Below are positions 1 to 64,000 of a stretch of DNA of 64,000 bases, piece by piece; within the stretch, counting starts at the first letter, position 1, and every line of letters begins with the position of its first letter. The notes below the pieces were generated by a model that was not told the DNA's origin, did no database searches, and saw only the letters and a list, made by a program, of their open reading frames with translations. Position numbers and translations under genes: made by a program. The DNA lies in assembly GCF_028750675.1 (NCBI RefSeq), contig NZ_JAQQPZ010000001.1, positions 62,001-126,000 on the forward strand, read 5' to 3'. This DNA is from Shewanella metallivivens. Its GTDB lineage: Bacteria; Pseudomonadota; Gammaproteobacteria; Enterobacterales; Shewanellaceae.

Positions 1-18
1 TCAAACATCTAAAAACCG

Positions 19-46
19 TTGACATCAGTTATCGATATGTTAAAAA
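19..46 (+). promoter_or_regulatory. candidate sigma70 promoter of the beta-glucan locus
   Basis: A perfect -35 hexamer TTGACA lies at 19-24. Sixteen bases on is a weak -10-like TAAAAA at 41-46. A LacI-type operator follows directly, which fits a promoter repressed near its start point. The -10 is poor, so the exact promoter is a guess. Confidence 0.4.
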
Positions 47-60
47 TGAAAGCGCTTACA
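47..60. promoter_or_regulatory. LacI-family operator (BglR-like)
   Basis: TGAAAGCGCTTACA is a near-palindrome with the CG centre typical of LacI-family operators (TGnAAnCGnTTnCA). It lies 173 bp upstream of the sugar transporter and just after a TTGACA promoter element. Naming the regulator BglR is inference from the glucoside genes downstream; the regulator gene is not in the window. Confidence 0.6.
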
Positions 61-233
61 TTGAGATTAGTGATTAATGATACAAAGGTCAATATTTGAT
101 TTAGCGAATTAATCACAACAGGCCTGAAGGGGGATATTGTTGACCCAGTTTTATACTGAGTGAACGATTTATGGTCATGTTTAGCTCGAGTAGTAAATAA
201 CCCAATATAACGACTTATAAATCAGGGGATGTC

Positions 234-1547
234 ATGGCGACTTCACACAACCAACCAGAATTAACCCATGTTGATTCTACTCACCAACAAGGGGATTTTC
301 GCTTTGCATTAGTAGCGTTAACCTCATTGTTTTTTATGTGGGGCTTTTTAACTTGCCTCAATGATATTTTAATTCCTTACCTAAAAAACATGTTTGAGCT
401 TAATTATGCCCAAGCAATGTTAGTGCAGTTTTGTTTCTTTGGAGCTTACTTTATTGTGTCTATTCCTGCGGGGTCGCTTGTAGGTAAAATTGGCTATCAA
501 AAAGGGATTATCACTGGGTTAGTTATTGCATGTGTTGGGTGTTTATTGTTTTATCCATCAGCAAGTTATGGCTCATACAATATGTTCTTGTTTGCTTTTT
601 TTGTTTTAGCATCAGGCATTACCATTTTACAGGTTTCAGCCAACCCTTATGTGAGTGTGCTAGGTCCTGCTGAAACCGCATCTTCTCGTTTGACCTTAAC
701 CCAGGCGTTTAACTCGTTAGGGACTACTGTCGCCCCTTTCTTTGGCAGTTGGTTAATTTTATCGACCGTAGAACACGATGAGAAAATCACTGAAGTGGGT
801 GAGGTGATTGGTCAATTATCTGTACAGCAACAAGCTAGTGCAGTGCAAACGCCTTATTTGATTTTGGCTGCGTCTTTATTTGCACTTGCTGTGATTTTTA
901 TGTTGTTAAAATTGCCGCTATTGGGCAAGAAGGTGGTGTCTAGCCAAAAAACAGTGGCCGGCAGTGCATGGCAATATCCTCACCTAGTGTTGGGCGCAGT
1001 CGGTATTTTTGTGTACGTGGGTGCCGAAGTCGGTATTGGTAGCTTTTTGATTAGCTTTTTAACTCAAGATGATATTGGTGGTTTATCAGAGTCGCAAGCC
1101 GCTCATTACATTGCTTATTATTTTGGTGGCGCCATGGTGGGGCGTTTTATTGGCGCGGGCGTGATGCAAAAAATCAAAGCAGGTAAAGTGTTAGCCTTTA
1201 ATGCCTTGTGTGCTTGCGTATTGGTTGTGGCAGCGATGTTCAGTGCTGGTAGCGTGGCGATGTGGGCCTTATTGTTCGTGGGATTATGTAACTCAATTAT
1301 GTTCCCGACCATTTTCAGCCTAGCGCTACAAGATTTAAAACAACATACTAGCCAAGGCTCAGGCATTTTATGTTTAGCCATTGTAGGTGGTGCAGTGTTA
1401 CCGCTGTTACAAGGTGTTTTGGCCGACAGTTTAGGTATTCAATTAGCATTTATCGTGCCGCTAGTCTGCTACGGATTCATTGGTTATTACGGTTTAATCG
1501 GTTGCCATGCTGCGCGCCCTACCGTTAACGCTGAGCAACAAGGATAA
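234..1547 (+). CDS. FHS-family sugar:H+ symporter (glucose/galactose/beta-glucoside type)
   Basis: A 437-residue inner-membrane permease of the major facilitator superfamily with about 12 hydrophobic segments. The stretch with [18 protein letters not shown] near residues 35-52 and the ANPYVSVLG motif near residues 138-146 are typical of the fucose/galactose/glucose:H+ symporter (FucP/GluP) family, which imports monosaccharides with protons. The start ATG has AGGGGA five bases upstream. It is first in a run of three same-strand genes; the GH3 gene begins 9 bp after its stop, so they are probably cotranscribed from the LacI-operator promoter. Context suggests uptake of glucose or glucosides released from beta-glucans. 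The exact substrate cannot be read from the sequence. Confidence 0.85.
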
Positions 1548-1556
1548 GGACATCAC

Positions 1557-4196
1557 ATGACAACTATTTCTGTAAATACTGAGCGTAAATCTACCAAGTT
1601 AGCGACGGTAAGCTACTTAAGTTTAGCGGTTTTGTTTGGTCTAGGTGGTTGCGGCGAAGCGCAACAAGCCGCTCCTGCAAACACCGTTGCGCCAGAAGCG
1701 GTCGCCAAAGAAGAAACTAGTACAAAAAATACGCTTGATTTATGGCCTGCATTAACGCCTGCTATCACTAAAGATGCTGAGCTCGAAGCTAACATTACCG
1801 CGTTGCTGAACAACATGACGGTAGAGCAAAAAGTGGCGCAGATGATCCAACCTGAAATTCGCGATATCACCGTTGAAGATATGCGCAAGTATGGTTTTGG
1901 TTCATACCTTAACGGCGGTGGTGCTTATCCTAATAATGATAAACACGCTACGCCAGCGGATTGGATTGCGTTAGCGGAATCGCTATATCAAGCCTCGGTT
2001 GACGACTCTGTCGATGGTATTAATATCCCGACAATGTGGGGAACTGATGCTGTACATGGCCATAATAATGTCATTGGGGCTACGCTATTTCCACACAACA
2101 TCGGATTAGGGGCAGCCAATAACCCCAAGCTGATTGAACAAATTGCGGCGATTACGGCTAAAGAAGTCATGGTTACTGGTATTGATTGGGTATTTGCACC
2201 TACGGTAGCAGTCGTGAGGGATGACCGTTGGGGCCGCAGTTATGAAGGCTATTCTGAAGATCCAACCATTGTTAGAGATTACTCTTTTGCCATTGTAGAA
2301 GGTTTGCAAGGCGCCGTGAGTGGTGACTTTTTATCTGATCAGCGCGTGCTGTCAACCGTTAAACATTTCTTAGGTGATGGCGGTACAGAAAAGGGCATTG
2401 ATCAGGGCGACAATATTGCCAGTGAGCAAATGTTAGTGGATGTGCATGCACAAGGGTATGTTGGTGGCTTAAATGCAGGTGCACAAAGTGTCATGGCTTC
2501 ATTTAACAGCTGGCATGGGGTTAAAAATCATGGCAATAAATATTTACTGACCGACGTACTAAAAGATCGCATGGGCTTTGACGGTTTTGTGGTGGGCGAT
2601 TGGAATGGTCACGGGCAAATTCCGGGCTGTACTAATGAGTCATGTGCCCAGGCGGCCAATGCGGGTTTAGATATCTTTATGGTGCCTACTGCGGCATGGA
2701 AACCGTTATTTGAAAATACCGTCGCACAAGTCAACAGCAGCGAAATTAGTCAAGCTCGCCTAGACGATGCGGTGTCGCGTATTTTACGCGTTAAATTTAG
2801 AGCTGGTTTGTTTGACAAGCCAAGCCCTGCTAACCGTCCATTATCAGGTAAAACCGAGTTAATTGGTCATGCAAGTCATCGCGAGGTTGCCCGTCAGGCG
2901 GTTCGTGAGTCGCTGGTGTTACTGAAAAACAATCAAAATATATTACCGTTATCGCCTAAGTTAACGGTTTTGGTTGCAGGCGATGCCGCCGACAATATTG
3001 GTAAGCAGTCTGGTGGTTGGACGATTACCTGGCAAGGTACAGACAATAAAAATGCCGACTTTCCAGGTGCAACCTCGATTTATGCCGGTATTGAGCAAGT
3101 GGTTAAGCAAGCTGGTGGTCAAGCGCTGTTAAGTCCTACTGGTGAGTTAAGCGCACAACAAAAACCAGATGTGGCTATTGTGGTGTTTGGTGAAGAGCCT
3201 TATGCCGAAGGTAACGGCGACATTGATAATCTAGAATACCAACGCGGAGATAAGCGCGATCTTGCCTTGTTAAAGCAACTAAAAGCTCAGGGTATTCCTG
3301 TGGTGTCGGTATTTATCAGTGGCCGTCCAATGTGGGTTAATGCTGAATTTAACGCATCCGATGCGTTTGTCGCAGCTTGGTTACCTGGCTCTGAAGGACA
3401 GGGCATCGCCGATGTGTTGTTTACCGATGTAGACGGTAAGGTACAGCATGATTTTGTGGGCAAATTGTCATTCTCGTGGCCTGCTACACCACAACAAACA
3501 ACGGTTAACGTGCCATTACCAACAGAATCTGCTGAGATCAAAGCGCAATATCAGCCATTGATCCCATTTGGTTACGGGCTAACTTATCAGTCGAAAGCAA
3601 GCGATGCAGTAGTGCTCGACCATTTGTCTGAAGACAATTTAGCTGCTGAGCAAACATTAGCTGATTTGCCATTGTTTGAAAGAGCCGTTAAGTCACCTTG
3701 GTCAATGTATATTGCCACTCGTGCAGAGCGTCAGGGGTTGTCTAGCAGTGTGGCGCAAAACAGTGCGTTAACGATTCGTACCATGGATCGCGTTGTGCAA
3801 GAAGATGCCCGTTTTGTGTCATTTAATGGTAGCGAGCAAGGTGTTGTTGGCTTAATTAGTAACTTCCCTCGTGACTTTAGAGCCTACAGTAATAGTGATT
3901 CAGCGTTGTCGCTAAGTATTAAATCGACCACATCATTACAAAAGCCACTTTGGTTAGGCATGGCTTGTGAAGGTGATTGTCTTCAGCAAGTTGATATTGC
4001 ACAGCAAGTGAATAGCAAGTTGGGTGAATGGCAGAGTTTAAGTTTCTCATTGGCGTGTTTTGCTCGCGCCCCAATGGACTTTGGCAAAATTACTATGCCG
4101 TTTTATCTTGCGACAGAGGCTAAAGGTGACATCAGTTTCAGTGATGTAGTGATTCAAGCTCAGCCGAGCGACAACACGATTCAATGTAAAGAGTAA
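1557..4196 (+). CDS. GH3 family exo-beta-glucosidase/glucanase, lipoprotein
   Basis: An 879-residue glycoside hydrolase family 3 enzyme expected to release glucose from the ends of beta-1,3/1,4-glucans or oligosaccharides. The N-terminus has a hydrophobic stretch ending in GLGGC, a lipobox, so it is probably membrane-anchored. The TIM-barrel domain carries GTDAVHGHNN (substrate loop) and VVGDWNGHG, where the Asp near residue 348 is the expected nucleophile. The alpha/beta sandwich domain follows, then a C-terminal extension of about 160 residues as in the marine ExoP-type enzymes. The start has AAGGATAAGGA upstream and sits 9 bp after the transporter. Together with the GH16 gene it forms a beta-glucan degradation set. 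Confidence 0.9.
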   Translation: MTTISVNTERKSTKLATVSYLSLAVLFGLGGCGEAQQAAPANTVAPEAVAKEETSTKNTLDLWPALTPAITKDAELEANITALLNNMTVEQKVAQMIQPEIRDITVEDMRKYGFGSYLNGGGAYPNNDKHATPADWIALAESLYQASVDDSVDGINIPTMWGTDAVHGHNNVIGATLFPHNIGLGAANNPKLIEQIAAITAKEVMVTGIDWVFAPTVAVVRDDRWGRSYEGYSEDPTIVRDYSFAIVEGLQGAVSGDFLSDQRVLSTVKHFLGDGGTEKGIDQGDNIASEQMLVDVHAQGYVGGLNAGAQSVMASFNSWHGVKNHGNKYLLTDVLKDRMGFDGFVVGDWNGHGQIPGCTNESCAQAANAGLDIFMVPTAAWKPLFENTVAQVNSSEISQARLDDAVSRILRVKFRAGLFDKPSPANRPLSGKTELIGHASHREVARQAVRESLVLLKNNQNILPLSPKLTVLVAGDAADNIGKQSGGWTITWQGTDNKNADFPGATSIYAGIEQVVKQAGGQALLSPTGELSAQQKPDVAIVVFGEEPYAEGNGDIDNLEYQRGDKRDLALLKQLKAQGIPVVSVFISGRPMWVNAEFNASDAFVAAWLPGSEGQGIADVLFTDVDGKVQHDFVGKLSFSWPATPQQTTVNVPLPTESAEIKAQYQPLIPFGYGLTYQSKASDAVVLDHLSEDNLAAEQTLADLPLFERAVKSPWSMYIATRAERQGLSSSVAQNSALTIRTMDRVVQEDARFVSFNGSEQGVVGLISNFPRDFRAYSNSDSALSLSIKSTTSLQKPLWLGMACEGDCLQQVDIAQQVNSKLGEWQSLSFSLACFARAPMDFGKITMPFYLATEAKGDISFSDVVIQAQPSDNTIQCKE

Positions 4197-4305
4197 GTGA
4201 CTCAAAAAAGCTCAGTCAGACTGACAAATCTGTAAGTCAGTTTGGCTAAGCTTGAATTTACATCTTGATGGATCCGAACATAAATTAAACAAGGTGAGCC
4301 CAAAG

Positions 4306-5376
4306 ATGAACCGAGCCATAAATCAACACTCATTTTTACCGGGCTTAGCAGCATTGGCATTGTCTGCGTTAACCATAACGGGATGTCAATCGACTGATCA
4401 CCTCCCTCAAATCCATGCGACTTCAAATCAATCGACTTTAGGTTGGCAAATGGTGTGGCAAGATGAGTTTGATGGCAATGAAATCAATGCCAACAAATGG
4501 AGTTTTGCGGTTGATTGTTATGGCGGCGGTAATCATGAAGCACAGTGTTATACCGCGAGGACTAAAAATGCGTCAGTTGCCGATGGTTTACTGACCATTA
4601 CCGCGATTAAAGAGCGTTTTTCTGGGCCTGCCGTCAATGACGCTGACCCGAGTTATGATGTCAATGATACCAGTAAAACCATGGAATATACCTCGGCGCG
4701 TCTGGTGTCAAAAAATAAAGGCGATTGGAAATACGGTCGTTTTGAAATTCGTGCTAAGTTGCCTCAAGGCCAAGGTACTTGGCCAGCTATTTGGATGTTG
4801 CCGACTGATTGGGTTTATGGGCCTTGGGCGGGTTCTGGCGAAATCGACATTATGGAAGCGGTAAATCTTAATGTCGTTGTTGAGGATAGCGCGCCGGTTT
4901 CAGCCGTACACGGCACATTACATTATGGCAAACAATGGCCTAATAATGTGTATACAGGTCAGGAGTATCATTTAGCGAATAATGCTAATCCCGCAGATGA
5001 TTTTCATGTTTACGCAGTTGAATGGCAACAAGATGAAATACGCTGGTATGTGGATGATGTTCATTTTGCCACGCAACGTTCATCTGGCTGGTATAGCCAA
5101 TATGTCGATGGTAAGGGCGAAACCGTTAACGCGCCCAATGATGCGCCTTTTAATCAAGCATTTCATCTGTTGCTAAATCTTGCTGTGGGTGGCGATTGGG
5201 CAGCAAATGTGCATAACAAAGGCATTGATCCAGCAGTATTTCCACAATCGATGTTAGTGGATTATGTTCGGGTTTATCAATGTGCAAATTCACCAAGTAC
5301 TGGTGCAGGCTGTGAAACCATTCATGATAATGCGGTGTTGGTTTCTGGCAAAACGTTAGCCAGCGCAGCACTATAG
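4306..5376 (+). CDS. GH16 family endo-beta-glucanase (laminarinase type), lipoprotein
   Basis: A 356-residue glycoside hydrolase family 16 protein that should cut internal bonds of beta-1,3(1,4)-glucans such as laminarin. The catalytic motif GEIDIMEAV is present, with the two glutamates near residues 179 and 184, preceded by the WPAIWMLP substrate strand. A signal peptide ending in ITGC makes it a likely lipoprotein. I chose the ATG at 4306 because AAGGTGA lies 8 bases upstream; an in-frame TTG at 4252 would add 18 residues before the signal peptide and has no good ribosome site. It lies 109 bp after the GH3 gene. Endo-cutting here would supply ends for the GH3 enzyme. Confidence 0.88.
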   Translation: MNRAINQHSFLPGLAALALSALTITGCQSTDHLPQIHATSNQSTLGWQMVWQDEFDGNEINANKWSFAVDCYGGGNHEAQCYTARTKNASVADGLLTITAIKERFSGPAVNDADPSYDVNDTSKTMEYTSARLVSKNKGDWKYGRFEIRAKLPQGQGTWPAIWMLPTDWVYGPWAGSGEIDIMEAVNLNVVVEDSAPVSAVHGTLHYGKQWPNNVYTGQEYHLANNANPADDFHVYAVEWQQDEIRWYVDDVHFATQRSSGWYSQYVDGKGETVNAPNDAPFNQAFHLLLNLAVGGDWAANVHNKGIDPAVFPQSMLVDYVRVYQCANSPSTGAGCETIHDNAVLVSGKTLASAAL

Positions 5377-5704
5377 CCTTGATTATTGCTATTGGCACTC
5401 ATTTTTTAGCCGGTTAACTATATCGCGACCCCAGTGCTTTTGGGCTTTCACGCGATGAGAATAGCGATAGCGGGATTGAATACGAATGCAAAGATGCACT
5501 GTTTGCTTTGAGCAGAGCTAGGCTTAGATTAGTATCGAGCAACAATGCATAGTGTTACTGATTTGTAATCATATGAAGTTTTTAACGACAGATTTGAGCG
5601 TTTGGGTTTAACTGCGAGCAAATGATTATATCAATTTATGATGCGAACGATGGCATAATAATGATTAATGAAATCGGACCGCTTATTATTTTTAAGGAAT
5701 TGAT
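5377..5704. other. intergenic gap, no gene seen
   Basis: This 328-bp gap separates the beta-glucan locus from cysQ. I see no convincing ORF, RNA gene or strong terminator. A ribosome site (AAGGAAT) for the TTG start of cysQ closes the gap. Confidence 0.5.
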
Positions 5705-6505
5705 TTGTCGAACATTACATTTACATCAGCTGATTTACACAACATTGTTGAATTGGCCAAAGAGGCTGGCAACGCCATTATGCAAGTATATGCCCAATCC
5801 GATTTAGGGGTTGAGGTTAAACAAGATGACAGTCCGGTGACCGCTGCCGATATCGCCAGTCATAACGTGATTGTTGCAGGATTAAAGCGCCATTTTGCTG
5901 ATATAGCGGTGATGAGCGAAGAAGCGGCTGATATTAGTTGGGCCGAAAGACAAACATGGCAAACCTACTGGTTAATTGACCCTCTGGATGGCACCAAAGA
6001 GTTTATTAAACGCAACGGCGAGTTTACCGTCAATATTGCGCTTATTCATCAAGGCAAAGCGATTGCGGGTGTGGTTTACGCTCCTGTGTTGAAAAAGTGT
6101 TATAGCGGCATAATCGGTCAAGGTGCTTGGCTTGAACAAGATGGCACGGTTACCACACTCGATATTAGCGAGCGGAAGATGCAAACTCCACCCATTGTTG
6201 TGGGCAGTCGCTCGCACATAAGCCCAGATGTTGCTCAGTATTTAGAGCACGTCGGTGAACATAATATGCTCAGTGTTGGCAGTTCATTAAAGTTTTGTAT
6301 GGTGGCTGAAGGCCAGGCCGATGTGTACCCAAGATTGGGGTTAACCAGCGAATGGGACACCGCAGCCGCGCAAGCGGTTTTAGAAAGTGCAGGTGGGGTT
6401 GTGTTGGCCTATCCAGCCATGACACCACTTGAATATAATCAAAAAGAAAATATTTTAAATCCATATTTCATTGCCGCGTCGCCGGCGTGGTTTGCGAACC
6501 ATTAG
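5705..6505 (+). CDS. cysQ: 3'(2'),5'-bisphosphate nucleotidase CysQ
   Basis: A 266-residue inositol-monophosphatase-fold enzyme that removes the 3'-phosphate of PAP/PAPS, by-products of sulfate assimilation. The Mg2+-binding motifs are intact: MSEEA near residue 70, LIDPLDGTKEF near residue 93 and WDTAAAQA near residue 217. Length matches CysQ (about 250-270). The start is TTG at 5705 with AAGGAAT eight bases upstream; no in-frame ATG occurs before residue 37, inside the conserved fold. The kinase gene downstream is only 58 bp away and may be cotranscribed. Confidence 0.9.
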   Translation: MSNITFTSADLHNIVELAKEAGNAIMQVYAQSDLGVEVKQDDSPVTAADIASHNVIVAGLKRHFADIAVMSEEAADISWAERQTWQTYWLIDPLDGTKEFIKRNGEFTVNIALIHQGKAIAGVVYAPVLKKCYSGIIGQGAWLEQDGTVTTLDISERKMQTPPIVVGSRSHISPDVAQYLEHVGEHNMLSVGSSLKFCMVAEGQADVYPRLGLTSEWDTAAAQAVLESAGGVVLAYPAMTPLEYNQKENILNPYFIAASPAWFANH

Positions 6506-6563
6506 GTGTTACCTAAGTTGCTGATATGGGAATAACTTTACATTAATTATGGAGAGGCTAGTT

Positions 6564-7469
6564 ATGATGCGCATGGGCGTCGATCTCGGTGGTACCAAAA
6601 TTGAAATAGTGGCGTTAGCCGAAGACGGCGCTGAAATATTCAGAAAGCGTATCCCAACGCCTAAAAATTATCCAGGCACCGTTGAAGCCATTGTCAGCCT
6701 TGTTACTGATGCTGAAACAGCAACAAAACAAACTGGTTCAGTGGGTGTCGGTATTCCTGGTGTGGTGTCACCATTTACCGGTTTGGTAAAAAACTCCAAC
6801 TCTACCTGGATTAACGGCCACCCGTTAGATAAAGATTTAAGTGACGTATTACACCGTGAAGTACGCGTGGCCAATGATGCAAACTGTTTTGCAGTATCAG
6901 AAGCCGTCGACGGCGCAGCAGCGGGTAAGCGTGTGGTATTTGGCGGTATTATTGGCACGGGCTGTGGTGCGGGTGTGTCGATAAATGGCGCGGTACATGC
7001 GGGTGGAAATGGTATTGGCGGTGAGTGGGGGCATAACCCGCTACCCTGGATGACACCAGATGAATTTAACTCCACCACCTGTTTTTGTGGTAATCGTGAC
7101 TGTATCGAAACCTTTATTTCTGGAACGGGCTTTGTGCGTGATTTTCGCGCGGCGGGTGGCGATGCAACCAGTGGGATTCAAATTGCAGAAATGATGCAGC
7201 AGGGCGACCCATTAGCGACAGCCGCATTTGAGCGCTACATTGACCGTTTAGCACGTTCACTGGCACATGTGATTAATATGATGGACCCAGACATGATTGT
7301 ATTAGGTGGCGGTGTGTCAAACATTGATGCCATTTATACCGAGCTGCCTAAAGTGTTGCCTAAATATGTGGTTGGCCGTGAATGTGAGACCCAGGTCGTT
7401 AAAAATAAATTTGGTGCATCATCAGGTGTCCGCGGTGCCGCATGGCTGTGGGGCAAAGACGAAAAGTAG
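6564..7469 (+). CDS. mak: ROK family fructokinase (Mak-type)
   Basis: A 301-residue sugar kinase of the ROK family, very like E. coli manno(fructo)kinase, which phosphorylates fructose (and possibly glucose or mannose) with ATP. The N-terminal phosphate motif is VDLGGTK, the catalytic region includes [12 protein letters not shown], and the zinc motif is [10 protein letters not shown] preceded by EWGHNPLP. I prefer the ATG at 6564, which has GGAGAGG at 6551-6557; the in-frame ATG at 6549 overlaps that ribosome site. A strong terminator follows at 7507. In this setting it could phosphorylate sugars released by the upstream glucanases, but that is inference. Confidence 0.85.
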
Positions 7470-7506
7470 TCATTCCTTGCTCTGTATTTAATAGGTATAT
7501 ACACAG

Positions 7507-7530
7507 ACGGCACTCAATAGTGCCGTTTTT
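7507..7530 (+). terminator. rho-independent terminator after mak
   Basis: Perfect 8-bp stem ACGGCACT / AGTGCCGT with loop CAAT, followed by a run of T. It lies 37 bp after the kinase stop. Confidence 0.85.
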
Positions 7531-7670
7531 GTTTTGCGTTGATTAAATTCGCCCTTCGGGGTTGCGTCACAACCCCCATTACGGCTTCAAATGACGCAGC
7601 CTAAAATAGATCACATTCTAATAAGGATTGGTATTACACTAGCGCCAATATTAGAATGACAGACTAAATA
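7531..7670. other. intergenic segment with small inverted repeats
   Basis: No gene seen. Two inverted repeats are visible: GGGGTTG / CAACCCC at 7558-7564 and 7570-7576, and CATTCTAAT / ATTAGAATG at 7614-7622 and 7650-7658. Their role is unknown. The MITE starts at 7671. Confidence 0.4.
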
Positions 7671-7864
7671 ACCTGAGCTCGGGATAATAAATGCCTTTCA
7701 AACAGTCCTTTGCCCTGCTCACTGCGTTGAATCGACTTACAATAGGCTAGCTATTGACGCGTCAATTCGCCTTGTTAGCAGAACAAATGACAAGCTTGAA
7801 AGTGAGAATGGATAACATGTTGATTTTAAATAGTATAAGTTCATCCCTTATCCCGAGCTCAGGT
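7671..7864. mobile_element. MITE, 194 bp, with perfect 17-bp terminal inverted repeats
   Basis: The ends are exact inverted copies: ACCTGAGCTCGGGATAA at 7671-7687 and its reverse complement at 7848-7864. The element is flanked on both sides by TAAATA (7665-7670 and 7865-7870), which looks like a 6-bp target-site duplication. No ORF is present, so it is non-autonomous. A central palindrome TTGACGCGTCAA sits at 7754-7765. The right duplication runs straight into the AAGGGG ribosome site of elyC, so the insertion lies between elyC and any older promoter. The matching transposase family was not identified. Confidence 0.85.
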
Positions 7865-7889
7865 TAAATAAGGGGTGAGTGAAACATTC

Positions 7890-8666
7890 ATGTTTTGGTT
7901 AAAAAAAGTTTTGTCGCAATTGGTGATGCCCATTCCGTTGACTGTGTTGCTATTACTGTTAGCGGCCTGCTTGTGGCGCAGTCAACGTCAATGGTTTCTT
8001 AAGCTCGGCAAAATCAGCTTATCACTCGCCATCGCCGTGTTGCTGTTGTGCAGTCAGTCGCAAGTGAGTTATTGGTTAGCTCACTCACTAGAATCACGTT
8101 ATGAAACGAATAACCTGATTATGGTAGAACCCTGTGTGGTGATGGTATTAGGCTCAAGTCATATTGAAAAGCCTGGCTTAACCGCAGTGCAGCAGTTATC
8201 TGCCACGGCATTAGCGCGCTTAAGTGAAGGCATAAGGCAACTGAGTTTGGGACAACAATGTAAATTAGTGGTGAGTGGTTACAGTGGCGGCCTACAACCG
8301 ACACCACATGCCAGTATCATGGCCAAAGCTGCGATTGAGCTTGGGGTAAATCCCACCAATATCATTAAGTTTGACCAGCCAAAAGATACCATTGAAGAAG
8401 CATACGCATTGCAAGAATTGATTGGTCATCATCCGTTCAAACTGGTGACATCAGCAACTCATATGCCGCGGGCAATGAGCATTTTTAGGCAGTTAGGCAT
8501 GCAGCCGCAGGCGGCACCAACGGATTTTATTGCTCGCCAAGGTTTTTGGTGGCGTTTAGATGCCGATCAGTTATTGGCTGCTCAGCGCGCAATTCATGAA
8601 TATGTTGGCATGTTATGGCTGAGCATTAAAGGTTTAAAGCAACACACCTCTAGGGAGACACTCTAA
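7890..8666 (+). CDS. elyC: ElyC/SanA/YdcF family envelope protein
   Basis: A 258-residue membrane protein with two N-terminal hydrophobic segments (about residues 10-30 and 40-58) and a DUF218 domain (VVMVLGSSH, VVSGYSGG, TSATHMPRA). In E. coli ElyC (259 aa) supports envelope integrity and peptidoglycan assembly through the undecaprenyl carrier. The ATG at 7890 matches the start of ElyC proteins and has AAGGGGTGA upstream; a GTG at 7875 would overlap that site. A MITE lies directly upstream. The next gene starts on the base after its stop, indicating translational coupling. Confidence 0.82.
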   Translation: MFWLKKVLSQLVMPIPLTVLLLLLAACLWRSQRQWFLKLGKISLSLAIAVLLLCSQSQVSYWLAHSLESRYETNNLIMVEPCVVMVLGSSHIEKPGLTAVQQLSATALARLSEGIRQLSLGQQCKLVVSGYSGGLQPTPHASIMAKAAIELGVNPTNIIKFDQPKDTIEEAYALQELIGHHPFKLVTSATHMPRAMSIFRQLGMQPQAAPTDFIARQGFWWRLDADQLLAAQRAIHEYVGMLWLSIKGLKQHTSRETL

Positions 8667-9341
8667 ATGACCGATGAGTTATCGATCAGCCCTTTTTCTA
8701 AACGCAACGGTATTAGCTTAACTTTGTTTGGCGCGTTTAGCATGTGCATTAGTTTGACTATTTTTATTGGTTTTAGCGGTTTATTTGCCCTAGGGATGAT
8801 GTTTTTTGCACTGGGGTCTGTTGGCTTAATTTTAGGTATCGCCAAAGTCTATCAACCCGCTATTAGCTTTAAGTTAACCGCCCAAGGAATGTGTTTTTAT
8901 CATCGTCGAGGGCAAGTGTTTATTGAGTGGCATAATATACAGCGGCTTGATAATGTGAGAGTTAATCAAAATATGGAGTTGATTGAATTACCTTATATTG
9001 GGGTAAAACTTAAACAAATTAATCCAATTTTAGATTGTATTTCACCGCGTTTAGCGACAGGTTTATTAACCGAGCAGCGACCACTGCTGATGACCGCAGC
9101 AACACAAGATGAAGACTTACAGAGCCTTGAAGGCTATTTGGGCGCCGAATACACGCCATTAATTGTTAATGGCGATCGTTATCGAGGGGTGCTGGCGATG
9201 TTTGGTCACCGCTGCCAAACTTTAAATGAACAACTGGGTTACCATCTTTACTTGTCGACAGACAGTGTTGACCGCGACCCAAAAGAGTTTGTTAACTTAT
9301 TACGCAAGTTTCAGCAACAAGCGAGTGTTTCTAAAGCGTAG
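8667..9341 (+). CDS. DUF2982-like membrane protein
   Basis: A 224-residue protein of unknown function. Two hydrophobic segments (about residues 15-35 and 37-58) are followed by a soluble region with an HRRGQVFIEWHNIQRLDN stretch resembling a PH-like membrane-associated domain. From memory it fits the DUF2982 family of Shewanella and Vibrio; this is not checked. It begins directly after the elyC stop with GGGAG at 8653-8657, so the two are very likely coexpressed and may share an envelope role. Confidence 0.6.
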   Translation: MTDELSISPFSKRNGISLTLFGAFSMCISLTIFIGFSGLFALGMMFFALGSVGLILGIAKVYQPAISFKLTAQGMCFYHRRGQVFIEWHNIQRLDNVRVNQNMELIELPYIGVKLKQINPILDCISPRLATGLLTEQRPLLMTAATQDEDLQSLEGYLGAEYTPLIVNGDRYRGVLAMFGHRCQTLNEQLGYHLYLSTDSVDRDPKEFVNLLRKFQQQASVSKA

Positions 9342-9357
9342 TAAACAAGGAGGCCTG

Positions 9358-9771
9358 ATGAAACAAGCCATAATGTTACAAGGCGGGTGTTTATGTGGGG
9401 CGATACGTTACCAAACCCATAGCATGCCATTTGATGCCGATCATTGTCATTGTAGCCAATGCCGAAAAAGTGCTGGTGCGGTTGTAATGAGTTGGATGGA
9501 CTTTAACACTGAACAGGTAACATGGCTGCAAGGGCAGGTGACAGAGTTTGCTTCTTCTGCTCAAATTCGCCGTGGTTTTTGTCAGCAATGTGGTACCACT
9601 ATGACCTATAGGCATGTTGATTACCCACAGTATTGCACGTTGTCGATAGCATCGCTTGATAACCCAAACAAAGTACAGCCCACATATCATATTTACACCA
9701 ATGAGCAGGTCAGCTGGTTAACTATTGATGATATTTGCCAACGTTTTAAAACCAATAAAACCAGCAACTAG
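9358..9771 (+). CDS. GFA family (CENP-V/GFA domain) zinc protein
   Basis: A 137-residue protein of the GFA family (named after glutathione-dependent formaldehyde-activating enzyme), a fold with two zinc sites. The metal ligands are visible: GGCLCGAIRY near residue 12, HCHCSQCRKS near residue 34 and FCQQCGT near residue 78. The family's real activities vary, so a formaldehyde role should not be assumed. The ATG at 9358 has a textbook AAGGAGG at 9347-9353; an upstream in-frame ATG at 9226 lies inside the previous gene and is rejected. It sits 16 bp after the DUF2982-like gene and is likely in the same transcript. Confidence 0.8.
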   Translation: MKQAIMLQGGCLCGAIRYQTHSMPFDADHCHCSQCRKSAGAVVMSWMDFNTEQVTWLQGQVTEFASSAQIRRGFCQQCGTTMTYRHVDYPQYCTLSIASLDNPNKVQPTYHIYTNEQVSWLTIDDICQRFKTNKTSN

Positions 9772-9785
9772 CCTAAGTGTTAACC

Positions 9786-10169
9786 TTAAGCATTATTAGC
9801 GATGTTGGTGTCAGTATTGGCCAAGGTTGCCAAAAGTGGGTCACGGTGCCGATAACCTAAAAATTGACCGCCGTCTAATATTTCAATCTGTTCGCAATAG
9901 GCATCGCCCTCAAAAGTACCCTGTTCATGTAAGGTCATTTTTTTGCAACGTGCTTCACCTGACGATTGCCCTGCAATCATTAATTCGCGGCATAAAATAT
10001 CCCCATCAACGGTACCACTGGTTTCTATGGTGACATTACCTTGGGCCTGAATATCACCGCTAACATGCCCAGCAATCAATACATCGCCACTGAAAATAAG
10101 TTTGCCTGTTAAGTGACATTCTTGAGCGATAAAGCTTAACGGATTTACAGGCTTTTTTTGACCAAACAT
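9786..10169 (-). CDS. bactofilin (polymer-forming cytoskeletal protein)
   Basis: A 127-residue bactofilin. The body is a series of short beta-helix turns with hydrophobic spacing (LIFSGDVLIAGHVSGDIQA, then VTIETSGTVDGDI), as expected for this filament-forming family that scaffolds cell-shape and envelope enzymes. The internal ATG at 10169 gives the family-like start MFGQKK and has AAGGGCAC upstream on the minus strand; the longer ORF would add an unlikely N-terminal stretch. It converges with the GFA gene and lies downstream of napF. Confidence 0.82.
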   Translation of the reverse strand: MFGQKKPVNPLSFIAQECHLTGKLIFSGDVLIAGHVSGDIQAQGNVTIETSGTVDGDILCRELMIAGQSSGEARCKKMTLHEQGTFEGDAYCEQIEILDGGQFLGYRHRDPLLATLANTDTNIANNA

Positions 10170-10254
10170 CTTAGTGCCCTTGGGTATATGGTTAAATATG
10201 GGTGCTAATATAGCGTTAAAGACAGCATAACAAAACGACAAACTGTGGGTTTTG

Positions 10255-10740
10255 TTAACCCGTTTGCATCAATGTAATCGCATCAGCTGGACAAGGTGAC
10301 ACACATGCACCGCAGCCGGTACAGGCGTCGATATTAATCACGGGTTTTGGTACTTGGCCCACTGCCATGCTAAAACTTATCGCCCGTGGCTCACAGGCAT
10401 CTTTACAGCTTTGACACCACACACCTGTCGCGGTTAAGCAATTGTCTTTTATGCTAGCAAAATAAGTCCATGGTTGTGCCAAAGAGGTATCAAATACTGG
10501 CTCAGGGCAAACCTCAACACATTGTTTACAAAAGGTGCACTCATCATTGCTGAAATCGATTTCAGGGAATCCACCTTCACCACGTTTAATGATTTGCGTG
10601 TCGCACGCAATAATGCATTTATCACAACGGGTGCAATTATCGGTAAAGGCTTGCTCAGGTTTACTCCACGGCGGGCGGATCACATTGGATTTGCGGCGGC
10701 TAAAGAGATTTCGGCGACTTTGGTTAATACCTTGGGTCAT
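10255..10740 (-). CDS. napF: ferredoxin-type protein NapF (orphan)
   Basis: A 161-residue iron-sulfur protein. Three [4Fe-4S]-type regions are evident: CTRCDKCIIAC near residue 36, CTFCKQCVEVCPEP near residue 68 and CTGCGACVSPCPADAI near residue 140; an intermediate CQSCKDACEP cluster adds further ligands. The basic N-terminus (SRRNLFSRRK) is typical. NapF acts in the cytoplasm in maturation of periplasmic nitrate reductase NapA. No other nap gene is present here, so it is an orphan copy beside galE. A stem-loop separates it from galE. Confidence 0.85.
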   Translation of the reverse strand: MTQGINQSRRNLFSRRKSNVIRPPWSKPEQAFTDNCTRCDKCIIACDTQIIKRGEGGFPEIDFSNDECTFCKQCVEVCPEPVFDTSLAQPWTYFASIKDNCLTATGVWCQSCKDACEPRAISFSMAVGQVPKPVINIDACTGCGACVSPCPADAITLMQTG

Positions 10741-10765
10741 TATTATTCCAATAGGCTTTTATTCA

Positions 10766-10799
10766 TTACTGCAGCGCATATTAGCATTAGCTGCAGTAA
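10766..10799. other. stem-loop between galE and napF
   Basis: Perfect 10-bp inverted repeat TTACTGCAGC / GCTGCAGTAA with a 14-base loop. In the direction of transcription (minus strand) no T-run follows, so it is not a clear terminator. It may affect mRNA stability or regulation of napF. Confidence 0.45.
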
Positions 10800-10806
10800 A
10801 AAATTG

Positions 10807-11829
10807 TTAAGCACTTGGCAATTTATACCCATCAGGGTTATTTGATTGCCATTTCCAACTGCTGCTTGCCATGTCTTCTACGCTATGGGTTGCGCGCCAG
10901 TCTAATTGTGCAGCGGCGAAACTTGGGTCGGCATAACAGGCCGCAATATCACCAGGGCGGCGCGGACTGATTTGATAAGCAATGGTTTTGCCACAGGCTT
11001 TTTCGAATGCTTTCACCATATCTAACACACTATAGCCAATGCCGGTGCCTAAGTTATAAGTCACTAAGCCTGGTTTAGTTTGCAGCTTTTTAAGCGCTTG
11101 TAAGTGGCCAATGGCTAAATCGACCACATGAATATAATCACGTACGCCAGTACCATCTGGGGTGTTGTAATCATTACCAAATACACTTAACTGTTCGCGT
11201 TTACCTACAGCAACCTGAGCAATAAACGGCATTAAGTTATTGGGGATGTCATTCGGATCTTCACCAATTAAGCCGCTGTCGTGAGCGCCAACAGGATTAA
11301 AATAACGTAAGCGGGCAATGTTCCAGCTGTTATCTGACTGATACAAATCAGATAAAATATGCTCTACCATCAGTTTTGATTGGCCGTAAGGGTTAGTGGC
11401 GCCTGTAGGAAAATCTTCTTTAATTGGTAAGCTTGCGGGGTCGCCATATACAGTTGCTGATGAGCTAAACACTAGATTTTTGACGTTATGTTCAGCCATT
11501 ACCTGGCACAAAACAATGGTGCCAGTGACATTGTTTTCATAATACTTAAGTGGTTTTGCAACAGATTCGCCAACGGCTTTTAAGCCCGCGAAATGAATAA
11601 CTGATTCGATATTATGATCGACAAACACTTTTTGCAGTAGGGCTTTGTTGAGAATATCACCTTGATAAAATGTGACATCTTTACCCGTAATGGTACGAAC
11701 CCTTGCTAATGCCTCAACACTTGAATTTGATAAATTGTCTACGATGACCACTTCCTGTCCAGCATTTAGCAGCTCCACGACTGTGTGCGTACCTATATAG
11801 CCAGCGCCACCGGTTACCAAAATTGCCAT
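10807..11829 (-). CDS. galE: UDP-glucose 4-epimerase
   Basis: A 340-residue extended short-chain dehydrogenase that interconverts UDP-glucose and UDP-galactose for surface polysaccharides and galactose use. The NAD-binding motif [11 protein letters not shown] is at residues 5-15, SSSATVYGD near residue 123 holds the catalytic Ser, and YGQSK near residue 148 gives the Tyr-Lys pair. Length is typical (338-340). AGAGGAC lies about 9 bases before the ATG on the minus strand. No other gal gene is adjacent, so it is probably a housekeeping epimerase. Confidence 0.95.
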
Positions 11830-11956
11830 AGTTTAATCGTCCTCTGAATAAATGTGTCATTTCTGGCTACATTGTAAATTATCACAGTCCAAGTGCCAGT
11901 GAATTTTGGTATTAGTCCCTAAATTATTGCTGTTTACTAAAGGAGTTATCTGACTT

Positions 11957-11974
11957 TGTATTTATTTGTTTACA
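11957..11974 (+). promoter_or_regulatory. TyrR-box-like site upstream of phhA
   Basis: TGTATTTATTTGTTTACA fits TGTAAA-N6-TTTACA with two mismatches and keeps the key G and C fourteen bases apart. It lies about 100 bp before phhA, in the divergent gap with galE. The TyrR gene is two genes downstream. Confidence 0.6.
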
Positions 11975-12076
11975 ATTAGTACTGCATTATTGGCAGACAA
12001 TAAACTGTGAAGGAGTTAACAAAAGCACAACGTTAGCACACTATGTAGGGAGTGAAGTTTACGTAAAGTGGAACCT

Positions 12077-12871
12077 ATGACAGCAACAAAGTATATTGCC
12101 CACCAACCCAATGCCCAAGGTTACATTGATTACTCAGAACATGAGAATCAATTATGGCAGCAGTTATATCAACGCCAAGTAACCAATATGCCTGGGCGTG
12201 CTTGCCCTGCGTATTTGCAAGGGTTAGATGCATTAGCCATGTCGGTAGACCGCATTCCGCAACTACCTGAAATAGACAAGGTGTTATTTGCGGCTACCGG
12301 CTGGAAAACTGCTGCGGTACCCGCACTAATCTCATTTGGTCGATTTTTTGAATTACTCGCCAATAAAGCGTTTCCTGTGGCGACATTTATTCGCACTAAA
12401 GAAGAGTTTGATTACTTGCAAGAACCTGATATTTTTCATGAAATATTTGGTCACTGCCCATTACTCACCAACCCATCATTTGCGAACTTTTCGCATATGT
12501 ATGGTCAGCTAGGTCTTGCCGCAACCAAAGAACAGCGGGTATTTTTGGCACGTTTGTACTGGTTTACCATTGAGTTTGGTCTGGTGCAGGCTAAAGATGA
12601 ACCATTACAAATTTATGGCGGCGGCATTTTAAGCTCGCCCGGTGAAACCATGTATGCGCTTAGCGATAAACCAGAACGCAGAGCGTTTGATTTACTCGAT
12701 GTACTGCGCACTCCCTATCGCATTGATATTATGCAGCCCATTTACTACGTGATTGAAAGCATTGATTACCTCGATGAGATCGCTCAAATGGACATTATGG
12801 GGATGGTGAAACAAGCACAGCAGTTGGGCATGTTTGAGCCTAAATTCGCCCCCAAAAGTAAAGCCAGTTAA
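12077..12871 (+). CDS. phhA: phenylalanine 4-monooxygenase
   Basis: A 264-residue iron- and tetrahydropterin-dependent hydroxylase that turns phenylalanine into tyrosine. The iron ligands fall in FHEIFGHC and TIEFG, at His121, His126 and Glu166, the same numbers as in Pseudomonas PhhA. The ATG at 12077 aligns with known PhhA starts; a GTG at 12068 would add three residues. Neither has a strong ribosome site. The pterin-recycling gene phhB follows 79 bp later, then the regulator tyrR. A TyrR-like box upstream suggests induction by aromatic amino acids. Confidence 0.95.
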   Translation: MTATKYIAHQPNAQGYIDYSEHENQLWQQLYQRQVTNMPGRACPAYLQGLDALAMSVDRIPQLPEIDKVLFAATGWKTAAVPALISFGRFFELLANKAFPVATFIRTKEEFDYLQEPDIFHEIFGHCPLLTNPSFANFSHMYGQLGLAATKEQRVFLARLYWFTIEFGLVQAKDEPLQIYGGGILSSPGETMYALSDKPERRAFDLLDVLRTPYRIDIMQPIYYVIESIDYLDEIAQMDIMGMVKQAQQLGMFEPKFAPKSKAS

Positions 12872-12950
12872 CCGATGACGCTTGTTGAGCAAAGTAATAA
12901 TGAGCTGAACCCACAGTCACTACAGCATTACATTTAGCTAAGGAGTACTA

Positions 12951-13292
12951 ATGAACGCATTAACCGAGATGAAGTGTGAAGCCTGTCAGGCTGACGCGCC
13001 AAAAGTAACCGATATAGAGTTAGCCGAACTTATCCGCATGATCCCTGATTGGGGAGTTGAGGTGCGTGACGGTATTATGCAATTAGAGCGAGTTTACAAG
13101 TTTAAAAACTTTAAATTGGCCATGGCTTTTACTAACAAGTTGGCCGATTTAGCCGAAGCGGAGTTTCATCACCCAGGTATTTTAACTGAATGGGGGAAGG
13201 TCACTGTGACTTGGTGGTCGCATTCTATAAAGGGATTACACAAAAATGATTTCATTATGGCTGCCAAGACAGACCAGTTATTAGATGAGTAA
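12951..13292 (+). CDS. phhB: pterin-4-alpha-carbinolamine dehydratase
   Basis: A 113-residue dehydratase that recycles the 4a-hydroxy-pterin made by PhhA. The active-site pattern is intact: [11 protein letters not shown] near residue 64 followed by VTVTWWSH near residue 76. Length matches the family (about 100-118). AAGGAG lies upstream of the ATG. Its place right after phhA fits a phhAB operon. Confidence 0.95.
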
Positions 13293-13305
13293 TATTGACA
13301 CTTAT

Positions 13306-13337
13306 TTCAGCATGTTACGTTAACGTAATGTGCTGAA
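13306..13337. promoter_or_regulatory. 16-bp-arm palindrome between phhB and tyrR
   Basis: Two 16-base arms centred on ACGTTAACGT match at 14 of 16 positions with no loop. It is followed by ATAATTTG rather than a clean T-run. It could be a weak terminator of phhAB or an operator before tyrR. The role is not determined. Confidence 0.5.
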
Positions 13338-13450
13338 TAATTTGTCTGTTACAATTCTACTGTAAACTTCACTTGCCACCGAAGCAATATCCCTCTAACG
13401 TTGTGACAAATTTCCGCAACAAAACATTAATAACTAGGGAATCGTTACAT

Positions 13451-14989
13451 ATGCGTTTGGAAGTCAGTTGTATCGATCGCGTGGGTTTAGCGAAAGACAT
13501 CCTCGTCGTGCTTGAAAAACATGGCATTAACTTAATTGCCATTGATGCCAGTAATAAAGGTTTCCTATTTCTGCAATTTGCAGAAATCAGTTTCGAAACC
13601 TTACGAGAATTAATGCCGCAAATTCGAAAAGTCGAAAGCGTACACGACGTTCGTACCGTGTCTTTTATGCCGTCTGAGCAAGAACACTACGCGTTAAAAA
13701 CATTACTCAAAACCTTACCTGATTCGGTATTTTCAATCGACACCAAAGGCCGTATTCGTATTGCCAATGAGTCTGCTCTGCTGACTTTGGATATGGCTGA
13801 GCATGAGGTGGTTGAAGAATCATTAAACCATTGGGTGCAAGGTTTTAACTTTGCTCGCTGGATGAGTGAAACCCCTGTACTGGCACAAGCTACACGGGTG
13901 CAAATTAATGCTAATGAATATTTAGCAGAAATGCTGCCAATTTATTTACCTGACGATAACGATACCACCATTTTAGCGGGTGCAGTGGTGTCACTTAAAT
14001 CACCTGCCAGAGTCGGCAAGCAATTTAATGCGCTGCAAAATCAAACCACAGGTTTTGATAACGTTTTAGCGATGAGCGATAAAATGAAGGACGTGTTAAA
14101 ACAAGCCAAACGTATGGCTCAATTAGACGCGCCGTTATTGATCACCGGCGAAACAGGCACCGGCAAAGAGTTAATGGCCCGTGCAAGCCACGATGCTAGT
14201 ATGCGCCGCGAGCACCCCTTTATTGCCATTAACTGTGCGGCATTGCCTGACAGTGTCGCCGAAGAAGAATTGTTTGGCTTTGTGAGCAATGGCACTGTGG
14301 TTAAACGTGGTCTATTTGAAGAAGCCAAAGGCGGGACGGTATTTTTAGATGAAATTGCTGAAATGTCCAAAGCTGCCCAAGTTAAGTTATTACGTTTATT
14401 GCAAGACGGTACCTTTAGACGCATTGGCGGCGATGTAGAAGTCAGGGCGGATGTGCGTATTATATGCTCCACTCAGAAAAATCTCGCAGAGTTGTGCCAA
14501 ACCGGTGAGTTTAGAGAAGATTTATACTATCGCATCCATGTATTAAGTTATCACATGCCGTCTCTGCGTGAGCGTCGTGTGGATGTTATTCCGCTTACCG
14601 AAATGTTTTTAGAGCACTATAGCCAACAGCTATCAAGTCCGTTACGTCGTATTTCAGCCAGTTGCCGTGATTATTTATTTACTTACGCTTGGCCGGGGAA
14701 CGTACGCCAGTTGAAAAATGCGATATTCAGAGCTGTGTCGATGTGGGATGGCTCTACCGAATTGACCGTTGAGCAACTTAAACTGCCATCATATGCCGAA
14801 GGTTTTGGATACTTCGATGAAGAATTTGAGGGCACATTAGACGAAGCCATGAAAGACTATGAAGCGGGTTTATTGCGCCGTTTATATCCCGCTTATCCAA
14901 GCACGCGACAGTTAGCGAAAAAGCTTGGGGTGTCTCATACCGCCATCGCTAATAAACTGCGCGACTACAACATTAACAAGAAAAAGTAA
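13451..14989 (+). CDS. tyrR: aromatic amino acid regulator TyrR/PhhR
   Basis: A 512-residue regulator, almost the length of E. coli TyrR (513). Order: N-terminal ACT domain (MRLEVSCIDRVGLAKDIL), PAS domain from about residue 78, AAA+ domain with Walker A GETGTGKEL near residue 233 and FLDEIAEM, and a C-terminal helix-turn-helix (TRQLAKKLGVSHTAIANK). The GAFTGA loop of sigma54 activators is missing, as in TyrR, which works with sigma70. The ATG at 13451 matches known TyrR starts; the longer ORF from 13373 adds a non-homologous stretch. Placed between phhAB and the fumarylacetoacetase genes, it likely controls both through the boxes at 11957 and 15074. Confidence 0.93.
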   Translation: MRLEVSCIDRVGLAKDILVVLEKHGINLIAIDASNKGFLFLQFAEISFETLRELMPQIRKVESVHDVRTVSFMPSEQEHYALKTLLKTLPDSVFSIDTKGRIRIANESALLTLDMAEHEVVEESLNHWVQGFNFARWMSETPVLAQATRVQINANEYLAEMLPIYLPDDNDTTILAGAVVSLKSPARVGKQFNALQNQTTGFDNVLAMSDKMKDVLKQAKRMAQLDAPLLITGETGTGKELMARASHDASMRREHPFIAINCAALPDSVAEEELFGFVSNGTVVKRGLFEEAKGGTVFLDEIAEMSKAAQVKLLRLLQDGTFRRIGGDVEVRADVRIICSTQKNLAELCQTGEFREDLYYRIHVLSYHMPSLRERRVDVIPLTEMFLEHYSQQLSSPLRRISASCRDYLFTYAWPGNVRQLKNAIFRAVSMWDGSTELTVEQLKLPSYAEGFGYFDEEFEGTLDEAMKDYEAGLLRRLYPAYPSTRQLAKKLGVSHTAIANKLRDYNINKKK

Positions 14990-15073
14990 TGTAACGATTT
15001 AATGCCAGCTAATGTGTTGGCATTTTCGCCATTTCAATGCTCAAAACCAGCATTGGCAAGGCCTTTTATCGTT

Positions 15074-15091
15074 TGTAAATAATAATGTACA
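15074..15091 (+). promoter_or_regulatory. TyrR-box-like site upstream of the fumarylacetoacetase gene
   Basis: TGTAAATAATAATGTACA matches TGTAAA-N6-TTTACA with one mismatch and correct G/C spacing. It lies 139 bp before the next start codon. Confidence 0.65.
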
Positions 15092-15229
15092 AATCATGAC
15101 TTGCATCGGTAAAGCGTGATTTGCTACGCGCTATAGGATTTAACGTCTTTGTATGGACACAATAAATCCGCTAAGCCATTCATGCTATAAAGACGCAGCG
15201 CGAATGCCACCCAGAATTTAGGAGCAATA

Positions 15230-16216
15230 ATGAAACTTGCAAGTTACCACAACGGCCGTCGCGACGGCCAATTGATGTTAGTCAGTAAAGATTTGAGCAA
15301 AGCGGTCGCAGTGCCTGCGATTGCCAAAACAATGCAGCAATTACTCGATGCTTGGGATTTATTGTATCCACAACTCAGTGAGTTATATGAGGCGCTCAAT
15401 GATGGTCAAATGGATAACGCCATTGCCTTTGATGAGTCACGTTGTTTATCGCCATTACCCCGAGCCTATCAATGGGCTGACGGCAGTGCTTATGTTAATC
15501 ATGTCGAGCTTGTTCGTAAGGCGCGCGGTGCTGAAATGCCAGAATCATTTTGGACTGACCCTCTAGTGTATCAAGGTGGTTCAGACAGCTTTATTGCACC
15601 GAAAGCAGACATTGCAATGGCCAGTGAAGAATACGGCATTGACTTCGAATCAGAAATTGCCATTGTCACCGATGATGTTGCCATGGGAGTATCGACTGAC
15701 GATGCCGCAAAGCACATCAAGCTGCTCATGTTGGTGAATGATGTGTCATTGCGTAACTTAATCCCAGGAGAGCTGGCTAAAGGATTTGGCTTTTTTCAAT
15801 CAAAGCCATCAAGCGCGTTTTCACCAGTAGCGATTACGCCAGATGAGTTGGGTGACAAGTGGCAAGACAGCAAAGTGCACTTACCGTTAGTAACTCATTT
15901 AAACAGTGAGTTGTTTGGCCGCCCAAATGCTGGCGTCGACATGACATTTAACTTTAGCCAATTGGTGTCGCATGTGGCTAAAACTCGCCCACTTGCTGCA
16001 GGTGCAATTATTGGTTCGGGGACCATTTCAAACTACGACCGCAGTGCAGGCTCAAGCTGTTTAGCTGAAAAGCGTATGTTAGAAATTATTGCCGACGGCA
16101 AAGCCTCAACACCTTTTATGCATTTTGGTGACACAGTACGCATTGAAATGTTTGATGAAAACGGCGTGAGTATTTTTGGTTCTATCGACCAAAAAGTTGT
16201 TGAATATAAAGCTTAA
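15230..16216 (+). CDS. fumarylacetoacetase family protein (tyrosine catabolism)
   Basis: A 328-residue fumarylacetoacetate hydrolase-family enzyme. In this context it should cleave fumarylacetoacetate to fumarate and acetoacetate, the last step of tyrosine breakdown. Metal-binding residues are visible in DFESEIAIVTDD (near residue 140) and VNDVSLRNL (near residue 180), and GSGTISNYD near residue 263 forms the active-site loop. A family N-terminal domain of about 85 residues precedes the catalytic fold. AGGAGC lies upstream of the ATG. A TyrR-like box lies upstream, and maiA follows after a terminator. The homogentisate dioxygenase gene is not in the window. Confidence 0.87.
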   Translation: MKLASYHNGRRDGQLMLVSKDLSKAVAVPAIAKTMQQLLDAWDLLYPQLSELYEALNDGQMDNAIAFDESRCLSPLPRAYQWADGSAYVNHVELVRKARGAEMPESFWTDPLVYQGGSDSFIAPKADIAMASEEYGIDFESEIAIVTDDVAMGVSTDDAAKHIKLLMLVNDVSLRNLIPGELAKGFGFFQSKPSSAFSPVAITPDELGDKWQDSKVHLPLVTHLNSELFGRPNAGVDMTFNFSQLVSHVAKTRPLAAGAIIGSGTISNYDRSAGSSCLAEKRMLEIIADGKASTPFMHFGDTVRIEMFDENGVSIFGSIDQKVVEYKA

Positions 16217-16239
16217 AAATCGATAACGATATTTTTTAG

Positions 16240-16273
16240 AAGGCAGTAACGTATCATCGTTATTGCCTTTTTT
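16240..16273 (+). terminator. terminator between fumarylacetoacetase and maiA
   Basis: 12-bp stem AAGGCAGTAACG / CGTTATTGCCTT (one G-U pair), loop TATCAT, then six T. It lies inside what would otherwise be a two-gene operon. Confidence 0.8.
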
Positions 16274-16335
16274 GTTATGGATGGTTCAACAAATTGAAAA
16301 GTAAAAAACGATAAAAACAATAAAGAGGAGAACAC

Positions 16336-16986
16336 ATGAAACTCTATGGTTATTGGCGCTCAAGCGCTGCATATCGCGTGCGTATTGCATTAAATTTAAA
16401 GCAGTTATCGGCAGAGCAGGTTTCAGTACATCTGGTTAACAATGGCGGTGAGCAGCATTCGCAAGCCTATCATCAATTAAACGCTCAACATCTTGTACCC
16501 ACCTTGGTCGATGAGGGGGCTGAGGGGGAGTTGAACTTATCGCAATCACTGGCGATTATTGAATACTTAGACGAAAAATATCCGCAAGCCGCATTATTGC
16601 CGAGCAATATTGAGCACCGCGCTATTGTGCGCAGCATGGCACAGGCGATTGCGTGTGAAATTCACCCGCTCGACAACTTGCGAGTACTGCAATATTTAGT
16701 GAACGACATGGGCGTGTCTGATGCCGATAAAATGCGCTGGTATCATCATTGGATTATTGTTGGTTTTACCGCATTAGAAGCACAATTAAGCCAGCATAGT
16801 GGTCGTTTTTGTTTTGGTGATACTCCCACACTTGCCGACATCTGTTTGGTGCCACAGGTATACAATGCAAAACGCTTTAATGTGCCGCTTGATGATTTTC
16901 CTCATATTGTACGGATTGATCAGGCGTGTAACCAATTAGCGCCATTTGCCGATGCCGCGCCAGAGTTGCAACACGATGCCAGCTAA
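16336..16986 (+). CDS. maiA: maleylacetoacetate isomerase
   Basis: A 216-residue zeta-class glutathione transferase that isomerises maleylacetoacetate to fumarylacetoacetate using glutathione. The active-site region YWRSSAAYRVRIALNLK lies at residues 5-21, the glutathione-binding QSLAIIEYLDE near residue 70 and the C-terminal helical domain with TLADICLVPQV near residue 168. GAGGAG lies upstream of the ATG. A terminator separates it from the preceding gene, so it may depend on read-through or on its own promoter in the 66-bp gap. Confidence 0.92.
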   Translation: MKLYGYWRSSAAYRVRIALNLKQLSAEQVSVHLVNNGGEQHSQAYHQLNAQHLVPTLVDEGAEGELNLSQSLAIIEYLDEKYPQAALLPSNIEHRAIVRSMAQAIACEIHPLDNLRVLQYLVNDMGVSDADKMRWYHHWIIVGFTALEAQLSQHSGRFCFGDTPTLADICLVPQVYNAKRFNVPLDDFPHIVRIDQACNQLAPFADAAPELQHDAS

Positions 16987-17277
16987 TTGAGGCGTGATGT
17001 CTTTTGCTAAAAATCGCACCTAACCCGTATTAGGTGCAAAACTGCAGCCTTCAAATCGTATTATTTTTAGTCTATTGCGCCCCACATAAACTTCAATGCT
17101 CCGTCATCACACACGCCAATAGGTATAACTATTGCTTCAAAAAAGCACACAACGATTCGCAAAATAATGCGTTTATCCACATCAGTCACTTTGCGTCGCC
17201 GGCTTACATGTTTACTTGTGCTATCCCACTATAAGCCAACTATAAAATACACCTTTAGTCTCTTTTGTTGTGTGTTT

Positions 17278-17292
17278 TGTGATCTAAATCAA
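17278..17292 (+). promoter_or_regulatory. CRP-type half-perfect site upstream of ompW
   Basis: TGTGATCTAAATCAA has a perfect CRP left half (TGTGA) and a degenerate right half. It is about 165 bp before ompW and shares its core GATCTAAATCAA with the FNR-type site downstream. Confidence 0.45.
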
Positions 17293-17339
17293 GCCTGTGA
17301 TATCTAGTTGGGTACTCAAATATAGGTAGAGAGGTTTGT

Positions 17340-17353
17340 TTGATCTAAATCAA
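17340..17353 (+). promoter_or_regulatory. FNR/EtrA box upstream of ompW
   Basis: TTGATCTAAATCAA is a perfect match to the FNR consensus TTGAT-N4-ATCAA. It lies 90 bp before the ompW start. FNR-type (EtrA in Shewanella) or CRP control by oxygen is expected, as for OmpW in other gammaproteobacteria. Confidence 0.7.
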
Positions 17354-17443
17354 TGTTGCTAATGAATAACTTGGGTAGGTTGGCGGAAATTGTTAGGGAT
17401 GTTAATAAATTGCATCTATTTATTGTTGTCATGGAGTCTGAAA

Positions 17444-18091
17444 ATGAATAAGAAAATTACCCTAAGTTTAGTTGTTGCATCATTACTATCTGCTGGCTTA
17501 TCTTTTGGTGCAGTAGCGCATCAAGCGGGCGACATTATCGTGCGGGCGGGTACTGCAACGGTATCACCTAATGAATCAAGTCCAGTTGTGGCCGGTGTAG
17601 CAGAGTTCAGTGTTGATAGTGATACCCAATTAGGTCTTAACTTTGGCTACATGTTGACAGATAACATTGGCATAGAGCTTTTAGCTGCCACACCCTTTAG
17701 CCACGATGTGTCACTGGGCGAACTTGGTAAAATTGCTGAAACTAAACATTTACCACCAACCCTTGTTGCTCAATATTATTTTGGTAATGCACAGTCTGCA
17801 CTGCGTCCATACGTTGGGGTGGGGGTTAACTTTACGAACTTTTTCGACAATGATTTTACTCAAGATGCTAAAGATTTAGGTCTAGATAACCTGTCTATGT
17901 CTAACTCTTGGGGCGTAGCGGCGCAGGTAGGGCTTGATTACCAAATTGATAAAAAATGGCTCGTGAATGCTTCGGTATGGTATGCACAAATTTCTACTGA
18001 CGTGAGTTTTGATATGGGCGCAGACCATGTCGTGGTTGAAACCGATATCGACCCATGGGTCTATATGGTGAGCGTGGGTTATACGTTCTAA
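17444..18091 (+). CDS. ompW: outer membrane protein OmpW
   Basis: A 215-residue outer membrane eight-stranded beta-barrel of the OmpW family, thought to pass small hydrophobic molecules. A clear signal peptide (residues 1-24, ending near GAVAHQ) precedes the mature start HQAGDIIVRAG. Barrel strands include GLNFGYMLTDNIGIELLAATPF and TLVAQYYFG, and the chain ends in VSVGYTF with the terminal Phe typical of barrels. The ATG at 17444 has GGAG at 17433; the longer ORF start would put a second hydrophobic stretch before the signal. FNR/CRP sites lie upstream and a terminator downstream. Confidence 0.92.
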   Translation: MNKKITLSLVVASLLSAGLSFGAVAHQAGDIIVRAGTATVSPNESSPVVAGVAEFSVDSDTQLGLNFGYMLTDNIGIELLAATPFSHDVSLGELGKIAETKHLPPTLVAQYYFGNAQSALRPYVGVGVNFTNFFDNDFTQDAKDLGLDNLSMSNSWGVAAQVGLDYQIDKKWLVNASVWYAQISTDVSFDMGADHVVVETDIDPWVYMVSVGYTF

Positions 18092-18144
18092 ATACCGCTG
18101 ATTCGGGTTACTGGTATTTGAAGCCATTAACGATGTATTGAAAT

Positions 18145-18172
18145 AAAACAGGAGCCATCAGGTTCCTGTTTT
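18145..18172. terminator. terminator after ompW
   Basis: 12-bp stem AAAACAGGAGCC / GGTTCCTGTTTT with one mismatch and loop ATCA. A-rich and T-rich arms allow use from both strands. Confidence 0.8.
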
Positions 18173-18191
18173 AGTATTTGCCATTGAGCTT

Positions 18192-18456
18192 ATACCATTG
18201 CGCGTTAGTAAATGATCTCTCAGCGAGAATTTAAAAGGGCTTAAACAAGGCGAATGACTGAATGAATAGTTGTTCTCTTTCGAAGTCATGCAACGCAGTG
18301 TAAGCCCTTTTAAAACTCGCCACAAAGGAATGCCCCAGCCGCTTTTGCTCTGCGTTCTCGCTATTTGAAAGGGAACAACCATTACTACATAGCGACACCT
18401 TAATCAAAAACCGCTGGACGCATTCTGAGTGGTCACTTATTAATTCGGAATGGTAT
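18192..18456. mobile_element. MITE-like palindromic element, about 265 bp
   Basis: The outer ends are inverted copies starting ATACCATT (18192) and ending AATGGTAT (18456); over about 32 bp roughly 25 positions match, ending in CTCAG. A second inverted pair lies inside: TTAAAAGGGCTTA near 18230 and TAAGCCCTTTTAA near 18301. There is no real ORF. The right end overlaps the stop codon of the following minus-strand gene by one base. Size, nested palindromes and lack of coding fit a non-autonomous element; the parent transposon is unknown. Confidence 0.7.
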
Positions 18457-19199
18457 TAACCGCGTTTCTTTTTCGGCTTCCAATGGCGGGTATTGTAAAT
18501 ATACTCTGGTAAAAGTCGGTTTATCCACGCCACAATACGCCAACGTTTGGTGACATATACTCGGCGTTTACCTTTTTTAAGTGCCGTTAATATTTGCTCG
18601 GCTACTTTATCAATGGGCGACAATAACATCTGAGTATTTAAATGCACCGCTTTATCAAATAACCCTAACTGAATATCACTTATGGTGACAGGCAGTTTTA
18701 AACGCTGGGCATGCATGCTTAAACCTTGGAGATAATTCTCGGCAAAGGCTTTAGAGGCATGGTAAGCCACATTTGGGCCACCACGTTGACCGGCTATTGA
18801 GTTTATTGCCGCTAATTGACCGTAACCTTGCTCGCACATCAATTTGAAAATACATTGACTGGCCGCAGCAAAACCCATCACATTCACATCGATGGTGTGC
18901 TGATCTATGTTCCATGGCAAGGCAGGATCGTAATCATTAACACCAGTATTCACAATCACCAAATGGGCGCCGTTATGGGTGATCCAAGCTTCATTAAGTT
19001 GTGCTATCACCGCTTGTGGTTGGTCAATGGTCAGTGGATACACGGCTACTTCGCCAGGAAGGCTTTCAGCAAATGGCTTGAGAGACTCGGGATCGTGTAC
19101 AAATAGCACTAATGACACTTGTTGTGCCGACAATTGTTTCGCAAGGGCTTGGCTGAGCTGCGAGCCCGCACCAATGATCATTGCTGTTGCGACTGACAT
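18456..19199 (-). CDS. short-chain dehydrogenase/reductase
   Basis: A 247-residue SDR-family oxidoreductase. The cofactor motif IIGAGSQLSQALA is near the N-terminus, a catalytic Ser lies in INSIAG near residue 138, and YHASKAFAENYL near residue 149 holds Tyr and Lys. Substrate is unknown. The C-terminus is basic (RHWKPKKKRG) after a hydrophobic WRIVAWINRLLPEY stretch, which may aid membrane contact. The ATG at 19199 has GAGG upstream on the minus strand; upstream in-frame codons at 19220 and 19211 lie at or before that site. Its TAA stop touches the MITE-like element. Confidence 0.8.
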   Translation of the reverse strand: MSVATAMIIGAGSQLSQALAKQLSAQQVSLVLFVHDPESLKPFAESLPGEVAVYPLTIDQPQAVIAQLNEAWITHNGAHLVIVNTGVNDYDPALPWNIDQHTIDVNVMGFAAASQCIFKLMCEQGYGQLAAINSIAGQRGGPNVAYHASKAFAENYLQGLSMHAQRLKLPVTISDIQLGLFDKAVHLNTQMLLSPIDKVAEQILTALKKGKRRVYVTKRWRIVAWINRLLPEYIYNTRHWKPKKKRG

Positions 19200-19276
19200 A
19201 GTTAACCTCATAATTATCAATGGCTCATAATAGGAATAACGCCGATTGATAACAAGAGAGAAAAAAAATCAACTTA

Positions 19277-19300
19277 AGACGTGTAGACTTCTAGACATCC
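19277..19300 (+). promoter_or_regulatory. MetJ operator, three tandem met boxes
   Basis: Three contiguous 8-bp boxes AGACGTGT, AGACTTCT and AGACATCC match the MetJ consensus AGACGTCT at 6, 7 and 6 positions. Adjacent boxes are the way MetJ binds cooperatively. They lie 236 bp before metA, with S-adenosylmethionine as expected corepressor. Confidence 0.8.
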
Positions 19301-19378
19301 TTGTGTATGATTGATGACATAAATGATAGCTTGTGTGACTATTGGTTTATATCGCGTGTTATCAATGTTTAGCGTTAA

Positions 19379-19413
19379 TTATTGATATTGCTTGTTTAAG
19401 ATAAGCTCAATAA
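19379..19413 (+). other. stem-loop in metA leader
   Basis: TTATTGA (19379-19385) pairs with TCAATAA (19407-19413), with an inner GCTT / AAGC pair. It lies between the MetJ boxes and metA, so probably in the 5' untranslated region. Confidence 0.4.
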
Positions 19414-19462
19414 AGGTGTCTTTTTACAGAATGTTGAAACTGTGATCGGCTAAACATAATGA

Positions 19463-19496
19463 TTGATAGCGCGAGACTCATTTATCGCGCTATCAA
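19463..19496 (+). other. strong 12-bp stem-loop in metA leader
   Basis: Perfect inverted repeat TTGATAGCGCGA / TCGCGCTATCAA with a 10-base loop. No T-run follows, so it is not a standard terminator. It ends 39 bases before the metA start and could act on translation or mRNA stability. No known riboswitch motif was recognised. Confidence 0.55.
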
Positions 19497-19535
19497 CAAG
19501 CTGTCTGTGTTTAATTAATCAAAAAGGTGAGTCGT

Positions 19536-20483
19536 ATGCCGGTTCGAATTCCAGATAATCTCCCCGCTGCAGGTATTTTAGAGTCTGAAAATATTTTCGT
19601 GATGTCTGAAACCCGTGCAGCCAATCAGGACATCCGTCCTATGCGGGTGCTGATCTTGAATTTAATGCCTAATAAAATCGAAACCGAGACGCAATTACTG
19701 CGTTTACTCGGTAATACGCCATTGCAGGTGGGTGTGGATTTATTACGGATCCACGACAAAGAGTCCAAACACACTTCGATTGATCATATGAATACCTTTT
19801 ACCGTGATTTCGAAGATGTGCGCAATAACAATTATGACGGCCTTATCATCACTGGCGCACCACTTGGACAAATCGATTTTAAAGATGTGGTTTACTGGGA
19901 CCACATTCGCGAGATTATTGATTGGTCCCAAAACCATGTCACCTCGGTCCTGTTTTTATGTTGGGCAGCCCATGCCGGTTTGTATCACTTATACGGTTTA
20001 AAGCGCCAACTGTTACAAAATAAACGTTCTGGCGTGTTTAATCACAGTCGCACCAGCGACCCGCATCCGTTACTGCGCGGTTTTGACGATGAGTTTTATG
20101 CGCCGCACTCACGATTTGCCGAAATGAATGTAGAAGAATTACGTCAGCACCCTGAAGTCGAAGTATTGGCTGAGTCTGATGAAGCTGGTGCTTATATTGT
20201 TCTTAGCCGTGATAATCGCAATTTGTTTGTGATGGGACATCCAGAGTATCAAAAAGGCACGCTAAACGATGAATACACTCGCGATGTTGGCCAAGGGTTA
20301 AACCCTGATATACCACAAAATTATTACCGTAATGACGATCCAACTCAAGACCCTATCGCGCGTTGGCACAGTCATGGCAGCTTATTGGTCAGCAATTGGC
20401 TTAACTATTATGTTTACCAGTTAACGCCCTATGACTTAAATGACATGAGTGCGAAAACGCCCTGGGAAAACAAAAAACCGTAA
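19536..20483 (+). CDS. metA: homoserine O-succinyltransferase
   Basis: A 315-residue enzyme that activates homoserine with an acyl-CoA (succinyl-CoA in enterics) as the first committed step of methionine synthesis. The nucleophile Cys142 lies in FLCWAAHAG, at the same number as in E. coli, and MGHPEYQ near residue 234 holds the His and Glu. The ATG at 19536 gives the family start [11 protein letters not shown] and has AAGGTGA upstream; the GTG at 19527 overlaps that site. Three MetJ boxes and a structured leader lie upstream, and a terminator follows. Acetyl versus succinyl preference cannot be settled by eye. Confidence 0.95.
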
Positions 20484-20500
20484 TCCTTCTTCAAATTCAT

Positions 20501-20532
20501 AGCCGTAATACCAAAGGTATTGCGGCTTTTTT
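20501..20532 (+). terminator. terminator after metA
   Basis: Stem AGCCGTAATACC / GGTATTGCGGCT (one G-U pair), loop AAA, then six T. Confidence 0.85.
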
Positions 20533-20710
20533 ATACCTGTAGACTAAAGTTTAATGCATTCTTAAGTGCATTTCGTCATTAAAATCTTGATGGTTTTATC
20601 GCCATTAAAACATCAGCTTACCTATAAATTTTTTAATTTAACTATCAAGTGTAAATCTTCAATGACAACCTCATGAGATGAACATCACAAATTTGATCAT
20701 TTTTTACTTG

Positions 20711-20735
20711 CTTTACGTTAGCGTCAACGTCAAAG
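20711..20735. promoter_or_regulatory. MerR-type (LiuR-like) operator candidate
   Basis: An imperfect inverted repeat pairs CTTTACGTT (20711-20719) with AACGTCAAAG (20726-20735), about 50 bp before the thiolase gene. The shape resembles operators of LiuR, the MerR-family repressor of branched-chain amino acid degradation genes in Shewanella. The link is inference; the regulator gene is not here. Confidence 0.4.
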
Positions 20736-20783
20736 TGGTGTGATATTGGTTTTGATTTTATATGCGCAAAAAATGGAGTGGTT

Positions 20784-21974
20784 ATGAGTACAGAGCAAAC
20801 AGGTCAAGATATCGTTATTGTTGCCGCCAAGCGAACCCCTATGGGTGGGTTTCAAGGTGCACTGTCTGAGGTCGCATCTCCCGTGTTAGCCGCTACCGCG
20901 ATTAAAGGTCTTTTAGCGCAAACAGGCATTAGCGGTGACAGCATTGATGAAGTGCTAATGGGCTGTGTATTACCAGCCGGCCTTGGCCAAGCGCCAGCTC
21001 GCCAAGCAACATTGGGCGCAGGTTTGCCATTAAGTGTTGGCGCAACAACGGTCAATAAAGTCTGTGGCTCGGGGATGAAAACCGTCATGTTAGCCCATGA
21101 TTTAATTAAAGCCGGCAGCAGCAATGTGGTTATCGCAGGTGGCATGGAAAGCATGAGCCAAGCACCTTATCTACTCGACAAAGCCCGTGGTGGCATGCGT
21201 ATGGGGCACGGTAAAGTCATGGACCATATGTTTTTAGACGGTCTTGAAGATGCCTACACCGGTGGCGCGATGGGCACATTTGCTCAAAAAACGGCTGATG
21301 ATTTTGGGCTTACGCGTGAGCAAATGGATGCTTTTGCACTCAGCTCACTCGACAAAGCCAATGCCGCCATTCGCTCTGGCGCTTTTAAAGATGAAGTGGT
21401 GCCGGTGACCATTAGCACTCGTCGTGGAGATGTTAGCGTCGATACCGATGAACAACCAGGTAATGCCCGCCCAGAAAAAATTCCAACTCTGCGTCCAGCC
21501 TTTACAAAAGACGGCACCATAACCGCAGCTAATTCAAGCTCCATTTCAGACGGCGCAGCAGCCTTAATGTTAATGACTCGCGACAAAGCAAATGAATTAG
21601 GCTTAACCGTTATGGCGACTATTAAAGGCCACGCTACTCATTCGCAAGAACCGTCATTGTTCACAACAGCGCCTGTCGGCGCAATGCAAAAGCTATTCGA
21701 TAAAGTGCAGTGGAGCAAATATGACGTCGACTTGTATGAAATCAATGAAGCGTTCGCCATGGTGACCATGTTAGCGGTATCTGAGTTAGGGCTAGATGCC
21801 AGCAAAGTCAACATTAACGGCGGTGCGTGTGCTTTAGGGCACCCCATTGGTTGTTCGGGCGCACGTTTGTTAGTGACCTTGATTTATGCATTAAAAGCAC
21901 ACGGGCTTAAGCGTGGCGTCGCATCACTGTGTATTGGTGGCGGCGAAGCCACCGCCATGGCGATTGAAGTGTAA
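20784..21974 (+). CDS. atoB: acetyl-CoA C-acyltransferase (thiolase II)
   Basis: A 396-residue biosynthetic-type thiolase that forms or cleaves acetoacetyl-CoA or 2-methyl-acetoacetyl-CoA. The acyl-accepting Cys lies in NKVCGSGMK (near residue 94), GGMESMS follows, and the C-terminal catalytic motifs NGGACALGHPIGCSGAR and CIGGGEA are intact. The ATG at 20784 has GGAG five bases upstream; the GTG at 20778 overlaps it. As first gene of the cluster it likely handles the thiolysis step of isoleucine or ketone degradation. A possible LiuR-type operator lies upstream. Confidence 0.9.
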   Translation: MSTEQTGQDIVIVAAKRTPMGGFQGALSEVASPVLAATAIKGLLAQTGISGDSIDEVLMGCVLPAGLGQAPARQATLGAGLPLSVGATTVNKVCGSGMKTVMLAHDLIKAGSSNVVIAGGMESMSQAPYLLDKARGGMRMGHGKVMDHMFLDGLEDAYTGGAMGTFAQKTADDFGLTREQMDAFALSSLDKANAAIRSGAFKDEVVPVTISTRRGDVSVDTDEQPGNARPEKIPTLRPAFTKDGTITAANSSSISDGAAALMLMTRDKANELGLTVMATIKGHATHSQEPSLFTTAPVGAMQKLFDKVQWSKYDVDLYEINEAFAMVTMLAVSELGLDASKVNINGGACALGHPIGCSGARLLVTLIYALKAHGLKRGVASLCIGGGEATAMAIEV

Positions 21975-22006
21975 AGAGACAATACAAGTTAAGTTCAACA
22001 AGACTA

Positions 22007-22085
22007 CTGTACAGGTAGAAGCAAATGCAGCCACATAACATGTGAGACTGACAACCAAAAAAATCGCATCACCTGTACAGGTACC
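22007..22085. repeat. pair of CTGTACAGGTA repeats
   Basis: CTGTACAGGTA occurs at 22007-22017 and again at 22073-22083, 66 bp (about six helical turns) apart. The second lies in a perfect 12-bp palindrome ACCTGTACAGGT. Both are in the 164-bp gap before mmsA. They could be a double operator; no known regulator was recognised. Confidence 0.5.
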
Positions 22086-22138
22086 CCATAGCAGTGAGCC
22101 TGACTCACTCAAGATGTTCAAGGATCGAGGAAAGCAAC

Positions 22139-23632
22139 ATGATCACACAAGTTAAGCATTACATTGATGGCGAATTCACTCATGGCAGTGGCGAACGTCA
22201 TATTGATGTGACGAACCCCGCTAACAATAGCGTTATTGCTCAAATTAACTGTGCTACTACTGCAGAAGTTGAGTTGGCAATCGACAGTGCCAAACAAGCA
22301 TTCAAAACTTGGAAAGAAGTGCCAGTGTCTGAGCGTGCGCGGGTCATGTTGCGATACCAACATTTATTAAAAGAACATCACGACGAGCTCGCGATCATTT
22401 TGGCCCAAGAAACCGGCAAAACCTTTGAAGATGCAAAAGGTGATGTCTGGCGTGGAATCGAAGTAGCAGAACATGCTTGTAATGTTGCGTCGTTGATGAT
22501 GGGGGAAACCGTTGAAAACGTCGCCCGTAATATTGATACCTACAGCTACACGCAACCCTTAGGTGTGTGTGCGGGTATTACGCCGTTTAACTTTCCGGCT
22601 ATGATCCCATTGTGGATGTTCCCATTATCAATCGCGTGCGGTAACACTTTTATTTTAAAACCTTCTGAACAAGATCCCATGACACCACAGCGTTTAGTGG
22701 AGTTATTTGTCGAAGCCGGTGCGCCAAAAGGTGTGTTGCAGCTTATTCATGGCGACAAAACCGCAGTAGATATGCTGTTAACCGACCCCGCAATTAAAGC
22801 GATTTCGTTTGTGGGCTCAGTGGGTGTGGGTCAATACATTTACAAAACCGCAACCGATAATCTAAAACGTGTACAAGCCTTTGCTGGCGCTAAAAACCAC
22901 TGCGTGATCATGCCTGATGCCAACAAGCAACAAGTCATTAATAACATGGTTGGGGCTTCAGTTGGCGCTGCAGGTCAGCGTTGTATGGCCATTTCAGTGG
23001 CAGTATTTGTCGGTAAAGCCAAAGAGTGGATCCCTGAGTTAAAAGAAGCGTTAGCCAAAGTGCGTCCTGGGTTATGGGACGATAAAGACGCCGCTTACGG
23101 CCCTGTTATAAGCCCTGCAGCCAAAGAGCGCGTATTAAAACTCATTGCTCAGGGTAAAGCTGAAGGCGCGGAATGCTTACTTGATGGAAGCGATTTCACT
23201 GTCGATGGTTATGAGTCGGGCAACTGGGTTGGACCAACCATGTTTACCAATGTCACCACAAATATGAGCATCTACAAAGAAGAAATTTTTGGCCCTGTAC
23301 TGTGTTGTATGGAAGCTGAAACATTAGACGATGCCATCGAGCTTGTGAACAACAGCCCATACGGTAACGGGACTTCAATCTTCACCGCATCAGGTGGCGC
23401 CGCGCGTAAATACCAGCACGAAATTGAAGTGGGTCAGGTAGGCATTAACGTCCCAATCCCTGTGCCATTACCTTTCTTCTCATTTACCGGCTGGAAAGGC
23501 AGTTTCTATGGCGACCAACACGCCTATGGTAAACAAGCCGTGCGATTTTGCACCGAAACCAAAACCATCACTACCCGTTGGTTTGACTCAGAAGCCGTTA
23601 GCGGTCCTAACATGAGCATTAACTTAAAATAA
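22139..23632 (+). CDS. mmsA: methylmalonate-semialdehyde dehydrogenase (CoA-acylating)
   Basis: A 497-residue aldehyde dehydrogenase of the MmsA (ALDH6) type, which turns methylmalonate semialdehyde into propionyl-CoA at the end of valine breakdown. The catalytic Cys is in [12 protein letters not shown] (near residue 282), [10 protein letters not shown] is near residue 227, and [18 protein letters not shown] near the C-terminus is typical for this subgroup. The ATG at 22139 has GAGG eight bases upstream; the longer ORF start is poor. A terminator follows, so mmsA ends the first transcript of the cluster. Confidence 0.93.
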
Positions 23633-23650
23633 ATATGCTGTTATGAGTCT

Positions 23651-23688
23651 TTGTCGCGATACATCATCGGTATATCGCGACAATTTTT
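23651..23688 (+). terminator. terminator after mmsA
   Basis: Perfect 11-bp stem TTGTCGCGATA / TATCGCGACAA, 11-base loop, then five T. It splits the degradation cluster into two transcription units. Confidence 0.85.
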
Positions 23689-23819
23689 GCTAAACACAAC
23701 AAGACAATCTTGACTCACACCATTGCTTTTATCGCACACAATGGCCAAGCAACTTAAGCTGCAGTGATCAAGTAACTAAATGACCCAAGAGTCATACCCA
23801 ATAATATTAGGAGTCCGAC

Positions 23820-24977
23820 ATGGATTTTAATTTAAACGAAGATCAGCGCCAGTTTGCTGACTTAGCCCGCCAATTTGCCGCAGAAGAACTCGCTCCATTC
23901 GCCGCCAAATGGGACGAAGAGCATCACTTTCCTAAAGACGTGATTCAAAAAGCCGGTGAACTGGGATTTTGTTCATTGTATTCGCCAGAATCAGAAGGTG
24001 GCATGGGCTTATCTCGTTTAGATGCGTCAATTATTTTTGAAGAACTCGCCCACGGCTGTACCGCCACCACCGCTATGCTAACCATTCACAATATGGCGAC
24101 ATGGATGGTGACCACCTGGGGCACAGAAACACTGCGTAAACAATGGTCAGAAGGGTTAACCACAGGGCAGCTATTAGCCTCTTATTGTTTAACAGAGCCA
24201 GGTGCAGGCAGCGATGCGGCGTCATTGCAAACCAAAGCGGTACGAGATGGCGACGACTACCTCATTACTGGATCTAAAATGTTTATCTCTGGTGCCGGTG
24301 AAACCGAGCTCCTAGTGGTGATGTGCCGCACTGGTGAAGCTGGCCCTAAAGGGATTTCAGCCATTGCAGTACCGGCTGATACCGCTGGCATTACCTATGG
24401 CAAAGCCGAAGATAAAATGGGCTGGAATGCCCAACCGACAAGGTTAATTAGTTTTGAAAACGTGCGCGTGCCTGCCGCTAACTTACTGGGTGATGAAGGC
24501 CAAGGGTTTACCTTTGCCATGAAAGGTCTTGATGGTGGACGCATTAACATTGCCACCTGTTCTATTGGCACCGCACAAGCGGCATTAACGCGTGCAACGC
24601 AGTACATGAATGAGCGTAAGCAATTTGGCAAACCATTAGCGGCGTTTCAAGCACTGCAATTTAAGCTAGCTGATATGGCCACCGAGTTAGTGGCAGCACG
24701 CCAAATGGTACGTCTAGCGGCATTTAAACTTGATACCCAAGACCCGGAAGCCAGCGCCTATTGCGCCATGGCAAAACGCTTTGCGACTGATGTGGGGTTT
24801 CAAGTGTGCGACAGCGCGCTGCAAATCCATGGTGGTTATGGTTATATTCGCGAATATCCATTAGAGCGACACTTCCGTGATGTGCGGGTGCATCAGATTT
24901 TAGAAGGCACCAACGAAATTATGCGCCTCATTATTGCCCGTCGTTTGTTAGATGAAAACGCCCACCCAATCTTGTAA
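23820..24977 (+). CDS. acyl-CoA dehydrogenase (isobutyryl-CoA type)
   Basis: A 385-residue FAD enzyme of the acyl-CoA dehydrogenase family. The flavin/substrate signature YCLTEPGAGSDA lies near residue 121, QIHGGYGYIREYP near residue 336 and the catalytic glutamate region ILEGTNEI near residue 360. Close setting beside mmsA and mmsB suggests isobutyryl-CoA or 2-methylacyl-CoA as substrate, making methacrylyl-CoA; the substrate call is inference. AGGAG sits upstream of the ATG. It heads the second transcription unit after the terminator at 23651. Confidence 0.88.
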   Translation: MDFNLNEDQRQFADLARQFAAEELAPFAAKWDEEHHFPKDVIQKAGELGFCSLYSPESEGGMGLSRLDASIIFEELAHGCTATTAMLTIHNMATWMVTTWGTETLRKQWSEGLTTGQLLASYCLTEPGAGSDAASLQTKAVRDGDDYLITGSKMFISGAGETELLVVMCRTGEAGPKGISAIAVPADTAGITYGKAEDKMGWNAQPTRLISFENVRVPAANLLGDEGQGFTFAMKGLDGGRINIATCSIGTAQAALTRATQYMNERKQFGKPLAAFQALQFKLADMATELVAARQMVRLAAFKLDTQDPEASAYCAMAKRFATDVGFQVCDSALQIHGGYGYIREYPLERHFRDVRVHQILEGTNEIMRLIIARRLLDENAHPIL

Positions 24978-25054
24978 TGGGTTGAGTACAGGTAATCTTA
25001 ACGACTATTTTGACGGCACAACCTGCAATCGGGTTAACCTAAGGACAGTAAATA

Positions 25055-25837
25055 ATGACAACAAACACCGCAATAATTGAACATATTATAGGTCACACGG
25101 CCATATTAACGCTTAATAACCCGCCAGCGAATACATGGACCGCAGACAGCTTACAACTGCTAAAGCAAACTGTTATCAAGTTAAATCAAAACAAAGACAT
25201 TTATGCGTTAGTGATTACCGGGCAAGGAGAAAAGTTTTTCTCAGCAGGCGCCGATTTAAATTTATTTGCCGATGGTGATAAAGGTACAGCCGCCTCCATG
25301 GCAAAACATTTTGGCGAAGCTTTTGAAACCTTAAGCGCGTTTCGTGGTGTATCAATTGCTGCCATTAACGGTTACACCATGGGCGGCGGCTTAGAGGTTG
25401 CATTAGCCTGTGATATACGCATCGCTGAGGCGCAAGCACAAATGGCGCTACCAGAAGCCACCGTTGGCTTATTGCCCTGTGCTGGTGGCACGCAAAACCT
25501 CACCGCCTTGGTGGGTGAGGGCTGGGCTAAGCGAATGATTTTATGTGGTGAGCGCGTAGATGCCGCTAAAGCGGAAAAAATAGGCTTGGTTGAAGAGGTC
25601 GTAGAAAAAGGCCAGGCCCTTGATGCCGCTGTCGCACTAGCTGCCAAAGTGGCAAAACAGTCACCCAGCAGTGTTAGCGTATGTAAAACCTTAATTAATG
25701 CTGGGCGAACAATGCCACGCAGCCAAGCACTGCCGCTTGAGCGTGAATTGTTTGTAGGTTTATTTGATACCGACGATCAAGCTGAAGGTGTCAACGCCTT
25801 TTTACAAAAACGCGCCCCAAATTGGAAGAACAGCTAA
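25055..25837 (+). CDS. enoyl-CoA hydratase
   Basis: A 260-residue crotonase-fold hydratase expected to add water to methacrylyl-CoA, giving 3-hydroxyisobutyryl-CoA. The oxyanion-hole region is FSAGADLNLF near residue 62, and the two expected catalytic glutamates are in GGGLEVALACD and LPEATVGLLP. AAGGAC lies upstream of the ATG. Its TAA stop overlaps the next gene's ATG by one base (TAATG), so the two are translationally coupled. Confidence 0.9.
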   Translation: MTTNTAIIEHIIGHTAILTLNNPPANTWTADSLQLLKQTVIKLNQNKDIYALVITGQGEKFFSAGADLNLFADGDKGTAASMAKHFGEAFETLSAFRGVSIAAINGYTMGGGLEVALACDIRIAEAQAQMALPEATVGLLPCAGGTQNLTALVGEGWAKRMILCGERVDAAKAEKIGLVEEVVEKGQALDAAVALAAKVAKQSPSSVSVCKTLINAGRTMPRSQALPLERELFVGLFDTDDQAEGVNAFLQKRAPNWKNS

Positions 25838-26955
25838 TGACTCAAGAAGTAATATTTCAAACTCTCGGCACACTCTCTGGACAGTCCATAGGTATCGTGA
25901 CGCTTAACATCGAAAAAGCGCTTAATGCGTTAACCCTCGATATGGTTGCTGCAATGCAAACCCAATTAACCCGTTGGCAAACTGACGACAGCATTGCCTG
26001 TGTGGTGTTACAAGGTGCTGGCGAAAAAGCATTTTGCGCTGGTGGCGATGTGCGCGCCATTTATCATGCATCCATTGCCAACCCAAATAATATCACCGAT
26101 GAAGCGTGTCGTTTTTTTACACAAGAATACCAACTGGATTATTTACTGCATCAATATGGCAAACCGGTATTAGTGTGGGGTGACGGCATTGTGATGGGCG
26201 GCGGGTTAGGCTTAATGGCTGGCGGCAGTCATCGCGTTGTGACTGAGCGCAGCCGAATTGCCATGCCTGAAGTCACCATTGGTTTATACCCCGATGTGGG
26301 CGGCAGTTACTTTTTAAATCGCATGCCAGGTAAAACAGGGCTGTTTTTAGGCTTAACCGCTTACAACATGAACGCTGCAGATGCGCTTTATGTTGAACTG
26401 GGTAATCATTATTTGCCGAGCGATCAACAAGAACCATTATTTGATGCCATGGCCGATCTCAATTGGAGCCATGACACTGCGCAAAATCATCAGCTGTTAA
26501 CTGATTTGTTGACCAATATGTCGGCAGCGCATCGTGCCACATTGCCAATGAGCCACTTACAGCAATTTCAAGCTCAAATCGATTTATTAATGGCTGGTGA
26601 TATTGAAGATGTACACCATCAATTATCGACCTTAAACACTGAACTTGAATGGTTACAACGGGCGCAAAAAACGGCTTTAGCTGGTAGCCCAATAAGCTGG
26701 CATTTAATTTTTGCCCAAGCTCAATTAGGCACACAACTGAGTCTGGCGCAATGCTTCCAATGGGAGCTTGGCGTCAGCGTTAACTGTTGCTCAAATGGAG
26801 ATTTTTGTGAAGGGGTACGCGCATTACTGATTGATAAAGATCGCCAACCTAAATGGCTATTTAGTGATGTTGAAGCAGTAGAACAAGGCCGAATAGATCT
26901 ACTGATCACATCTCCATGGGACGCGATTAATCACCCATTAGCAGACTTTACTTAA
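25837..26955 (+). CDS. 3-hydroxyisobutyryl-CoA hydrolase
   Basis: A 372-residue crotonase-superfamily thioesterase that frees 3-hydroxyisobutyrate from CoA in valine breakdown. It carries FCAGGDVRAIYH near residue 70, GGGLGLMAGGSHRVV near residue 124 and the MPEVTIGLYPDVGGSYFL motif near residue 147, typical of this hydrolase rather than of hydratases. The length (about 370) also fits the hydrolase branch. The ATG at 25837 overlaps the previous stop; upstream in-frame codons are inside the hydratase gene. Confidence 0.9.
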   Translation: MTQEVIFQTLGTLSGQSIGIVTLNIEKALNALTLDMVAAMQTQLTRWQTDDSIACVVLQGAGEKAFCAGGDVRAIYHASIANPNNITDEACRFFTQEYQLDYLLHQYGKPVLVWGDGIVMGGGLGLMAGGSHRVVTERSRIAMPEVTIGLYPDVGGSYFLNRMPGKTGLFLGLTAYNMNAADALYVELGNHYLPSDQQEPLFDAMADLNWSHDTAQNHQLLTDLLTNMSAAHRATLPMSHLQQFQAQIDLLMAGDIEDVHHQLSTLNTELEWLQRAQKTALAGSPISWHLIFAQAQLGTQLSLAQCFQWELGVSVNCCSNGDFCEGVRALLIDKDRQPKWLFSDVEAVEQGRIDLLITSPWDAINHPLADFT

Positions 26956-26969
26956 TAAGGATTATTATC

Positions 26970-27869
26970 ATGGCAACCGTAGCATTTATTGGTTTAGGTA
27001 ACATGGGCGGCCCAATGGCGGCCAATTTAATTAAAGCGGGTATGACAGTCACGGTGTTTGACTTAAACCCAGCGGCAGTTGAAGCGCTCACCTCACAGGG
27101 TGCGCTTAGCGCCAAAACCGCTTGCGGCGCAGCGTCCTCAGCAGATGTTGTGATTACCATGCTGCCAGCAAGCAAACATGTGCTCGGGTTATATTTAGGC
27201 GATGCAAATAACAAAGGCTTGCTGGAGGTTGTCTCAAAACAAGCCTTATTAATTGATTGTTCTACCATTGATGCAGACAGTGCCCGTATTGTTGGTAAAA
27301 AAGCCGCTGAAATGGGGATTGAGTTTATGGATGCGCCAGTATCGGGCGGTACAGCTGGCGCAGCTGCAGGCACCTTGACTTTTATTTGTGGTGGCTCAGA
27401 TGCTGCCTACGCACAAGCGCAAACCGTGTTGACCGTAATGGGGGGCAATATTTTTCATGCGGGTGCCGTTGGAGCGGGGCAAGTTGCCAAAATTTGTAAT
27501 AACATGCTGCTGTCGGTATTGATGGTAGGTACTAGCGAATCAATTCAATTAGGTTTAGATAATGGCTTAGATCCTAAAGTGTTGTCTGATATCATGAAAG
27601 TCAGCAGCGGCGGCAATTGGACGCTAGAGAAATACAATCCTTGTCCAAATGTGATGGAAAACGTGCCGTCGTCTAATGGGTATCAAGGCGGCTTTATGGT
27701 CGACCTCATGGTAAAAGATTTAGGCTTGTCGCAACAGGCGGCAATGGCCTCTAACTCGAGCACGCCGATGGGTTCACTTGCACGCAGCTTGTATGTTAAT
27801 CATGCGCGTCAAGGTAACGGTAGTCGTGATTTTTCGAGTATTTTTGAACAGTTTTCAAAGAAAAAGTAA
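26970..27869 (+). CDS. mmsB: 3-hydroxyisobutyrate dehydrogenase
   Basis: A 299-residue NAD-dependent beta-hydroxyacid dehydrogenase that oxidises 3-hydroxyisobutyrate to methylmalonate semialdehyde. The NAD motif FIGLGNMGGPMA starts at residue 5, the substrate loop DAPVSGGTAGA lies near residue 117 and the catalytic Lys is in GQVAKICNNM near residue 170. AAGGA lies upstream of the ATG, 14 bp after the hydrolase. Its product is the substrate of MmsA, encoded in the same cluster. Confidence 0.93.
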   Translation: MATVAFIGLGNMGGPMAANLIKAGMTVTVFDLNPAAVEALTSQGALSAKTACGAASSADVVITMLPASKHVLGLYLGDANNKGLLEVVSKQALLIDCSTIDADSARIVGKKAAEMGIEFMDAPVSGGTAGAAAGTLTFICGGSDAAYAQAQTVLTVMGGNIFHAGAVGAGQVAKICNNMLLSVLMVGTSESIQLGLDNGLDPKVLSDIMKVSSGGNWTLEKYNPCPNVMENVPSSNGYQGGFMVDLMVKDLGLSQQAAMASNSSTPMGSLARSLYVNHARQGNGSRDFSSIFEQFSKKK

Positions 27870-27881
27870 AGGATTCAGTTG

Positions 27882-28640
27882 ATGGAATTAAAAGATAAGG
27901 TTGTCGTCATTACTGGCGGAGCGGGTGGCTTAGGTCTGGCAATGGCACACGATTTAGCTGCACAGGGAGCTAGGTTGGCGCTTATCGATGTTGACCAAAC
28001 TAAGCTAGAACAAGCTTGTGCTGATTTAGGGGCAACAACTGAAGTACAAGGTTATGCGTTAGATATTACCGACGAAGAAGATGTGGTTGCGGGTTTTCAA
28101 TATATTATTGAAGACTTTGGTCAGGTGAATGTACTGATTAACAATGCTGGCATTTTACGTGACGGTTTAATGATTAAAGCCAAAGAGGGCATTGTCACTG
28201 AGCGTATGTCTTATGAGCAATTTCAATCGGTTATCAATGTTAATTTAACCGGCAGTTTTTTATGTGGTCGTGAAGCGGCAGCGGCAATGATTGAAACCAA
28301 ACAAGCAGGGGTCATCATTAATATCTCTAGTCTGGCAAAATCGGGCAACATGGGTCAATCAAATTATTCAGCCTCTAAAGCGGGTGTTGCTGCGATGTCG
28401 GTGGGTTGGGCTAAAGAGCTAGCGCGTTACAACATTCGCAGTGCTGCGGTGGCACCAGGTGTGATTGCCACTGAAATGACCGCTGCCATGAAGCCTGAAG
28501 CGCTAGAGCGTTTAGAGAAAATGGTGCCAGTAGGGCGTTTAGGTCAGCCAGAAGAGATCGCATCAACGGTGCGTTTTATCATCGAAAATGATTATGTTAA
28601 CGGCCGCGTATTTGAAATTGACGGTGGCATTCGCCTCTAG
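27882..28640 (+). CDS. short-chain dehydrogenase (3-hydroxyacyl-CoA dehydrogenase-like)
   Basis: A 252-residue FabG-like SDR. The cofactor motif ITGGAGGLGLAMA is near residue 10, NNAGILRDG near residue 88, and the catalytic YSASKAG near residue 166. In this cluster it may oxidise 2-methyl-3-hydroxybutyryl-CoA in isoleucine breakdown, supplying the thiolase encoded first in the cluster; that is inference. The ATG at 27882 has AAAGGA upstream; the TTG at 27879 is just the preceding codon. It ends the operon, with a terminator 60 bp downstream. Confidence 0.85.
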   Translation: MELKDKVVVITGGAGGLGLAMAHDLAAQGARLALIDVDQTKLEQACADLGATTEVQGYALDITDEEDVVAGFQYIIEDFGQVNVLINNAGILRDGLMIKAKEGIVTERMSYEQFQSVINVNLTGSFLCGREAAAAMIETKQAGVIINISSLAKSGNMGQSNYSASKAGVAAMSVGWAKELARYNIRSAAVAPGVIATEMTAAMKPEALERLEKMVPVGRLGQPEEIASTVRFIIENDYVNGRVFEIDGGIRL

Positions 28641-28699
28641 AACGATGGTGTTTGTCTATAGTGCGGTGGTATTTTACTTAGTCAGTTTGCTATGATGTT

Positions 28700-28736
28700 G
28701 TCACGCCGAGCTCATTTGCTCGGCGTGACTTTTTTA
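28700..28736 (+). terminator. terminator after the valine/isoleucine operon
   Basis: Perfect 11-bp stem GTCACGCCGAG / CTCGGCGTGAC, loop CTCATTTG, then six or seven T. Confidence 0.9.
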
Positions 28737-28755
28737 TTTTTTAGGGATCGAACAC

Positions 28756-28995
28756 GTGGCAAAATTAGAACTTATCTTAAAAAAAATCATGCTTATCGTG
28801 GGTATCCTAGGTGTGGTCATTATTTATGGCGGCTTTTTGTATTTGTTTTTTTCAGGGCGCTCAACCGCGTCACTGCCGTGGTTTTTACTTATTTCACCAT
28901 GGATTTGTGTGTATTTTGGCTTAAGCCATGTGCAGCAAGTGGCGGTGATTAGCTGGTTTGCGAGTAAATTCAGCTTCAGAAAGTCATCTAAGTAA
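28756..28995 (+). CDS. small membrane protein, function unknown
   Basis: A 79-residue protein with two clear hydrophobic helices (about residues 10-32 and 40-58) and a basic C-terminus (FSFRKSSK). I do not recognise the family. The start is GTG at 28756 with AGGGAT 9 bases upstream, and it lies just after a terminator, so it needs its own promoter or read-through. An overlapping ORF in another frame (28692-28952) is less likely because it runs through the terminator. The EamA transporter gene follows 23 bp later and may be cotranscribed. Confidence 0.6.
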   Translation: MAKLELILKKIMLIVGILGVVIIYGGFLYLFFSGRSTASLPWFLLISPWICVYFGLSHVQQVAVISWFASKFSFRKSSK

Positions 28996-29018
28996 TGCTC
29001 TCTCTGTAAGGTTAACTT

Positions 29019-29987
29019 ATGGCTTCTGCCACGCCGCTATCTCGCACAGCACTGACATTTTACACCTTAGTCGCCTTAATTGCGTTTGCGGCTAATTCGG
29101 TATTTTGCCGCCTTGCACTGTCAAATGAACAAGCTGTGCCACTAATCGACCCGAGTAGTTTTACTGCTATCCGATTAGCATCCGGTGCGTTAATGCTGGC
29201 GTTATTAATGCGCCTGACCTCAACAAAAAACCGTACAACACTCGATAAGTCCTCAGCACAACCTCATGGCAGTTATCTGGCTGCGGTATTGTTGTTTGTC
29301 TATGCCATTGGGTTTTCGTACGCTTATGTGTTGCTAGACACCGCAACAGGTGCATTAGTATTATTTGCCGCAGTGCAAATGAGCATGATGCTGATGAGTT
29401 ACATACAAGGTCACCGCTTAAACCGGCTTGAAATCCTTGGCGCGCTTGTCGCATTTGCAGGCTTTGGCTATTTAGTTTGGCCGAGCGTGGGGGTGACTAA
29501 TGGCGAATTATCAATCAGTGGCATGGTACTCATGGCCATCAGTGGTTGTGCATGGGGCGGTTATACACTATTGGGTAAAGGCACTGCTAAGCCATTGTTT
29601 GCCACAGGGTATAATTTTATTCGTACCATACCGATAGTGCTATTGATGCTTGCTCTTGTATGGCTGTTATCAGGTTTGATGCCCGTCGATGCAATGCAAT
29701 CAACACCAGCAAGGCTGGCGTTTAATGTCAGTGCGCAAGGCGTGTTACTGGCGATACTTTCTGGTGCGTTGGCCTCGGGCGTAGGTTATGCATTATGGTA
29801 TCGAGCGCTTAGCGGGTTAAGCGCCAATCATGCTGCGGTATTACAACTGTTAGTACCGGTCATTGCCGCTGTTGGTGGCGTCATCTTTGTAGGCGAGCAA
29901 CTGAGTGTTCATCTGATCATTTGTGCCAGTATTATTTTGTTTGGCATTGCGCTCGTTATCTCAGCTAAAACAACCTATAAACTTTAA
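29019..29987 (+). CDS. EamA/DMT family transporter
   Basis: A 322-residue inner-membrane protein with about ten hydrophobic helices in two EamA repeats (roughly residues 10-150 and 160-315), as in drug/metabolite exporters. The second repeat contains GCAWGGYTLLGKG and ends GEQLSVHLIICASIILFGIALV. Substrate is unknown; family members move amino acids, nucleotide sugars or drugs. TAAGG lies upstream of the ATG. The M14 peptidase gene follows 26 bp later, perhaps cotranscribed. Confidence 0.82.
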   Translation: MASATPLSRTALTFYTLVALIAFAANSVFCRLALSNEQAVPLIDPSSFTAIRLASGALMLALLMRLTSTKNRTTLDKSSAQPHGSYLAAVLLFVYAIGFSYAYVLLDTATGALVLFAAVQMSMMLMSYIQGHRLNRLEILGALVAFAGFGYLVWPSVGVTNGELSISGMVLMAISGCAWGGYTLLGKGTAKPLFATGYNFIRTIPIVLLMLALVWLLSGLMPVDAMQSTPARLAFNVSAQGVLLAILSGALASGVGYALWYRALSGLSANHAAVLQLLVPVIAAVGGVIFVGEQLSVHLIICASIILFGIALVISAKTTYKL

Positions 29988-30013
29988 CTATAATTAACGA
30001 TAAAAGAGGTTTC

Positions 30014-30934
30014 ATGACAGATTCGACCCCATACCACATCGGCACACCAGGGCAAAAATGGACCGATGCAGATAAAGCCCAATGGCTTGCACAAGTGACC
30101 ATAAAGCGCTCATATCAAGATGAAGTGGTTAGCAAATTAAGCCCGCTCGCCAAGGAGTTTGAACAAGTGCAATACGGCGCGTTATCTTATGACGTCGATA
30201 AGTATCCGTTATTTGCTTTTAAGTCTCGCAACTGGGACAACAGCAAAAAGACCCTTTTAGTCACAGGCGGCGTGCACGGGTACGAAACCAGTGGTGTGCA
30301 TGGCGCAATCCAATTTTTAGCCACAAAAGCAAAACATTACAGTCAGTTTTTTAATATTGCCGTGGCACCGTGTGTCAGCCCATGGGGATATGAAACCATT
30401 AACCGTTGGAATCCAAAAGCGATAGATCCAAACCGTTCATTTTACGCCAATAGCCCGGCAGAAGAGTCGGCGGCATTAATGGCGTTTGTTGCTACCCTCG
30501 GTGAGGTGTATGCCCACATTGACTTGCATGAAACCACCGACACCGATGAGTTAGAGTTTAGACCGTTACTGTCGGCTCGTGATGGCGTTGAATATGAAAA
30601 AGGCATTATTCCGGATGGTTTTTATTTGGTTGGCGATAGCGATAATCCCACCCCTGAGTTTCAAAAAGCCATTATTGATGCTGTGGCAAAAGTGACTCAC
30701 ATTGCACCAGATGATAATGGCCAATTGATTGAAGTGCCCATTGAACAGTTTGGTGTGATTAATTACCCAGTTAAAAAGCTCAGCCTGTGCGCCGGCATCA
30801 CTCACAATCACTTTAACACCACCACCGAAGTGTACCCCGACAGCCCTCATGTTACCGCTCAACAATGTAACGATGCGCAAGTCGCCGCCATTACGGGTGG
30901 ATTAGATTACATTGTGGATTATTTAAAGGCTTAA
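30014..30934 (+). CDS. M14 family zinc metallocarboxypeptidase-like protein
   Basis: A 306-residue protein of the M14 peptidase / AstE-like superfamily. Zinc ligands are visible as GGVHGYETSG (His...Glu, near residue 88) and HIDLHETTD (His, near residue 164), and DPNRSF near residue 141 gives the substrate-binding Arg. A glutamate typical of the C-terminal active site is in NTTTEVYPD. It may remove C-terminal residues from peptides or acylated amino acids; the substrate is not known. AGAGG lies upstream of the ATG. No signal peptide, so cytoplasmic. Confidence 0.78.
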   Translation: MTDSTPYHIGTPGQKWTDADKAQWLAQVTIKRSYQDEVVSKLSPLAKEFEQVQYGALSYDVDKYPLFAFKSRNWDNSKKTLLVTGGVHGYETSGVHGAIQFLATKAKHYSQFFNIAVAPCVSPWGYETINRWNPKAIDPNRSFYANSPAEESAALMAFVATLGEVYAHIDLHETTDTDELEFRPLLSARDGVEYEKGIIPDGFYLVGDSDNPTPEFQKAIIDAVAKVTHIAPDDNGQLIEVPIEQFGVINYPVKKLSLCAGITHNHFNTTTEVYPDSPHVTAQQCNDAQVAAITGGLDYIVDYLKA

Positions 30935-30952
30935 AAAAACAGTTAAACAATT

Positions 30953-30997
30953 AATGCTTTGCTGTTGCGATTTTCATTGCACCCACAGCAAAGCATT
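30953..30997. terminator. long stem-loop after the M14 gene
   Basis: Perfect 13-bp inverted repeat AATGCTTTGCTGT / ACAGCAAAGCATT with a 19-base loop. It is followed by TATAATTGGG rather than a T-run, so termination is likely weak or assisted. Confidence 0.5.
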
Positions 30998-31210
30998 ATA
31001 ATTGGGTATAGGTTGATAAATAGACCAAAAATCCTTACAATGTCGCGCTTTATATCTACCCCTTCGGCAATGCCGTATATCAGTTTAAATCTCATTATTT
31101 TTGCTTAAAATTTGTTTAAGGGCTGACTTGAGTCATACAGATGTCAACTCGAACCATTAAGTTATAATGTGATACCGGTTTAAACACACAACACGATTTG
31201 GAATTTCATT

Positions 31211-32803
31211 TTGATTACAACAGCTAACATCACAATGCAGTTTGGCGCTAAGCCACTGTTTGAAAATATCTCTGTCAAATTTGGTGGCGGTAATCGCTAC
31301 GGTTTAATTGGCGCGAATGGTTGTGGTAAATCCACCTTTATGAAAATCCTTGCCGGTGATCTAGAGCCATCGAGCGGTAACGTTTCGTTAGATGTTAACG
31401 AGCGTATGGGTAAACTTAACCAGGACCAGTTTGCATACGAAGCTTTTTCAGTTGTAGACACTGTGATCATGGGCCACCGCGAGTTATGGAAAGTAAAGCA
31501 AGAGCGTGACCGCATTTACTCGTTACCCGAAATGAGCGAAGAAGACGGCATCAAAGTGGCCGAGCTTGAAATGGAATTTGCTGAAATGGACGGTTACACC
31601 GCTGAATCGCGCGCGGGTGATTTACTATTAGGCGTAGGTATTGCAACCGAGCAACATTTTGGTTTAATGAGCGAAATCGCTCCTGGTTTTAAATTACGAG
31701 TCTTGCTAGCGCAAGCCCTGTTTTCAGATCCAGATTTATTGTTACTTGACGAACCAACCAACAACTTGGACATCGATACCATTCGCTGGTTGCAAGATAT
31801 GCTGAACCAACGTAACAGCACTATGGTTATCATCTCGCATGACCGTTACTTCTTAAACTCAGTGTGTACCCACATGGCTGACTTAGACTACGGTGAATTA
31901 CGAGTTTACCCAGGTAACTATGACGAATACATGATGGCTGCACAGCAGTCGCGTGAACGGTTAATGAGTGATAACGCCAAGAAAAAAGCGCAAATTGCTG
32001 AGTTGCAAACCTTCGTTGCACGTTTCTCGGCTAACGCATCTAAAGCGAAACAAGCCACATCACGTGCCAAACAAATTGATAAAATCAAGTTAGAAGATAT
32101 TAAAGCGTCTAGCCGTGTTAACCCGTTTATTCGTTTTGAACAAGAAAAGAAACTGTTCCGTAATGCGTTAGTGGTTGAAAACTTAGCCAAAGGTTACGAC
32201 ACGACACTATTTAGCAAGTTAGATCTAATGGTTGAAGTGGGCGAACGTATTGCCATTTTAGGTCAAAACGGTGTGGGTAAAACCACCTTGCTACGTACCC
32301 TAGTACATGATATTCCACAAGATGAAGGGACTATTCACTGGTCTGAAAACAGCAACATTGGTTACTACGCACAGGATCATGAAGCCGATTTTGCTAACGA
32401 TATGACCTTGTTCGAGTGGATGAGCCAATGGCGCAAAGAAAACGATGACGACCAAACTGTACGTGGTATTTTAGGGCGTATGCTGTTTGGCGCTGACGAC
32501 ATTAAAAAGTCAGTTAAGGTGTTGTCTGGTGGTGAAAAAGGCCGTATGTACTTCGGTAAACTTATCATGCAAAAGCCAAACATTTTATTACTCGATGAGC
32601 CAACCAACCACATGGACATGGAATCAATTGAGTCTTTAAACAACGCACTAGAAAAATATGAAGGTACGCTAATGTTCGTGTCTCATGACCGTGCATTTGT
32701 ATCGTCACTGGCCACACGTATTCTTGAAATCACGCCACAAGGCATTAATGACTTTAAAGGCAGTTACGATGAGTTTCTTGCCAGTAAAGGTATTGAAGGC
32801 TAA
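31211..32803 (+). CDS. ybiT: ABC-F family ATPase YbiT
   Basis: A 530-residue soluble ABC-F protein, the same length as E. coli YbiT; such proteins act on ribosomes. Two ATPase domains are seen: Walker A GANGCGKS near residue 34 with [12 protein letters not shown] near residue 175, and GQNGVGKT near residue 353 with LSGGEKGR and [11 protein letters not shown]. The first domain lacks a standard LSGGQ, as in YbiT. The linker between them is charged (about residues 245-320). The start is TTG at 31211, matching where YbiT proteins begin ([12 protein letters not shown]); no better codon is available. A terminator follows. Confidence 0.92.
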
Positions 32804-32836
32804 GTTAAATAGCGCCTAATACTTTCTAAACAACTT

Positions 32837-32868
32837 AAAAGCCCTGAACAAATGTTCGGGGCTTTTTG
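32837..32868 (+). terminator. terminator after ybiT
   Basis: Stem AAAAGCCCTGAAC / GTTCGGGGCTTTT with loop AAAT and following T-run. One G-U pair. Confidence 0.85.
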
Positions 32869-32931
32869 TTTTTATATTATTGTTTTAGCAATATACTCAA
32901 GCCATTAACCCAATTCTAGGCAGACAAAGAT

Positions 32932-33297
32932 ATGAGCATTACCCTCGAACAAGCCGCAAGCACCTTGAATGAACTGAAATGTCGAACTAACTTTAATATT
33001 AAGAATGTCACCGAATACATGCTACCAGAACTCAAAGAAGCGGTGTATTTGCATGTTGAAGGCAAGATACCACTGTTGATAATCCGCCCAGCATTTGAAG
33101 TGTTCTCTACAGAATTAGCCACCATTGAAGGCGTACACGCCAAATATGACTATTATCACAATGCACAAATGACTCGTTTTCCGACTAGGCAATACAAAGG
33201 TCTAAACGAAACCCACTACGGATTGGCGTTTAGATTTGATAATGTAGAGGCTATCGAGTTGTTTATAAAACGATTAATTCAAATTGTAAAAGGGTAA
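32932..33297 (+). CDS. conserved-looking hypothetical protein, 121 aa
   Basis: I do not recognise this family. The ORF starts with ATG, has AGACAAAGA upstream as a weak ribosome site, and shows ordinary codon use. The product is soluble and mixed in charge, with no signal peptide or Cys motif. A stretch rich in aromatic residues (KYDYYHNAQM) sits near residue 70, and the C-terminus forms a likely helix (EAIELFIKRLIQIVKG). It stands between ybiT's terminator and a hydrolase gene 39 bp downstream. Confidence 0.6.
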   Translation: MSITLEQAASTLNELKCRTNFNIKNVTEYMLPELKEAVYLHVEGKIPLLIIRPAFEVFSTELATIEGVHAKYDYYHNAQMTRFPTRQYKGLNETHYGLAFRFDNVEAIELFIKRLIQIVKG

Positions 33298-33336
33298 CCA
33301 ACCTCATTCAGGTTGCAATTAGGAGATCTTCTCGCC

Positions 33337-34149
33337 ATGACCGAGCAATTTAATATCAATCAGTTTAATTGTTCCATTAACGGTATAGGCCAAACTTTGG
33401 TGTGGGCACACGGATTATGTGGTTGCATGCAAAGTGAAGATGCCATTGGTGTTTATGCATGGCATCGGTTTCCTAAAAAATTACAACTAATCCGTTACGA
33501 TGCCGTTGGTCATGGCTTATCAATGACAGCTGACAGCGTTGATGGTTACCTTTGGCCAAACCTTGCCCAGGATATGCTTAACATTGCTCACCATTATAAA
33601 GCGCCTAAACCGTTTATTTTAGGTGGCCAATCAATGGGTTGTGCCACCAGTTTATTTGCTGCATTAGCAAAGCCCGATAATGTAAAAGGACTGGTGCTAA
33701 TGACACCGCCAGTAGCATGGCAGGCAAGGGCTGCAAAAGTGGATTATTACCATAAAATAGCCAAAGCAGCGCGGATTTTAGGGGGTAAGGGCCTTGCGCA
33801 AATGAACGCCAAACATTTAGATAAAATGCTCCCAGATTGGTTAATCGATGCGCATAAACATAGCGTGTTAGGCATGCTAGATGGGCTAAAGTCAATGAAG
33901 CGTCAAACCTTAAATCAATTGTTTACCGCAGCAGCCTACAACGACTTACCCACTAAACAACAACTCGCTACGATATCGGTGCCCACATTGATTTTGGCTT
34001 GGCAAGGTGATGAAGCACATCCTGTAGCAACCGCAAAAGCATTACACAAAGCATTGCCCCATTCGACTTTGCATGTCGCTAGCAAAATGGACCATGTCGA
34101 TGACTGGCCTGAGCTTATCAGTGAGTTTTGTCTTGGTTTGCAGTCTTAG
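33337..34149 (+). CDS. alpha/beta hydrolase
   Basis: A 270-residue alpha/beta-hydrolase-fold enzyme. The nucleophile elbow is GGQSMGC near residue 100, an HG motif (WAHGLCG) near residue 27 forms the oxyanion hole, AWQGDEAHP near residue 228 gives the acid and KMDHVDDWP near residue 252 the His. Substrate is unknown. I chose the ATG at 33337 with AGGAG at 33321-33325; an in-frame TTG at 33313 lies before that site. No signal peptide. Confidence 0.82.
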   Translation: MTEQFNINQFNCSINGIGQTLVWAHGLCGCMQSEDAIGVYAWHRFPKKLQLIRYDAVGHGLSMTADSVDGYLWPNLAQDMLNIAHHYKAPKPFILGGQSMGCATSLFAALAKPDNVKGLVLMTPPVAWQARAAKVDYYHKIAKAARILGGKGLAQMNAKHLDKMLPDWLIDAHKHSVLGMLDGLKSMKRQTLNQLFTAAAYNDLPTKQQLATISVPTLILAWQGDEAHPVATAKALHKALPHSTLHVASKMDHVDDWPELISEFCLGLQS

Positions 34150-34352
34150 CAGACTCAATGAATGACATCTTAAATCATTGAATGAACCGTCTATCTCTTT
34201 GTGGGTATATAACGATAATTAGATCAACAAGGGCTAATTTAGCTGTGAGCAATGTCTGAGTTTAGATTGTCAATTAATGTAAATTTTTTTAATTCGTTTA
34301 TGGTTATTGCAAACATGACTGAGTATTAAATCATTTGACATAAGGCCCCAAT

Positions 34353-36353
34353 ATGAACTGGCAATGGATTAGCAATCTTAAAATATCGCGCAAACTTGCC
34401 TTACTGGTATTACCGCCATTGTTTATCAGTATTGTATTTGGTGGGTTATTCGTCAGTAGTAAATACACTAGTAAACAACAGCTTGAGCTAGTAATAGATC
34501 TGTCTAATGTGGCTATCATTAATAGTGCATTGGTGCATGAGTTACAAAAAGAGCGCGGTATGAGCGCTGGATATATTGGTTCAAAAGGTCAGTCCTTCAA
34601 AGACGCACTTCCTAATCAGCGTAACCTCACCGACGCCCAAATAGCTCGGTTTAAGCAATTCGCTCAACAAGATGACTTTCCTACACAATTACAAGCAGCA
34701 TACGATCAAGTCGCTTCATCATTAACCCAAATCACCGCCATGCGTCGAAATGTGAGTAATTTAACCATTACAGTGGCTGAGCAGGTGAGTTATTACACTC
34801 AAATGAATACCTTACTCCTGTCTATGGTCGATGCCGCAGCCAGCCAAAGCTTGGAAAGTGAGTTGTCGATGAGACTCAAAGCATTTGCGGCTTATTTGCA
34901 ATTAAAAGAGCGTGCAGGTATTGAGCGTGCCGTGTTAAGTACCACTTTTGGCCATAGCGAGTTTGCCCCTAATTTATATCGTAAATTTGTTACATTAGTC
35001 GCCGAGCAGCACACCTATGGTGAACGCTTTATGGCGGCGGCACACAGCAGTAATATTGAGTTATTTAAACAAGCCCAACGCACTAAAGCGATGGCCGATG
35101 TACAAGCATTACGCGAAGTGGCTTTTGCACAAAACAGTGCCGCAATGCTTGCTCAAAATCCAGAAGATTGGTTCAAAATATCGACCGCAAGAATCACGAT
35201 ATTGACCCAGTTAGAAAAACAATTAGCAGATGATTTAACGCGCTTGAGTCAACAAAAACTTGACCAAGCAACAGAGCAAATGTATTTCAGTATCACGGTA
35301 TTAATCGCCGCATTAACATTTGTGATTTTTATGAGCTTAGCGGTAACTCGCTGTTTACATGACAGTTTAGCTGTTCTTCACAAAAAAATTATTCATGCAG
35401 GCAACCAATTTGATTTAACCACCCGTTTGCCACATCAATCTGAAGATGAGTTTGGCCAAATATCACAAGCCTTTAATCAAATGATGACAGAGTTCGAAGA
35501 GGTCATCGGTCAAGTGCGGATTAATGCGGTTAATCTTGTGAATGCCGTTGAGCAAATGAACGGTTACACTCGTTCACTGCAAAGCGATGTTTTACAAGGT
35601 TCGTCAGAGGCAGAACAAGTTGCCTCAGCAATGACAGAAATGAGTGCCACTGTTCATGAAATTGCCGCTAACGCTGTACAAGCATCAGACGCTTCAGCTA
35701 AAGCTAACTTAGAAGCTAAAAATGGCGAAATGGGGGTTAATAAAACCAGCGATGCTATTCAAATTTTGGCGCATGAGATTGCAGATGCCGCAGACGCCAT
35801 TGGGCGTTTAGATGCCGATGTTCAAAGTATTGTGACCATTCTCGACGTGATTAGCTCTATTGCAGAACAAACCAATTTGTTGGCACTAAATGCTGCAATT
35901 GAAGCGGCAAGGGCAGGTGAGCAAGGCCGCGGCTTTGCGGTTGTTGCCGATGAGGTACGGACTTTAGCCCAGCGTTCACAAACCTCCACTGAAGATATCA
36001 AAAACATGACTGAGCGTTTACAAACAGGGGCCGCAACCGCCGTAAGCGCAATGAAGCGTGGACAGCAACAAGCACAAGTAAGTGTTGATGAGTCTAAACT
36101 TGCTGGTAACGAGCTTAAACTTATTGCAGATCATGTTAGCGTGATTGATAGCATGAACGAACAAATTGCCGCCTCCACTCACGAACAATCTGCTGTCGCT
36201 GAAGAAGTTAATCGCAATGCGATGAAAATCACTGAGATTTATCATCATACCCAAGACATTTCACAGCAGCTTGCTAGCCTCAATGACAACCTACTCAGCG
36301 ATGCCAGCAATATGTCTCAACAAGTGAGTAAATTTACGTTATCAAAACAATAA
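34353..36353 (+). CDS. methyl-accepting chemotaxis protein with NIT sensor domain
   Basis: A 666-residue inner-membrane chemoreceptor. TM1 is at about residues 15-36 and TM2 at about 310-333. The periplasmic region is a NIT domain, marked by [16 protein letters not shown] near residue 68, a fold found in nitrate/nitrite sensors. A HAMP segment follows (about 333-390), then the methyl-accepting signalling domain with the conserved hairpin tip around [20 protein letters not shown] (about 510-530). Ligand nitrate or nitrite is a family inference. A solo repeat hairpin begins 11 bp after the stop. Confidence 0.9.
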
Positions 36354-36363
36354 AAGCCCCAGC

Positions 36364-36423
36364 AACATCTGGATCGTCCCGGTAACGCTTATAAATCCGG
36401 GATCTAAGCATTCGAGGATGACG
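36364..36423. repeat. solo copy of the CACCTGGAT...GATGACG hairpin repeat
   Basis: AACATCTGGATCGTCCCGG begins this copy and GAGGATGACG ends it; the core has the TCCCGG / CCGGGA stem also seen in copies at 58099, 59344 and 59796. It lies alone between the chemoreceptor and the DUF1415 gene, far from the two arrays. Confidence 0.75.
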
Positions 36424-36487
36424 TGCTAGAACCTAGAACCTAATCCCTTGATTTCGCAAGCGAAGCGTTTCGTATACCGTTATCAGT

Positions 36488-37033
36488 CTATGATTTAGTG
36501 CAGTGCTGTAATAACGTGACAAAAAACTCACTGCCTTTGCGCTGTGCAAAAGCAATATTACGTTCTGGGATGGATTCGGGGTCATTGTAGTTTGCTAGGG
36601 CAATTTCCATACTGGCTTCGCGAATGATGTGCAGGGTTGGGTAGGGCGCTCGATTAGTAAAATTGGCTGCACTGTCTTGTGCTTCGCCATCAAAACAGTA
36701 GTCTGGATGAAACGTTGCAAGTTGGTACACGCCTTCATAATCCTGCTGTGCTAATAAATCAGTAGCATCATCGACTAAATCTAAATAGGCATAAAATCCT
36801 TCAAACCCACGCGGCAGAATAAACAGAGTGGTTTCGACTTCTGGGTGTTTATCAAGGTATTGGCATTCATTAAGCAATGCTTTTAATACAGCCTTGACCT
36901 TAGTTTGTTCAATAGCGACATAACGGATACTGGCGCGTTCTACTTCTCTGCGAGCAAATGGGCAAATATTGTATTTCATGATGACATCAATAACCCAGCG
37001 TTCGGTGTGGGCTATGCATTCATGTTGTTCCAT
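36488..37033 (-). CDS. DUF1415 family protein
   Basis: A 181-residue protein that fits the DUF1415 family, of unknown function. Recognisable parts are WVIDVIMKYNICPFA near residue 13, TLFILPRGFEGFYAYLDLVD near residue 70 and LATFHPDYCFDG near residue 104. No signal peptide or membrane span. GAAGG lies six bases before the ATG on the minus strand. It is 17 bp downstream of the LysE-type exporter gene and is likely cotranscribed with it. Confidence 0.8.
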   Translation of the reverse strand: MEQHECIAHTERWVIDVIMKYNICPFARREVERASIRYVAIEQTKVKAVLKALLNECQYLDKHPEVETTLFILPRGFEGFYAYLDLVDDATDLLAQQDYEGVYQLATFHPDYCFDGEAQDSAANFTNRAPYPTLHIIREASMEIALANYNDPESIPERNIAFAQRKGSEFFVTLLQHCTKS

Positions 37034-37050
37034 AAAAAACCTTCACTCAG

Positions 37051-37656
37051 TTACTGTGGTGCTGCCGGTAGCATCATCGGGATAATTGACGCCACTAACA
37101 GCAGCGCCATAGAGACATTAAAAATACGCTGTTGGCGCTCATTTTTCAGTATACGTTTTAACGCTACACCAAAGCTAAGCCAGACTATCGCACATGGAAA
37201 GGCCACACATAAAAATACACTGGCAATGGTGAAAATTTGGCTGTTAAGTTCTTGATGAACAGTGGTAAACGTCGCTATTGCGCCTACAGCCATAATCCAG
37301 CCTTTTGGGTTTACCCATTGAAATGCGGCGGCTTGTATAAAGCTAAAAGGTTTACTGACTTGTTTGCCTTCCATTTTGTTGCTGCTATTAGCTATCAACC
37401 ATGACAAATATAATAGGTAGGTAATGCCGACCACTTTAATCACAGTGTGGATTACTGGATAAGCCTGAAATAGAGTACTTAATCCTAGTCCAACGGCTAA
37501 AATCATTGTTGGAAAGCCTAGGCTAATCCCTAATAAATGCGGAATACTGCGTTTAATGCCAAAATTTACCCCAGATGTCATCAACATAATGTTGTTAGGT
37601 CCAGGCGTAATGCCAGCCGAAAACGCAAATAATGCTATCGCAAATACCAATTCCAT
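37051..37656 (-). CDS. LysE/RhtB family exporter
   Basis: A 201-residue inner-membrane protein with about six hydrophobic segments. The family marker GITPGPNNIMLMTSG at residues 15-29 and the downstream FQWVNPKGWIMAVGA near residue 112 are typical of LysE/RhtB amino-acid efflux proteins. Substrate is unknown. It is the first gene of a two-gene minus-strand unit with the DUF1415 gene. Confidence 0.87.
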   Translation of the reverse strand: MELVFAIALFAFSAGITPGPNNIMLMTSGVNFGIKRSIPHLLGISLGFPTMILAVGLGLSTLFQAYPVIHTVIKVVGITYLLYLSWLIANSSNKMEGKQVSKPFSFIQAAAFQWVNPKGWIMAVGAIATFTTVHQELNSQIFTIASVFLCVAFPCAIVWLSFGVALKRILKNERQQRIFNVSMALLLVASIIPMMLPAAPQ

Positions 37657-37845
37657 ATTGTTATCTTTTTGCCAAGGTATGATTAAAATTTGTTGGCATT
37701 CTATCGGTTAATGTTACGACAATCTAATAAAAAAGTGATTGCTGATTCAGATTGAGATTAAACATTGTGATATCTGATTTTACGGGGTAGCTTGACCTTA
37801 ATATTGATAAGGTTTTTGGCGTATTTTGAAATAGGACATATTTCC

Positions 37846-38406
37846 ATGATAAGTAGCTTAAGCAAGATGATTGTTATGGTTAGCATTGTGCTGCTAACGG
37901 CATGTACAACCCATGATATTACGCCGCCAGCATCGCAACGTATAACCATGGTGACTAGCGGTGATTTATCGCTATTATCGAAAACTTACGCGTGGCACGA
38001 AAGTCTGTTTGTTGTGCATACGGCCAATAAAATGGATGAACAGGCGTTACGTAATCAGTTAGTCAAGTCGGTGAATAAAGTCATGGCTGATAAAGGCTAT
38101 CAATTGGTGTCTATTAACGATTCCCCGCACATGACGGTGGGGTTTGGTATGGCTTTAGCCACTGAAATGAGCGATAACGACATTTTAGCAAAGGTCGGTC
38201 TTGTACCTGGCCTTGCCACTAAAGATGCTAATGCACAGCAGCATAAAGGCTCGGTATTATTGGCTTTTTTTAACCCCCATGTTCAATCACCCTTTTGGCG
38301 AGTGTTAGCACAAGGATTTACAGAGCCAGAGCATACCATCGAAGAGCGAGAAGCTCGGTTTGATAACTTGATAAAAATGATGCTCAACGATGTCCCAGCG
38401 ATGTAA
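37846..38406 (+). CDS. DUF4136-like lipoprotein
   Basis: A 186-residue secreted lipoprotein. The N-terminus has a hydrophobic stretch ending in LLTAC, a lipobox with Cys near residue 20. The rest contains TYAWHESLFVV near residue 49, NKVMADKGYQLV near residue 77 and a VGFGMAL strand near residue 99, which resembles DUF4136 proteins (moderate confidence, from memory). Function is unknown. The ATG at 37846 has TAGGAC upstream; an earlier TTG-type start at 37792 would precede the signal peptide. A two-way terminator follows. Confidence 0.68.
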   Translation: MISSLSKMIVMVSIVLLTACTTHDITPPASQRITMVTSGDLSLLSKTYAWHESLFVVHTANKMDEQALRNQLVKSVNKVMADKGYQLVSINDSPHMTVGFGMALATEMSDNDILAKVGLVPGLATKDANAQQHKGSVLLAFFNPHVQSPFWRVLAQGFTEPEHTIEEREARFDNLIKMMLNDVPAM

Positions 38407-38419
38407 AACGTAAGCCAAT

Positions 38420-38446
38420 AAAAAAGACGCTAACTGCGTCTTTTTT
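38420..38446. terminator. bidirectional terminator between converging genes
   Basis: Perfect 11-bp stem AAAAAAGACGC / GCGTCTTTTTT with loop TAACT, between the lipoprotein gene (plus) and the DUF2797 gene (minus). Confidence 0.9.
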
Positions 38447-38506
38447 GCTAGTACATGCATTACTAACCCATTAATGACTACCACATTAATTGGCTATCAA
38501 GAAAGA

Positions 38507-39328
38507 TTAGCCGTGTGTAACTTCGACTTCATACGAGCCAAATTTACGGATGTTAATCACGCCAGTATCAAAAATTAAATATTGGCCTTTAATACCTTGT
38601 AAGGTTCCTGTGACCTCAGGCACTTTATCAAAATTATGCGATTTCACTTTGGTCGGAAATTCAGTAATCGGATAACTAATGGCCTGAATGTTGGCATCAA
38701 GGCGTTCAATTTCAATGTCTTGATGTTCGTTTGCTAACGCTTGTAGTTTGTCTTCTATCAGCGGAATAAGTTTTGCCGCCTGCTCAACCAAATCAATGTC
38801 ATCATTGTGACCTTTCAACATGGCCTGCCAGTGCGTTTTGTCATTGATGAATTTGGCTAGCTCTATTTCAATTAACCCTGACATTTTACGCGTTGATACC
38901 TTAAAAATGGGCAAACCTTGAGTGGCACCCTGGTCAATCCAACGTGTTGGGATTTGGCTGTGACGGGTAATCCCCACTTTGATCCCTGAAGTATTAGACA
39001 AATAAACATAGTGGGGTACAAAGCAATGTGACATAGCCCATTCAGGCTCACGGCAAGTGCCTTGATCGAAATGGCAGGTTTCTGGTTTCATTATGCACAT
39101 ATCGCAACTGGCTAACTTTGACATGCACACATAACAGTGGCCTTGAGAGTAGCTCTTTTTGGTTTTTTTACCGCAACTACTGCAAAAAATATTACCAGTG
39201 TGAGTCATGGTAAGGGTTTTACCGATTAATGGGTTTAGCGCCAAGCGCTCCTCACCTACAGGTAAATGATACTCCACCTCATGGTTATCATTGAGGTGGG
39301 TTTTCAGTTTTGATAGCGTTCCAAACAT
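38507..39328 (-). CDS. DUF2797 family zinc-finger protein
   Basis: A 273-residue protein of the DUF2797 type, function unknown. A Cys-rich part (about residues 48-90) contains CSSCGKK, CYVCMSK, CDMCIMKPETC and a further Cys-His set, likely zinc sites. Directly after it the stretch HYVYLSNTSGIKVGITRHS and a following Arg (TRW) resemble the core of GIY-YIG / T5orf172 nuclease domains, with a Glu-containing helix (IEIELAKFI) at a fitting distance. The fold link is my inference. It faces away from the lipoprotein gene across a terminator. Confidence 0.75.
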   Translation of the reverse strand: MFGTLSKLKTHLNDNHEVEYHLPVGEERLALNPLIGKTLTMTHTGNIFCSSCGKKTKKSYSQGHCYVCMSKLASCDMCIMKPETCHFDQGTCREPEWAMSHCFVPHYVYLSNTSGIKVGITRHSQIPTRWIDQGATQGLPIFKVSTRKMSGLIEIELAKFINDKTHWQAMLKGHNDDIDLVEQAAKLIPLIEDKLQALANEHQDIEIERLDANIQAISYPITEFPTKVKSHNFDKVPEVTGTLQGIKGQYLIFDTGVINIRKFGSYEVEVTHG

Positions 39329-39432
39329 GGTTAATCCATTTTTCGTCTTTATTTGCAGGCAGTTTAGCAGATGATGAAAACGGATTTTAGCCTTAATTTA
39401 GTCACCAAGATGAAAGGTATGGAATGTGTTGA

Positions 39433-39930
39433 TTAACTCAATTTATCTAATACCACGTCGTCACCCATTTCATACAGTGAGGTGGCAATCATCTCTTCTT
39501 GTGATAGATCGGTTAGGCCCAGCGCCATGGTGGCTCTAAATAAATCAATGCCGGTATGGCTTGCTGTTTCATACTGGCTACTAAATTGTTCAATATTAAT
39601 GCCTAATGCATTCATTTTATTAGAAATATGCAAAACAATGCCTGGGCGATCGTAAGCCACAAGGTTATAGCGTAATTGTTTAATGGGTTTTGCACTTAGG
39701 CTGGTTTTAGAAAAAGTCAGAGTTAAGCCATCAATGCACTCTAATGCGTCTACCAGCTCATCCCATTTTAGCGCAGGGACTTCTAATTGTAATATTGCGG
39801 CAAAAACACCATCAATATGGCGCATTTCAGAATCCAGCCAGTTACCATTATGACGACTAACTACATTGGCTATTTGTTCTACTAATCCTTTTCTATCAGG
39901 TGCTTGCAAAGTAATAAGGTAACGCATCAT
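39433..39930 (-). CDS. glycine cleavage regulator GcvR-like ACT-domain protein
   Basis: A 165-residue protein with two ACT domains: the first begins YLITLQAPDRKGLVEQIANVV and the second LVAYDRPGIVLHISNKM near residue 90. This is the layout of GcvR, which in E. coli represses the glycine cleavage operon through GcvA. The target here is inferred. GGAG lies nine bases before the ATG pair on the minus strand. It is divergent from pstC across a 311-bp gap that holds a Pho box. Confidence 0.75.
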   Translation of the reverse strand: MMRYLITLQAPDRKGLVEQIANVVSRHNGNWLDSEMRHIDGVFAAILQLEVPALKWDELVDALECIDGLTLTFSKTSLSAKPIKQLRYNLVAYDRPGIVLHISNKMNALGINIEQFSSQYETASHTGIDLFRATMALGLTDLSQEEMIATSLYEMGDDVVLDKLS

Positions 39931-39966
39931 ACGATATTTCTCCTATAAATATTAGCTGTAACACAA

Positions 39967-39984
39967 CTGTCATCTTTACGTCAT
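39967..39984 (+). promoter_or_regulatory. Pho box (PhoB site) upstream of pstC
   Basis: CTGTCATCTTTACGTCAT has a perfect first half CTGTCAT, a 4-base spacer and a second half matching 5 of 7. It fits the PhoB direct-repeat consensus, so phosphate starvation should induce the pst genes. It lies about 258 bp before pstC. Confidence 0.7.
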
Positions 39985-40241
39985 ATAATCGCAGCCACTT
40001 AAGATTGCGTTGTTGTTTTACTGTTGATTACGATAATTTGAAAAATCTATTAACGGTTAACATGAGTGGTCAACTGAAACACAGACAACCCCTAAGTTAA
40101 TGGGGCGTATTGTGGTTAAGAAAATCACTTACTATATTTGTGAGTAAAGCCGCGGCATAGTCATAAATATTTATTGTTAACACAGTAAACTGCACAATCA
40201 AAGCGCTAATTATGGCATCGATTAATTATTAGAGGTTCTTA

Positions 40242-42497
40242 ATGGAAAGTCAGGTAAATCAACCTGGTTCTGCTGAAAAAAGTTTACTCGTTGGTAAACA
40301 AGCATCACGCAGAGCATTTAAGGATAAAGCAGCTGAGTATGGAATAACCATTGGCGGCACCATGGTGTTTGTCGCCTTGTTATTGATTTTTTTCTACTTG
40401 CTGTATGTCATCAAACCTATTTTTGATGGGGCACATATAGAACCGATTACCAGTGTAAGTTATCAAAACACTGATGCAAAAACCTTAATGGTGGGTGCCG
40501 ACGAGCAAAATGAAATTTTGTATCGTGTTACTGCTCAAGGCATTGTTGATTTTTACTCATCAGCGACCGGGCAATTGATTTCATCATTTACGCCTAAATT
40601 GCCTGAGGGGACAATCGTTATTAGCAGTGCCAAATCTAGCCCAAATGAACAACGCTTTGCACTAGGGTTGAGTAATGGCCAAGTGATAGTCGTGGGTGTA
40701 GATTTTTCTGTGTCTTATCCTGATAACCAACGCCTTATCACGCCTAAACTAAACTATCCAATTGGTGATGAACCGTTAACGATTAACCAAGACGGTGCAG
40801 TGTACAACATGGTGTTTGACTACAGTGGTAGTCGCATGAGTTTCGCTTATCAAGACGCTAATGGCGCTTGGAAGTTAAATCGCCAAGAAGGCGAAGAAAA
40901 CATGATGACCGAAGAAGTTGAATGGACGGCGTCGGAAGTGTTCATTGACGATGCACCTAAAGAAGTGGTTTCGGTATTAATGACGCCAGATCACCGCCAA
41001 TTGATTCTAAGCACCACTCATCGTTTATTTGTTTATAACACCCGTGATGCTGATGCGGTCGAACTGCTACAAGTTCTTGATGTTAAAAAAGGTCACGCCA
41101 AAATTAAACAAGTTGATTTATTGGCAGGCGCAAGCTCAATTATGGTCAGCTACGACAGTGGCGTAATCAGCCAGTATTTCCAAGTAAACGGTGAAAAAGG
41201 TCGTTTATATGAGCTTATTCGTGAGTTTGACGATGTTGCGCCAGTGAGCTCAATGGCCACTGAGTTTTATCGTAAGAGTTTCGCCGTATTAAGTGCTGAA
41301 GGTGAGTTAACACTTCTGTATACGACCAGTCAACGTAACTTGTTTGACGAAAAATTTGAGCTGAAAAAACCAGGTTTAATGGCCTTTAGCCCACGTTCAA
41401 ATGCCTTGATTATTGAAGCAAACAACAAGCTGAACTTGCTTTCAGTTCAAAACGACCATCCTGAAGTGTCTTGGAGCGCCTTGTGGCAAAAAGTGTGGTA
41501 CGAAGGTTATCCAGAACCTAAGTATGTTTGGCAGTCAACATCAGGTTCAGACGACTTTGAAGCAAAGCTAAGCTTAATGCCATTAGCATTTGGTACTATG
41601 AAAGCCGCTTTTTACGCCATGTTGTTTGCTGTGCCATTAGCCATTGCTGGTGCAATTTATACCGCTTATTTTATGTCGCCAAAAGTGCGTAACGTGGTTA
41701 AACCTACCATTGAAATTATGGAAGCATTACCGACAGTTATTTTGGGTTTCTTGGCTGGTTTATGGTTGGCGCCACTGATTGAAGATCATTTGCCCGGTAT
41801 TGTGGTGTTGTTGATGTTATTACCCACATCAATACTTGCCACAGCATTTGCCTGGAGTAAATTGCCTGAAACATGGAAACACCGTTTACCTGAAACTTAT
41901 CAAGAACTCATGCTAATACCAGTGATTATATTTATTGGCTGGTTCTCTTTTGAGATAAGCCCAGTCATTGAAGTGGCATTATTTGATGGCAATACTCGTC
42001 AATTTATTACCAATGATTTAGGCATCACTTTCGACCAACGTAATGCGCTGGTTGTGGGTATTGCCATGGGATTTGCGGTCATTCCAACCATATTCTCGAT
42101 TGCTGAAGATGCGATTTTCTCTGTGCCGCGTCATTTATCAAACGGCAGTTTGGCACTCGGTGCAACAAACTGGCAAACCCTGACCAAGGTGGTATTACTG
42201 ACCGCCAGCCCGGGGATTTTTTCGGCCATTATGATGGGCTTAGGGCGTGCAGTGGGTGAAACAATGATTGTATTAATGGCAACGGGTAACACTGCAATCC
42301 TCGAGTGGAGTGTGTTTGAAGGCATGCGTACTCTGGCGGCTAACATTGCCGTAGAGATGCCTGAGTCGGCCATTGGTAGTACGCATTATCGTGTATTGTT
42401 CTTAGCGGCCTTTGTACTGTTTATATTCACCTTCTTCTTTAACACCATTGCGGAAGTGGTACGTCAGCGTTTACGCGAACGTTATAGCTCACTGTAA
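40242..42497 (+). CDS. pstC: phosphate ABC transporter permease PstC (long form)
   Basis: A 751-residue permease subunit of the high-affinity phosphate importer. One N-terminal membrane helix (about residues 42-65) is followed by a large region of about 380 residues, probably periplasmic and beta-rich, that ordinary 300-residue PstC lacks. The C-terminal part (from about residue 445) has the permease helices, with EIMEALPTVILGFLAG and the ABC-coupling loop LALGATNWQTL. This long form is usual in Shewanella and Vibrio. AGAGG lies upstream of the ATG. pstA, pstB and phoU follow in order. Confidence 0.93.
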   Translation: MESQVNQPGSAEKSLLVGKQASRRAFKDKAAEYGITIGGTMVFVALLLIFFYLLYVIKPIFDGAHIEPITSVSYQNTDAKTLMVGADEQNEILYRVTAQGIVDFYSSATGQLISSFTPKLPEGTIVISSAKSSPNEQRFALGLSNGQVIVVGVDFSVSYPDNQRLITPKLNYPIGDEPLTINQDGAVYNMVFDYSGSRMSFAYQDANGAWKLNRQEGEENMMTEEVEWTASEVFIDDAPKEVVSVLMTPDHRQLILSTTHRLFVYNTRDADAVELLQVLDVKKGHAKIKQVDLLAGASSIMVSYDSGVISQYFQVNGEKGRLYELIREFDDVAPVSSMATEFYRKSFAVLSAEGELTLLYTTSQRNLFDEKFELKKPGLMAFSPRSNALIIEANNKLNLLSVQNDHPEVSWSALWQKVWYEGYPEPKYVWQSTSGSDDFEAKLSLMPLAFGTMKAAFYAMLFAVPLAIAGAIYTAYFMSPKVRNVVKPTIEIMEALPTVILGFLAGLWLAPLIEDHLPGIVVLLMLLPTSILATAFAWSKLPETWKHRLPETYQELMLIPVIIFIGWFSFEISPVIEVALFDGNTRQFITNDLGITFDQRNALVVGIAMGFAVIPTIFSIAEDAIFSVPRHLSNGSLALGATNWQTLTKVVLLTASPGIFSAIMMGLGRAVGETMIVLMATGNTAILEWSVFEGMRTLAANIAVEMPESAIGSTHYRVLFLAAFVLFIFTFFFNTIAEVVRQRLRERYSSL

Positions 42498-42555
42498 GGA
42501 AAGATGATGACTCAATATTTGATTAATTCGCCAATCGCCTTGAGAGGTTTGTGCA

Positions 42556-44217
42556 ATGGGTAAGTGGTTTAAATCAGGTTCACCGTGGATTTGGATGACC
42601 GGTGGTGCCGTAAGTATCAGTTTAATAGCCGTTCTTGGTTTATTACTGTTAATCGCATGGCGTGGCCTTAGCTACTTTTGGCCTGCTGATGTCTATGAGT
42701 GGCAGCTTGAAGATAATCAAGGTGTAAAAAGCACTTTAATCGGGGAGGTTTATGACCGCGAAGAAGTGCCAACCGAGCGTTTATTGTCAGCGGGGCATAC
42801 ATTTACTCAACACCCTGGTGAGTTTGTGACACGTTATCTTGTTAAAACCGGTAACCGTGAGTTTGTTGGTTTAGATTTTCGTTGGATTTTAGCAACTGAT
42901 GTTGTGAGCCGTACTCAACCAACTGACATTGCTAAATTTGAGCGAACTAAGAACGGTAATTTTTACGGTTACCCTATTGCGGTCATCGAAGACGGTAAGC
43001 GTTTAGCATTAAACAGTGATACCGACATCGAAACCTCATTGGTGACTCACATTGAGCGTGCCGTTGAGATTTCTGAGCAAGCCGTTGATTTACAAAAATC
43101 TGACATTGGTGCAATTAACTATCAAATTGAACGTTTACGCTTAAAACAACGTGGTTATGAGCTTGATGGTGAGCTAACCGATGCGCGTAAAGCCGACATC
43201 AAAGCGCAAATTGATCAGTTAAACAAAGACTATTTAGTCCTTGAAAAAGACTTATTTGCACTGCGAGATAAAGCAGCCCGAGACTCGGTCGTTATTCGTG
43301 ACATGCGTGGTCAAGAAGTGGTTCTAAAGTTAGACTCTATTTTAGATGTTAGCTATGTCAACCACATGAGCTTGCTGCAAAAAGTCGGTCATTGGTTTGT
43401 GGGTATTGGTCGTTTTATTAACGATGACCCACGTGAAGCCAATACTGAAGGTGGAGTGTTCCCTGCTATCTTTGGTACCGTGTTTATGGTGATGTTAATG
43501 GCCGTTATTGTGACACCGTTTGGTGTTGTGGCTGCTATCTACTTACATGAATATGCTAAAAAAGGCCCAATTACTAAGATGATCCGTATCGCGGTGATTA
43601 ACTTAGCGGGTGTACCGTCGATTGTTTATGGGGTGTTTGGTTTAGGGTTCTTTGTTTACATGATGGGTGGTTCAATTGACCAATTATTTTTCCCTGAAGC
43701 CTTACCAGCACCGACATTTGGTTCACCAGGGGTTATTTGGTCTGCATTAACCTTGGCTATCCTCACATTGCCGGTTGTGATTGTGTCAACCGAAGAAGGC
43801 CTTAGCCGTATACCTTCAGCCGTTCGTCAAGGTAGCTTAGCCTTAGGGGCAACCAAAGCAGAAACCTTATGGCGCATTGTTATCCCAATGGCGAGTCCAG
43901 CCATTATGACCGGATTAATTTTAGCTGTGGCACGTGCAGCTGGCGAGGTTGCTCCGTTAATGTTGGTGGGTGTGGTTAAACTTGCCCCAACATTACCGAT
44001 AGATATGAACTTCCCGTTTGTGCATTTAGAGCGTAAGTTCATGCACTTAGGTTTCCATATTTACGATGTGGGCTTCCAGAGCCCTAACGTTGAAGCGGCA
44101 CGTCCATTGGTGTACGCAACCTCGTTTTTATTAGTATCAGTAATTGTTGCACTTAACTTAACCGCAATCAGCGTGCGCAACCATTTACGTGAAAAATTCC
44201 GTTCGCTAGAACACTAA
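42556..44217 (+). CDS. pstA: phosphate ABC transporter permease PstA (long form)
   Basis: A 553-residue permease partner of PstC. Helix 1 (about residues 13-36) precedes an extra region of about 270 residues that includes a charged, probably coiled-coil segment near residues 170-245 ([20 protein letters not shown]). The standard permease part starts near residue 300, with [12 protein letters not shown] and the coupling loop [13 protein letters not shown]. Start has only a weak ribosome site. Lies 58 bp after pstC and 29 bp before pstB. Confidence 0.93.
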
Positions 44218-44246
44218 TTAGCGATATCCTGAAGGAAAGACAAAAA

Positions 44247-45065
44247 ATGATTTCTATTGATAGTTCAGCAATGCAAACAGAAACAGTTGATTTAGTTAAC
44301 TTACCCGCGCAGGATACCGCACTTGAGATCCGTAACCTTGATTTACGTTACGGCACTAAACAAGCGCTATTTGATGTGTCGATGAAGATCCCAAAAAAGC
44401 AGGTGACCGCTTTCATTGGCCCAAGTGGTTGTGGTAAATCAACGTTATTACGTTGCATTAACCGCATGAACGATTTAGTTGATAGCTGTAAAATTGAAGG
44501 TGAAATTTTACTTCATGGACAAAACATCTATGACAAAAAAGTCGATGTTGCCACACTGCGTCGTAATGTGGGTATGGTGTTCCAGCGTCCTAACCCGTTT
44601 CCAAAATCAATTTACGAAAACGTGGTATATGGCTTGCGTTTACAAGGCGTGAATAACCGCCGTGAATTAGATGAAGCTGCAGAACGTTCTTTACGTGGTG
44701 CCGCAATATGGGACGAAGTAAAAGACCGTTTGCACGATAATGCCTTTGGTTTGTCTGGTGGTCAGCAACAACGTTTAGTGATTGCGCGTGCCATCGCTAT
44801 TGAACCTGAAGTATTATTACTCGATGAGCCCACTTCGGCACTGGATCCTATTTCAACCTTAACGATTGAAGAGTTGATCACTGAGCTGAAAAAACAATAC
44901 ACCGTAGTGATTGTGACGCACAACATGCAACAGGCTGCACGCGTATCTGATCAAACGGCCTTTATGTACATGGGTGAATTGGTAGAGTACGCCAACACCA
45001 ACACGATTTTCACTACCCCTAAAAAGCGTAAAACAGAAGATTACATCACCGGTCGTTACGGTTAA
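44247..45065 (+). CDS. pstB: phosphate ABC transporter ATPase PstB
   Basis: A 272-residue ATPase that powers phosphate import through PstCA. Walker [10 protein letters not shown] near residue 62, the signature LSGGQQQR near residue 171 and Walker [13 protein letters not shown] near residue 190 are intact. An N-terminal tail of about 25 residues precedes the ATPase core. GAAGGAAAG lies upstream of the ATG. The gene fits between pstA and phoU. Confidence 0.96.
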
Positions 45066-45122
45066 TTTTGTGAATTTTTGCGAATAACGTTTTTGATTAA
45101 CTTTCTGAATTAGGTGGGTATT

Positions 45123-45827
45123 ATGGACAAGATGATTTTAAGTAAACACATTTCGGGTCAGTTTAATGCTGAACTTGAAGATATTCGTAACCGCGTATTG
45201 GCCATGGGCGGTTTAGTTGAACGTCAACTAGAACAAGCGTTAGATGCACTGGCAACGTTAGACACTGAACTGGCACAAACGGTTATTAATGGCGACCACA
45301 AAGTTAACGGCATGGAAGTGTCGATTGACGAAGAATGCACTCGTATTATTGCTAAGCGCCAGCCAGCTGCAAGTGATTTACGTATGATTATCGCCATTAC
45401 AAAAACCATTGCCGATTTAGAACGCATTGGTGATGCGTGTGTGCGTATCGCTAAAGCGGCACTTGAAAACCGTGCCAATAACCAACAGCCATTACTGGTC
45501 AGCATTGAAAATATGGGCCGCCATGCAACACGCATGTTGCATTCAACCCTTGATGCTCTAGCGCGTATGGACGCTGATCAAGCACTTGAACTTCATAAAG
45601 CGGATGCCAAGCTAGACAAAGAGTACGAAGGAATTATCCGTCAGCTAATGACTCATATGATGGAAGATCCTCGCTCAATTCCTGGTGTTTTAGATGTGTT
45701 ATGGGCAGCACGAGCAGTTGAGCGTGTTGGTGACCGTTGTAAAAACATCTGCGAATATGTCATTTATTATGTAAAAGGCAAAGACGTACGCCATGTGTCG
45801 TATGAAGAAATGGAAAAAGGGTTGTAA
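45123..45827 (+). CDS. phoU: phosphate signalling protein PhoU
   Basis: A 234-residue all-helical protein that links the Pst transporter to the PhoR/PhoB system. Two PhoU repeats are visible, each with the metal-binding pattern: [18 protein letters not shown] near residue 85 and [16 protein letters not shown] near residue 198. The ATG at 45123 has AGGTGGG upstream; the GTG at 45114 overlaps it. It ends the operon, and a terminator follows 60 bp later. Confidence 0.95.
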
Positions 45828-45887
45828 TTTTTTGAGTGATAAACTCAAATAGCAAATACCAGAGTTAATCGTTACATTATGTTTGTT

Positions 45888-45912
45888 AAAGCCCCTTTCG
45901 AGGGGCTTTTTT
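45888..45912 (+). terminator. terminator after phoU
   Basis: Perfect 9-bp stem AAAGCCCCT / AGGGGCTTT with the stable TTCG loop, then T-run. Confidence 0.92.
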
Positions 45913-46117
45913 ATGCCTTATGAATGAGGTGAAGTTAAAGCTGAACATATCAACACTGATTGGACATAATGACTGTTCATAAAATCGTCATTGGTTCAAA
46001 TTGTCCCTACAATTCAGCCAATGTGTTATTTAGAGAATTTTTTTGAGATCTGTGTCTCATTTTAAATTTGGCATTGTAATTGCTGTAATCGAGTATCTAT
46101 TACCTACGGCAAGATTT

Positions 46118-47263
46118 ATGAGATGTGAAATCAATCGTTTCGACAACGTCAATAAGATTTCAGGTGAGCTTAGTGGCGCCTTTGCAGATTTAGGCACCTT
46201 CCTTCCTTTAGTATTAGGCTTAATCGCCCTTAATCACTTTTCTCCTCAAGGGATATTCTTGGGGTTCGGTTTTTTCGCCTTATTTACCGCATTTTATTAC
46301 CGCAGACCCATGCCGGTACAACCAATGAAGGTGATTAGTGCGTTAGTGATTGCAGAAGGTATGTCTCTCGGAATGCTCCAAGCATCGGCCATTTTAATGG
46401 GTATCATCCTGCTTATATTCGCTTATAGCGGCATTATTCAATGGATGGCGAAACAGTTATCGCCAGCAATCAGTATTGGGATCCAGCTAGCAATCGGACT
46501 TCAACTTATCTGGCTTGGTGGCGTTATGATGAGCGAAACTTGGTTCATTGGCCTACTAGCCTTTGGTTTATTGTTTGCTAGCCGTTATATGCCAATGCAA
46601 TATTTGGTCATGCCGTTAGTGATAATCCTCGGCATTACTTGGCAATATACCAGTGGCACAGCGCCTAGTTTTAATTTTTCCCAAGCCAGTACATGGCAAT
46701 TAAGTTGGCCAAACGCGGATGAGTGGGGCGCTGCTGCAATGTTACTGGTATTGCCGCAGTTAGCGTTGACCTTGACGAACGCAGTGATTGCAGTATCAGC
46801 TATCGCGAAAGATAAATTTCCTCAAGATGCTGCCAAATTTGAACCGCAACAATTCGCTAAAAGTTCTGGTTGGGCTAATTTATTGCTAGCCCCCTTTGGG
46901 GCAACAGCAATGTGCCATGGCGCAGGTGGACTTGCAGTGCAATATCACTTTGGTGCTCGCACATGGTTAGCCCCCACCATTTTTGGCAGTACATGTATAT
47001 TGATTGCCCTCTTTTGGGGCCAAGGTATTGCCAGTGCGCTTTCATTAATACCTCTTGCAATTTTAGGTAGCCTTCTTGCCATCGCTGGGACGCAATTAGC
47101 ATGGTCAAAACGTTTTATAGATGGTAAGCCTTTTTGTATTTTTGTGATTTTTTCAACGGCAATAACATGCTTATTAATTAATACAGCCGCAGGCTTGGCT
47201 GTTGGCGTACTATTAGAGTTAGGTCGTCATCAATGGCTCAATGTTGCCAATACGAATAAGTAA
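46118..47263 (+). CDS. MOT1-type sulfate/molybdate transporter
   Basis: A 381-residue inner-membrane protein with about ten hydrophobic segments. The N-terminal SGELSGAFADLGTFLPLVLG and the PMPVQPMKVISA motif near residue 70 are typical of MOT1 proteins of the SulP-related group that import molybdate or sulfate. A second copy of the motif type appears as FGATAMCHGAGGLAVQYHFGART near residue 270. The ATG at 46118 puts the family start at the N-terminus; a TTG at 46043 would add 25 residues. Neither has a strong ribosome site. Molybdate versus sulfate is undecided. Confidence 0.8.
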   Translation: MRCEINRFDNVNKISGELSGAFADLGTFLPLVLGLIALNHFSPQGIFLGFGFFALFTAFYYRRPMPVQPMKVISALVIAEGMSLGMLQASAILMGIILLIFAYSGIIQWMAKQLSPAISIGIQLAIGLQLIWLGGVMMSETWFIGLLAFGLLFASRYMPMQYLVMPLVIILGITWQYTSGTAPSFNFSQASTWQLSWPNADEWGAAAMLLVLPQLALTLTNAVIAVSAIAKDKFPQDAAKFEPQQFAKSSGWANLLLAPFGATAMCHGAGGLAVQYHFGARTWLAPTIFGSTCILIALFWGQGIASALSLIPLAILGSLLAIAGTQLAWSKRFIDGKPFCIFVIFSTAITCLLINTAAGLAVGVLLELGRHQWLNVANTNK

Positions 47264-47397
47264 TCCGTCATTTAGTGTTTGTGACCGGCGATGTAACATG
47301 GCCGTTAGCAAGTTCAATACAGTGAATAGATTTGAAGTGACTAATAAGCAAACTGTGTTAACATTTTTATTCTGTTCTTTCTTCTTTTATGTGATCA

Positions 47398-47979
47398 ATG
47401 AAAAAAACACTTGCGCGCGGATTAACCAACTTATTGCCAATGGTATTGTCCATTTGGTTGTTTTGGTCGTTATTTATTTCTCTTGATGGACTCGGTCAAT
47501 TACTGCTTGAAATTGTTGGCGTTAAGTCAGTTTTTGTCGGGGCAGGTTTTTGCTTAGTCGCGAGTTTAATTTTTGTTGCGGGGCTACTTTTTTCAGTGAG
47601 CCCGATAGCATGGGTATATGGCTGGATAGAAAACCAGCTAATGAAGTTTCCTTTGTTTAAGTCGGTGTATGGCAGTATTCGTGATATTGCCAGTTTGATG
47701 AACCGTGATGGCGAGCCTAAAACGCAAAAAACCGTATTAGTTAAACAAGCCAATGGTGGCTATGTTGTTGGTTTTATTATGAGTGAGTCAGCACCTCAAC
47801 CATTGGCAGATGCATTACCTGAAGGTGACTGGGTACCAGTATTATTTCAACTCAGTTATCAAATGGCTGGGGTCACCAGCTTGGTTAAACGTGACGATCT
47901 TATTTATGTTGACTGGTCATTTGAAGATGCCATGCGCTTTAATCTAACCGCAGGTATCGCTAATATCAAAGCGGTTTAA
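47398..47979 (+). CDS. DUF502 family membrane protein
   Basis: A 193-residue protein with two membrane helices (about residues 10-32 and 48-70) and a soluble C-terminal domain. GLTNLLPMVLSIWLF near the N-terminus and the FPLFKSVYGSIRDIA stretch near residue 84 match the DUF502 family, of unknown function. The start is ATG at 47398 with weak upstream pairing. A strong terminator follows. Confidence 0.78.
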   Translation: MKKTLARGLTNLLPMVLSIWLFWSLFISLDGLGQLLLEIVGVKSVFVGAGFCLVASLIFVAGLLFSVSPIAWVYGWIENQLMKFPLFKSVYGSIRDIASLMNRDGEPKTQKTVLVKQANGGYVVGFIMSESAPQPLADALPEGDWVPVLFQLSYQMAGVTSLVKRDDLIYVDWSFEDAMRFNLTAGIANIKAV

Positions 47980-48101
47980 TGTGTGTTCTATTGCTAAGTA
48001 TTGCAGATATCGTGACCCAGTATGAACGTAACTTACATTGTCTGTATTTATCGAATTTTGCTCAAATAGCTGAATAATCGTCAAATAACAGCGTATAAAC
48101 A

Positions 48102-48147
48102 ATTGCCCCAAGTGATAACAGTGATTATCCTTGGGGTAATTTTTTTG
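48102..48147 (+). terminator. terminator after the DUF502 gene
   Basis: 11-bp stem ATTGCCCCAAG / CTTGGGGTAAT (one mismatch-type G-U) with a 17-base loop, then seven T. Confidence 0.85.
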
Positions 48148-48163
48148 TCTGAGTGAGACTTGT

Positions 48164-48526
48164 ATGTCAACGAACCAAAACCAAAGCAAACTCGATAAAG
48201 TGCTAGCAGAAGCCCGAGAGTACAAAGCCACCCGAGAAAAGGGCTATCGTGAACAAGCACTTAAACTATACCCATGGGTTTGTGGCCGTTGTACACGCGA
48301 GTTTACTCATAAAAACCTAGCCGAACTGACCGTACACCACCGCGATCACAACCATGATAATAACCCATCAGATGGTTCAAATTGGGAACTACTTTGCTTG
48401 TATTGTCACGACAACGAGCATTCACGCTTTGAAGAGTTAATACGATACGGCAGCACCAAAGAAGCAAAACAAGAAGCGGCAACCTACAATCCATTTGCAG
48501 ACTTAAAAGCCATGATGAAAAAGTAG
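48164..48526 (+). CDS. YajD-like HNH nuclease
   Basis: A 120-residue protein of the YajD type. The HNH nuclease core is CGRCTREF near residue 37, VHHRDHNHDNNP near residue 52 and LLCLYCHDNEHSR near residue 72, giving the zinc Cys pairs and catalytic His residues. E. coli YajD is of similar size and unknown role. The start ATG has no strong ribosome site. It lies just after a terminator and 130 bp before the first repeat array; a link to the array is not shown. Confidence 0.83.
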   Translation: MSTNQNQSKLDKVLAEAREYKATREKGYREQALKLYPWVCGRCTREFTHKNLAELTVHHRDHNHDNNPSDGSNWELLCLYCHDNEHSRFEELIRYGSTKEAKQEAATYNPFADLKAMMKK

Positions 48527-48649
48527 GGCGTACCCATCGTTTGGACTATGCCCGTGAATAGGTTGTTCAAACAACGCAAACGTTATGTGAACACTCGGTT
48601 TCAAACAACATCCACTAACACGTTGTTTGCTCATTCATAGTCAAACACT

Positions 48650-49972
48650 GCCCACTACACCGTCGTTCCGGCAATGCTTTTGAGCCGGAATCTAGGTGTT
48701 GGCTTTTGCTCTTATGTCTTTTCTTGCAGGACGAAGTCCGTCCTTGTCGCTTGCAGAAAGCGCCCTTGATACTTAAAAGAAACACCTGGATCCCCGCCAA
48801 AGGCATGCGAGGATGACCTGCGAGTGGCGCATGACAGCGATGACCATAGCTGCATCATCCAACCCCGCCCACTACTCCGTCATTTGCTCATTCTTATTCA
48901 GATGCAGCCCACTACTCCGTCGTTCCGGCAGTGCTTTTGAGCCGGAATCCAGGTGTTTAGTCCGTCATTCCAGCAATGATGCTACTCCGTCATTTGCTCA
49001 TTCTTATTCAGATGACGCCCACTACACCATCGTTCCGGCAATGTTTTTGAGCCGGAATCCAGGTGTTGGCTTTTGCTCTTATGTCTTTCTTGCAGGACGA
49101 AGTCAGTCCTTGTCACTTGCAGCGTCGCGCCCTTGATACTTAACAGCAACACCTGGAACCCTGATAAAAGCACTCAGGGATGACGGCATAGAGCAACACC
49201 TGGATCCCCGCTAAAGGCATGCGAGGATGACGTGCGGGTGGGGCATGACAGCGATGACCATAGCTGCATCATCCAACCCCGCCCACTACACCATCGTTCC
49301 GGTAATGCTATTGAGCCGGAATCCAGGTGTTGGCTTTTGCTCTTATGCCTTTCTTGCAGGACGAAGTCAGTCCTTGTCACTTGCAGCGTCGCGCCCTTGA
49401 TACTTAAAAGAAACACCTGGATCCCCGCTAAAGGCATGCGAGGATGACGTGCGGGTGGGGCATGACAGCGATGACCATAGCTGCATCATCCAACCACGCC
49501 TACTACTCCGTCATTTGCTCATTCTTATTCAGATGACGCCCACTACACCGTCGTTCCGGCAATGCTTTTAGCCGGAATCTAGGTGTTGGCTTTTGCTCTT
49601 ATGTCTTTTCTTGCAGGACGAAGTCCGTCCTTGTCACTTACAGCGAAGCGACCTTGATACTTAAAAGAAACACCTAGATCCCCGCCAAAGGCATGCGAGG
49701 ATGACGAGCGGGTGGGGCATGACAGCGATGACCATAGCTGCATCATCCAACCAAGCCCACTACTCCGTCATTCCAGCAATGATGCTACTCCGTCATTCCA
49801 GCAATGATGCTACTCCGTCATTAGCTGATTCGTATTCAGATGCCGCCCACTACACCGTCGTTCCGGCAATGCTGTTGAGCCGGAATCCAGGTGTGTCTTT
49901 AGCACATTTGCATTGACTTGCAGGACGAAGTCCGTCCTTGTCACTTGCAGCAAAGCGACCTTGATACTTCAT
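48650..49972. repeat. repeat array A: tandem composite units with inverted hairpins
   Basis: No real gene is seen in the 1.47 kb between the HNH gene and the DUF1289 gene. It holds six hairpins of type H1 (GTTCCGG...GCCGGAATC, starting near 48663, 48920, 49030, 49294, 49552, 49859) and five of type H2 (AACACCTGGAT..., starting near 48781, 49149, 49195, 49412, 49669). Between H1 and H2 lies a filler of about 80 bp containing the GGACGAAGTCCGTCC hairpin; between H2 and the next H1 another of about 100 bp. Unit length is near 260 bp. H1 is an inverted member of the same family as H2. The last unit breaks off before its H2. Confidence 0.9.
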
Positions 49973-49994
49973 CTTAGTCACTTTGAATACACTT

Positions 49995-50222
49995 TTACCG
50001 CTTTAAACGCTTTTCAGCATCTAACCATTTGGCGCGAGACAGGGTTTGGTTATTAGTCTCACCCAAAAACTGTTGTTTTCTGTCGGCTAATTTATCAATA
50101 ATCTGTTGTTGCTGTTCATCAGAAGCACTCGACCAAGTTACAATTTCATCAATATGACGAAAACATCCCATACAAAAATCTTCTTCATTAAGGCCACAAC
50201 GGGCGACACAAGGCGAGTGCAT
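49995..50222 (-). CDS. DUF1289 family small Cys-rich protein
   Basis: A 75-residue protein matching DUF1289: the N-terminal SPCVARCGLNEEDFCMGCFR holds four Cys, likely a metal or Fe-S site, followed by the typical EIVTWSSASDEQQ. Function is unknown. It runs toward array A and ends about 20 bp from it. Divergent from the methyltransferase gene. Confidence 0.85.
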   Translation of the reverse strand: MHSPCVARCGLNEEDFCMGCFRHIDEIVTWSSASDEQQQQIIDKLADRKQQFLGETNNQTLSRAKWLDAEKRLKR

Positions 50223-50299
50223 AGTTTACAATCCGATCCAACTTATCATGACACGCATCCTAACATTTCAATCAGCTAAGGTTAACCGTCAGCAAAAAT

Positions 50300-51586
50300 A
50301 TGGCAGCAATCGATTATCAACATACGTTCAAATCACTCGACTCATTGCTCGAAGCATTAAAACCCTTATGGCAGCTGGTCGCGTTTGAGTGTGACCACTT
50401 ACCTTGGCAGCACGCATTTCCTTGTTTAGCGCAAACCGTATGGCAATTAAACGATGTAGAATTAGATAATATCGATGCTGACCAAGATAAACTTGTGCAA
50501 ACGTTATTACCAAGCCTTATCCTGGACATTGAACAAAGTGATAATCCTAATGCTGATAAACTGATAGCGTTATTAAGCTTGTTAGTCATCACTTTGCCTA
50601 CAAGCAGGTGTACTGCTGAATCACATGGCCAAGAACAAACCGACTTAGCGCATTTTAGCGCCCACATTAAAGGACGAAAATGGCAGCAAATAACCGCTTT
50701 TGCTGAACATGTTAACCCACAGCAACAGCCGCATTTAACACCGTTACCCATACTAGAGTGGTGTGCCGGGAAAGGTCATTTAGGGCGGCTAGTTGCCAAA
50801 CAACAACAGGTTCAGGTGACCAGTCTAGAATGGCAAGCCAGCTTATGCGAACAAGGCCGGGCATTTGCCACACAATGGCAATTACCACAGCGGTTTATAT
50901 GTGCCGATGCATTTGCGCCATTAACCTCAAAGGATAAGGTGTTTTTTCCGCAACAACATGCCATAGCATTGCATGCATGCGGCGACTTACATGTGCGATT
51001 AATCAAATTGGCAACCGAAGCGAATACCCAAGCGATTTCAATTTCGCCTTGCTGTTATCACTTAATCCAACACTCATATTATCAGCCACTTTCTACTCAG
51101 GCTAAAGCCAGTAAACTCAAGCTTGCAAAGCATGACTTACAATTACCACTGCAACAAAGCGTGATTGCCAGTTCTAAACAGCAAGCATTGCGTTTGCAAG
51201 AAGTGGCATGGCGTTTAGGTTTTGACAGTTTACAGCGCTCCATACGTGGCATTAATGCTTATTTACCTGTGCCGACCATAAAACAAAGCCAACTGAGCGG
51301 CAGTTTTGCTGGCTTTTGTGCCTGGGCGGCAGAGCAAAAAGGCTTAACCTTAAACAATGACATCGATTTTGACGCTTTTTTACAGCGCGGCATCACAAGG
51401 CAGCGACTCACCAAGCGCATTGATTTAGTCGCACACTTATTTCGACGAGCCTTAGAATGTTGGTTATTGCTAGACCGAGTGTGTTTTTTACAACAACAAG
51501 GGTATCGTGTTTTGTTGAGTGAATTTTGTCCAAACAGTGTTACACCACGAAACGCATTAATTCAAGCAATTAAAACAGCGACTTAA
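50300..51586 (+). CDS. SAM-dependent methyltransferase (methyltransferase 32 type)
   Basis: A 428-residue protein with a Rossmann methyltransferase domain in the middle: the SAM motif LEWCAGKGHLGRL near residue 151, an acidic strand end VTSLEWQ near residue 174, and ISPCCYHLI near residue 250, a Cys-Cys-Tyr motif seen in the PF13679 group. Substrate is unknown. The N-terminal 145 residues are helical and Gln/Asp-rich; the C-terminal part is also unassigned. AACCGTCAGC upstream gives no strong ribosome site. Confidence 0.75.
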   Translation: MAAIDYQHTFKSLDSLLEALKPLWQLVAFECDHLPWQHAFPCLAQTVWQLNDVELDNIDADQDKLVQTLLPSLILDIEQSDNPNADKLIALLSLLVITLPTSRCTAESHGQEQTDLAHFSAHIKGRKWQQITAFAEHVNPQQQPHLTPLPILEWCAGKGHLGRLVAKQQQVQVTSLEWQASLCEQGRAFATQWQLPQRFICADAFAPLTSKDKVFFPQQHAIALHACGDLHVRLIKLATEANTQAISISPCCYHLIQHSYYQPLSTQAKASKLKLAKHDLQLPLQQSVIASSKQQALRLQEVAWRLGFDSLQRSIRGINAYLPVPTIKQSQLSGSFAGFCAWAAEQKGLTLNNDIDFDAFLQRGITRQRLTKRIDLVAHLFRRALECWLLLDRVCFLQQQGYRVLLSEFCPNSVTPRNALIQAIKTAT

Positions 51587-51836
51587 GCGAGATAAAATTT
51601 AAATTACAGTTAAGCCTTTGTTTAATAGTCTGTATTTTATTGAATGTGATAACAATCAAAGACGTTGTTAATCAACCAGCTTAACAGTCTGGCAAAAAAA
51701 ATCTGAAATAACCCGGCTTGGCTGCGGTTTTTGATTGAATAATGAAGCCATTCTTGTTCAAATGGCGGGTTAATAACGAATAACAACTATTCTAGGGGCT
51801 TTTGGCTAACTAGAGCGAAGCGAATTATACGGTTTA

Positions 51837-52886
51837 ATGAAATATTCACGCGTCTTTATCAATAGTCTGGCCTATGAGCTAGCACCACAAGTAGTGTCGA
51901 GTAGCGATTTAGAATCTCGCTTAGCACCGCTTTATCAAAAGTTCCGAATTCCAATGGGACAACTTGCCGCATTAACCGGTATTACCGAGCGTCGCTGGTG
52001 GCCGAAAGGCCATCGTCTGTCTGATGGTGCTATCGCAGCCGCACATAAAGCGGTGAATGAAACGGGCATCGAAGTTAGCGATCTTGGCGCTGTGGTTTAC
52101 ACCGGTGTTTGCCGCGACCAACATGAGCCCGCGACAGCTTGCCGAATAGCCGCTGAATTGGGAGTGTCAAAAGACACCGCAATATACGACATCAGCAATG
52201 CCTGCTTAGGTGTGTTGTCGGGGATTTTAGATATTGCAAACCGTATCGAGCTTGGTCAAATCAAAGCAGGTATGGTGGTTTCATGTGAATCGGCACGCGA
52301 CATTGTTGATGCTACCATCGAGCACATGCTTGCTGAGCCAACAATGCAAAACTTTGCCCAATCACTTGCAACCTTAACCGGTGGCTCAGGTGCCATAGCT
52401 GTGATTTTAACCGACGGCAGTTTGCCGCTTAAAACCACGCGCCAACATCAGTTACTCGGTGCAAGTCATTTATCGGCACCAGAGCATCACCAACTGTGCC
52501 AATGGGGCCTGCAAGAAGCAGGGCACTTGCTATATCGCGAGTTTATGCGCACTGACGCGGTGACCTTACTAAAAGAAGGCGTTGAACTTGCCAAGCACAC
52601 CTGGGAGCATTTTTTAGCTCAACGCGATTGGGTGGTTGAGCAGGTTGATAAAGTCATCTGTCATCAGGTGGGCGCCTCAAATCGCAAACAAGTGCTTAAT
52701 GCACTGAATATTCCGCACGAGAAAGAATACCCGACCTATCAAAAGCTGGGCAACATGGGCACGGTATCATTACCCGTGACTGCAGCCATAGCACACGACG
52801 CGGGTTTTTTACGTGTTGGCGATCAAGTCAGCTTTTTAGGGATAGGCAGTGGCTTAAACTGCATGATGTTAGGAATTAAGTGGTAA
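51837..52886 (+). CDS. oleA: OleA, thiolase-fold acyl-CoA condensing enzyme
   Basis: A 349-residue FabH-like enzyme that joins two long-chain acyl-CoAs head to head into a beta-keto acid, the first step of long-chain olefin synthesis. The catalytic Cys is in ISNACLGVLSG (near residue 123), a His in VICHQVGASN near residue 279 and an Asn in LGNMGTVS near residue 303. It is followed by oleB, oleC and oleD in the order known in Shewanella, where the product is a polyunsaturated C31 hydrocarbon. The start ATG has no clear ribosome site. No promoter was picked out in the 250-bp gap upstream. Confidence 0.95.
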   Translation: MKYSRVFINSLAYELAPQVVSSSDLESRLAPLYQKFRIPMGQLAALTGITERRWWPKGHRLSDGAIAAAHKAVNETGIEVSDLGAVVYTGVCRDQHEPATACRIAAELGVSKDTAIYDISNACLGVLSGILDIANRIELGQIKAGMVVSCESARDIVDATIEHMLAEPTMQNFAQSLATLTGGSGAIAVILTDGSLPLKTTRQHQLLGASHLSAPEHHQLCQWGLQEAGHLLYREFMRTDAVTLLKEGVELAKHTWEHFLAQRDWVVEQVDKVICHQVGASNRKQVLNALNIPHEKEYPTYQKLGNMGTVSLPVTAAIAHDAGFLRVGDQVSFLGIGSGLNCMMLGIKW

Positions 52887-52945
52887 GCCTGAGGCTGCAC
52901 TGACGTTTTTGCATTTCATTATAAAAATAGTTTACAGGATGCATC

Positions 52946-53821
52946 ATGCTAGACAACTTACTGCCCTTTAACAGTCATTATTTAGACCGTAATGGCAATA
53001 AACTGCACTACATCAACGAAGGCCAAGGTGAGCCTGTGGTGATGGTGCACGGTAATCCTAGCTGGAGTTACTACTACCGTAATTTAGTGAGCGCGTTGAG
53101 TGATAACCATCAATGCATCGTACCAGACCATATTGGATGTGGTTATTCAGACAAACCTGATGATCCACAATACGACTACACGTTAGCTAATCGTATTGAC
53201 GATTTAGAAGCTTTGCTCGACAACCTAGACGTCAAACAAAACATCACCCTAGTGGTGCATGATTGGGGCGGAATGATAGGCATGGGCTTTGCTGCTCGCC
53301 ACCCTGAGCGCATCAAACGCATTGTGTGTTTAAACACTGCAGCGTTTCATTTGCCTAAAACCAAGCCGTTTCCGTGGGCATTATGGATTTGCCGTGAAAC
53401 CTTACTCGGCACCTTACTGGTTCGTGGTTTAAATGCGTTTTCGTCAGCGGCATCGTACGTGGGTGTTAAGCGTAAACCCATGAGTAAAGAAGTGCGCGAA
53501 GCCTATGTCGCCCCGTTTAATTCATGGAAAAACCGCATTTCAACGTTGCGTTTTGTGCAAGATATCCCCTTAAAGCCAGGCGATCGTAACTATGATCTTG
53601 TAACCCGTATCGGCGACAGCTTAAGTCAATTTACGACAGTGCCAACATTGATTTGTTTTGGCTTAAAAGACTTTGTATTCGACAAGCACTTTTTGGCAGA
53701 ATGGCGCCAACGCATGCCTCATGCGCAGGTACACGAGTTTGCTGACTGCGGTCATTACATTCTCGAGGACGCCAGCGATGAAGTGATAGAGCTAATTAAA
53801 GACTTTATCGCCCAAAACTAA
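52946..53821 (+). CDS. oleB: OleB, beta-lactone decarboxylase (alpha/beta hydrolase)
   Basis: A 291-residue haloalkane-dehalogenase-like hydrolase that decarboxylates the beta-lactone made by OleC to the olefin. The nucleophile Asp is in VVHDWGGMIG (near residue 106), HGNPSWSYYY near residue 35 forms the oxyanion region and DCGHYILED near residue 271 holds the His. ACAGGA lies upstream of the ATG. A perfect terminator hairpin follows six bases after its stop, before oleC. Confidence 0.93.
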   Translation: MLDNLLPFNSHYLDRNGNKLHYINEGQGEPVVMVHGNPSWSYYYRNLVSALSDNHQCIVPDHIGCGYSDKPDDPQYDYTLANRIDDLEALLDNLDVKQNITLVVHDWGGMIGMGFAARHPERIKRIVCLNTAAFHLPKTKPFPWALWICRETLLGTLLVRGLNAFSSAASYVGVKRKPMSKEVREAYVAPFNSWKNRISTLRFVQDIPLKPGDRNYDLVTRIGDSLSQFTTVPTLICFGLKDFVFDKHFLAEWRQRMPHAQVHEFADCGHYILEDASDEVIELIKDFIAQN

Positions 53822-53826
53822 TTAAT

Positions 53827-53858
53827 AAAAGGCTCACTTGAGCCTTTTATTTGTTTTA
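53827..53858 (+). terminator. terminator hairpin between oleB and oleC
   Basis: Perfect 9-bp stem AAAAGGCTC / GAGCCTTTT with loop ACTT, then TTTTATTTGTTTT. It lies only about 30 bp before the oleC start, inside the ole cluster. Confidence 0.85.
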
Positions 53859-53878
53859 ACCGTCTACAATGATTGCTT

Positions 53879-55573
53879 ATGACTCAAACATCCACTCAAG
53901 CTAATGCTAATATCTGCCAGCACCTTCAACGTGCTGCGCAAAACATGCCGACAGCGCTAGCGGTAGCTGTGCAACAAGCCAAGCAAGGTCAGTTTAAATA
54001 TCAAGAAATCGACTTCAGCACACTGCATCAACAATCAGACACGATTGCCAAAGGTTTATTGCAGTTTGGCCTTACGCGTGGCATGAAAGCCGTGTTGATG
54101 GTCACCCCAAGCATTGAGTTTTTTTCGTTAACATTTGCGTTATTTAAAGCCGGTGTTATCCCTATTTTAGTCGACCCAGGCATGGGCATTAAAAACCTCA
54201 AACAATGCTTTGAAGAGTCACAACCAGACGTGTTTATTGGTATTCCTAAAGCGCATATCGCCAGGCGGGTATTGGGCTGGGGTAAAAGTAGTGTAAAACA
54301 GGTCATTAATGTCGGCGGTTCAGGTTTACAGCGTTGGTTAGCTAATGCAACAAGCCTTGAAACCATCATCGAGCTTGGCCAAAACGTCAGACAACCATTT
54401 TTTATGGCAATGTTAAAACCTAACGACATGGCCGCCATTTTGTTTACCAGTGGCAGCACCGGTACCCCAAAAGGTGTGGTGTACAGCCACGGCATGTTTG
54501 AAGCACAAATCAGTGCGCTTAAAAATGATTATGGCATTAGCCCTGGTGAGCGCGATTTAGCCACGTTTCCATTATTCTCGTTATTTGGTCCAGCCTTAGG
54601 CATGGCTTCAATTGTGCCAGACATGGACGCCAGCAAACCCATTACCGCTAATCCCGCAAACTTATTTGCCGCCATCGAGCAGTATCAATGCAGCAATATG
54701 TTTGTTAACCCCGCCTTACTTGAACGTTTAGGCCAGGCAGGCGAGCAAACTCAGCATAAGTTAAGCAGTGTACAAAGAGTCATTTCAGCAGGTGCTCCCG
54801 CGACCATTAGCGCCATAAAACGCTTTAGTAAAATGCTCAACCCTAATGTGCAAGTGCTTAATTCTTATGGCGCTACCGAGTCTTTACCTGTCAGCATGAT
54901 AGGCAGCGATGCGTTATTCAACACAAGTAATCTTACCGATCAGGGTAAGGGGATATGTGTGGGTAAACCTATTTCGTCGGTTGATATCAGCATCATCGCG
55001 ATAACCGATGACCCCATCGAAAACTGGGACAGCATTACCCCATTAGCCGCAAATCACATTGGTGAAATTGTGGTTAAAGGCCCTATGGTGAGTCAATCAT
55101 ATTATCAGCGTGACCAAGCCACTAAAAATGCCAAAATTAATGACAGTGAAGTCTATCGTCACCGCATGGGCGATGTCGGGTATCTAGACGATGACGGATT
55201 ATTATGGATGTGTGGCCGCAAAGGGCATATTGTTGATGCAAAACGTGGCGAGCAACGGTTAAAACGCTATTTTACCATTCCGTGTGAGCGCGTATTTAAT
55301 ACACATCCGCAGGTAAAACGTTCGGCATTGGTTGGGGTTGATGTTGCCGGTCATACCGTGCCGGTTATCTGTATTGAATTAAATAAAGACATCGTATGTT
55401 CAAATGCGAATGTGCTGTACCAAGCGTTAATCAAACTTGCAGAGCAACACCCTCACACCGAAGGCATTAACCGCTTTTTAATCCACCCTGATTTTCCGGT
55501 AGATGTGCGCCATAACGCCAAAATTTTCCGTGAAAAGCTCGCCGTTTGGGCACAAGCAAAGTGGCGAGAGTAA
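53879..55573 (+). CDS. oleC: OleC, beta-lactone synthetase (AMP-binding)
   Basis: A 564-residue ANL-superfamily enzyme that turns the 2-alkyl-3-hydroxyacid into a beta-lactone using ATP. The AMP-binding loop [15 protein letters not shown] is near residue 184, [10 protein letters not shown] near residue 326 and the hinge region [18 protein letters not shown] near residue 425. The ATG at 53879 is preferred over the TTG at 53873; neither has a recognisable ribosome site. A terminator hairpin immediately upstream suggests separate or attenuated expression of oleCD. oleD starts 9 bp after its stop. Confidence 0.93.
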
Positions 55574-55582
55574 GGATACTGC

Positions 55583-56644
55583 ATGAAACTAACTGATTTA
55601 GCCCCCCAAGAGCAAAACGCTTTAACCTTGCTAAGCGCTCAAGTCAATAAGGTGTTTGTCACTGGCGCGGGTGGCTTTTTAGGTTTTGCCATTTGCCAGC
55701 GTTTACTGGCCGCAGGCATTAGCGTGGTTGGGTTTGCCCGTAGCAATTACCCTCATCTTGTTAAGTTGGGTGTTGATATGCACCGCGGCGACATTAGCGA
55801 TTTTGCCAGTGTCAAACAGGCTATGCAAGGTTGTGACATGGTGTTTCATGTGGCCTCAAAAGCGGGTGTTTGGGGGAGTAAACAAAGCTACTACTCACCC
55901 AATGTTGATGGCGCAGCCAATATTATCAATGCTTGTCAGGCGCTTAATATTCCATCACTTGTGTATACCAGCACCCCAAGTGTCACCTTTGCTGGCGTTG
56001 ATGAAAACGGCATTAATGAGTCAGCACCTTATGCCAACCAGTACCTCAATTATTATGGCGAATCAAAAGCAATCGCTGAACAAATGGTGCTAGCCGCCAA
56101 TAGCGACAGCTTAAAAACAACCGCGTTACGACCACACCTTATTTGGGGGCCACATGATCCTCATTTAGTGCCACGAGTCATTGAGCGAGCCAAAGCAGGG
56201 CGATTAAAGCTGGTGGGTAAACAAGATAAACTGGTCGACACCATTTATGTCGACAATGCCGCCTATGCCCATATTCTGGCTGCGGTCGATTTAGTCAATG
56301 CGGCTAACAGTGCCGGTAAAGCGTACTTTTTAAGTAACGATCAACCCATCACCATGGCCGCGATGTTAAATCAAATTTTAGCGTGTGCCAATTTAGCCCC
56401 TGTCACTCAGCGCGTGCCTGCTGGTGTTGCTTATGCCGCAGGTGTAGTGCTTGAAACCGTATATGGCCTGCTGAATAAAGCGCAAGAACCCATCATGACC
56501 CGCTTTGTCGCCAGGCAACTATCGACCAGTCATTATTTTGATATCAGCGCTGCCAAACGTGATTTAGGCTACCAACCCTTGGTGAGCATAGCGCAGGGCA
56601 TGCAACGACTAAAGCAGTCTTTAAATGCAGACACAACGATGTAA
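55583..56644 (+). CDS. oleD: OleD, NADPH-dependent 2-alkyl-3-ketoacid reductase
   Basis: A 353-residue extended SDR that reduces the OleA product to the beta-hydroxy acid used by OleC. The cofactor motif VTGAGGFLGFAI is near residue 26, STPSVTFAG near residue 132, and YYGESK near residue 154 gives Tyr and Lys. AAGGA lies upstream of the ATG, 9 bp after oleC, so oleCD are coupled. It ends the ole cluster. Confidence 0.94.
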   Translation: MKLTDLAPQEQNALTLLSAQVNKVFVTGAGGFLGFAICQRLLAAGISVVGFARSNYPHLVKLGVDMHRGDISDFASVKQAMQGCDMVFHVASKAGVWGSKQSYYSPNVDGAANIINACQALNIPSLVYTSTPSVTFAGVDENGINESAPYANQYLNYYGESKAIAEQMVLAANSDSLKTTALRPHLIWGPHDPHLVPRVIERAKAGRLKLVGKQDKLVDTIYVDNAAYAHILAAVDLVNAANSAGKAYFLSNDQPITMAAMLNQILACANLAPVTQRVPAGVAYAAGVVLETVYGLLNKAQEPIMTRFVARQLSTSHYFDISAAKRDLGYQPLVSIAQGMQRLKQSLNADTTM

Positions 56645-56770
56645 CATTGTATTTACAACCTATCTCACGCTTATTTAATACTAACGACTTGGCTAACCTG
56701 CAATCCTCTGTATCTTAAAACCTGACCACGACCAAAATAACTTAATAACAAAGTGGTTCAGGGAGAGACA

Positions 56771-57955
56771 ATGTCACACAACAAGCACAAAGCATGGAAC
56801 CCAGCTACCTTAGCCATTCATGGCGGTCATCAACGCGAAGCCTTTGGCTCGCTCACTACGCCACTTTATCAAACAGCCACCTTTGTATTTGACAGCGCAG
56901 AACAAGGTGGTGCCCGCTTTGCAGGCGACGAGCAGGGCTATATTTATACCCGCCTAGGTAATCCAACAACAGCAGAGCTTGAGCGTAAAATGGCACTGTT
57001 AGAAGGTGCAGAAGATGCCGCCGCAACCGCATCTGGCATGGCTGCTGTATCAAGCGCACTGTTAACCCATTTGCACGCAGGCGATCACTTGGTTGCATCA
57101 AAAGCAGTTTATGGCTGCACCTTCGCCCTCATGACCACCCAACTCACGCGCCTAGGCATCAGCACCACATTAGTCGACTTTACCGACATGCAAGCCGTTG
57201 AAGCCGCAATAAAACCCAATACCAAAGTGTTGTTTTGCGAAACCCCAGTCAACCCTCATTTGCAAGTATTCGACCTCAGTAAAATGGCAAGCATCGCCAA
57301 AGCCCACAACTTAGTGTCGATAGTCGATAACACCTTTATGACGCCACTATTGCAGCAACCGCTCGCCCTAGGCATAGACATGGTGATCCACAGCGCCACC
57401 AAATACTTAAATGGTCATGGCGATGTAATCGCAGGTATAGTGTGTGGAAACGCAGAGCACATGCACCACTTAAAGTTTGAAATATTAAAAGACTTTGGCG
57501 GCGTCATATCGCCCCACGACGCATGGTTAATATTACGTGGGCTAAAAACCTTAGATGTACGCTTAACCCGCCATTGCGACAACGCCGAACAGCTAGCAAC
57601 ATATTTAGACAACCACCCTAAATTTAGCCAGGTATTCTACCCTGGTTTAGCCCATCACCAGGGCCACTGCTTTGTGGGTAAACAAATGAAACGTGCTGGC
57701 GGCGTTATCGCATTCGAACTTAAAGGCGACAAACAAGATGCGATTAACTTCGTCAACCGACTCCAACTATTCACCATCGCCGTCAGCCTAGGCGACGCCG
57801 AATCCCTCATTCAACACCCAGCCTCCATGACTCATTCACCCTACACCCCAGAAGCCAGACAAGCCGCAGGCATCACCGACAATTTACTACGCATCTCAGT
57901 GGGGTTAGAAGATGTACAAGACTTAATCGCCGACATAGAACAAGCCCTGCTGTAA
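56771..57955 (+). CDS. mdeA: methionine gamma-lyase
   Basis: A 394-residue PLP enzyme of the Cys/Met metabolism family that splits methionine into methanethiol, 2-oxobutyrate and ammonia. The PLP Lys is in SATKYLNGHGD (near residue 207). Cys116 in VYGCTFAL is at the same number as the hallmark Cys of Pseudomonas methionine gamma-lyase, which favours this role over cystathionine lyases. The ATG at 56771 has GGGAGAG upstream; the GTG at 56753 precedes that site. Repeat array B starts within about 10 bases of its stop, with no separate terminator seen. Confidence 0.9.
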   Translation: MSHNKHKAWNPATLAIHGGHQREAFGSLTTPLYQTATFVFDSAEQGGARFAGDEQGYIYTRLGNPTTAELERKMALLEGAEDAAATASGMAAVSSALLTHLHAGDHLVASKAVYGCTFALMTTQLTRLGISTTLVDFTDMQAVEAAIKPNTKVLFCETPVNPHLQVFDLSKMASIAKAHNLVSIVDNTFMTPLLQQPLALGIDMVIHSATKYLNGHGDVIAGIVCGNAEHMHHLKFEILKDFGGVISPHDAWLILRGLKTLDVRLTRHCDNAEQLATYLDNHPKFSQVFYPGLAHHQGHCFVGKQMKRAGGVIAFELKGDKQDAINFVNRLQLFTIAVSLGDAESLIQHPASMTHSPYTPEARQAAGITDNLLRISVGLEDVQDLIADIEQALL

Positions 57956-57965
57956 CTTGGCTTTG

Positions 57966-58626
57966 ACTGTTGGTCTTTCTTGCAGGACGAAGTCCGTGAT
58001 TGTCACTTGCAGCTAAGCGACCTTGATACTTAACAGCAATACCTGGATCCCTGATAACAGATCTCAGGGATGACGGCAAAAGATGACGGGCGGTGAAGAA
58101 ACACCTGGATCGTCCCGGTAACTCTTATAAATCCGGGATCTAAGCCCTCAGGGATGACGGCAAAAGATGACGAGCGGTGAAGAAACACCTGGATCCCCGC
58201 CAAAGGCATGCGAGGATGACGTGCGGGTGGGGCATGACAGCGATGACCATAGCAGCATCATTCAACCACGCCTACTACTCCGTCATTAGCTGATTCGTAT
58301 TCAGATGACGCCCACTACACCGTCGTTCCGGCAATGCTTTTGAGCCGGAATCCAGGTGTTGGCTTTTGCTCTTATGTCTTTTCTTGCAGGACGAAGTCCG
58401 TCCTTGTCACTTGCGGCAAAGCGCCCTTGATACTTAAAAGCAACACCTGGATCCCTGATAACAGATCTCAGGGATGACGGCAAAAGATGACGGGCGGTGA
58501 AGCAACACCTGGATCCCCGCTAAAGGCATGCGAGGATGACGAGCATAAAGAGCAACACCTAAAACCAAACGCCGCTTACTACTCCGTCGTTCCGGTAATG
58601 ATTTTTGAGCCGGAATCCAGGTGTTG
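57966..58626. repeat. repeat array B (left of the GIY-YIG gene)
   Basis: The array starts about 10 bp after mdeA with a filler that lacks its left hairpin. H2-type hairpins start near 58036, 58099, 58183, 58442 and 58503; a broken one lies near 58553. H1-type hairpins start near 58323 and 58587. Four different stem sequences occur among the H2 copies, each still able to pair. The last H1 ends in GGTGTT at 58620-58625, directly before the GIY-YIG segment. Confidence 0.9.
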
Positions 58627-58728
58627 ATTTTTATCTTTTGTAATTGGTTACAGATTTAAAGCTCTGACGCTGTGCAACGAAGCTCACAATTAACTGCTAT
58701 ATTTTTTACATTATTTAAGCAGAGCAAA

Positions 58729-59016
58729 ATGTTTATGGTTAAGCAATCATATATCTACATAATGGCGAATCGGCCTAATGGCACATTATATATTGGTGTA
58801 ACCTCTAATTTGGTGAGGCGCGTGTACGATCATAAAGCCGGTTTAAATGATGGTTTTACTAAAAAGTATTCAATTAACCAATTGATTTACTACGAAGTGT
58901 TTGATGATATATATAATGCAATTTCGAGAGAGAAACAGCTTAAAAATTGGAAGCGAGAATGGAAAATAGGATTAATTGAAAAATTTAATCCACGCTGGGA
59001 AGATCTTGAAATCTAG
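58729..59016 (+). CDS. GIY-YIG nuclease domain protein embedded in the repeat array
   Basis: A 95-residue single-domain protein of the GIY-YIG (URI) type. The motifs are complete: YIYIM (GIY) at residues 9-13, LYIGVT (YIG) near residue 21, the catalytic Arg in LVRRVYDHK near residue 30, and the metal-binding Glu in ISREKQLKNW near residue 67. It should cut or nick DNA. Starts at 58729 or 58735 are both possible; ribosome site is weak. Repeat hairpins flank it closely on both sides in inverted orientation, with ends GGTGTTG and AAAAGAAACACC also shared by the short array fillers. It could therefore be the enzyme that spreads these repeats; that is inference. Confidence 0.85.
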   Translation: MFMVKQSYIYIMANRPNGTLYIGVTSNLVRRVYDHKAGLNDGFTKKYSINQLIYYEVFDDIYNAISREKQLKNWKREWKIGLIEKFNPRWEDLEI

Positions 59017-59039
59017 AGATTAAAAATAAGGTCAAAAGA

Positions 59040-59857
59040 AACACCTGGATCCCTGATAAAAGCACTCAGGGGTGACGGCATAGAGCAACACCTGGATCCC
59101 CGCCAAAGGCATGCGAGGATGACGTGCGGGTGGGGCATGACAGCGATGACCATAGCAGCATCATTCAACCACGCCTACTACTCCGTCATTAGCTGAATTG
59201 TATTCAGATGACGCCCACTACACCGTCGTTCCGGCAATGTTTTTGAGCCGGAATCCAGGTGTTGGCTTTTACTCTTATGTCTTTTCTTGCTGGACGAAGT
59301 CCGTCCTTGTCACTAGCAGCGAAGCGACCTTGATACTTAACAGCAACACCTGGATCGTCCCGGTAACTCTTATAAATCCGGGATCTAAGCACTCAGGGAT
59401 GACGGCATAGAGCAACACCTGGATCCCCGCTAAAGGCATGCAAGGATGACGTGCGGCTGGGGCATGACAGCGATGACCATAGCTGCATCATCCAACCACG
59501 CCTACTACTCCGTCATTAGCTGATTCGTATTCAGATGACGCCCACTACTCCGTCGTTCCGGCAACGCTTTTAAAGCCGGAATCCAGGTGTTGGCTTTTGC
59601 TCTTATGTCTTTTCTTGCAGGACGAAGTCCGTCCTTGTCACTTGCAGCAAAGCGCCCTTGATACTTAAAAGAAACACCTGGATCCTCAATGGAAGCACTC
59701 GAGGATGACGGCAAAAGATGACGGGCGGTGAAGCAACACCTGGATCCCTGATAACAGATCTCAGGGATGACGGCAAAAGATGACGGGCGGTGAAGAAACA
59801 CCTGGATCGTCCCGGTAACTCTTATAAATCCGGGATCTAAGCACTCGAGGATGACGG
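59040..59857. repeat. repeat array C (right of the GIY-YIG gene)
   Basis: Continuation of array B after the GIY-YIG gene. H2-type hairpins start near 59040, 59087, 59344, 59412, 59672, 59734 and 59796; H1-type near 59226 and 59553. The short filler with GGACGAAGTCCGTCC recurs at about 59290 and 59620. No real gene is present; apparent ORFs are repeat translations. The array stops about 120 bp before the Ala/Gly-rich gene. Confidence 0.9.
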
Positions 59858-59932
59858 AAAAAACTGACGAGCGGGTAGAGCAACAATACCTACCAGCTAC
59901 CACCTAGTTCCTTCTTTTACAAACACCCACAA

Positions 59933-59956
59933 AAAAGCCCATATTAATGGGCTTTT
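59933..59956 (-). terminator. terminator of the Ala/Gly-rich gene
   Basis: Perfect 10-bp stem AAAAGCCCAT / ATGGGCTTTT with a 4-base loop; on the minus strand it is followed by a T-run. It lies 20 bp after the stop. Confidence 0.85.
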
Positions 59957-59975
59957 AATACTTATATCGGGCTAA

Positions 59976-60476
59976 TTAGTTGCCAGAAGCACCAGCTCCG
60001 CCGCCGCCACCACCGCCGCCATTATTACCACCGCTGTTACCGTTACCACTGCCAGGGTTTGGTCTATTAGCCGCTGCAATCGCTACAGGGTTGTTAGAGT
60101 TAGCAGCGTTATTCGAACCAGCAGCAGTTGCAGCATTGGTTGCCGCAGTCACTACACTAGCAGACACGCCGTTTACTGCAGCAACAGCTGCAATTTTGTC
60201 TTGTGATACACCTGCTGTGGTCGCAGCAGCAAGAATTTTAGCTTGTGCAGCTTCGTCAGTGCCAGCCGCTTGTAGTGCAGCTGCCAAAATGGCTTCTGCT
60301 TCTTCTGCGGTTGCTCCAGCAAGCATTTGTTCAGTGTAATCGCCTACAGTGCCAGCGGCTACTGCGGCTTCTAAGCCTGCGTTGTAATCGTCCAGGCTGG
60401 CAGCTGAAACACCGGCAGACATCCCAGTTGTCAACAGCGCTGAAACAAGTAATAAAGAGAGTTTATTTTTACGCAT
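59976..60476 (-). CDS. secreted Ala/Gly-rich protein, function unknown
   Basis: A 166-residue exported protein that I do not recognise. A signal peptide (residues 1-25) has a Leu-rich core (LSLLLVSALLTTGMS) and likely cleavage after VSA. The middle (about 27-125) is Ala-rich and helical, with loosely repeated blocks such as EEAEAILAAALQAA and AQAKILAAATTAG. The tail is Asn/Gly-rich and ends in a run of eight Gly. Low complexity makes family calls unsafe. Its ATG touches the lapD stop (shared base 60476), so it is probably translated from the lapG-lapD transcript. Confidence 0.7.
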   Translation of the reverse strand: MRKNKLSLLLVSALLTTGMSAGVSAASLDDYNAGLEAAVAAGTVGDYTEQMLAGATAEEAEAILAAALQAAGTDEAAQAKILAAATTAGVSQDKIAAVAAVNGVSASVVTAATNAATAAGSNNAANSNNPVAIAAANRPNPGSGNGNSGGNNGGGGGGGGAGASGN

Positions 60477-62566
60477 TATGTTGCCTCGTGATTGGTTGAT
60501 TGACTAAAGTCGTTCAGCTGCAATGCACATGTCCATGAGTGGTTAGCGTTTGCAGGAATAATTGTACTGAAATTCCGTACGGCATACAATCCATTACCTT
60601 GCAATCCGTCTATATTCATGAGTGAAAAATGTTCACCTATCAGAGCCGACTCTACCTGTGGCGCAATGATTTTTATGCCAATGCCATGGCATATTTGGGT
60701 CACGGTTTGCACAAAAAAGCGCGTATCAGCCTGGGCGATATCACGCACATAACTAGGATCAATCTTAATATAATCAATGTTTAAGTTTCTAATGTAACAA
60801 AACGAACTTAAGCTAGAACCAAATCGCTCAATGGCAATATCAATATCTAATTGTTTTGCGCGGCGAATAAATTTCTCGGTCGATTCCAAAGAAAGCATGG
60901 CGCCCGACTCGTTAAATTCATACAAAAGTGGTGGAAGCGTTTTGTGCATTTTTTGATAAATATCGAACAACCAATCAGTAAATACCGGATTATGTAGCGC
61001 ACGGTTACTAATATTAATGGCCACACGGGTATGTTCAATGTGCGAAAGCTTATAAAATATAAAACACACAACGGCTTGTTCAAGCTCCTGTAACACACCT
61101 AAACGTTCTGCCATGGCAAACACGTCTAATGTCGACAACATTTCACCGTCTACTTTAAAACGCACAAATGACTCAACATAAAGAATCGACTGATTGTCGT
61201 CCACAACAGGTTGCAGCATTAAATCAAATATCTTGTCTAGCGGAATACACTTAATGGCAAAGTCATTTGGATGACAATGGCTAATCTCATTTGTAAAATA
61301 CTCAGTAAACTGAGTTAGCATACCCACCCATTCTTCTCGAGTGTGATTCTTTTGCATTGACTGGGGCGTCACTAAGCCTTTGTCGTTTTGTGCATACTGA
61401 TTATGCACAAGTTGATGGTCTAAACGCTTAACCACCTCTGCAAATTCCTCTTGGTGATTAACCCGCGTAAGCGAATGCTTAGCAAAACCATGTACAAACC
61501 GATCAGAGGCTTCGATGTTAATACTACTGGCAATTTGCTGGTCTATTGTTTTAGCGGCGTCTTCAGTTAATAAGCTTAAAAAAGCAAACTCAGAGCCTGA
61601 AATACGGTACAAAGTCGCATCTTGTAAGCTGCTCATCTGCTGACTAAATAACTGCGCCCCAGACAAAATATAATCATCACCACTGCCATAACCCTCCATG
61701 TCGTTAATGTGTTTTAACGAGGTCATAGACACTAAACCCAAATAAAATCGATTACCGTGTACATCATATTCTGCCTGAATCGACTCAAAACGTTTTAACA
61801 ATGCACGGCGGTTAGGCAAGCCGGTGTGTGGGTCAATGTAAACCTCTTGCGACAGCGCTTCAGCAAGCTTGGTTTGCTCGTTAAACGAGCGCTGCACATT
61901 TTCAACCATGCGGTTAATGGCATTAACCACGGTGCGCAGTTCAGAGGTAAACGGATTAATCGAATTAAGCGTAAAACGTTTTTGAATAACTGACTCAGCT
62001 TGTTTTTCAATGTGGCGTAACGGATTAAGCACCGCTTTTAAAATCAAATAAGCGCAAATCATTGCCACAAACAACTGCAACAAGGTTGCGGCTAAACTGC
62101 TAATGGCATGGTCCCATAAACTTTTATAAGAGGTACCCGCATGCGACTGTACTTCTAATGTGCCAGCAATACGCCAGCCGTCGCTTACTTCACTGGTCAT
62201 TATCGGAGGGTGCAAGGTAAACCAGTCAATAAACCACTGAGGTACAGCAAAATTACCATTAGGATTGTCGCGTTTAAATAAAACCTTTCCATCAAGGTCG
62301 GTAAACGTAATATGCTGATAATAACCAGAATCAAAAATGGCATTGGTCATGGTTTCGGCAATCACCAGGCCTGCTTCGTCCATGTAAGGTGATATAGACA
62401 ACCCCAAACTGTGGGCTGCACCTTGCGCATGCGAGGCTAGTTGCTCATTTAAATAGTCGCGCATGTTCGACACATTGTTATACAGCGCCGCGCCAAAGCT
62501 AAATAAAGACAAACATGCAATCAATAAATACAATTGCAACCGTAAAGACATTCCCTTTCTAAACAT
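60476..62566 (-). CDS. lapD: LapD-type c-di-GMP receptor (degenerate GGDEF-EAL)
   Basis: A 696-residue inner-membrane receptor. TM1 is at about residues 8-28, a LapD/MoxY-type periplasmic domain at about 30-150, TM2 near 155-180, then HAMP, GGDEF and EAL domains. Both enzyme motifs are degenerate: GSGDDY replaces GGDEF and YVESFVR replaces the EAL motif, as expected for a receptor that binds but does not make or cleave c-di-GMP. In the family it holds LapG away from its adhesin when c-di-GMP is high. The ATG at 62566 has AAGG nine bases upstream; a TTG at 62575 overlaps it. It lies 20 bp after lapG. Confidence 0.9.
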   Translation of the reverse strand: MFRKGMSLRLQLYLLIACLSLFSFGAALYNNVSNMRDYLNEQLASHAQGAAHSLGLSISPYMDEAGLVIAETMTNAIFDSGYYQHITFTDLDGKVLFKRDNPNGNFAVPQWFIDWFTLHPPIMTSEVSDGWRIAGTLEVQSHAGTSYKSLWDHAISSLAATLLQLFVAMICAYLILKAVLNPLRHIEKQAESVIQKRFTLNSINPFTSELRTVVNAINRMVENVQRSFNEQTKLAEALSQEVYIDPHTGLPNRRALLKRFESIQAEYDVHGNRFYLGLVSMTSLKHINDMEGYGSGDDYILSGAQLFSQQMSSLQDATLYRISGSEFAFLSLLTEDAAKTIDQQIASSINIEASDRFVHGFAKHSLTRVNHQEEFAEVVKRLDHQLVHNQYAQNDKGLVTPQSMQKNHTREEWVGMLTQFTEYFTNEISHCHPNDFAIKCIPLDKIFDLMLQPVVDDNQSILYVESFVRFKVDGEMLSTLDVFAMAERLGVLQELEQAVVCFIFYKLSHIEHTRVAINISNRALHNPVFTDWLFDIYQKMHKTLPPLLYEFNESGAMLSLESTEKFIRRAKQLDIDIAIERFGSSLSSFCYIRNLNIDYIKIDPSYVRDIAQADTRFFVQTVTQICHGIGIKIIAPQVESALIGEHFSLMNIDGLQGNGLYAVRNFSTIIPANANHSWTCALQLNDFSQSTNHEAT

Positions 62567-62586
62567 AATTGTCAACCTTGTAAAAG

Positions 62587-63234
62587 TTATTCACCATTTT
62601 CTATTCGCTGCATTAATATAGACCAATCATTAGTCCCTTTACTGTCTGGTTTAGTTGAACTTAAACCATGTGCCTTTGCTAACCACAACCCTTGGCCATT
62701 AAAAGAATAAATGGGCTTTAAGTCTGGCCTACGGTTTGCCGACAACACTTTGCGGTTAAGATTATCTAACACCAGCGGCAACGACGACGGCGTCTCAAAA
62801 TAAATCAACACCATGTGCGGCTCGTCATAAGTTAATGCACGCACGTACATTAAGCGCAGTTTGTGTTCATCCATGCCCATGGCAATCAGAGTCATGTACT
62901 TAAAAATGGCATAATCTTCACAGTCACCACTACCAGTACCCAGCGACTCACTGGGCGTTGCCCAGTAGTCTAATTTGTTCCAATGGGCTAAATCAGATTT
63001 AAACTCAATCCGCTCATTAGCAAACCGATTTGCCAACAATAAACGCTCGTAATCATCACTATTTTGGCCATCATTAATTGCTGCATGCCAATCAACAAAA
63101 TCATCAACCTTTTGTTGGCCGTAACGTTCGCTTATTCTAGTAAAAAAAGCATCAGTAAATAAGTTGTCACTCAAAGAAGCAAAACACACAGCCGAAAACA
63201 CCACCGGTACAATTAGCCAATGGCGATAAGTCAT
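62587..63234 (-). CDS. lapG: LapG-type periplasmic cysteine protease
   Basis: A 215-residue transglutaminase-like protease that in the family cleaves a large surface adhesin (LapA/BpfA) near its N-terminus, freeing cells from biofilm. The catalytic triad is visible: Cys in GDCEDYA, His in EPHMVLIY and Asp in LVLDNLN, with the His-Asp spacing of 17 residues seen in Pseudomonas LapG. A signal peptide (about residues 1-20) points to the periplasm. The ATG at 63234 is chosen because the longer ORF start would precede the signal. lapD follows; the adhesin and its type I secretion genes are not in the window. Confidence 0.9.
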   Translation of the reverse strand: MTYRHWLIVPVVFSAVCFASLSDNLFTDAFFTRISERYGQQKVDDFVDWHAAINDGQNSDDYERLLLANRFANERIEFKSDLAHWNKLDYWATPSESLGTGSGDCEDYAIFKYMTLIAMGMDEHKLRLMYVRALTYDEPHMVLIYFETPSSLPLVLDNLNRKVLSANRRPDLKPIYSFNGQGLWLAKAHGLSSTKPDSKGTNDWSILMQRIENGE

Positions 63235-64000
63235 GTTACTAAAAAAAGTAAAACAGCTGTTCAAAGTACCTACTGTCAATGCCTATTTAAAAGTGCTTGT
63301 AATAAATCTACATAAATGAATTTATAGCAGCGCACATCATAATCTAGTTAGTCTTAAAACGACAATAAAATGGCGACAAAGACAACTCCCCAGCGTTTAA
63401 AACGTGACACTTTATTTTAGATCATTCAAAAGTTGTACAAGTCACAGGACCAATTTGTTATCTCAAATTAGCCACATTTACAATTAAATTTGACGCTGTC
63501 AATTTGTTGGCATGTTAATTGTTTGTTGTAGATTGAACCTTGGTTATTACACAGTCACTAAGTATCGCTGCGAGCATATAACACGCAAGTGTTGAGTAAA
63601 ATATAAACATAATCTGTGCAATTAAAACGCACGCGCGCACAAAATATAACCTAAAAAACATACGAAATAAAACTAAAAATCATTAAAAACAGTACCTTGT
63701 TGTTTTGTCTTTATTAAGCGAAAGGTTAAGGCAATACAAATGCAAAAAAAGGATATATCCAAAGTGATGTATTTTGGATTGCACCAAAACAGTACTTTTT
63801 GACCCAAAATGTGACATATAAAGTGCCAATATATTTCACAGTCAGTTAAATTACACAACGAGTCGGGTTGGTCATAAATATGAACAGGTCAATTAATAGG
63901 CACTCTTATCGTCAAGGTTATCAAGTGGGGATTATTGTCGTTAAAGTGTAGTTACAAGTGTTTAAAATCAGCAAAAGTGATGCAAAAATAACATTTAATA
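63235..64000. other. AT-rich intergenic end of window
   Basis: This 766-bp stretch upstream of lapG shows no convincing gene, RNA or terminator. It is AT-rich and may be a large promoter region shared with a divergent gene beyond the window edge. A 61-codon minus-strand ORF inside it has no ribosome site or recognisable content. Confidence 0.45.

Follow-up and report, generated by a model that had tools for sequence, protein, structure and literature searches.

In the available sections of Di Nocera et al. 2013 (PMC3733652), CGTC-REPs are described as one of two large REP superfamilies, with a YGTC end, an 8-9 bp stem that almost always starts with AT and a CCA-like tail, mostly arranged head-head. 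What moves these repeats is left open there: CGTC-REPs seem to be without a dedicated transposase, no CGTC-flanked gene for a tyrosine transposase was found according to those sections, and CGTC REPtrons are suggested to have perhaps disappeared early. The closest described systems are the RAYT (TnpA-REP) REPtrons with their GTAG-REPs and REPINs, which, as far as the accessible parts of PMC3733652, PMC6006769 and PMC8266576 go, resemble the locus described here, a small GIY-YIG gene between two inverted CGTC-REPs, in the low-copy REP-flanked nuclease gene, the genome-wide REP pairs and the patchy distribution. They differ in the enzyme, which is an HUH tyrosine enzyme there and a GIY-YIG nuclease here, and in the repeats, which carry the GTAG tag there and the CGTC tag with a CCA tail here. 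A RAYT REPtron has a gene with REPs on either side that are repeated elsewhere in the genome, and the unit has this layout with CGTC-REPs; it is outside the RAYT REPtron family, though it probably works like one, and only the architecture is common to both.

The locus lies in a 64,000-nucleotide stretch of Shewanella metallivivens DNA (hereafter the window), in which an intact GIY-YIG gene is set between inverted hairpins of the kind that makes up two arrays (Table 1). This arrangement, described in an earlier note on the same DNA, can be read directly at 58585-59077; both arrays are real, and the length of about 80 bp that the note gave for the short fillers between paired hairpins is borne out between the GGTGTT and AACACC tails (98-99 nt from CCA to TGG). 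Within the unit, a plus-oriented hairpin (CGTCGTTCCGG...CCGGAATCCAGG, starting at 58585) is followed by the GGTGTTG tail, a 5' region, the coding sequence, a short 3' region, the AACACC tail and a minus-oriented hairpin (CCTGGATCCCTGA...TCAGGGGTGACG, last base 59077). The window's hairpins fit the CGTC-REP class, with a YGTC end, a stem, a loop, a CCA tail and mostly head-head pairs; many left REPs in the window's clade have a stem that starts with GT instead of AT. The GTAG tag is absent from the unit's REPs, which start with YGTC and end with CCA. The unit's hairpins also fit CGTC-REP families 1-4, among them Neisseria dRS3 and R. conorii RPE-4/RPE-6, for which the available text of PMC3733652 gives no dedicated transposase, whereas the unit here contains a nuclease gene. 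The array carrying the unit is bounded by a Cys/Met PLP-enzyme gene and by a 166-aa ORF and a LapD-like gene. This ORF (59976-60476, minus strand) has a glycine-rich C-terminal end, gave no match in a Pfam search and also adjoins the LapD-like gene in six sister genomes.

Table 1 Features of the REP-bounded GIY-YIG unit and of the REP arrays in the window
Feature	Positions	Strand	Remarks
Whole REP-bounded unit, 493 bp	58585..59077	+	same locus and same layout in six sister species
Left CGTC-type REP	58585..58619	+	L type, CGTC-GTTCCGG..CCGGAAT-CCA; outer end CGTC
GGTGTTG tail behind left REP	58620..58626	+	AACACC ahead of right REP is the inverted counterpart
GIY-YIG nuclease CDS	58729..59016	+	95 aa (alternative ATG at 58735 gives 93 aa)
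Right CGTC-type REP	59046..59077	-	R type, TGGATCCCTGA..TCAGGGGTGACG; outer end GACG
REP array carrying the unit (site iii)	about 57960..59900		
Short filler of a REP pair, site iii array	58355..58447		~80 bp between tails
Second short filler, site iii array	59586..59678		
Second REP array, without gene (site ii)	48525..50004		
Solitary REP-like stretch (site i)	36343..36494		

The product of the gene matches PF01541 (E 2e-17), and GIY-YIG is the sole domain that the search returned, with neither an HUH Y1 tyrosine transposase domain nor an accessory DNA-binding domain found in the 95-aa protein. Residues Y20, R30, E67 and N86 (numbered from base 58732) are invariant across 64 homologues, as are columns G22, H34, K71, R75, K78, W89 and D91 (the roles of the residues are taken from general knowledge and PMC1564403). 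The predicted structure has a pLDDT of 92.9, and its nearest fold in Foldseek is UPF0213 1zg2 (E 5e-4), the sole match below 0.001; structures of SLX1, from the branched-DNA nuclease SLX1-SLX4, follow from E 7e-3 and are weak matches. The conserved Y, R, E and N together with the predicted fold place the protein in the GIY-YIG superfamily. It resembles the UPF0213, YhbQ and prokaryotic SLX1-like proteins (available part of PMC1564403; PDB 1zg2, 1ywl) in having a single GIY-YIG domain, and these are its nearest solved folds. Judged by sequence, membership in the prokaryotic SLX1 group is doubtful because N86 is invariant here, while PMC1564403, in the same part, treats that group as DNA repair enzymes without the C-terminal Asn to which N86 may correspond. 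The words "palindrom" and "inverted" were not found in the accessible portion of that 2006 superfamily survey. In the records seen, homologues carry no more specific annotation than "GIY-YIG nuclease family protein" or "excinuclease ABC subunit C", or are called hypothetical.

The pairing of a GIY-YIG gene with a class of REPs, distinct from the RAYT systems, which the earlier note put forward from this locus, recurs well beyond the window. Its first sign was an eight-mer, GTCATTCC, upstream of 40 of the 78 loci in a wide set (the best 80 of 559 matches, minus two duplicate Shewanella loci) and at one locus at a control distance. A hairpin finder searching up to 350 bp on either side located inverted CGTC-REPs on both sides of the gene in 52 of these 78 loci and, the window's own included, in 16 of the 29 loci from Shewanellaceae, with a few doubtful assignments (for example, L016 and L053); minus-strand loci carry swapped left and right labels in this count, which leaves the both-sided number unaffected. 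A separate phylum sample (28 new loci, similarity-ranked, from 75 positive genomes, less five cut by contig ends) gave 14 of 23, two of which (L249 and L264) have one hairpin that looks spurious by eye. Chance bracketing was rejected on two controls: REPs stand on both sides of 0.5% of 2170 pseudo-genes of the same length placed elsewhere in the same loci, and of none of the 30 copies, plus a further three, of the housekeeping YhbQ-like GIY-YIG paralogue, which, unlike the REP-type gene, is present in 96/96 Shewanellaceae genomes. The positive loci come from Pseudomonadota, Omnitrophota, several groups of Patescibacteria, Campylobacterota, Bacteroidota, Planctomycetota, Chloroflexi, Nitrospinales, Myxococcales and others, many of the wide loci being metagenome bins whose taxonomy is possibly wrong.

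The REP-bounded units of the wide set (best 80 of 559) are 348-844 bp long, with a median of 385, and 39 of the 52 do not exceed 500 bp. In 11 of the 52, at most 16 nt lie between the left REP and the aligned start and 0-5 nt between the stop and the right REP; two loci have the right REP directly abutting the stop. The reading frame enters the right REP in eight wide loci, such as L051 and L078, where the REP would encode C-terminal residues. After minus-strand loci were reoriented, left and right stems in the wide set matched within a locus at a mean of 6.1 of 7 positions, compared with 5.1 when shuffled (the maximum of 2000 shuffles being 5.4), with 22 exact matches against 6.7 expected; in the 16 Shewanella loci, where left and right REPs are two distinct types, no within-locus matching beyond shuffling was found. 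At least three matching end nucleotides occur in 2/52 loci (shuffled mean 1.0), and a DDE-type insertion sequence was rejected, target-site duplications not being found. Immediately outside both REPs of L091 there is a direct repeat of at least 10 nt, probably array spacing and not a target duplication, and the unit of L057 (Polaromonas) is nested in a larger outer inverted repeat (CATGCTTTTCCCT / AGGGAAAAGCATG).

We consider it probable that the gene makes up, together with the inverted CGTC-REPs on its two sides, a single REPtron-like element with a GIY-YIG nuclease in place of the RAYT, a reading that draws, at the level of sequence, on the bracketing across phyla, the co-occurrence of gene and REPs, presence and absence between relatives, short pairs that share the unit's ends and purifying selection on a protein whose active site is intact.

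Sites without the unit were found in the relatives Shewanella G067, G105 and G117. In the window's clade the gene-bearing array sits at one locus in seven species, with two copies in G026 (the window and G064 share 94% DNA identity over the neighbouring gene), and neither REP nor gene was found in the orthologous spacer of G067 and G105. G117 lacks the unit present in G095, with flanks at 89 and 94% identity and a junction that is not clean. The site ii array is present in G000, G026 and G064, and no REP was found in the orthologous spacer of G067, G114, G034, G105 and G111; these spacers are too diverged between Shewanella for exact junctions to be read. At site i, G026 has an array and G111 has three REPs, and none was found in G067, G114 and G034. 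Outside Shewanella, 8 nt separate the alignable flanks in Chelatococcus G492, compared with 977 nt of REPs and gene in L067. Judged by coverage, the unit is present on seven of eleven related Sphingobium plasmids and missing from the other four; four carriers, including TomTYG73, whose gene has a one-base gap, were aligned with the four that lack it. At the unit's place TomTYG64 has a single symmetric palindrome, CGTCACCCCGGGTCAAGCCCGGGGTGACG, in which the outer half of the left REP is joined to the right REP; TomTYG74 has the same type of palindrome with mismatches, and TomTYG72 and TomTYG65 have other sequences there. The TomTYG64 palindrome may be a target, or else a scar left when the sequence between repeated half-stems was deleted.

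If it is a target, the unit could be of a homing type, with the nuclease cutting an uninterrupted palindrome and the unit being copied in by break repair, so that each REP is half target and half element. The palindromes of TomTYG64 and, with mismatches, TomTYG74 look as such a target would, no target duplication was found, and GIY-YIG is a known homing fold (available part of PMC1564403); the unit shares with homing endonucleases of the I-TevI type both the nuclease fold and presence or absence at a fixed site. We nevertheless hold this reading to be unlikely: the palindrome is equally expected from deletion between repeated half-stems, symmetric CGTC...GACG palindromes seldom occur (four across 138 loci, 0.99 Mb), the 95-aa protein has no accessory DNA-binding domain, and no homologue was found among 50,697 phage records. 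Compared with the I-TevI type, the unit also has no intron that we could see and has REPs as its boundaries. A phage homing gene was rejected on the phage records, and symmetric palindromes as a common target were rejected for their rarity. The symmetric palindromes at L240 1223-1250 and L096 3673-3702 are apparently two fused REP halves and are possible scars or targets.

The gene could instead serve its host, with the nuclease processing the hairpins or cruciforms of REPs to maintain the genome or to control expression, in which case it would be domesticated and not selfish. It is under purifying selection (dN/dS of 0.02-0.15 across 21 Shewanella pairs, several dS values being saturated), it keeps the same locus in seven Shewanella species, and 50 carrier genomes have one to five matches each (the window's genome has one copy and one distant paralogue of 35% identity). 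A host function is tentative at best, given that the gene is patchily distributed (28/146 Shewanellaceae genomes and 75/299 in the phylum sample) and that the unit is missing from its site in relatives.

The reading of gene and REPs as one element also bears on the short REP pairs, which the earlier note, from an agreement of outer bases in the window, took for deletion forms of the gene unit. The comparison was made by shuffles that preserve base composition only (Shewanella, Rhizobium and S. meliloti alike), with counts uncorrected for the 45 filler-unit pairs compared in Shewanella. For the window's own pair the agreement did not stand: beyond the REP tails, the similarity between filler and unit is reached by 81/500 shuffles at the left end and 351/500 at the right, and the window's fillers as derivatives of its own unit were rejected as not significant. 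The left end of the window's filler does match the unit of the sister species G091 (0/500; right end 80/500). In sister species, the short fillers are mostly 41-55 nt and resemble gene units at both ends. With its right end the window's unit matches all eight sister-species fillers compared (0-2/500), and with its left end it matches one clearly (0/500) and the other seven at 18-176/500; right-end matches are weak for the G091 unit (6-181/500) and, against sister-species fillers, strong to moderate for the G114 and G026 units (0-24/500). In the clade's arrays that were examined, 45/47 plus-oriented REPs are of the L type and 65/68 minus-oriented REPs are not, so that the left-right order is that of the gene unit. 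Rhizobium sp. CIAT894 has two short pairs with the unit's inner right end (0/2000 each), one of which matches at the left end as well (0/2000; the other, 97/2000), and a short pair of S. meliloti Ak57 (L216 2659-2818) consists of the unit's left end joined to the gene's final 27 codons (92.6% identity by tblastn, E 8e-17). Because of these shared ends in Rhizobium and sister Shewanella and the 3' end of the gene in S. meliloti, some short REP pairs are, on the evidence of their sequences, internal-deletion derivatives of the gene unit in the manner of MITEs, and the note's claim stands for these lineages. As 141 of 142 distinct short pairs have no recognisable gene remnant, the gene may in general have been inserted into a pre-existing REP pair instead. 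The window's fillers, such as 58355-58447, carry a different core, with GCAGGACGAAGTCCGTCC, and GGACGCAGTCC stretches like this core are also present in spacers of G114 and G111 that have no REP; by its sequence the core may be another Shewanella intergenic repeat.

The 141 pairs without a remnant would also suit a gene that is a passive passenger, an ordinary small nuclease lodged in intergenic REP pairs that tolerate inserts, with the REPs spread by something else, and REPs without the gene do occur (68/224 phylum genomes). Against this stand the same bracketing in many phyla, the coupled variation of left and right stems across the wide set, the absence of bracketing from a paralogue of similar size and the same family (0/30) and the spacing of a few nucleotides in 11/52 loci, and we regard a mere passenger as quite improbable.

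Gene and REPs tend to occur in the same genomes. Within Shewanellaceae, the REP pattern is matched in 24/28 carriers of the gene and 25/118 non-carriers, and at least ten times in 17/28 and 5/118, respectively; in the phylum sample, it is matched in 55/75 carriers and in 68/224 non-carriers, and at least five times in 43/75 and 26/224. Fisher's test gives p of about 1e-10 for each of family and phylum with kinship ignored, which overstates the significance because the genomes are related. The reversed REP pattern, used as a control, has 0-2 matches per genome. No match to the REP pattern was found in 20/75 carriers of the phylum sample and 4/28 of Shewanellaceae, and, conversely, four Shewanella (G125, G046, G128 and G117, three of them drafts and G117 a single contig) have REPs and the YhbQ-like paralogue as the only GIY-YIG gene found. 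In Chelatococcus, sequence from the unit and its surroundings was matched 113 and 148 times in the two species whose gene is REP-flanked, 13 times in G491, where two other gene copies are present without flanking REPs, and 4 times in G492, where there is no gene copy; four further Chelatococcus gene copies are unflanked. A Y1 transposase of the RAYT/IS200 type was matched in 9/20 genomes searched and had no match in 7 of the 15 REP-bearing carriers searched (G064, G026, G114, G111, G222, G172 and G188), in line with a partner distinct from RAYT, and RAYT in trans as the sole mover is disfavoured. That RAYT or other Y1 transposases move the CGTC-REPs in trans, as raised in the available sections of PMC3733652, with the GIY-YIG gene in a side role, is very hard to credit despite the nine genomes with matches, in view of the seven carriers without one, of Shewanella G105, where 11 Y1 matches stand beside just 3 to CGTC-REPs and a REP-type GIY-YIG gene was not found, and of the lack of a CGTC-flanked tyrosine transposase gene in those sections.

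Under the REPtron-like reading, the GIY-YIG protein would recognise the REP hairpin, whether it is extruded from duplex DNA or lies open on a single strand at the replication fork, and cut at or near it, and the break would be repaired by copying another REP-bounded unit. Such copying could multiply short pairs in trans, build up arrays locally and occasionally move a whole unit, and collapse between repeated half-stems could take a unit out, with a symmetric CGTC...GACG palindrome left behind. DNA hydrolysis by GIY-YIG enzymes is not known to pass through a covalent intermediate, and strand transfer as carried out by RAYT is therefore unlikely. Repair by copying would give no target duplication, in line with the counts at the unit ends, and whole-unit movement would be rare in the window's clade because the gene stays at one locus there. 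Both the cleavage and the transposition by the GIY-YIG system are what we infer from the sequences compared.

Since the pairing of gene and repeat recurs in many phyla, a common class of hairpin repeats in bacteria probably owes its spread to this enzyme, the partner that had been missing. More broadly, we lean towards the view that CGTC-REPs are a second, independently evolved bacterial REP system, made and spread in many phyla by single-domain GIY-YIG nucleases in REP-bounded units of roughly 350-500 bp, a view that takes in the Neisseria dRS3 and the rhizobial and rickettsial palindromes. The REP-bounded GIY-YIG gene is a concrete, testable candidate for the mover of CGTC-REPs. If it is the mover, hairpin repeats gained nuclease partners at least twice, a gene family so far annotated generically has a mobile role, and the units would be among the smallest gene-bearing mobile units known; the protein may also offer a very small, perhaps DNA-hairpin-specific, nuclease. 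Both parts are known singly, and their link is new as far as the open-licence literature shows: no earlier report of it was found there in PMC, among the matches listed, nor in the accessible parts of PMC12306157, PMC6006769, PMC8266576 and PMC9465073, and the term GIY-YIG does not occur in PMC3733652. According to the accessible part of PMC9465073, a RAYT and a GIY-YIG gene are both among the clade-specific genes of Moraxella catarrhalis, and the text draws no connection between the two.

Homologues were found in 33 of 72,556 plasmid records. Among eight regions examined from this collection, the gene is flanked by inverted REPs in L219, L221 and L222 by the finder and in L216 by eye, and no nearby REPs were found in L218 and L220 (Rhizobiaceae). 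The remaining two, L217 and L223, belong to N. gonorrhoeae (NZ_CP119140 and NZ_CP119142) and recall the Neisseria NIME/dRS3 arrays of REP-bounded fillers, with the GIY-YIG gene inside; they differ from the unit in that the nearest REPs are tail-to-tail, the opposite of the usual layout. In both, the homologue lies within an array of CGTC-1 type REPs around 2300-3700, which in N. gonorrhoeae are the dRS3 according to the available text of PMC3733652. Both records are chromosome-sized although filed as plasmids.
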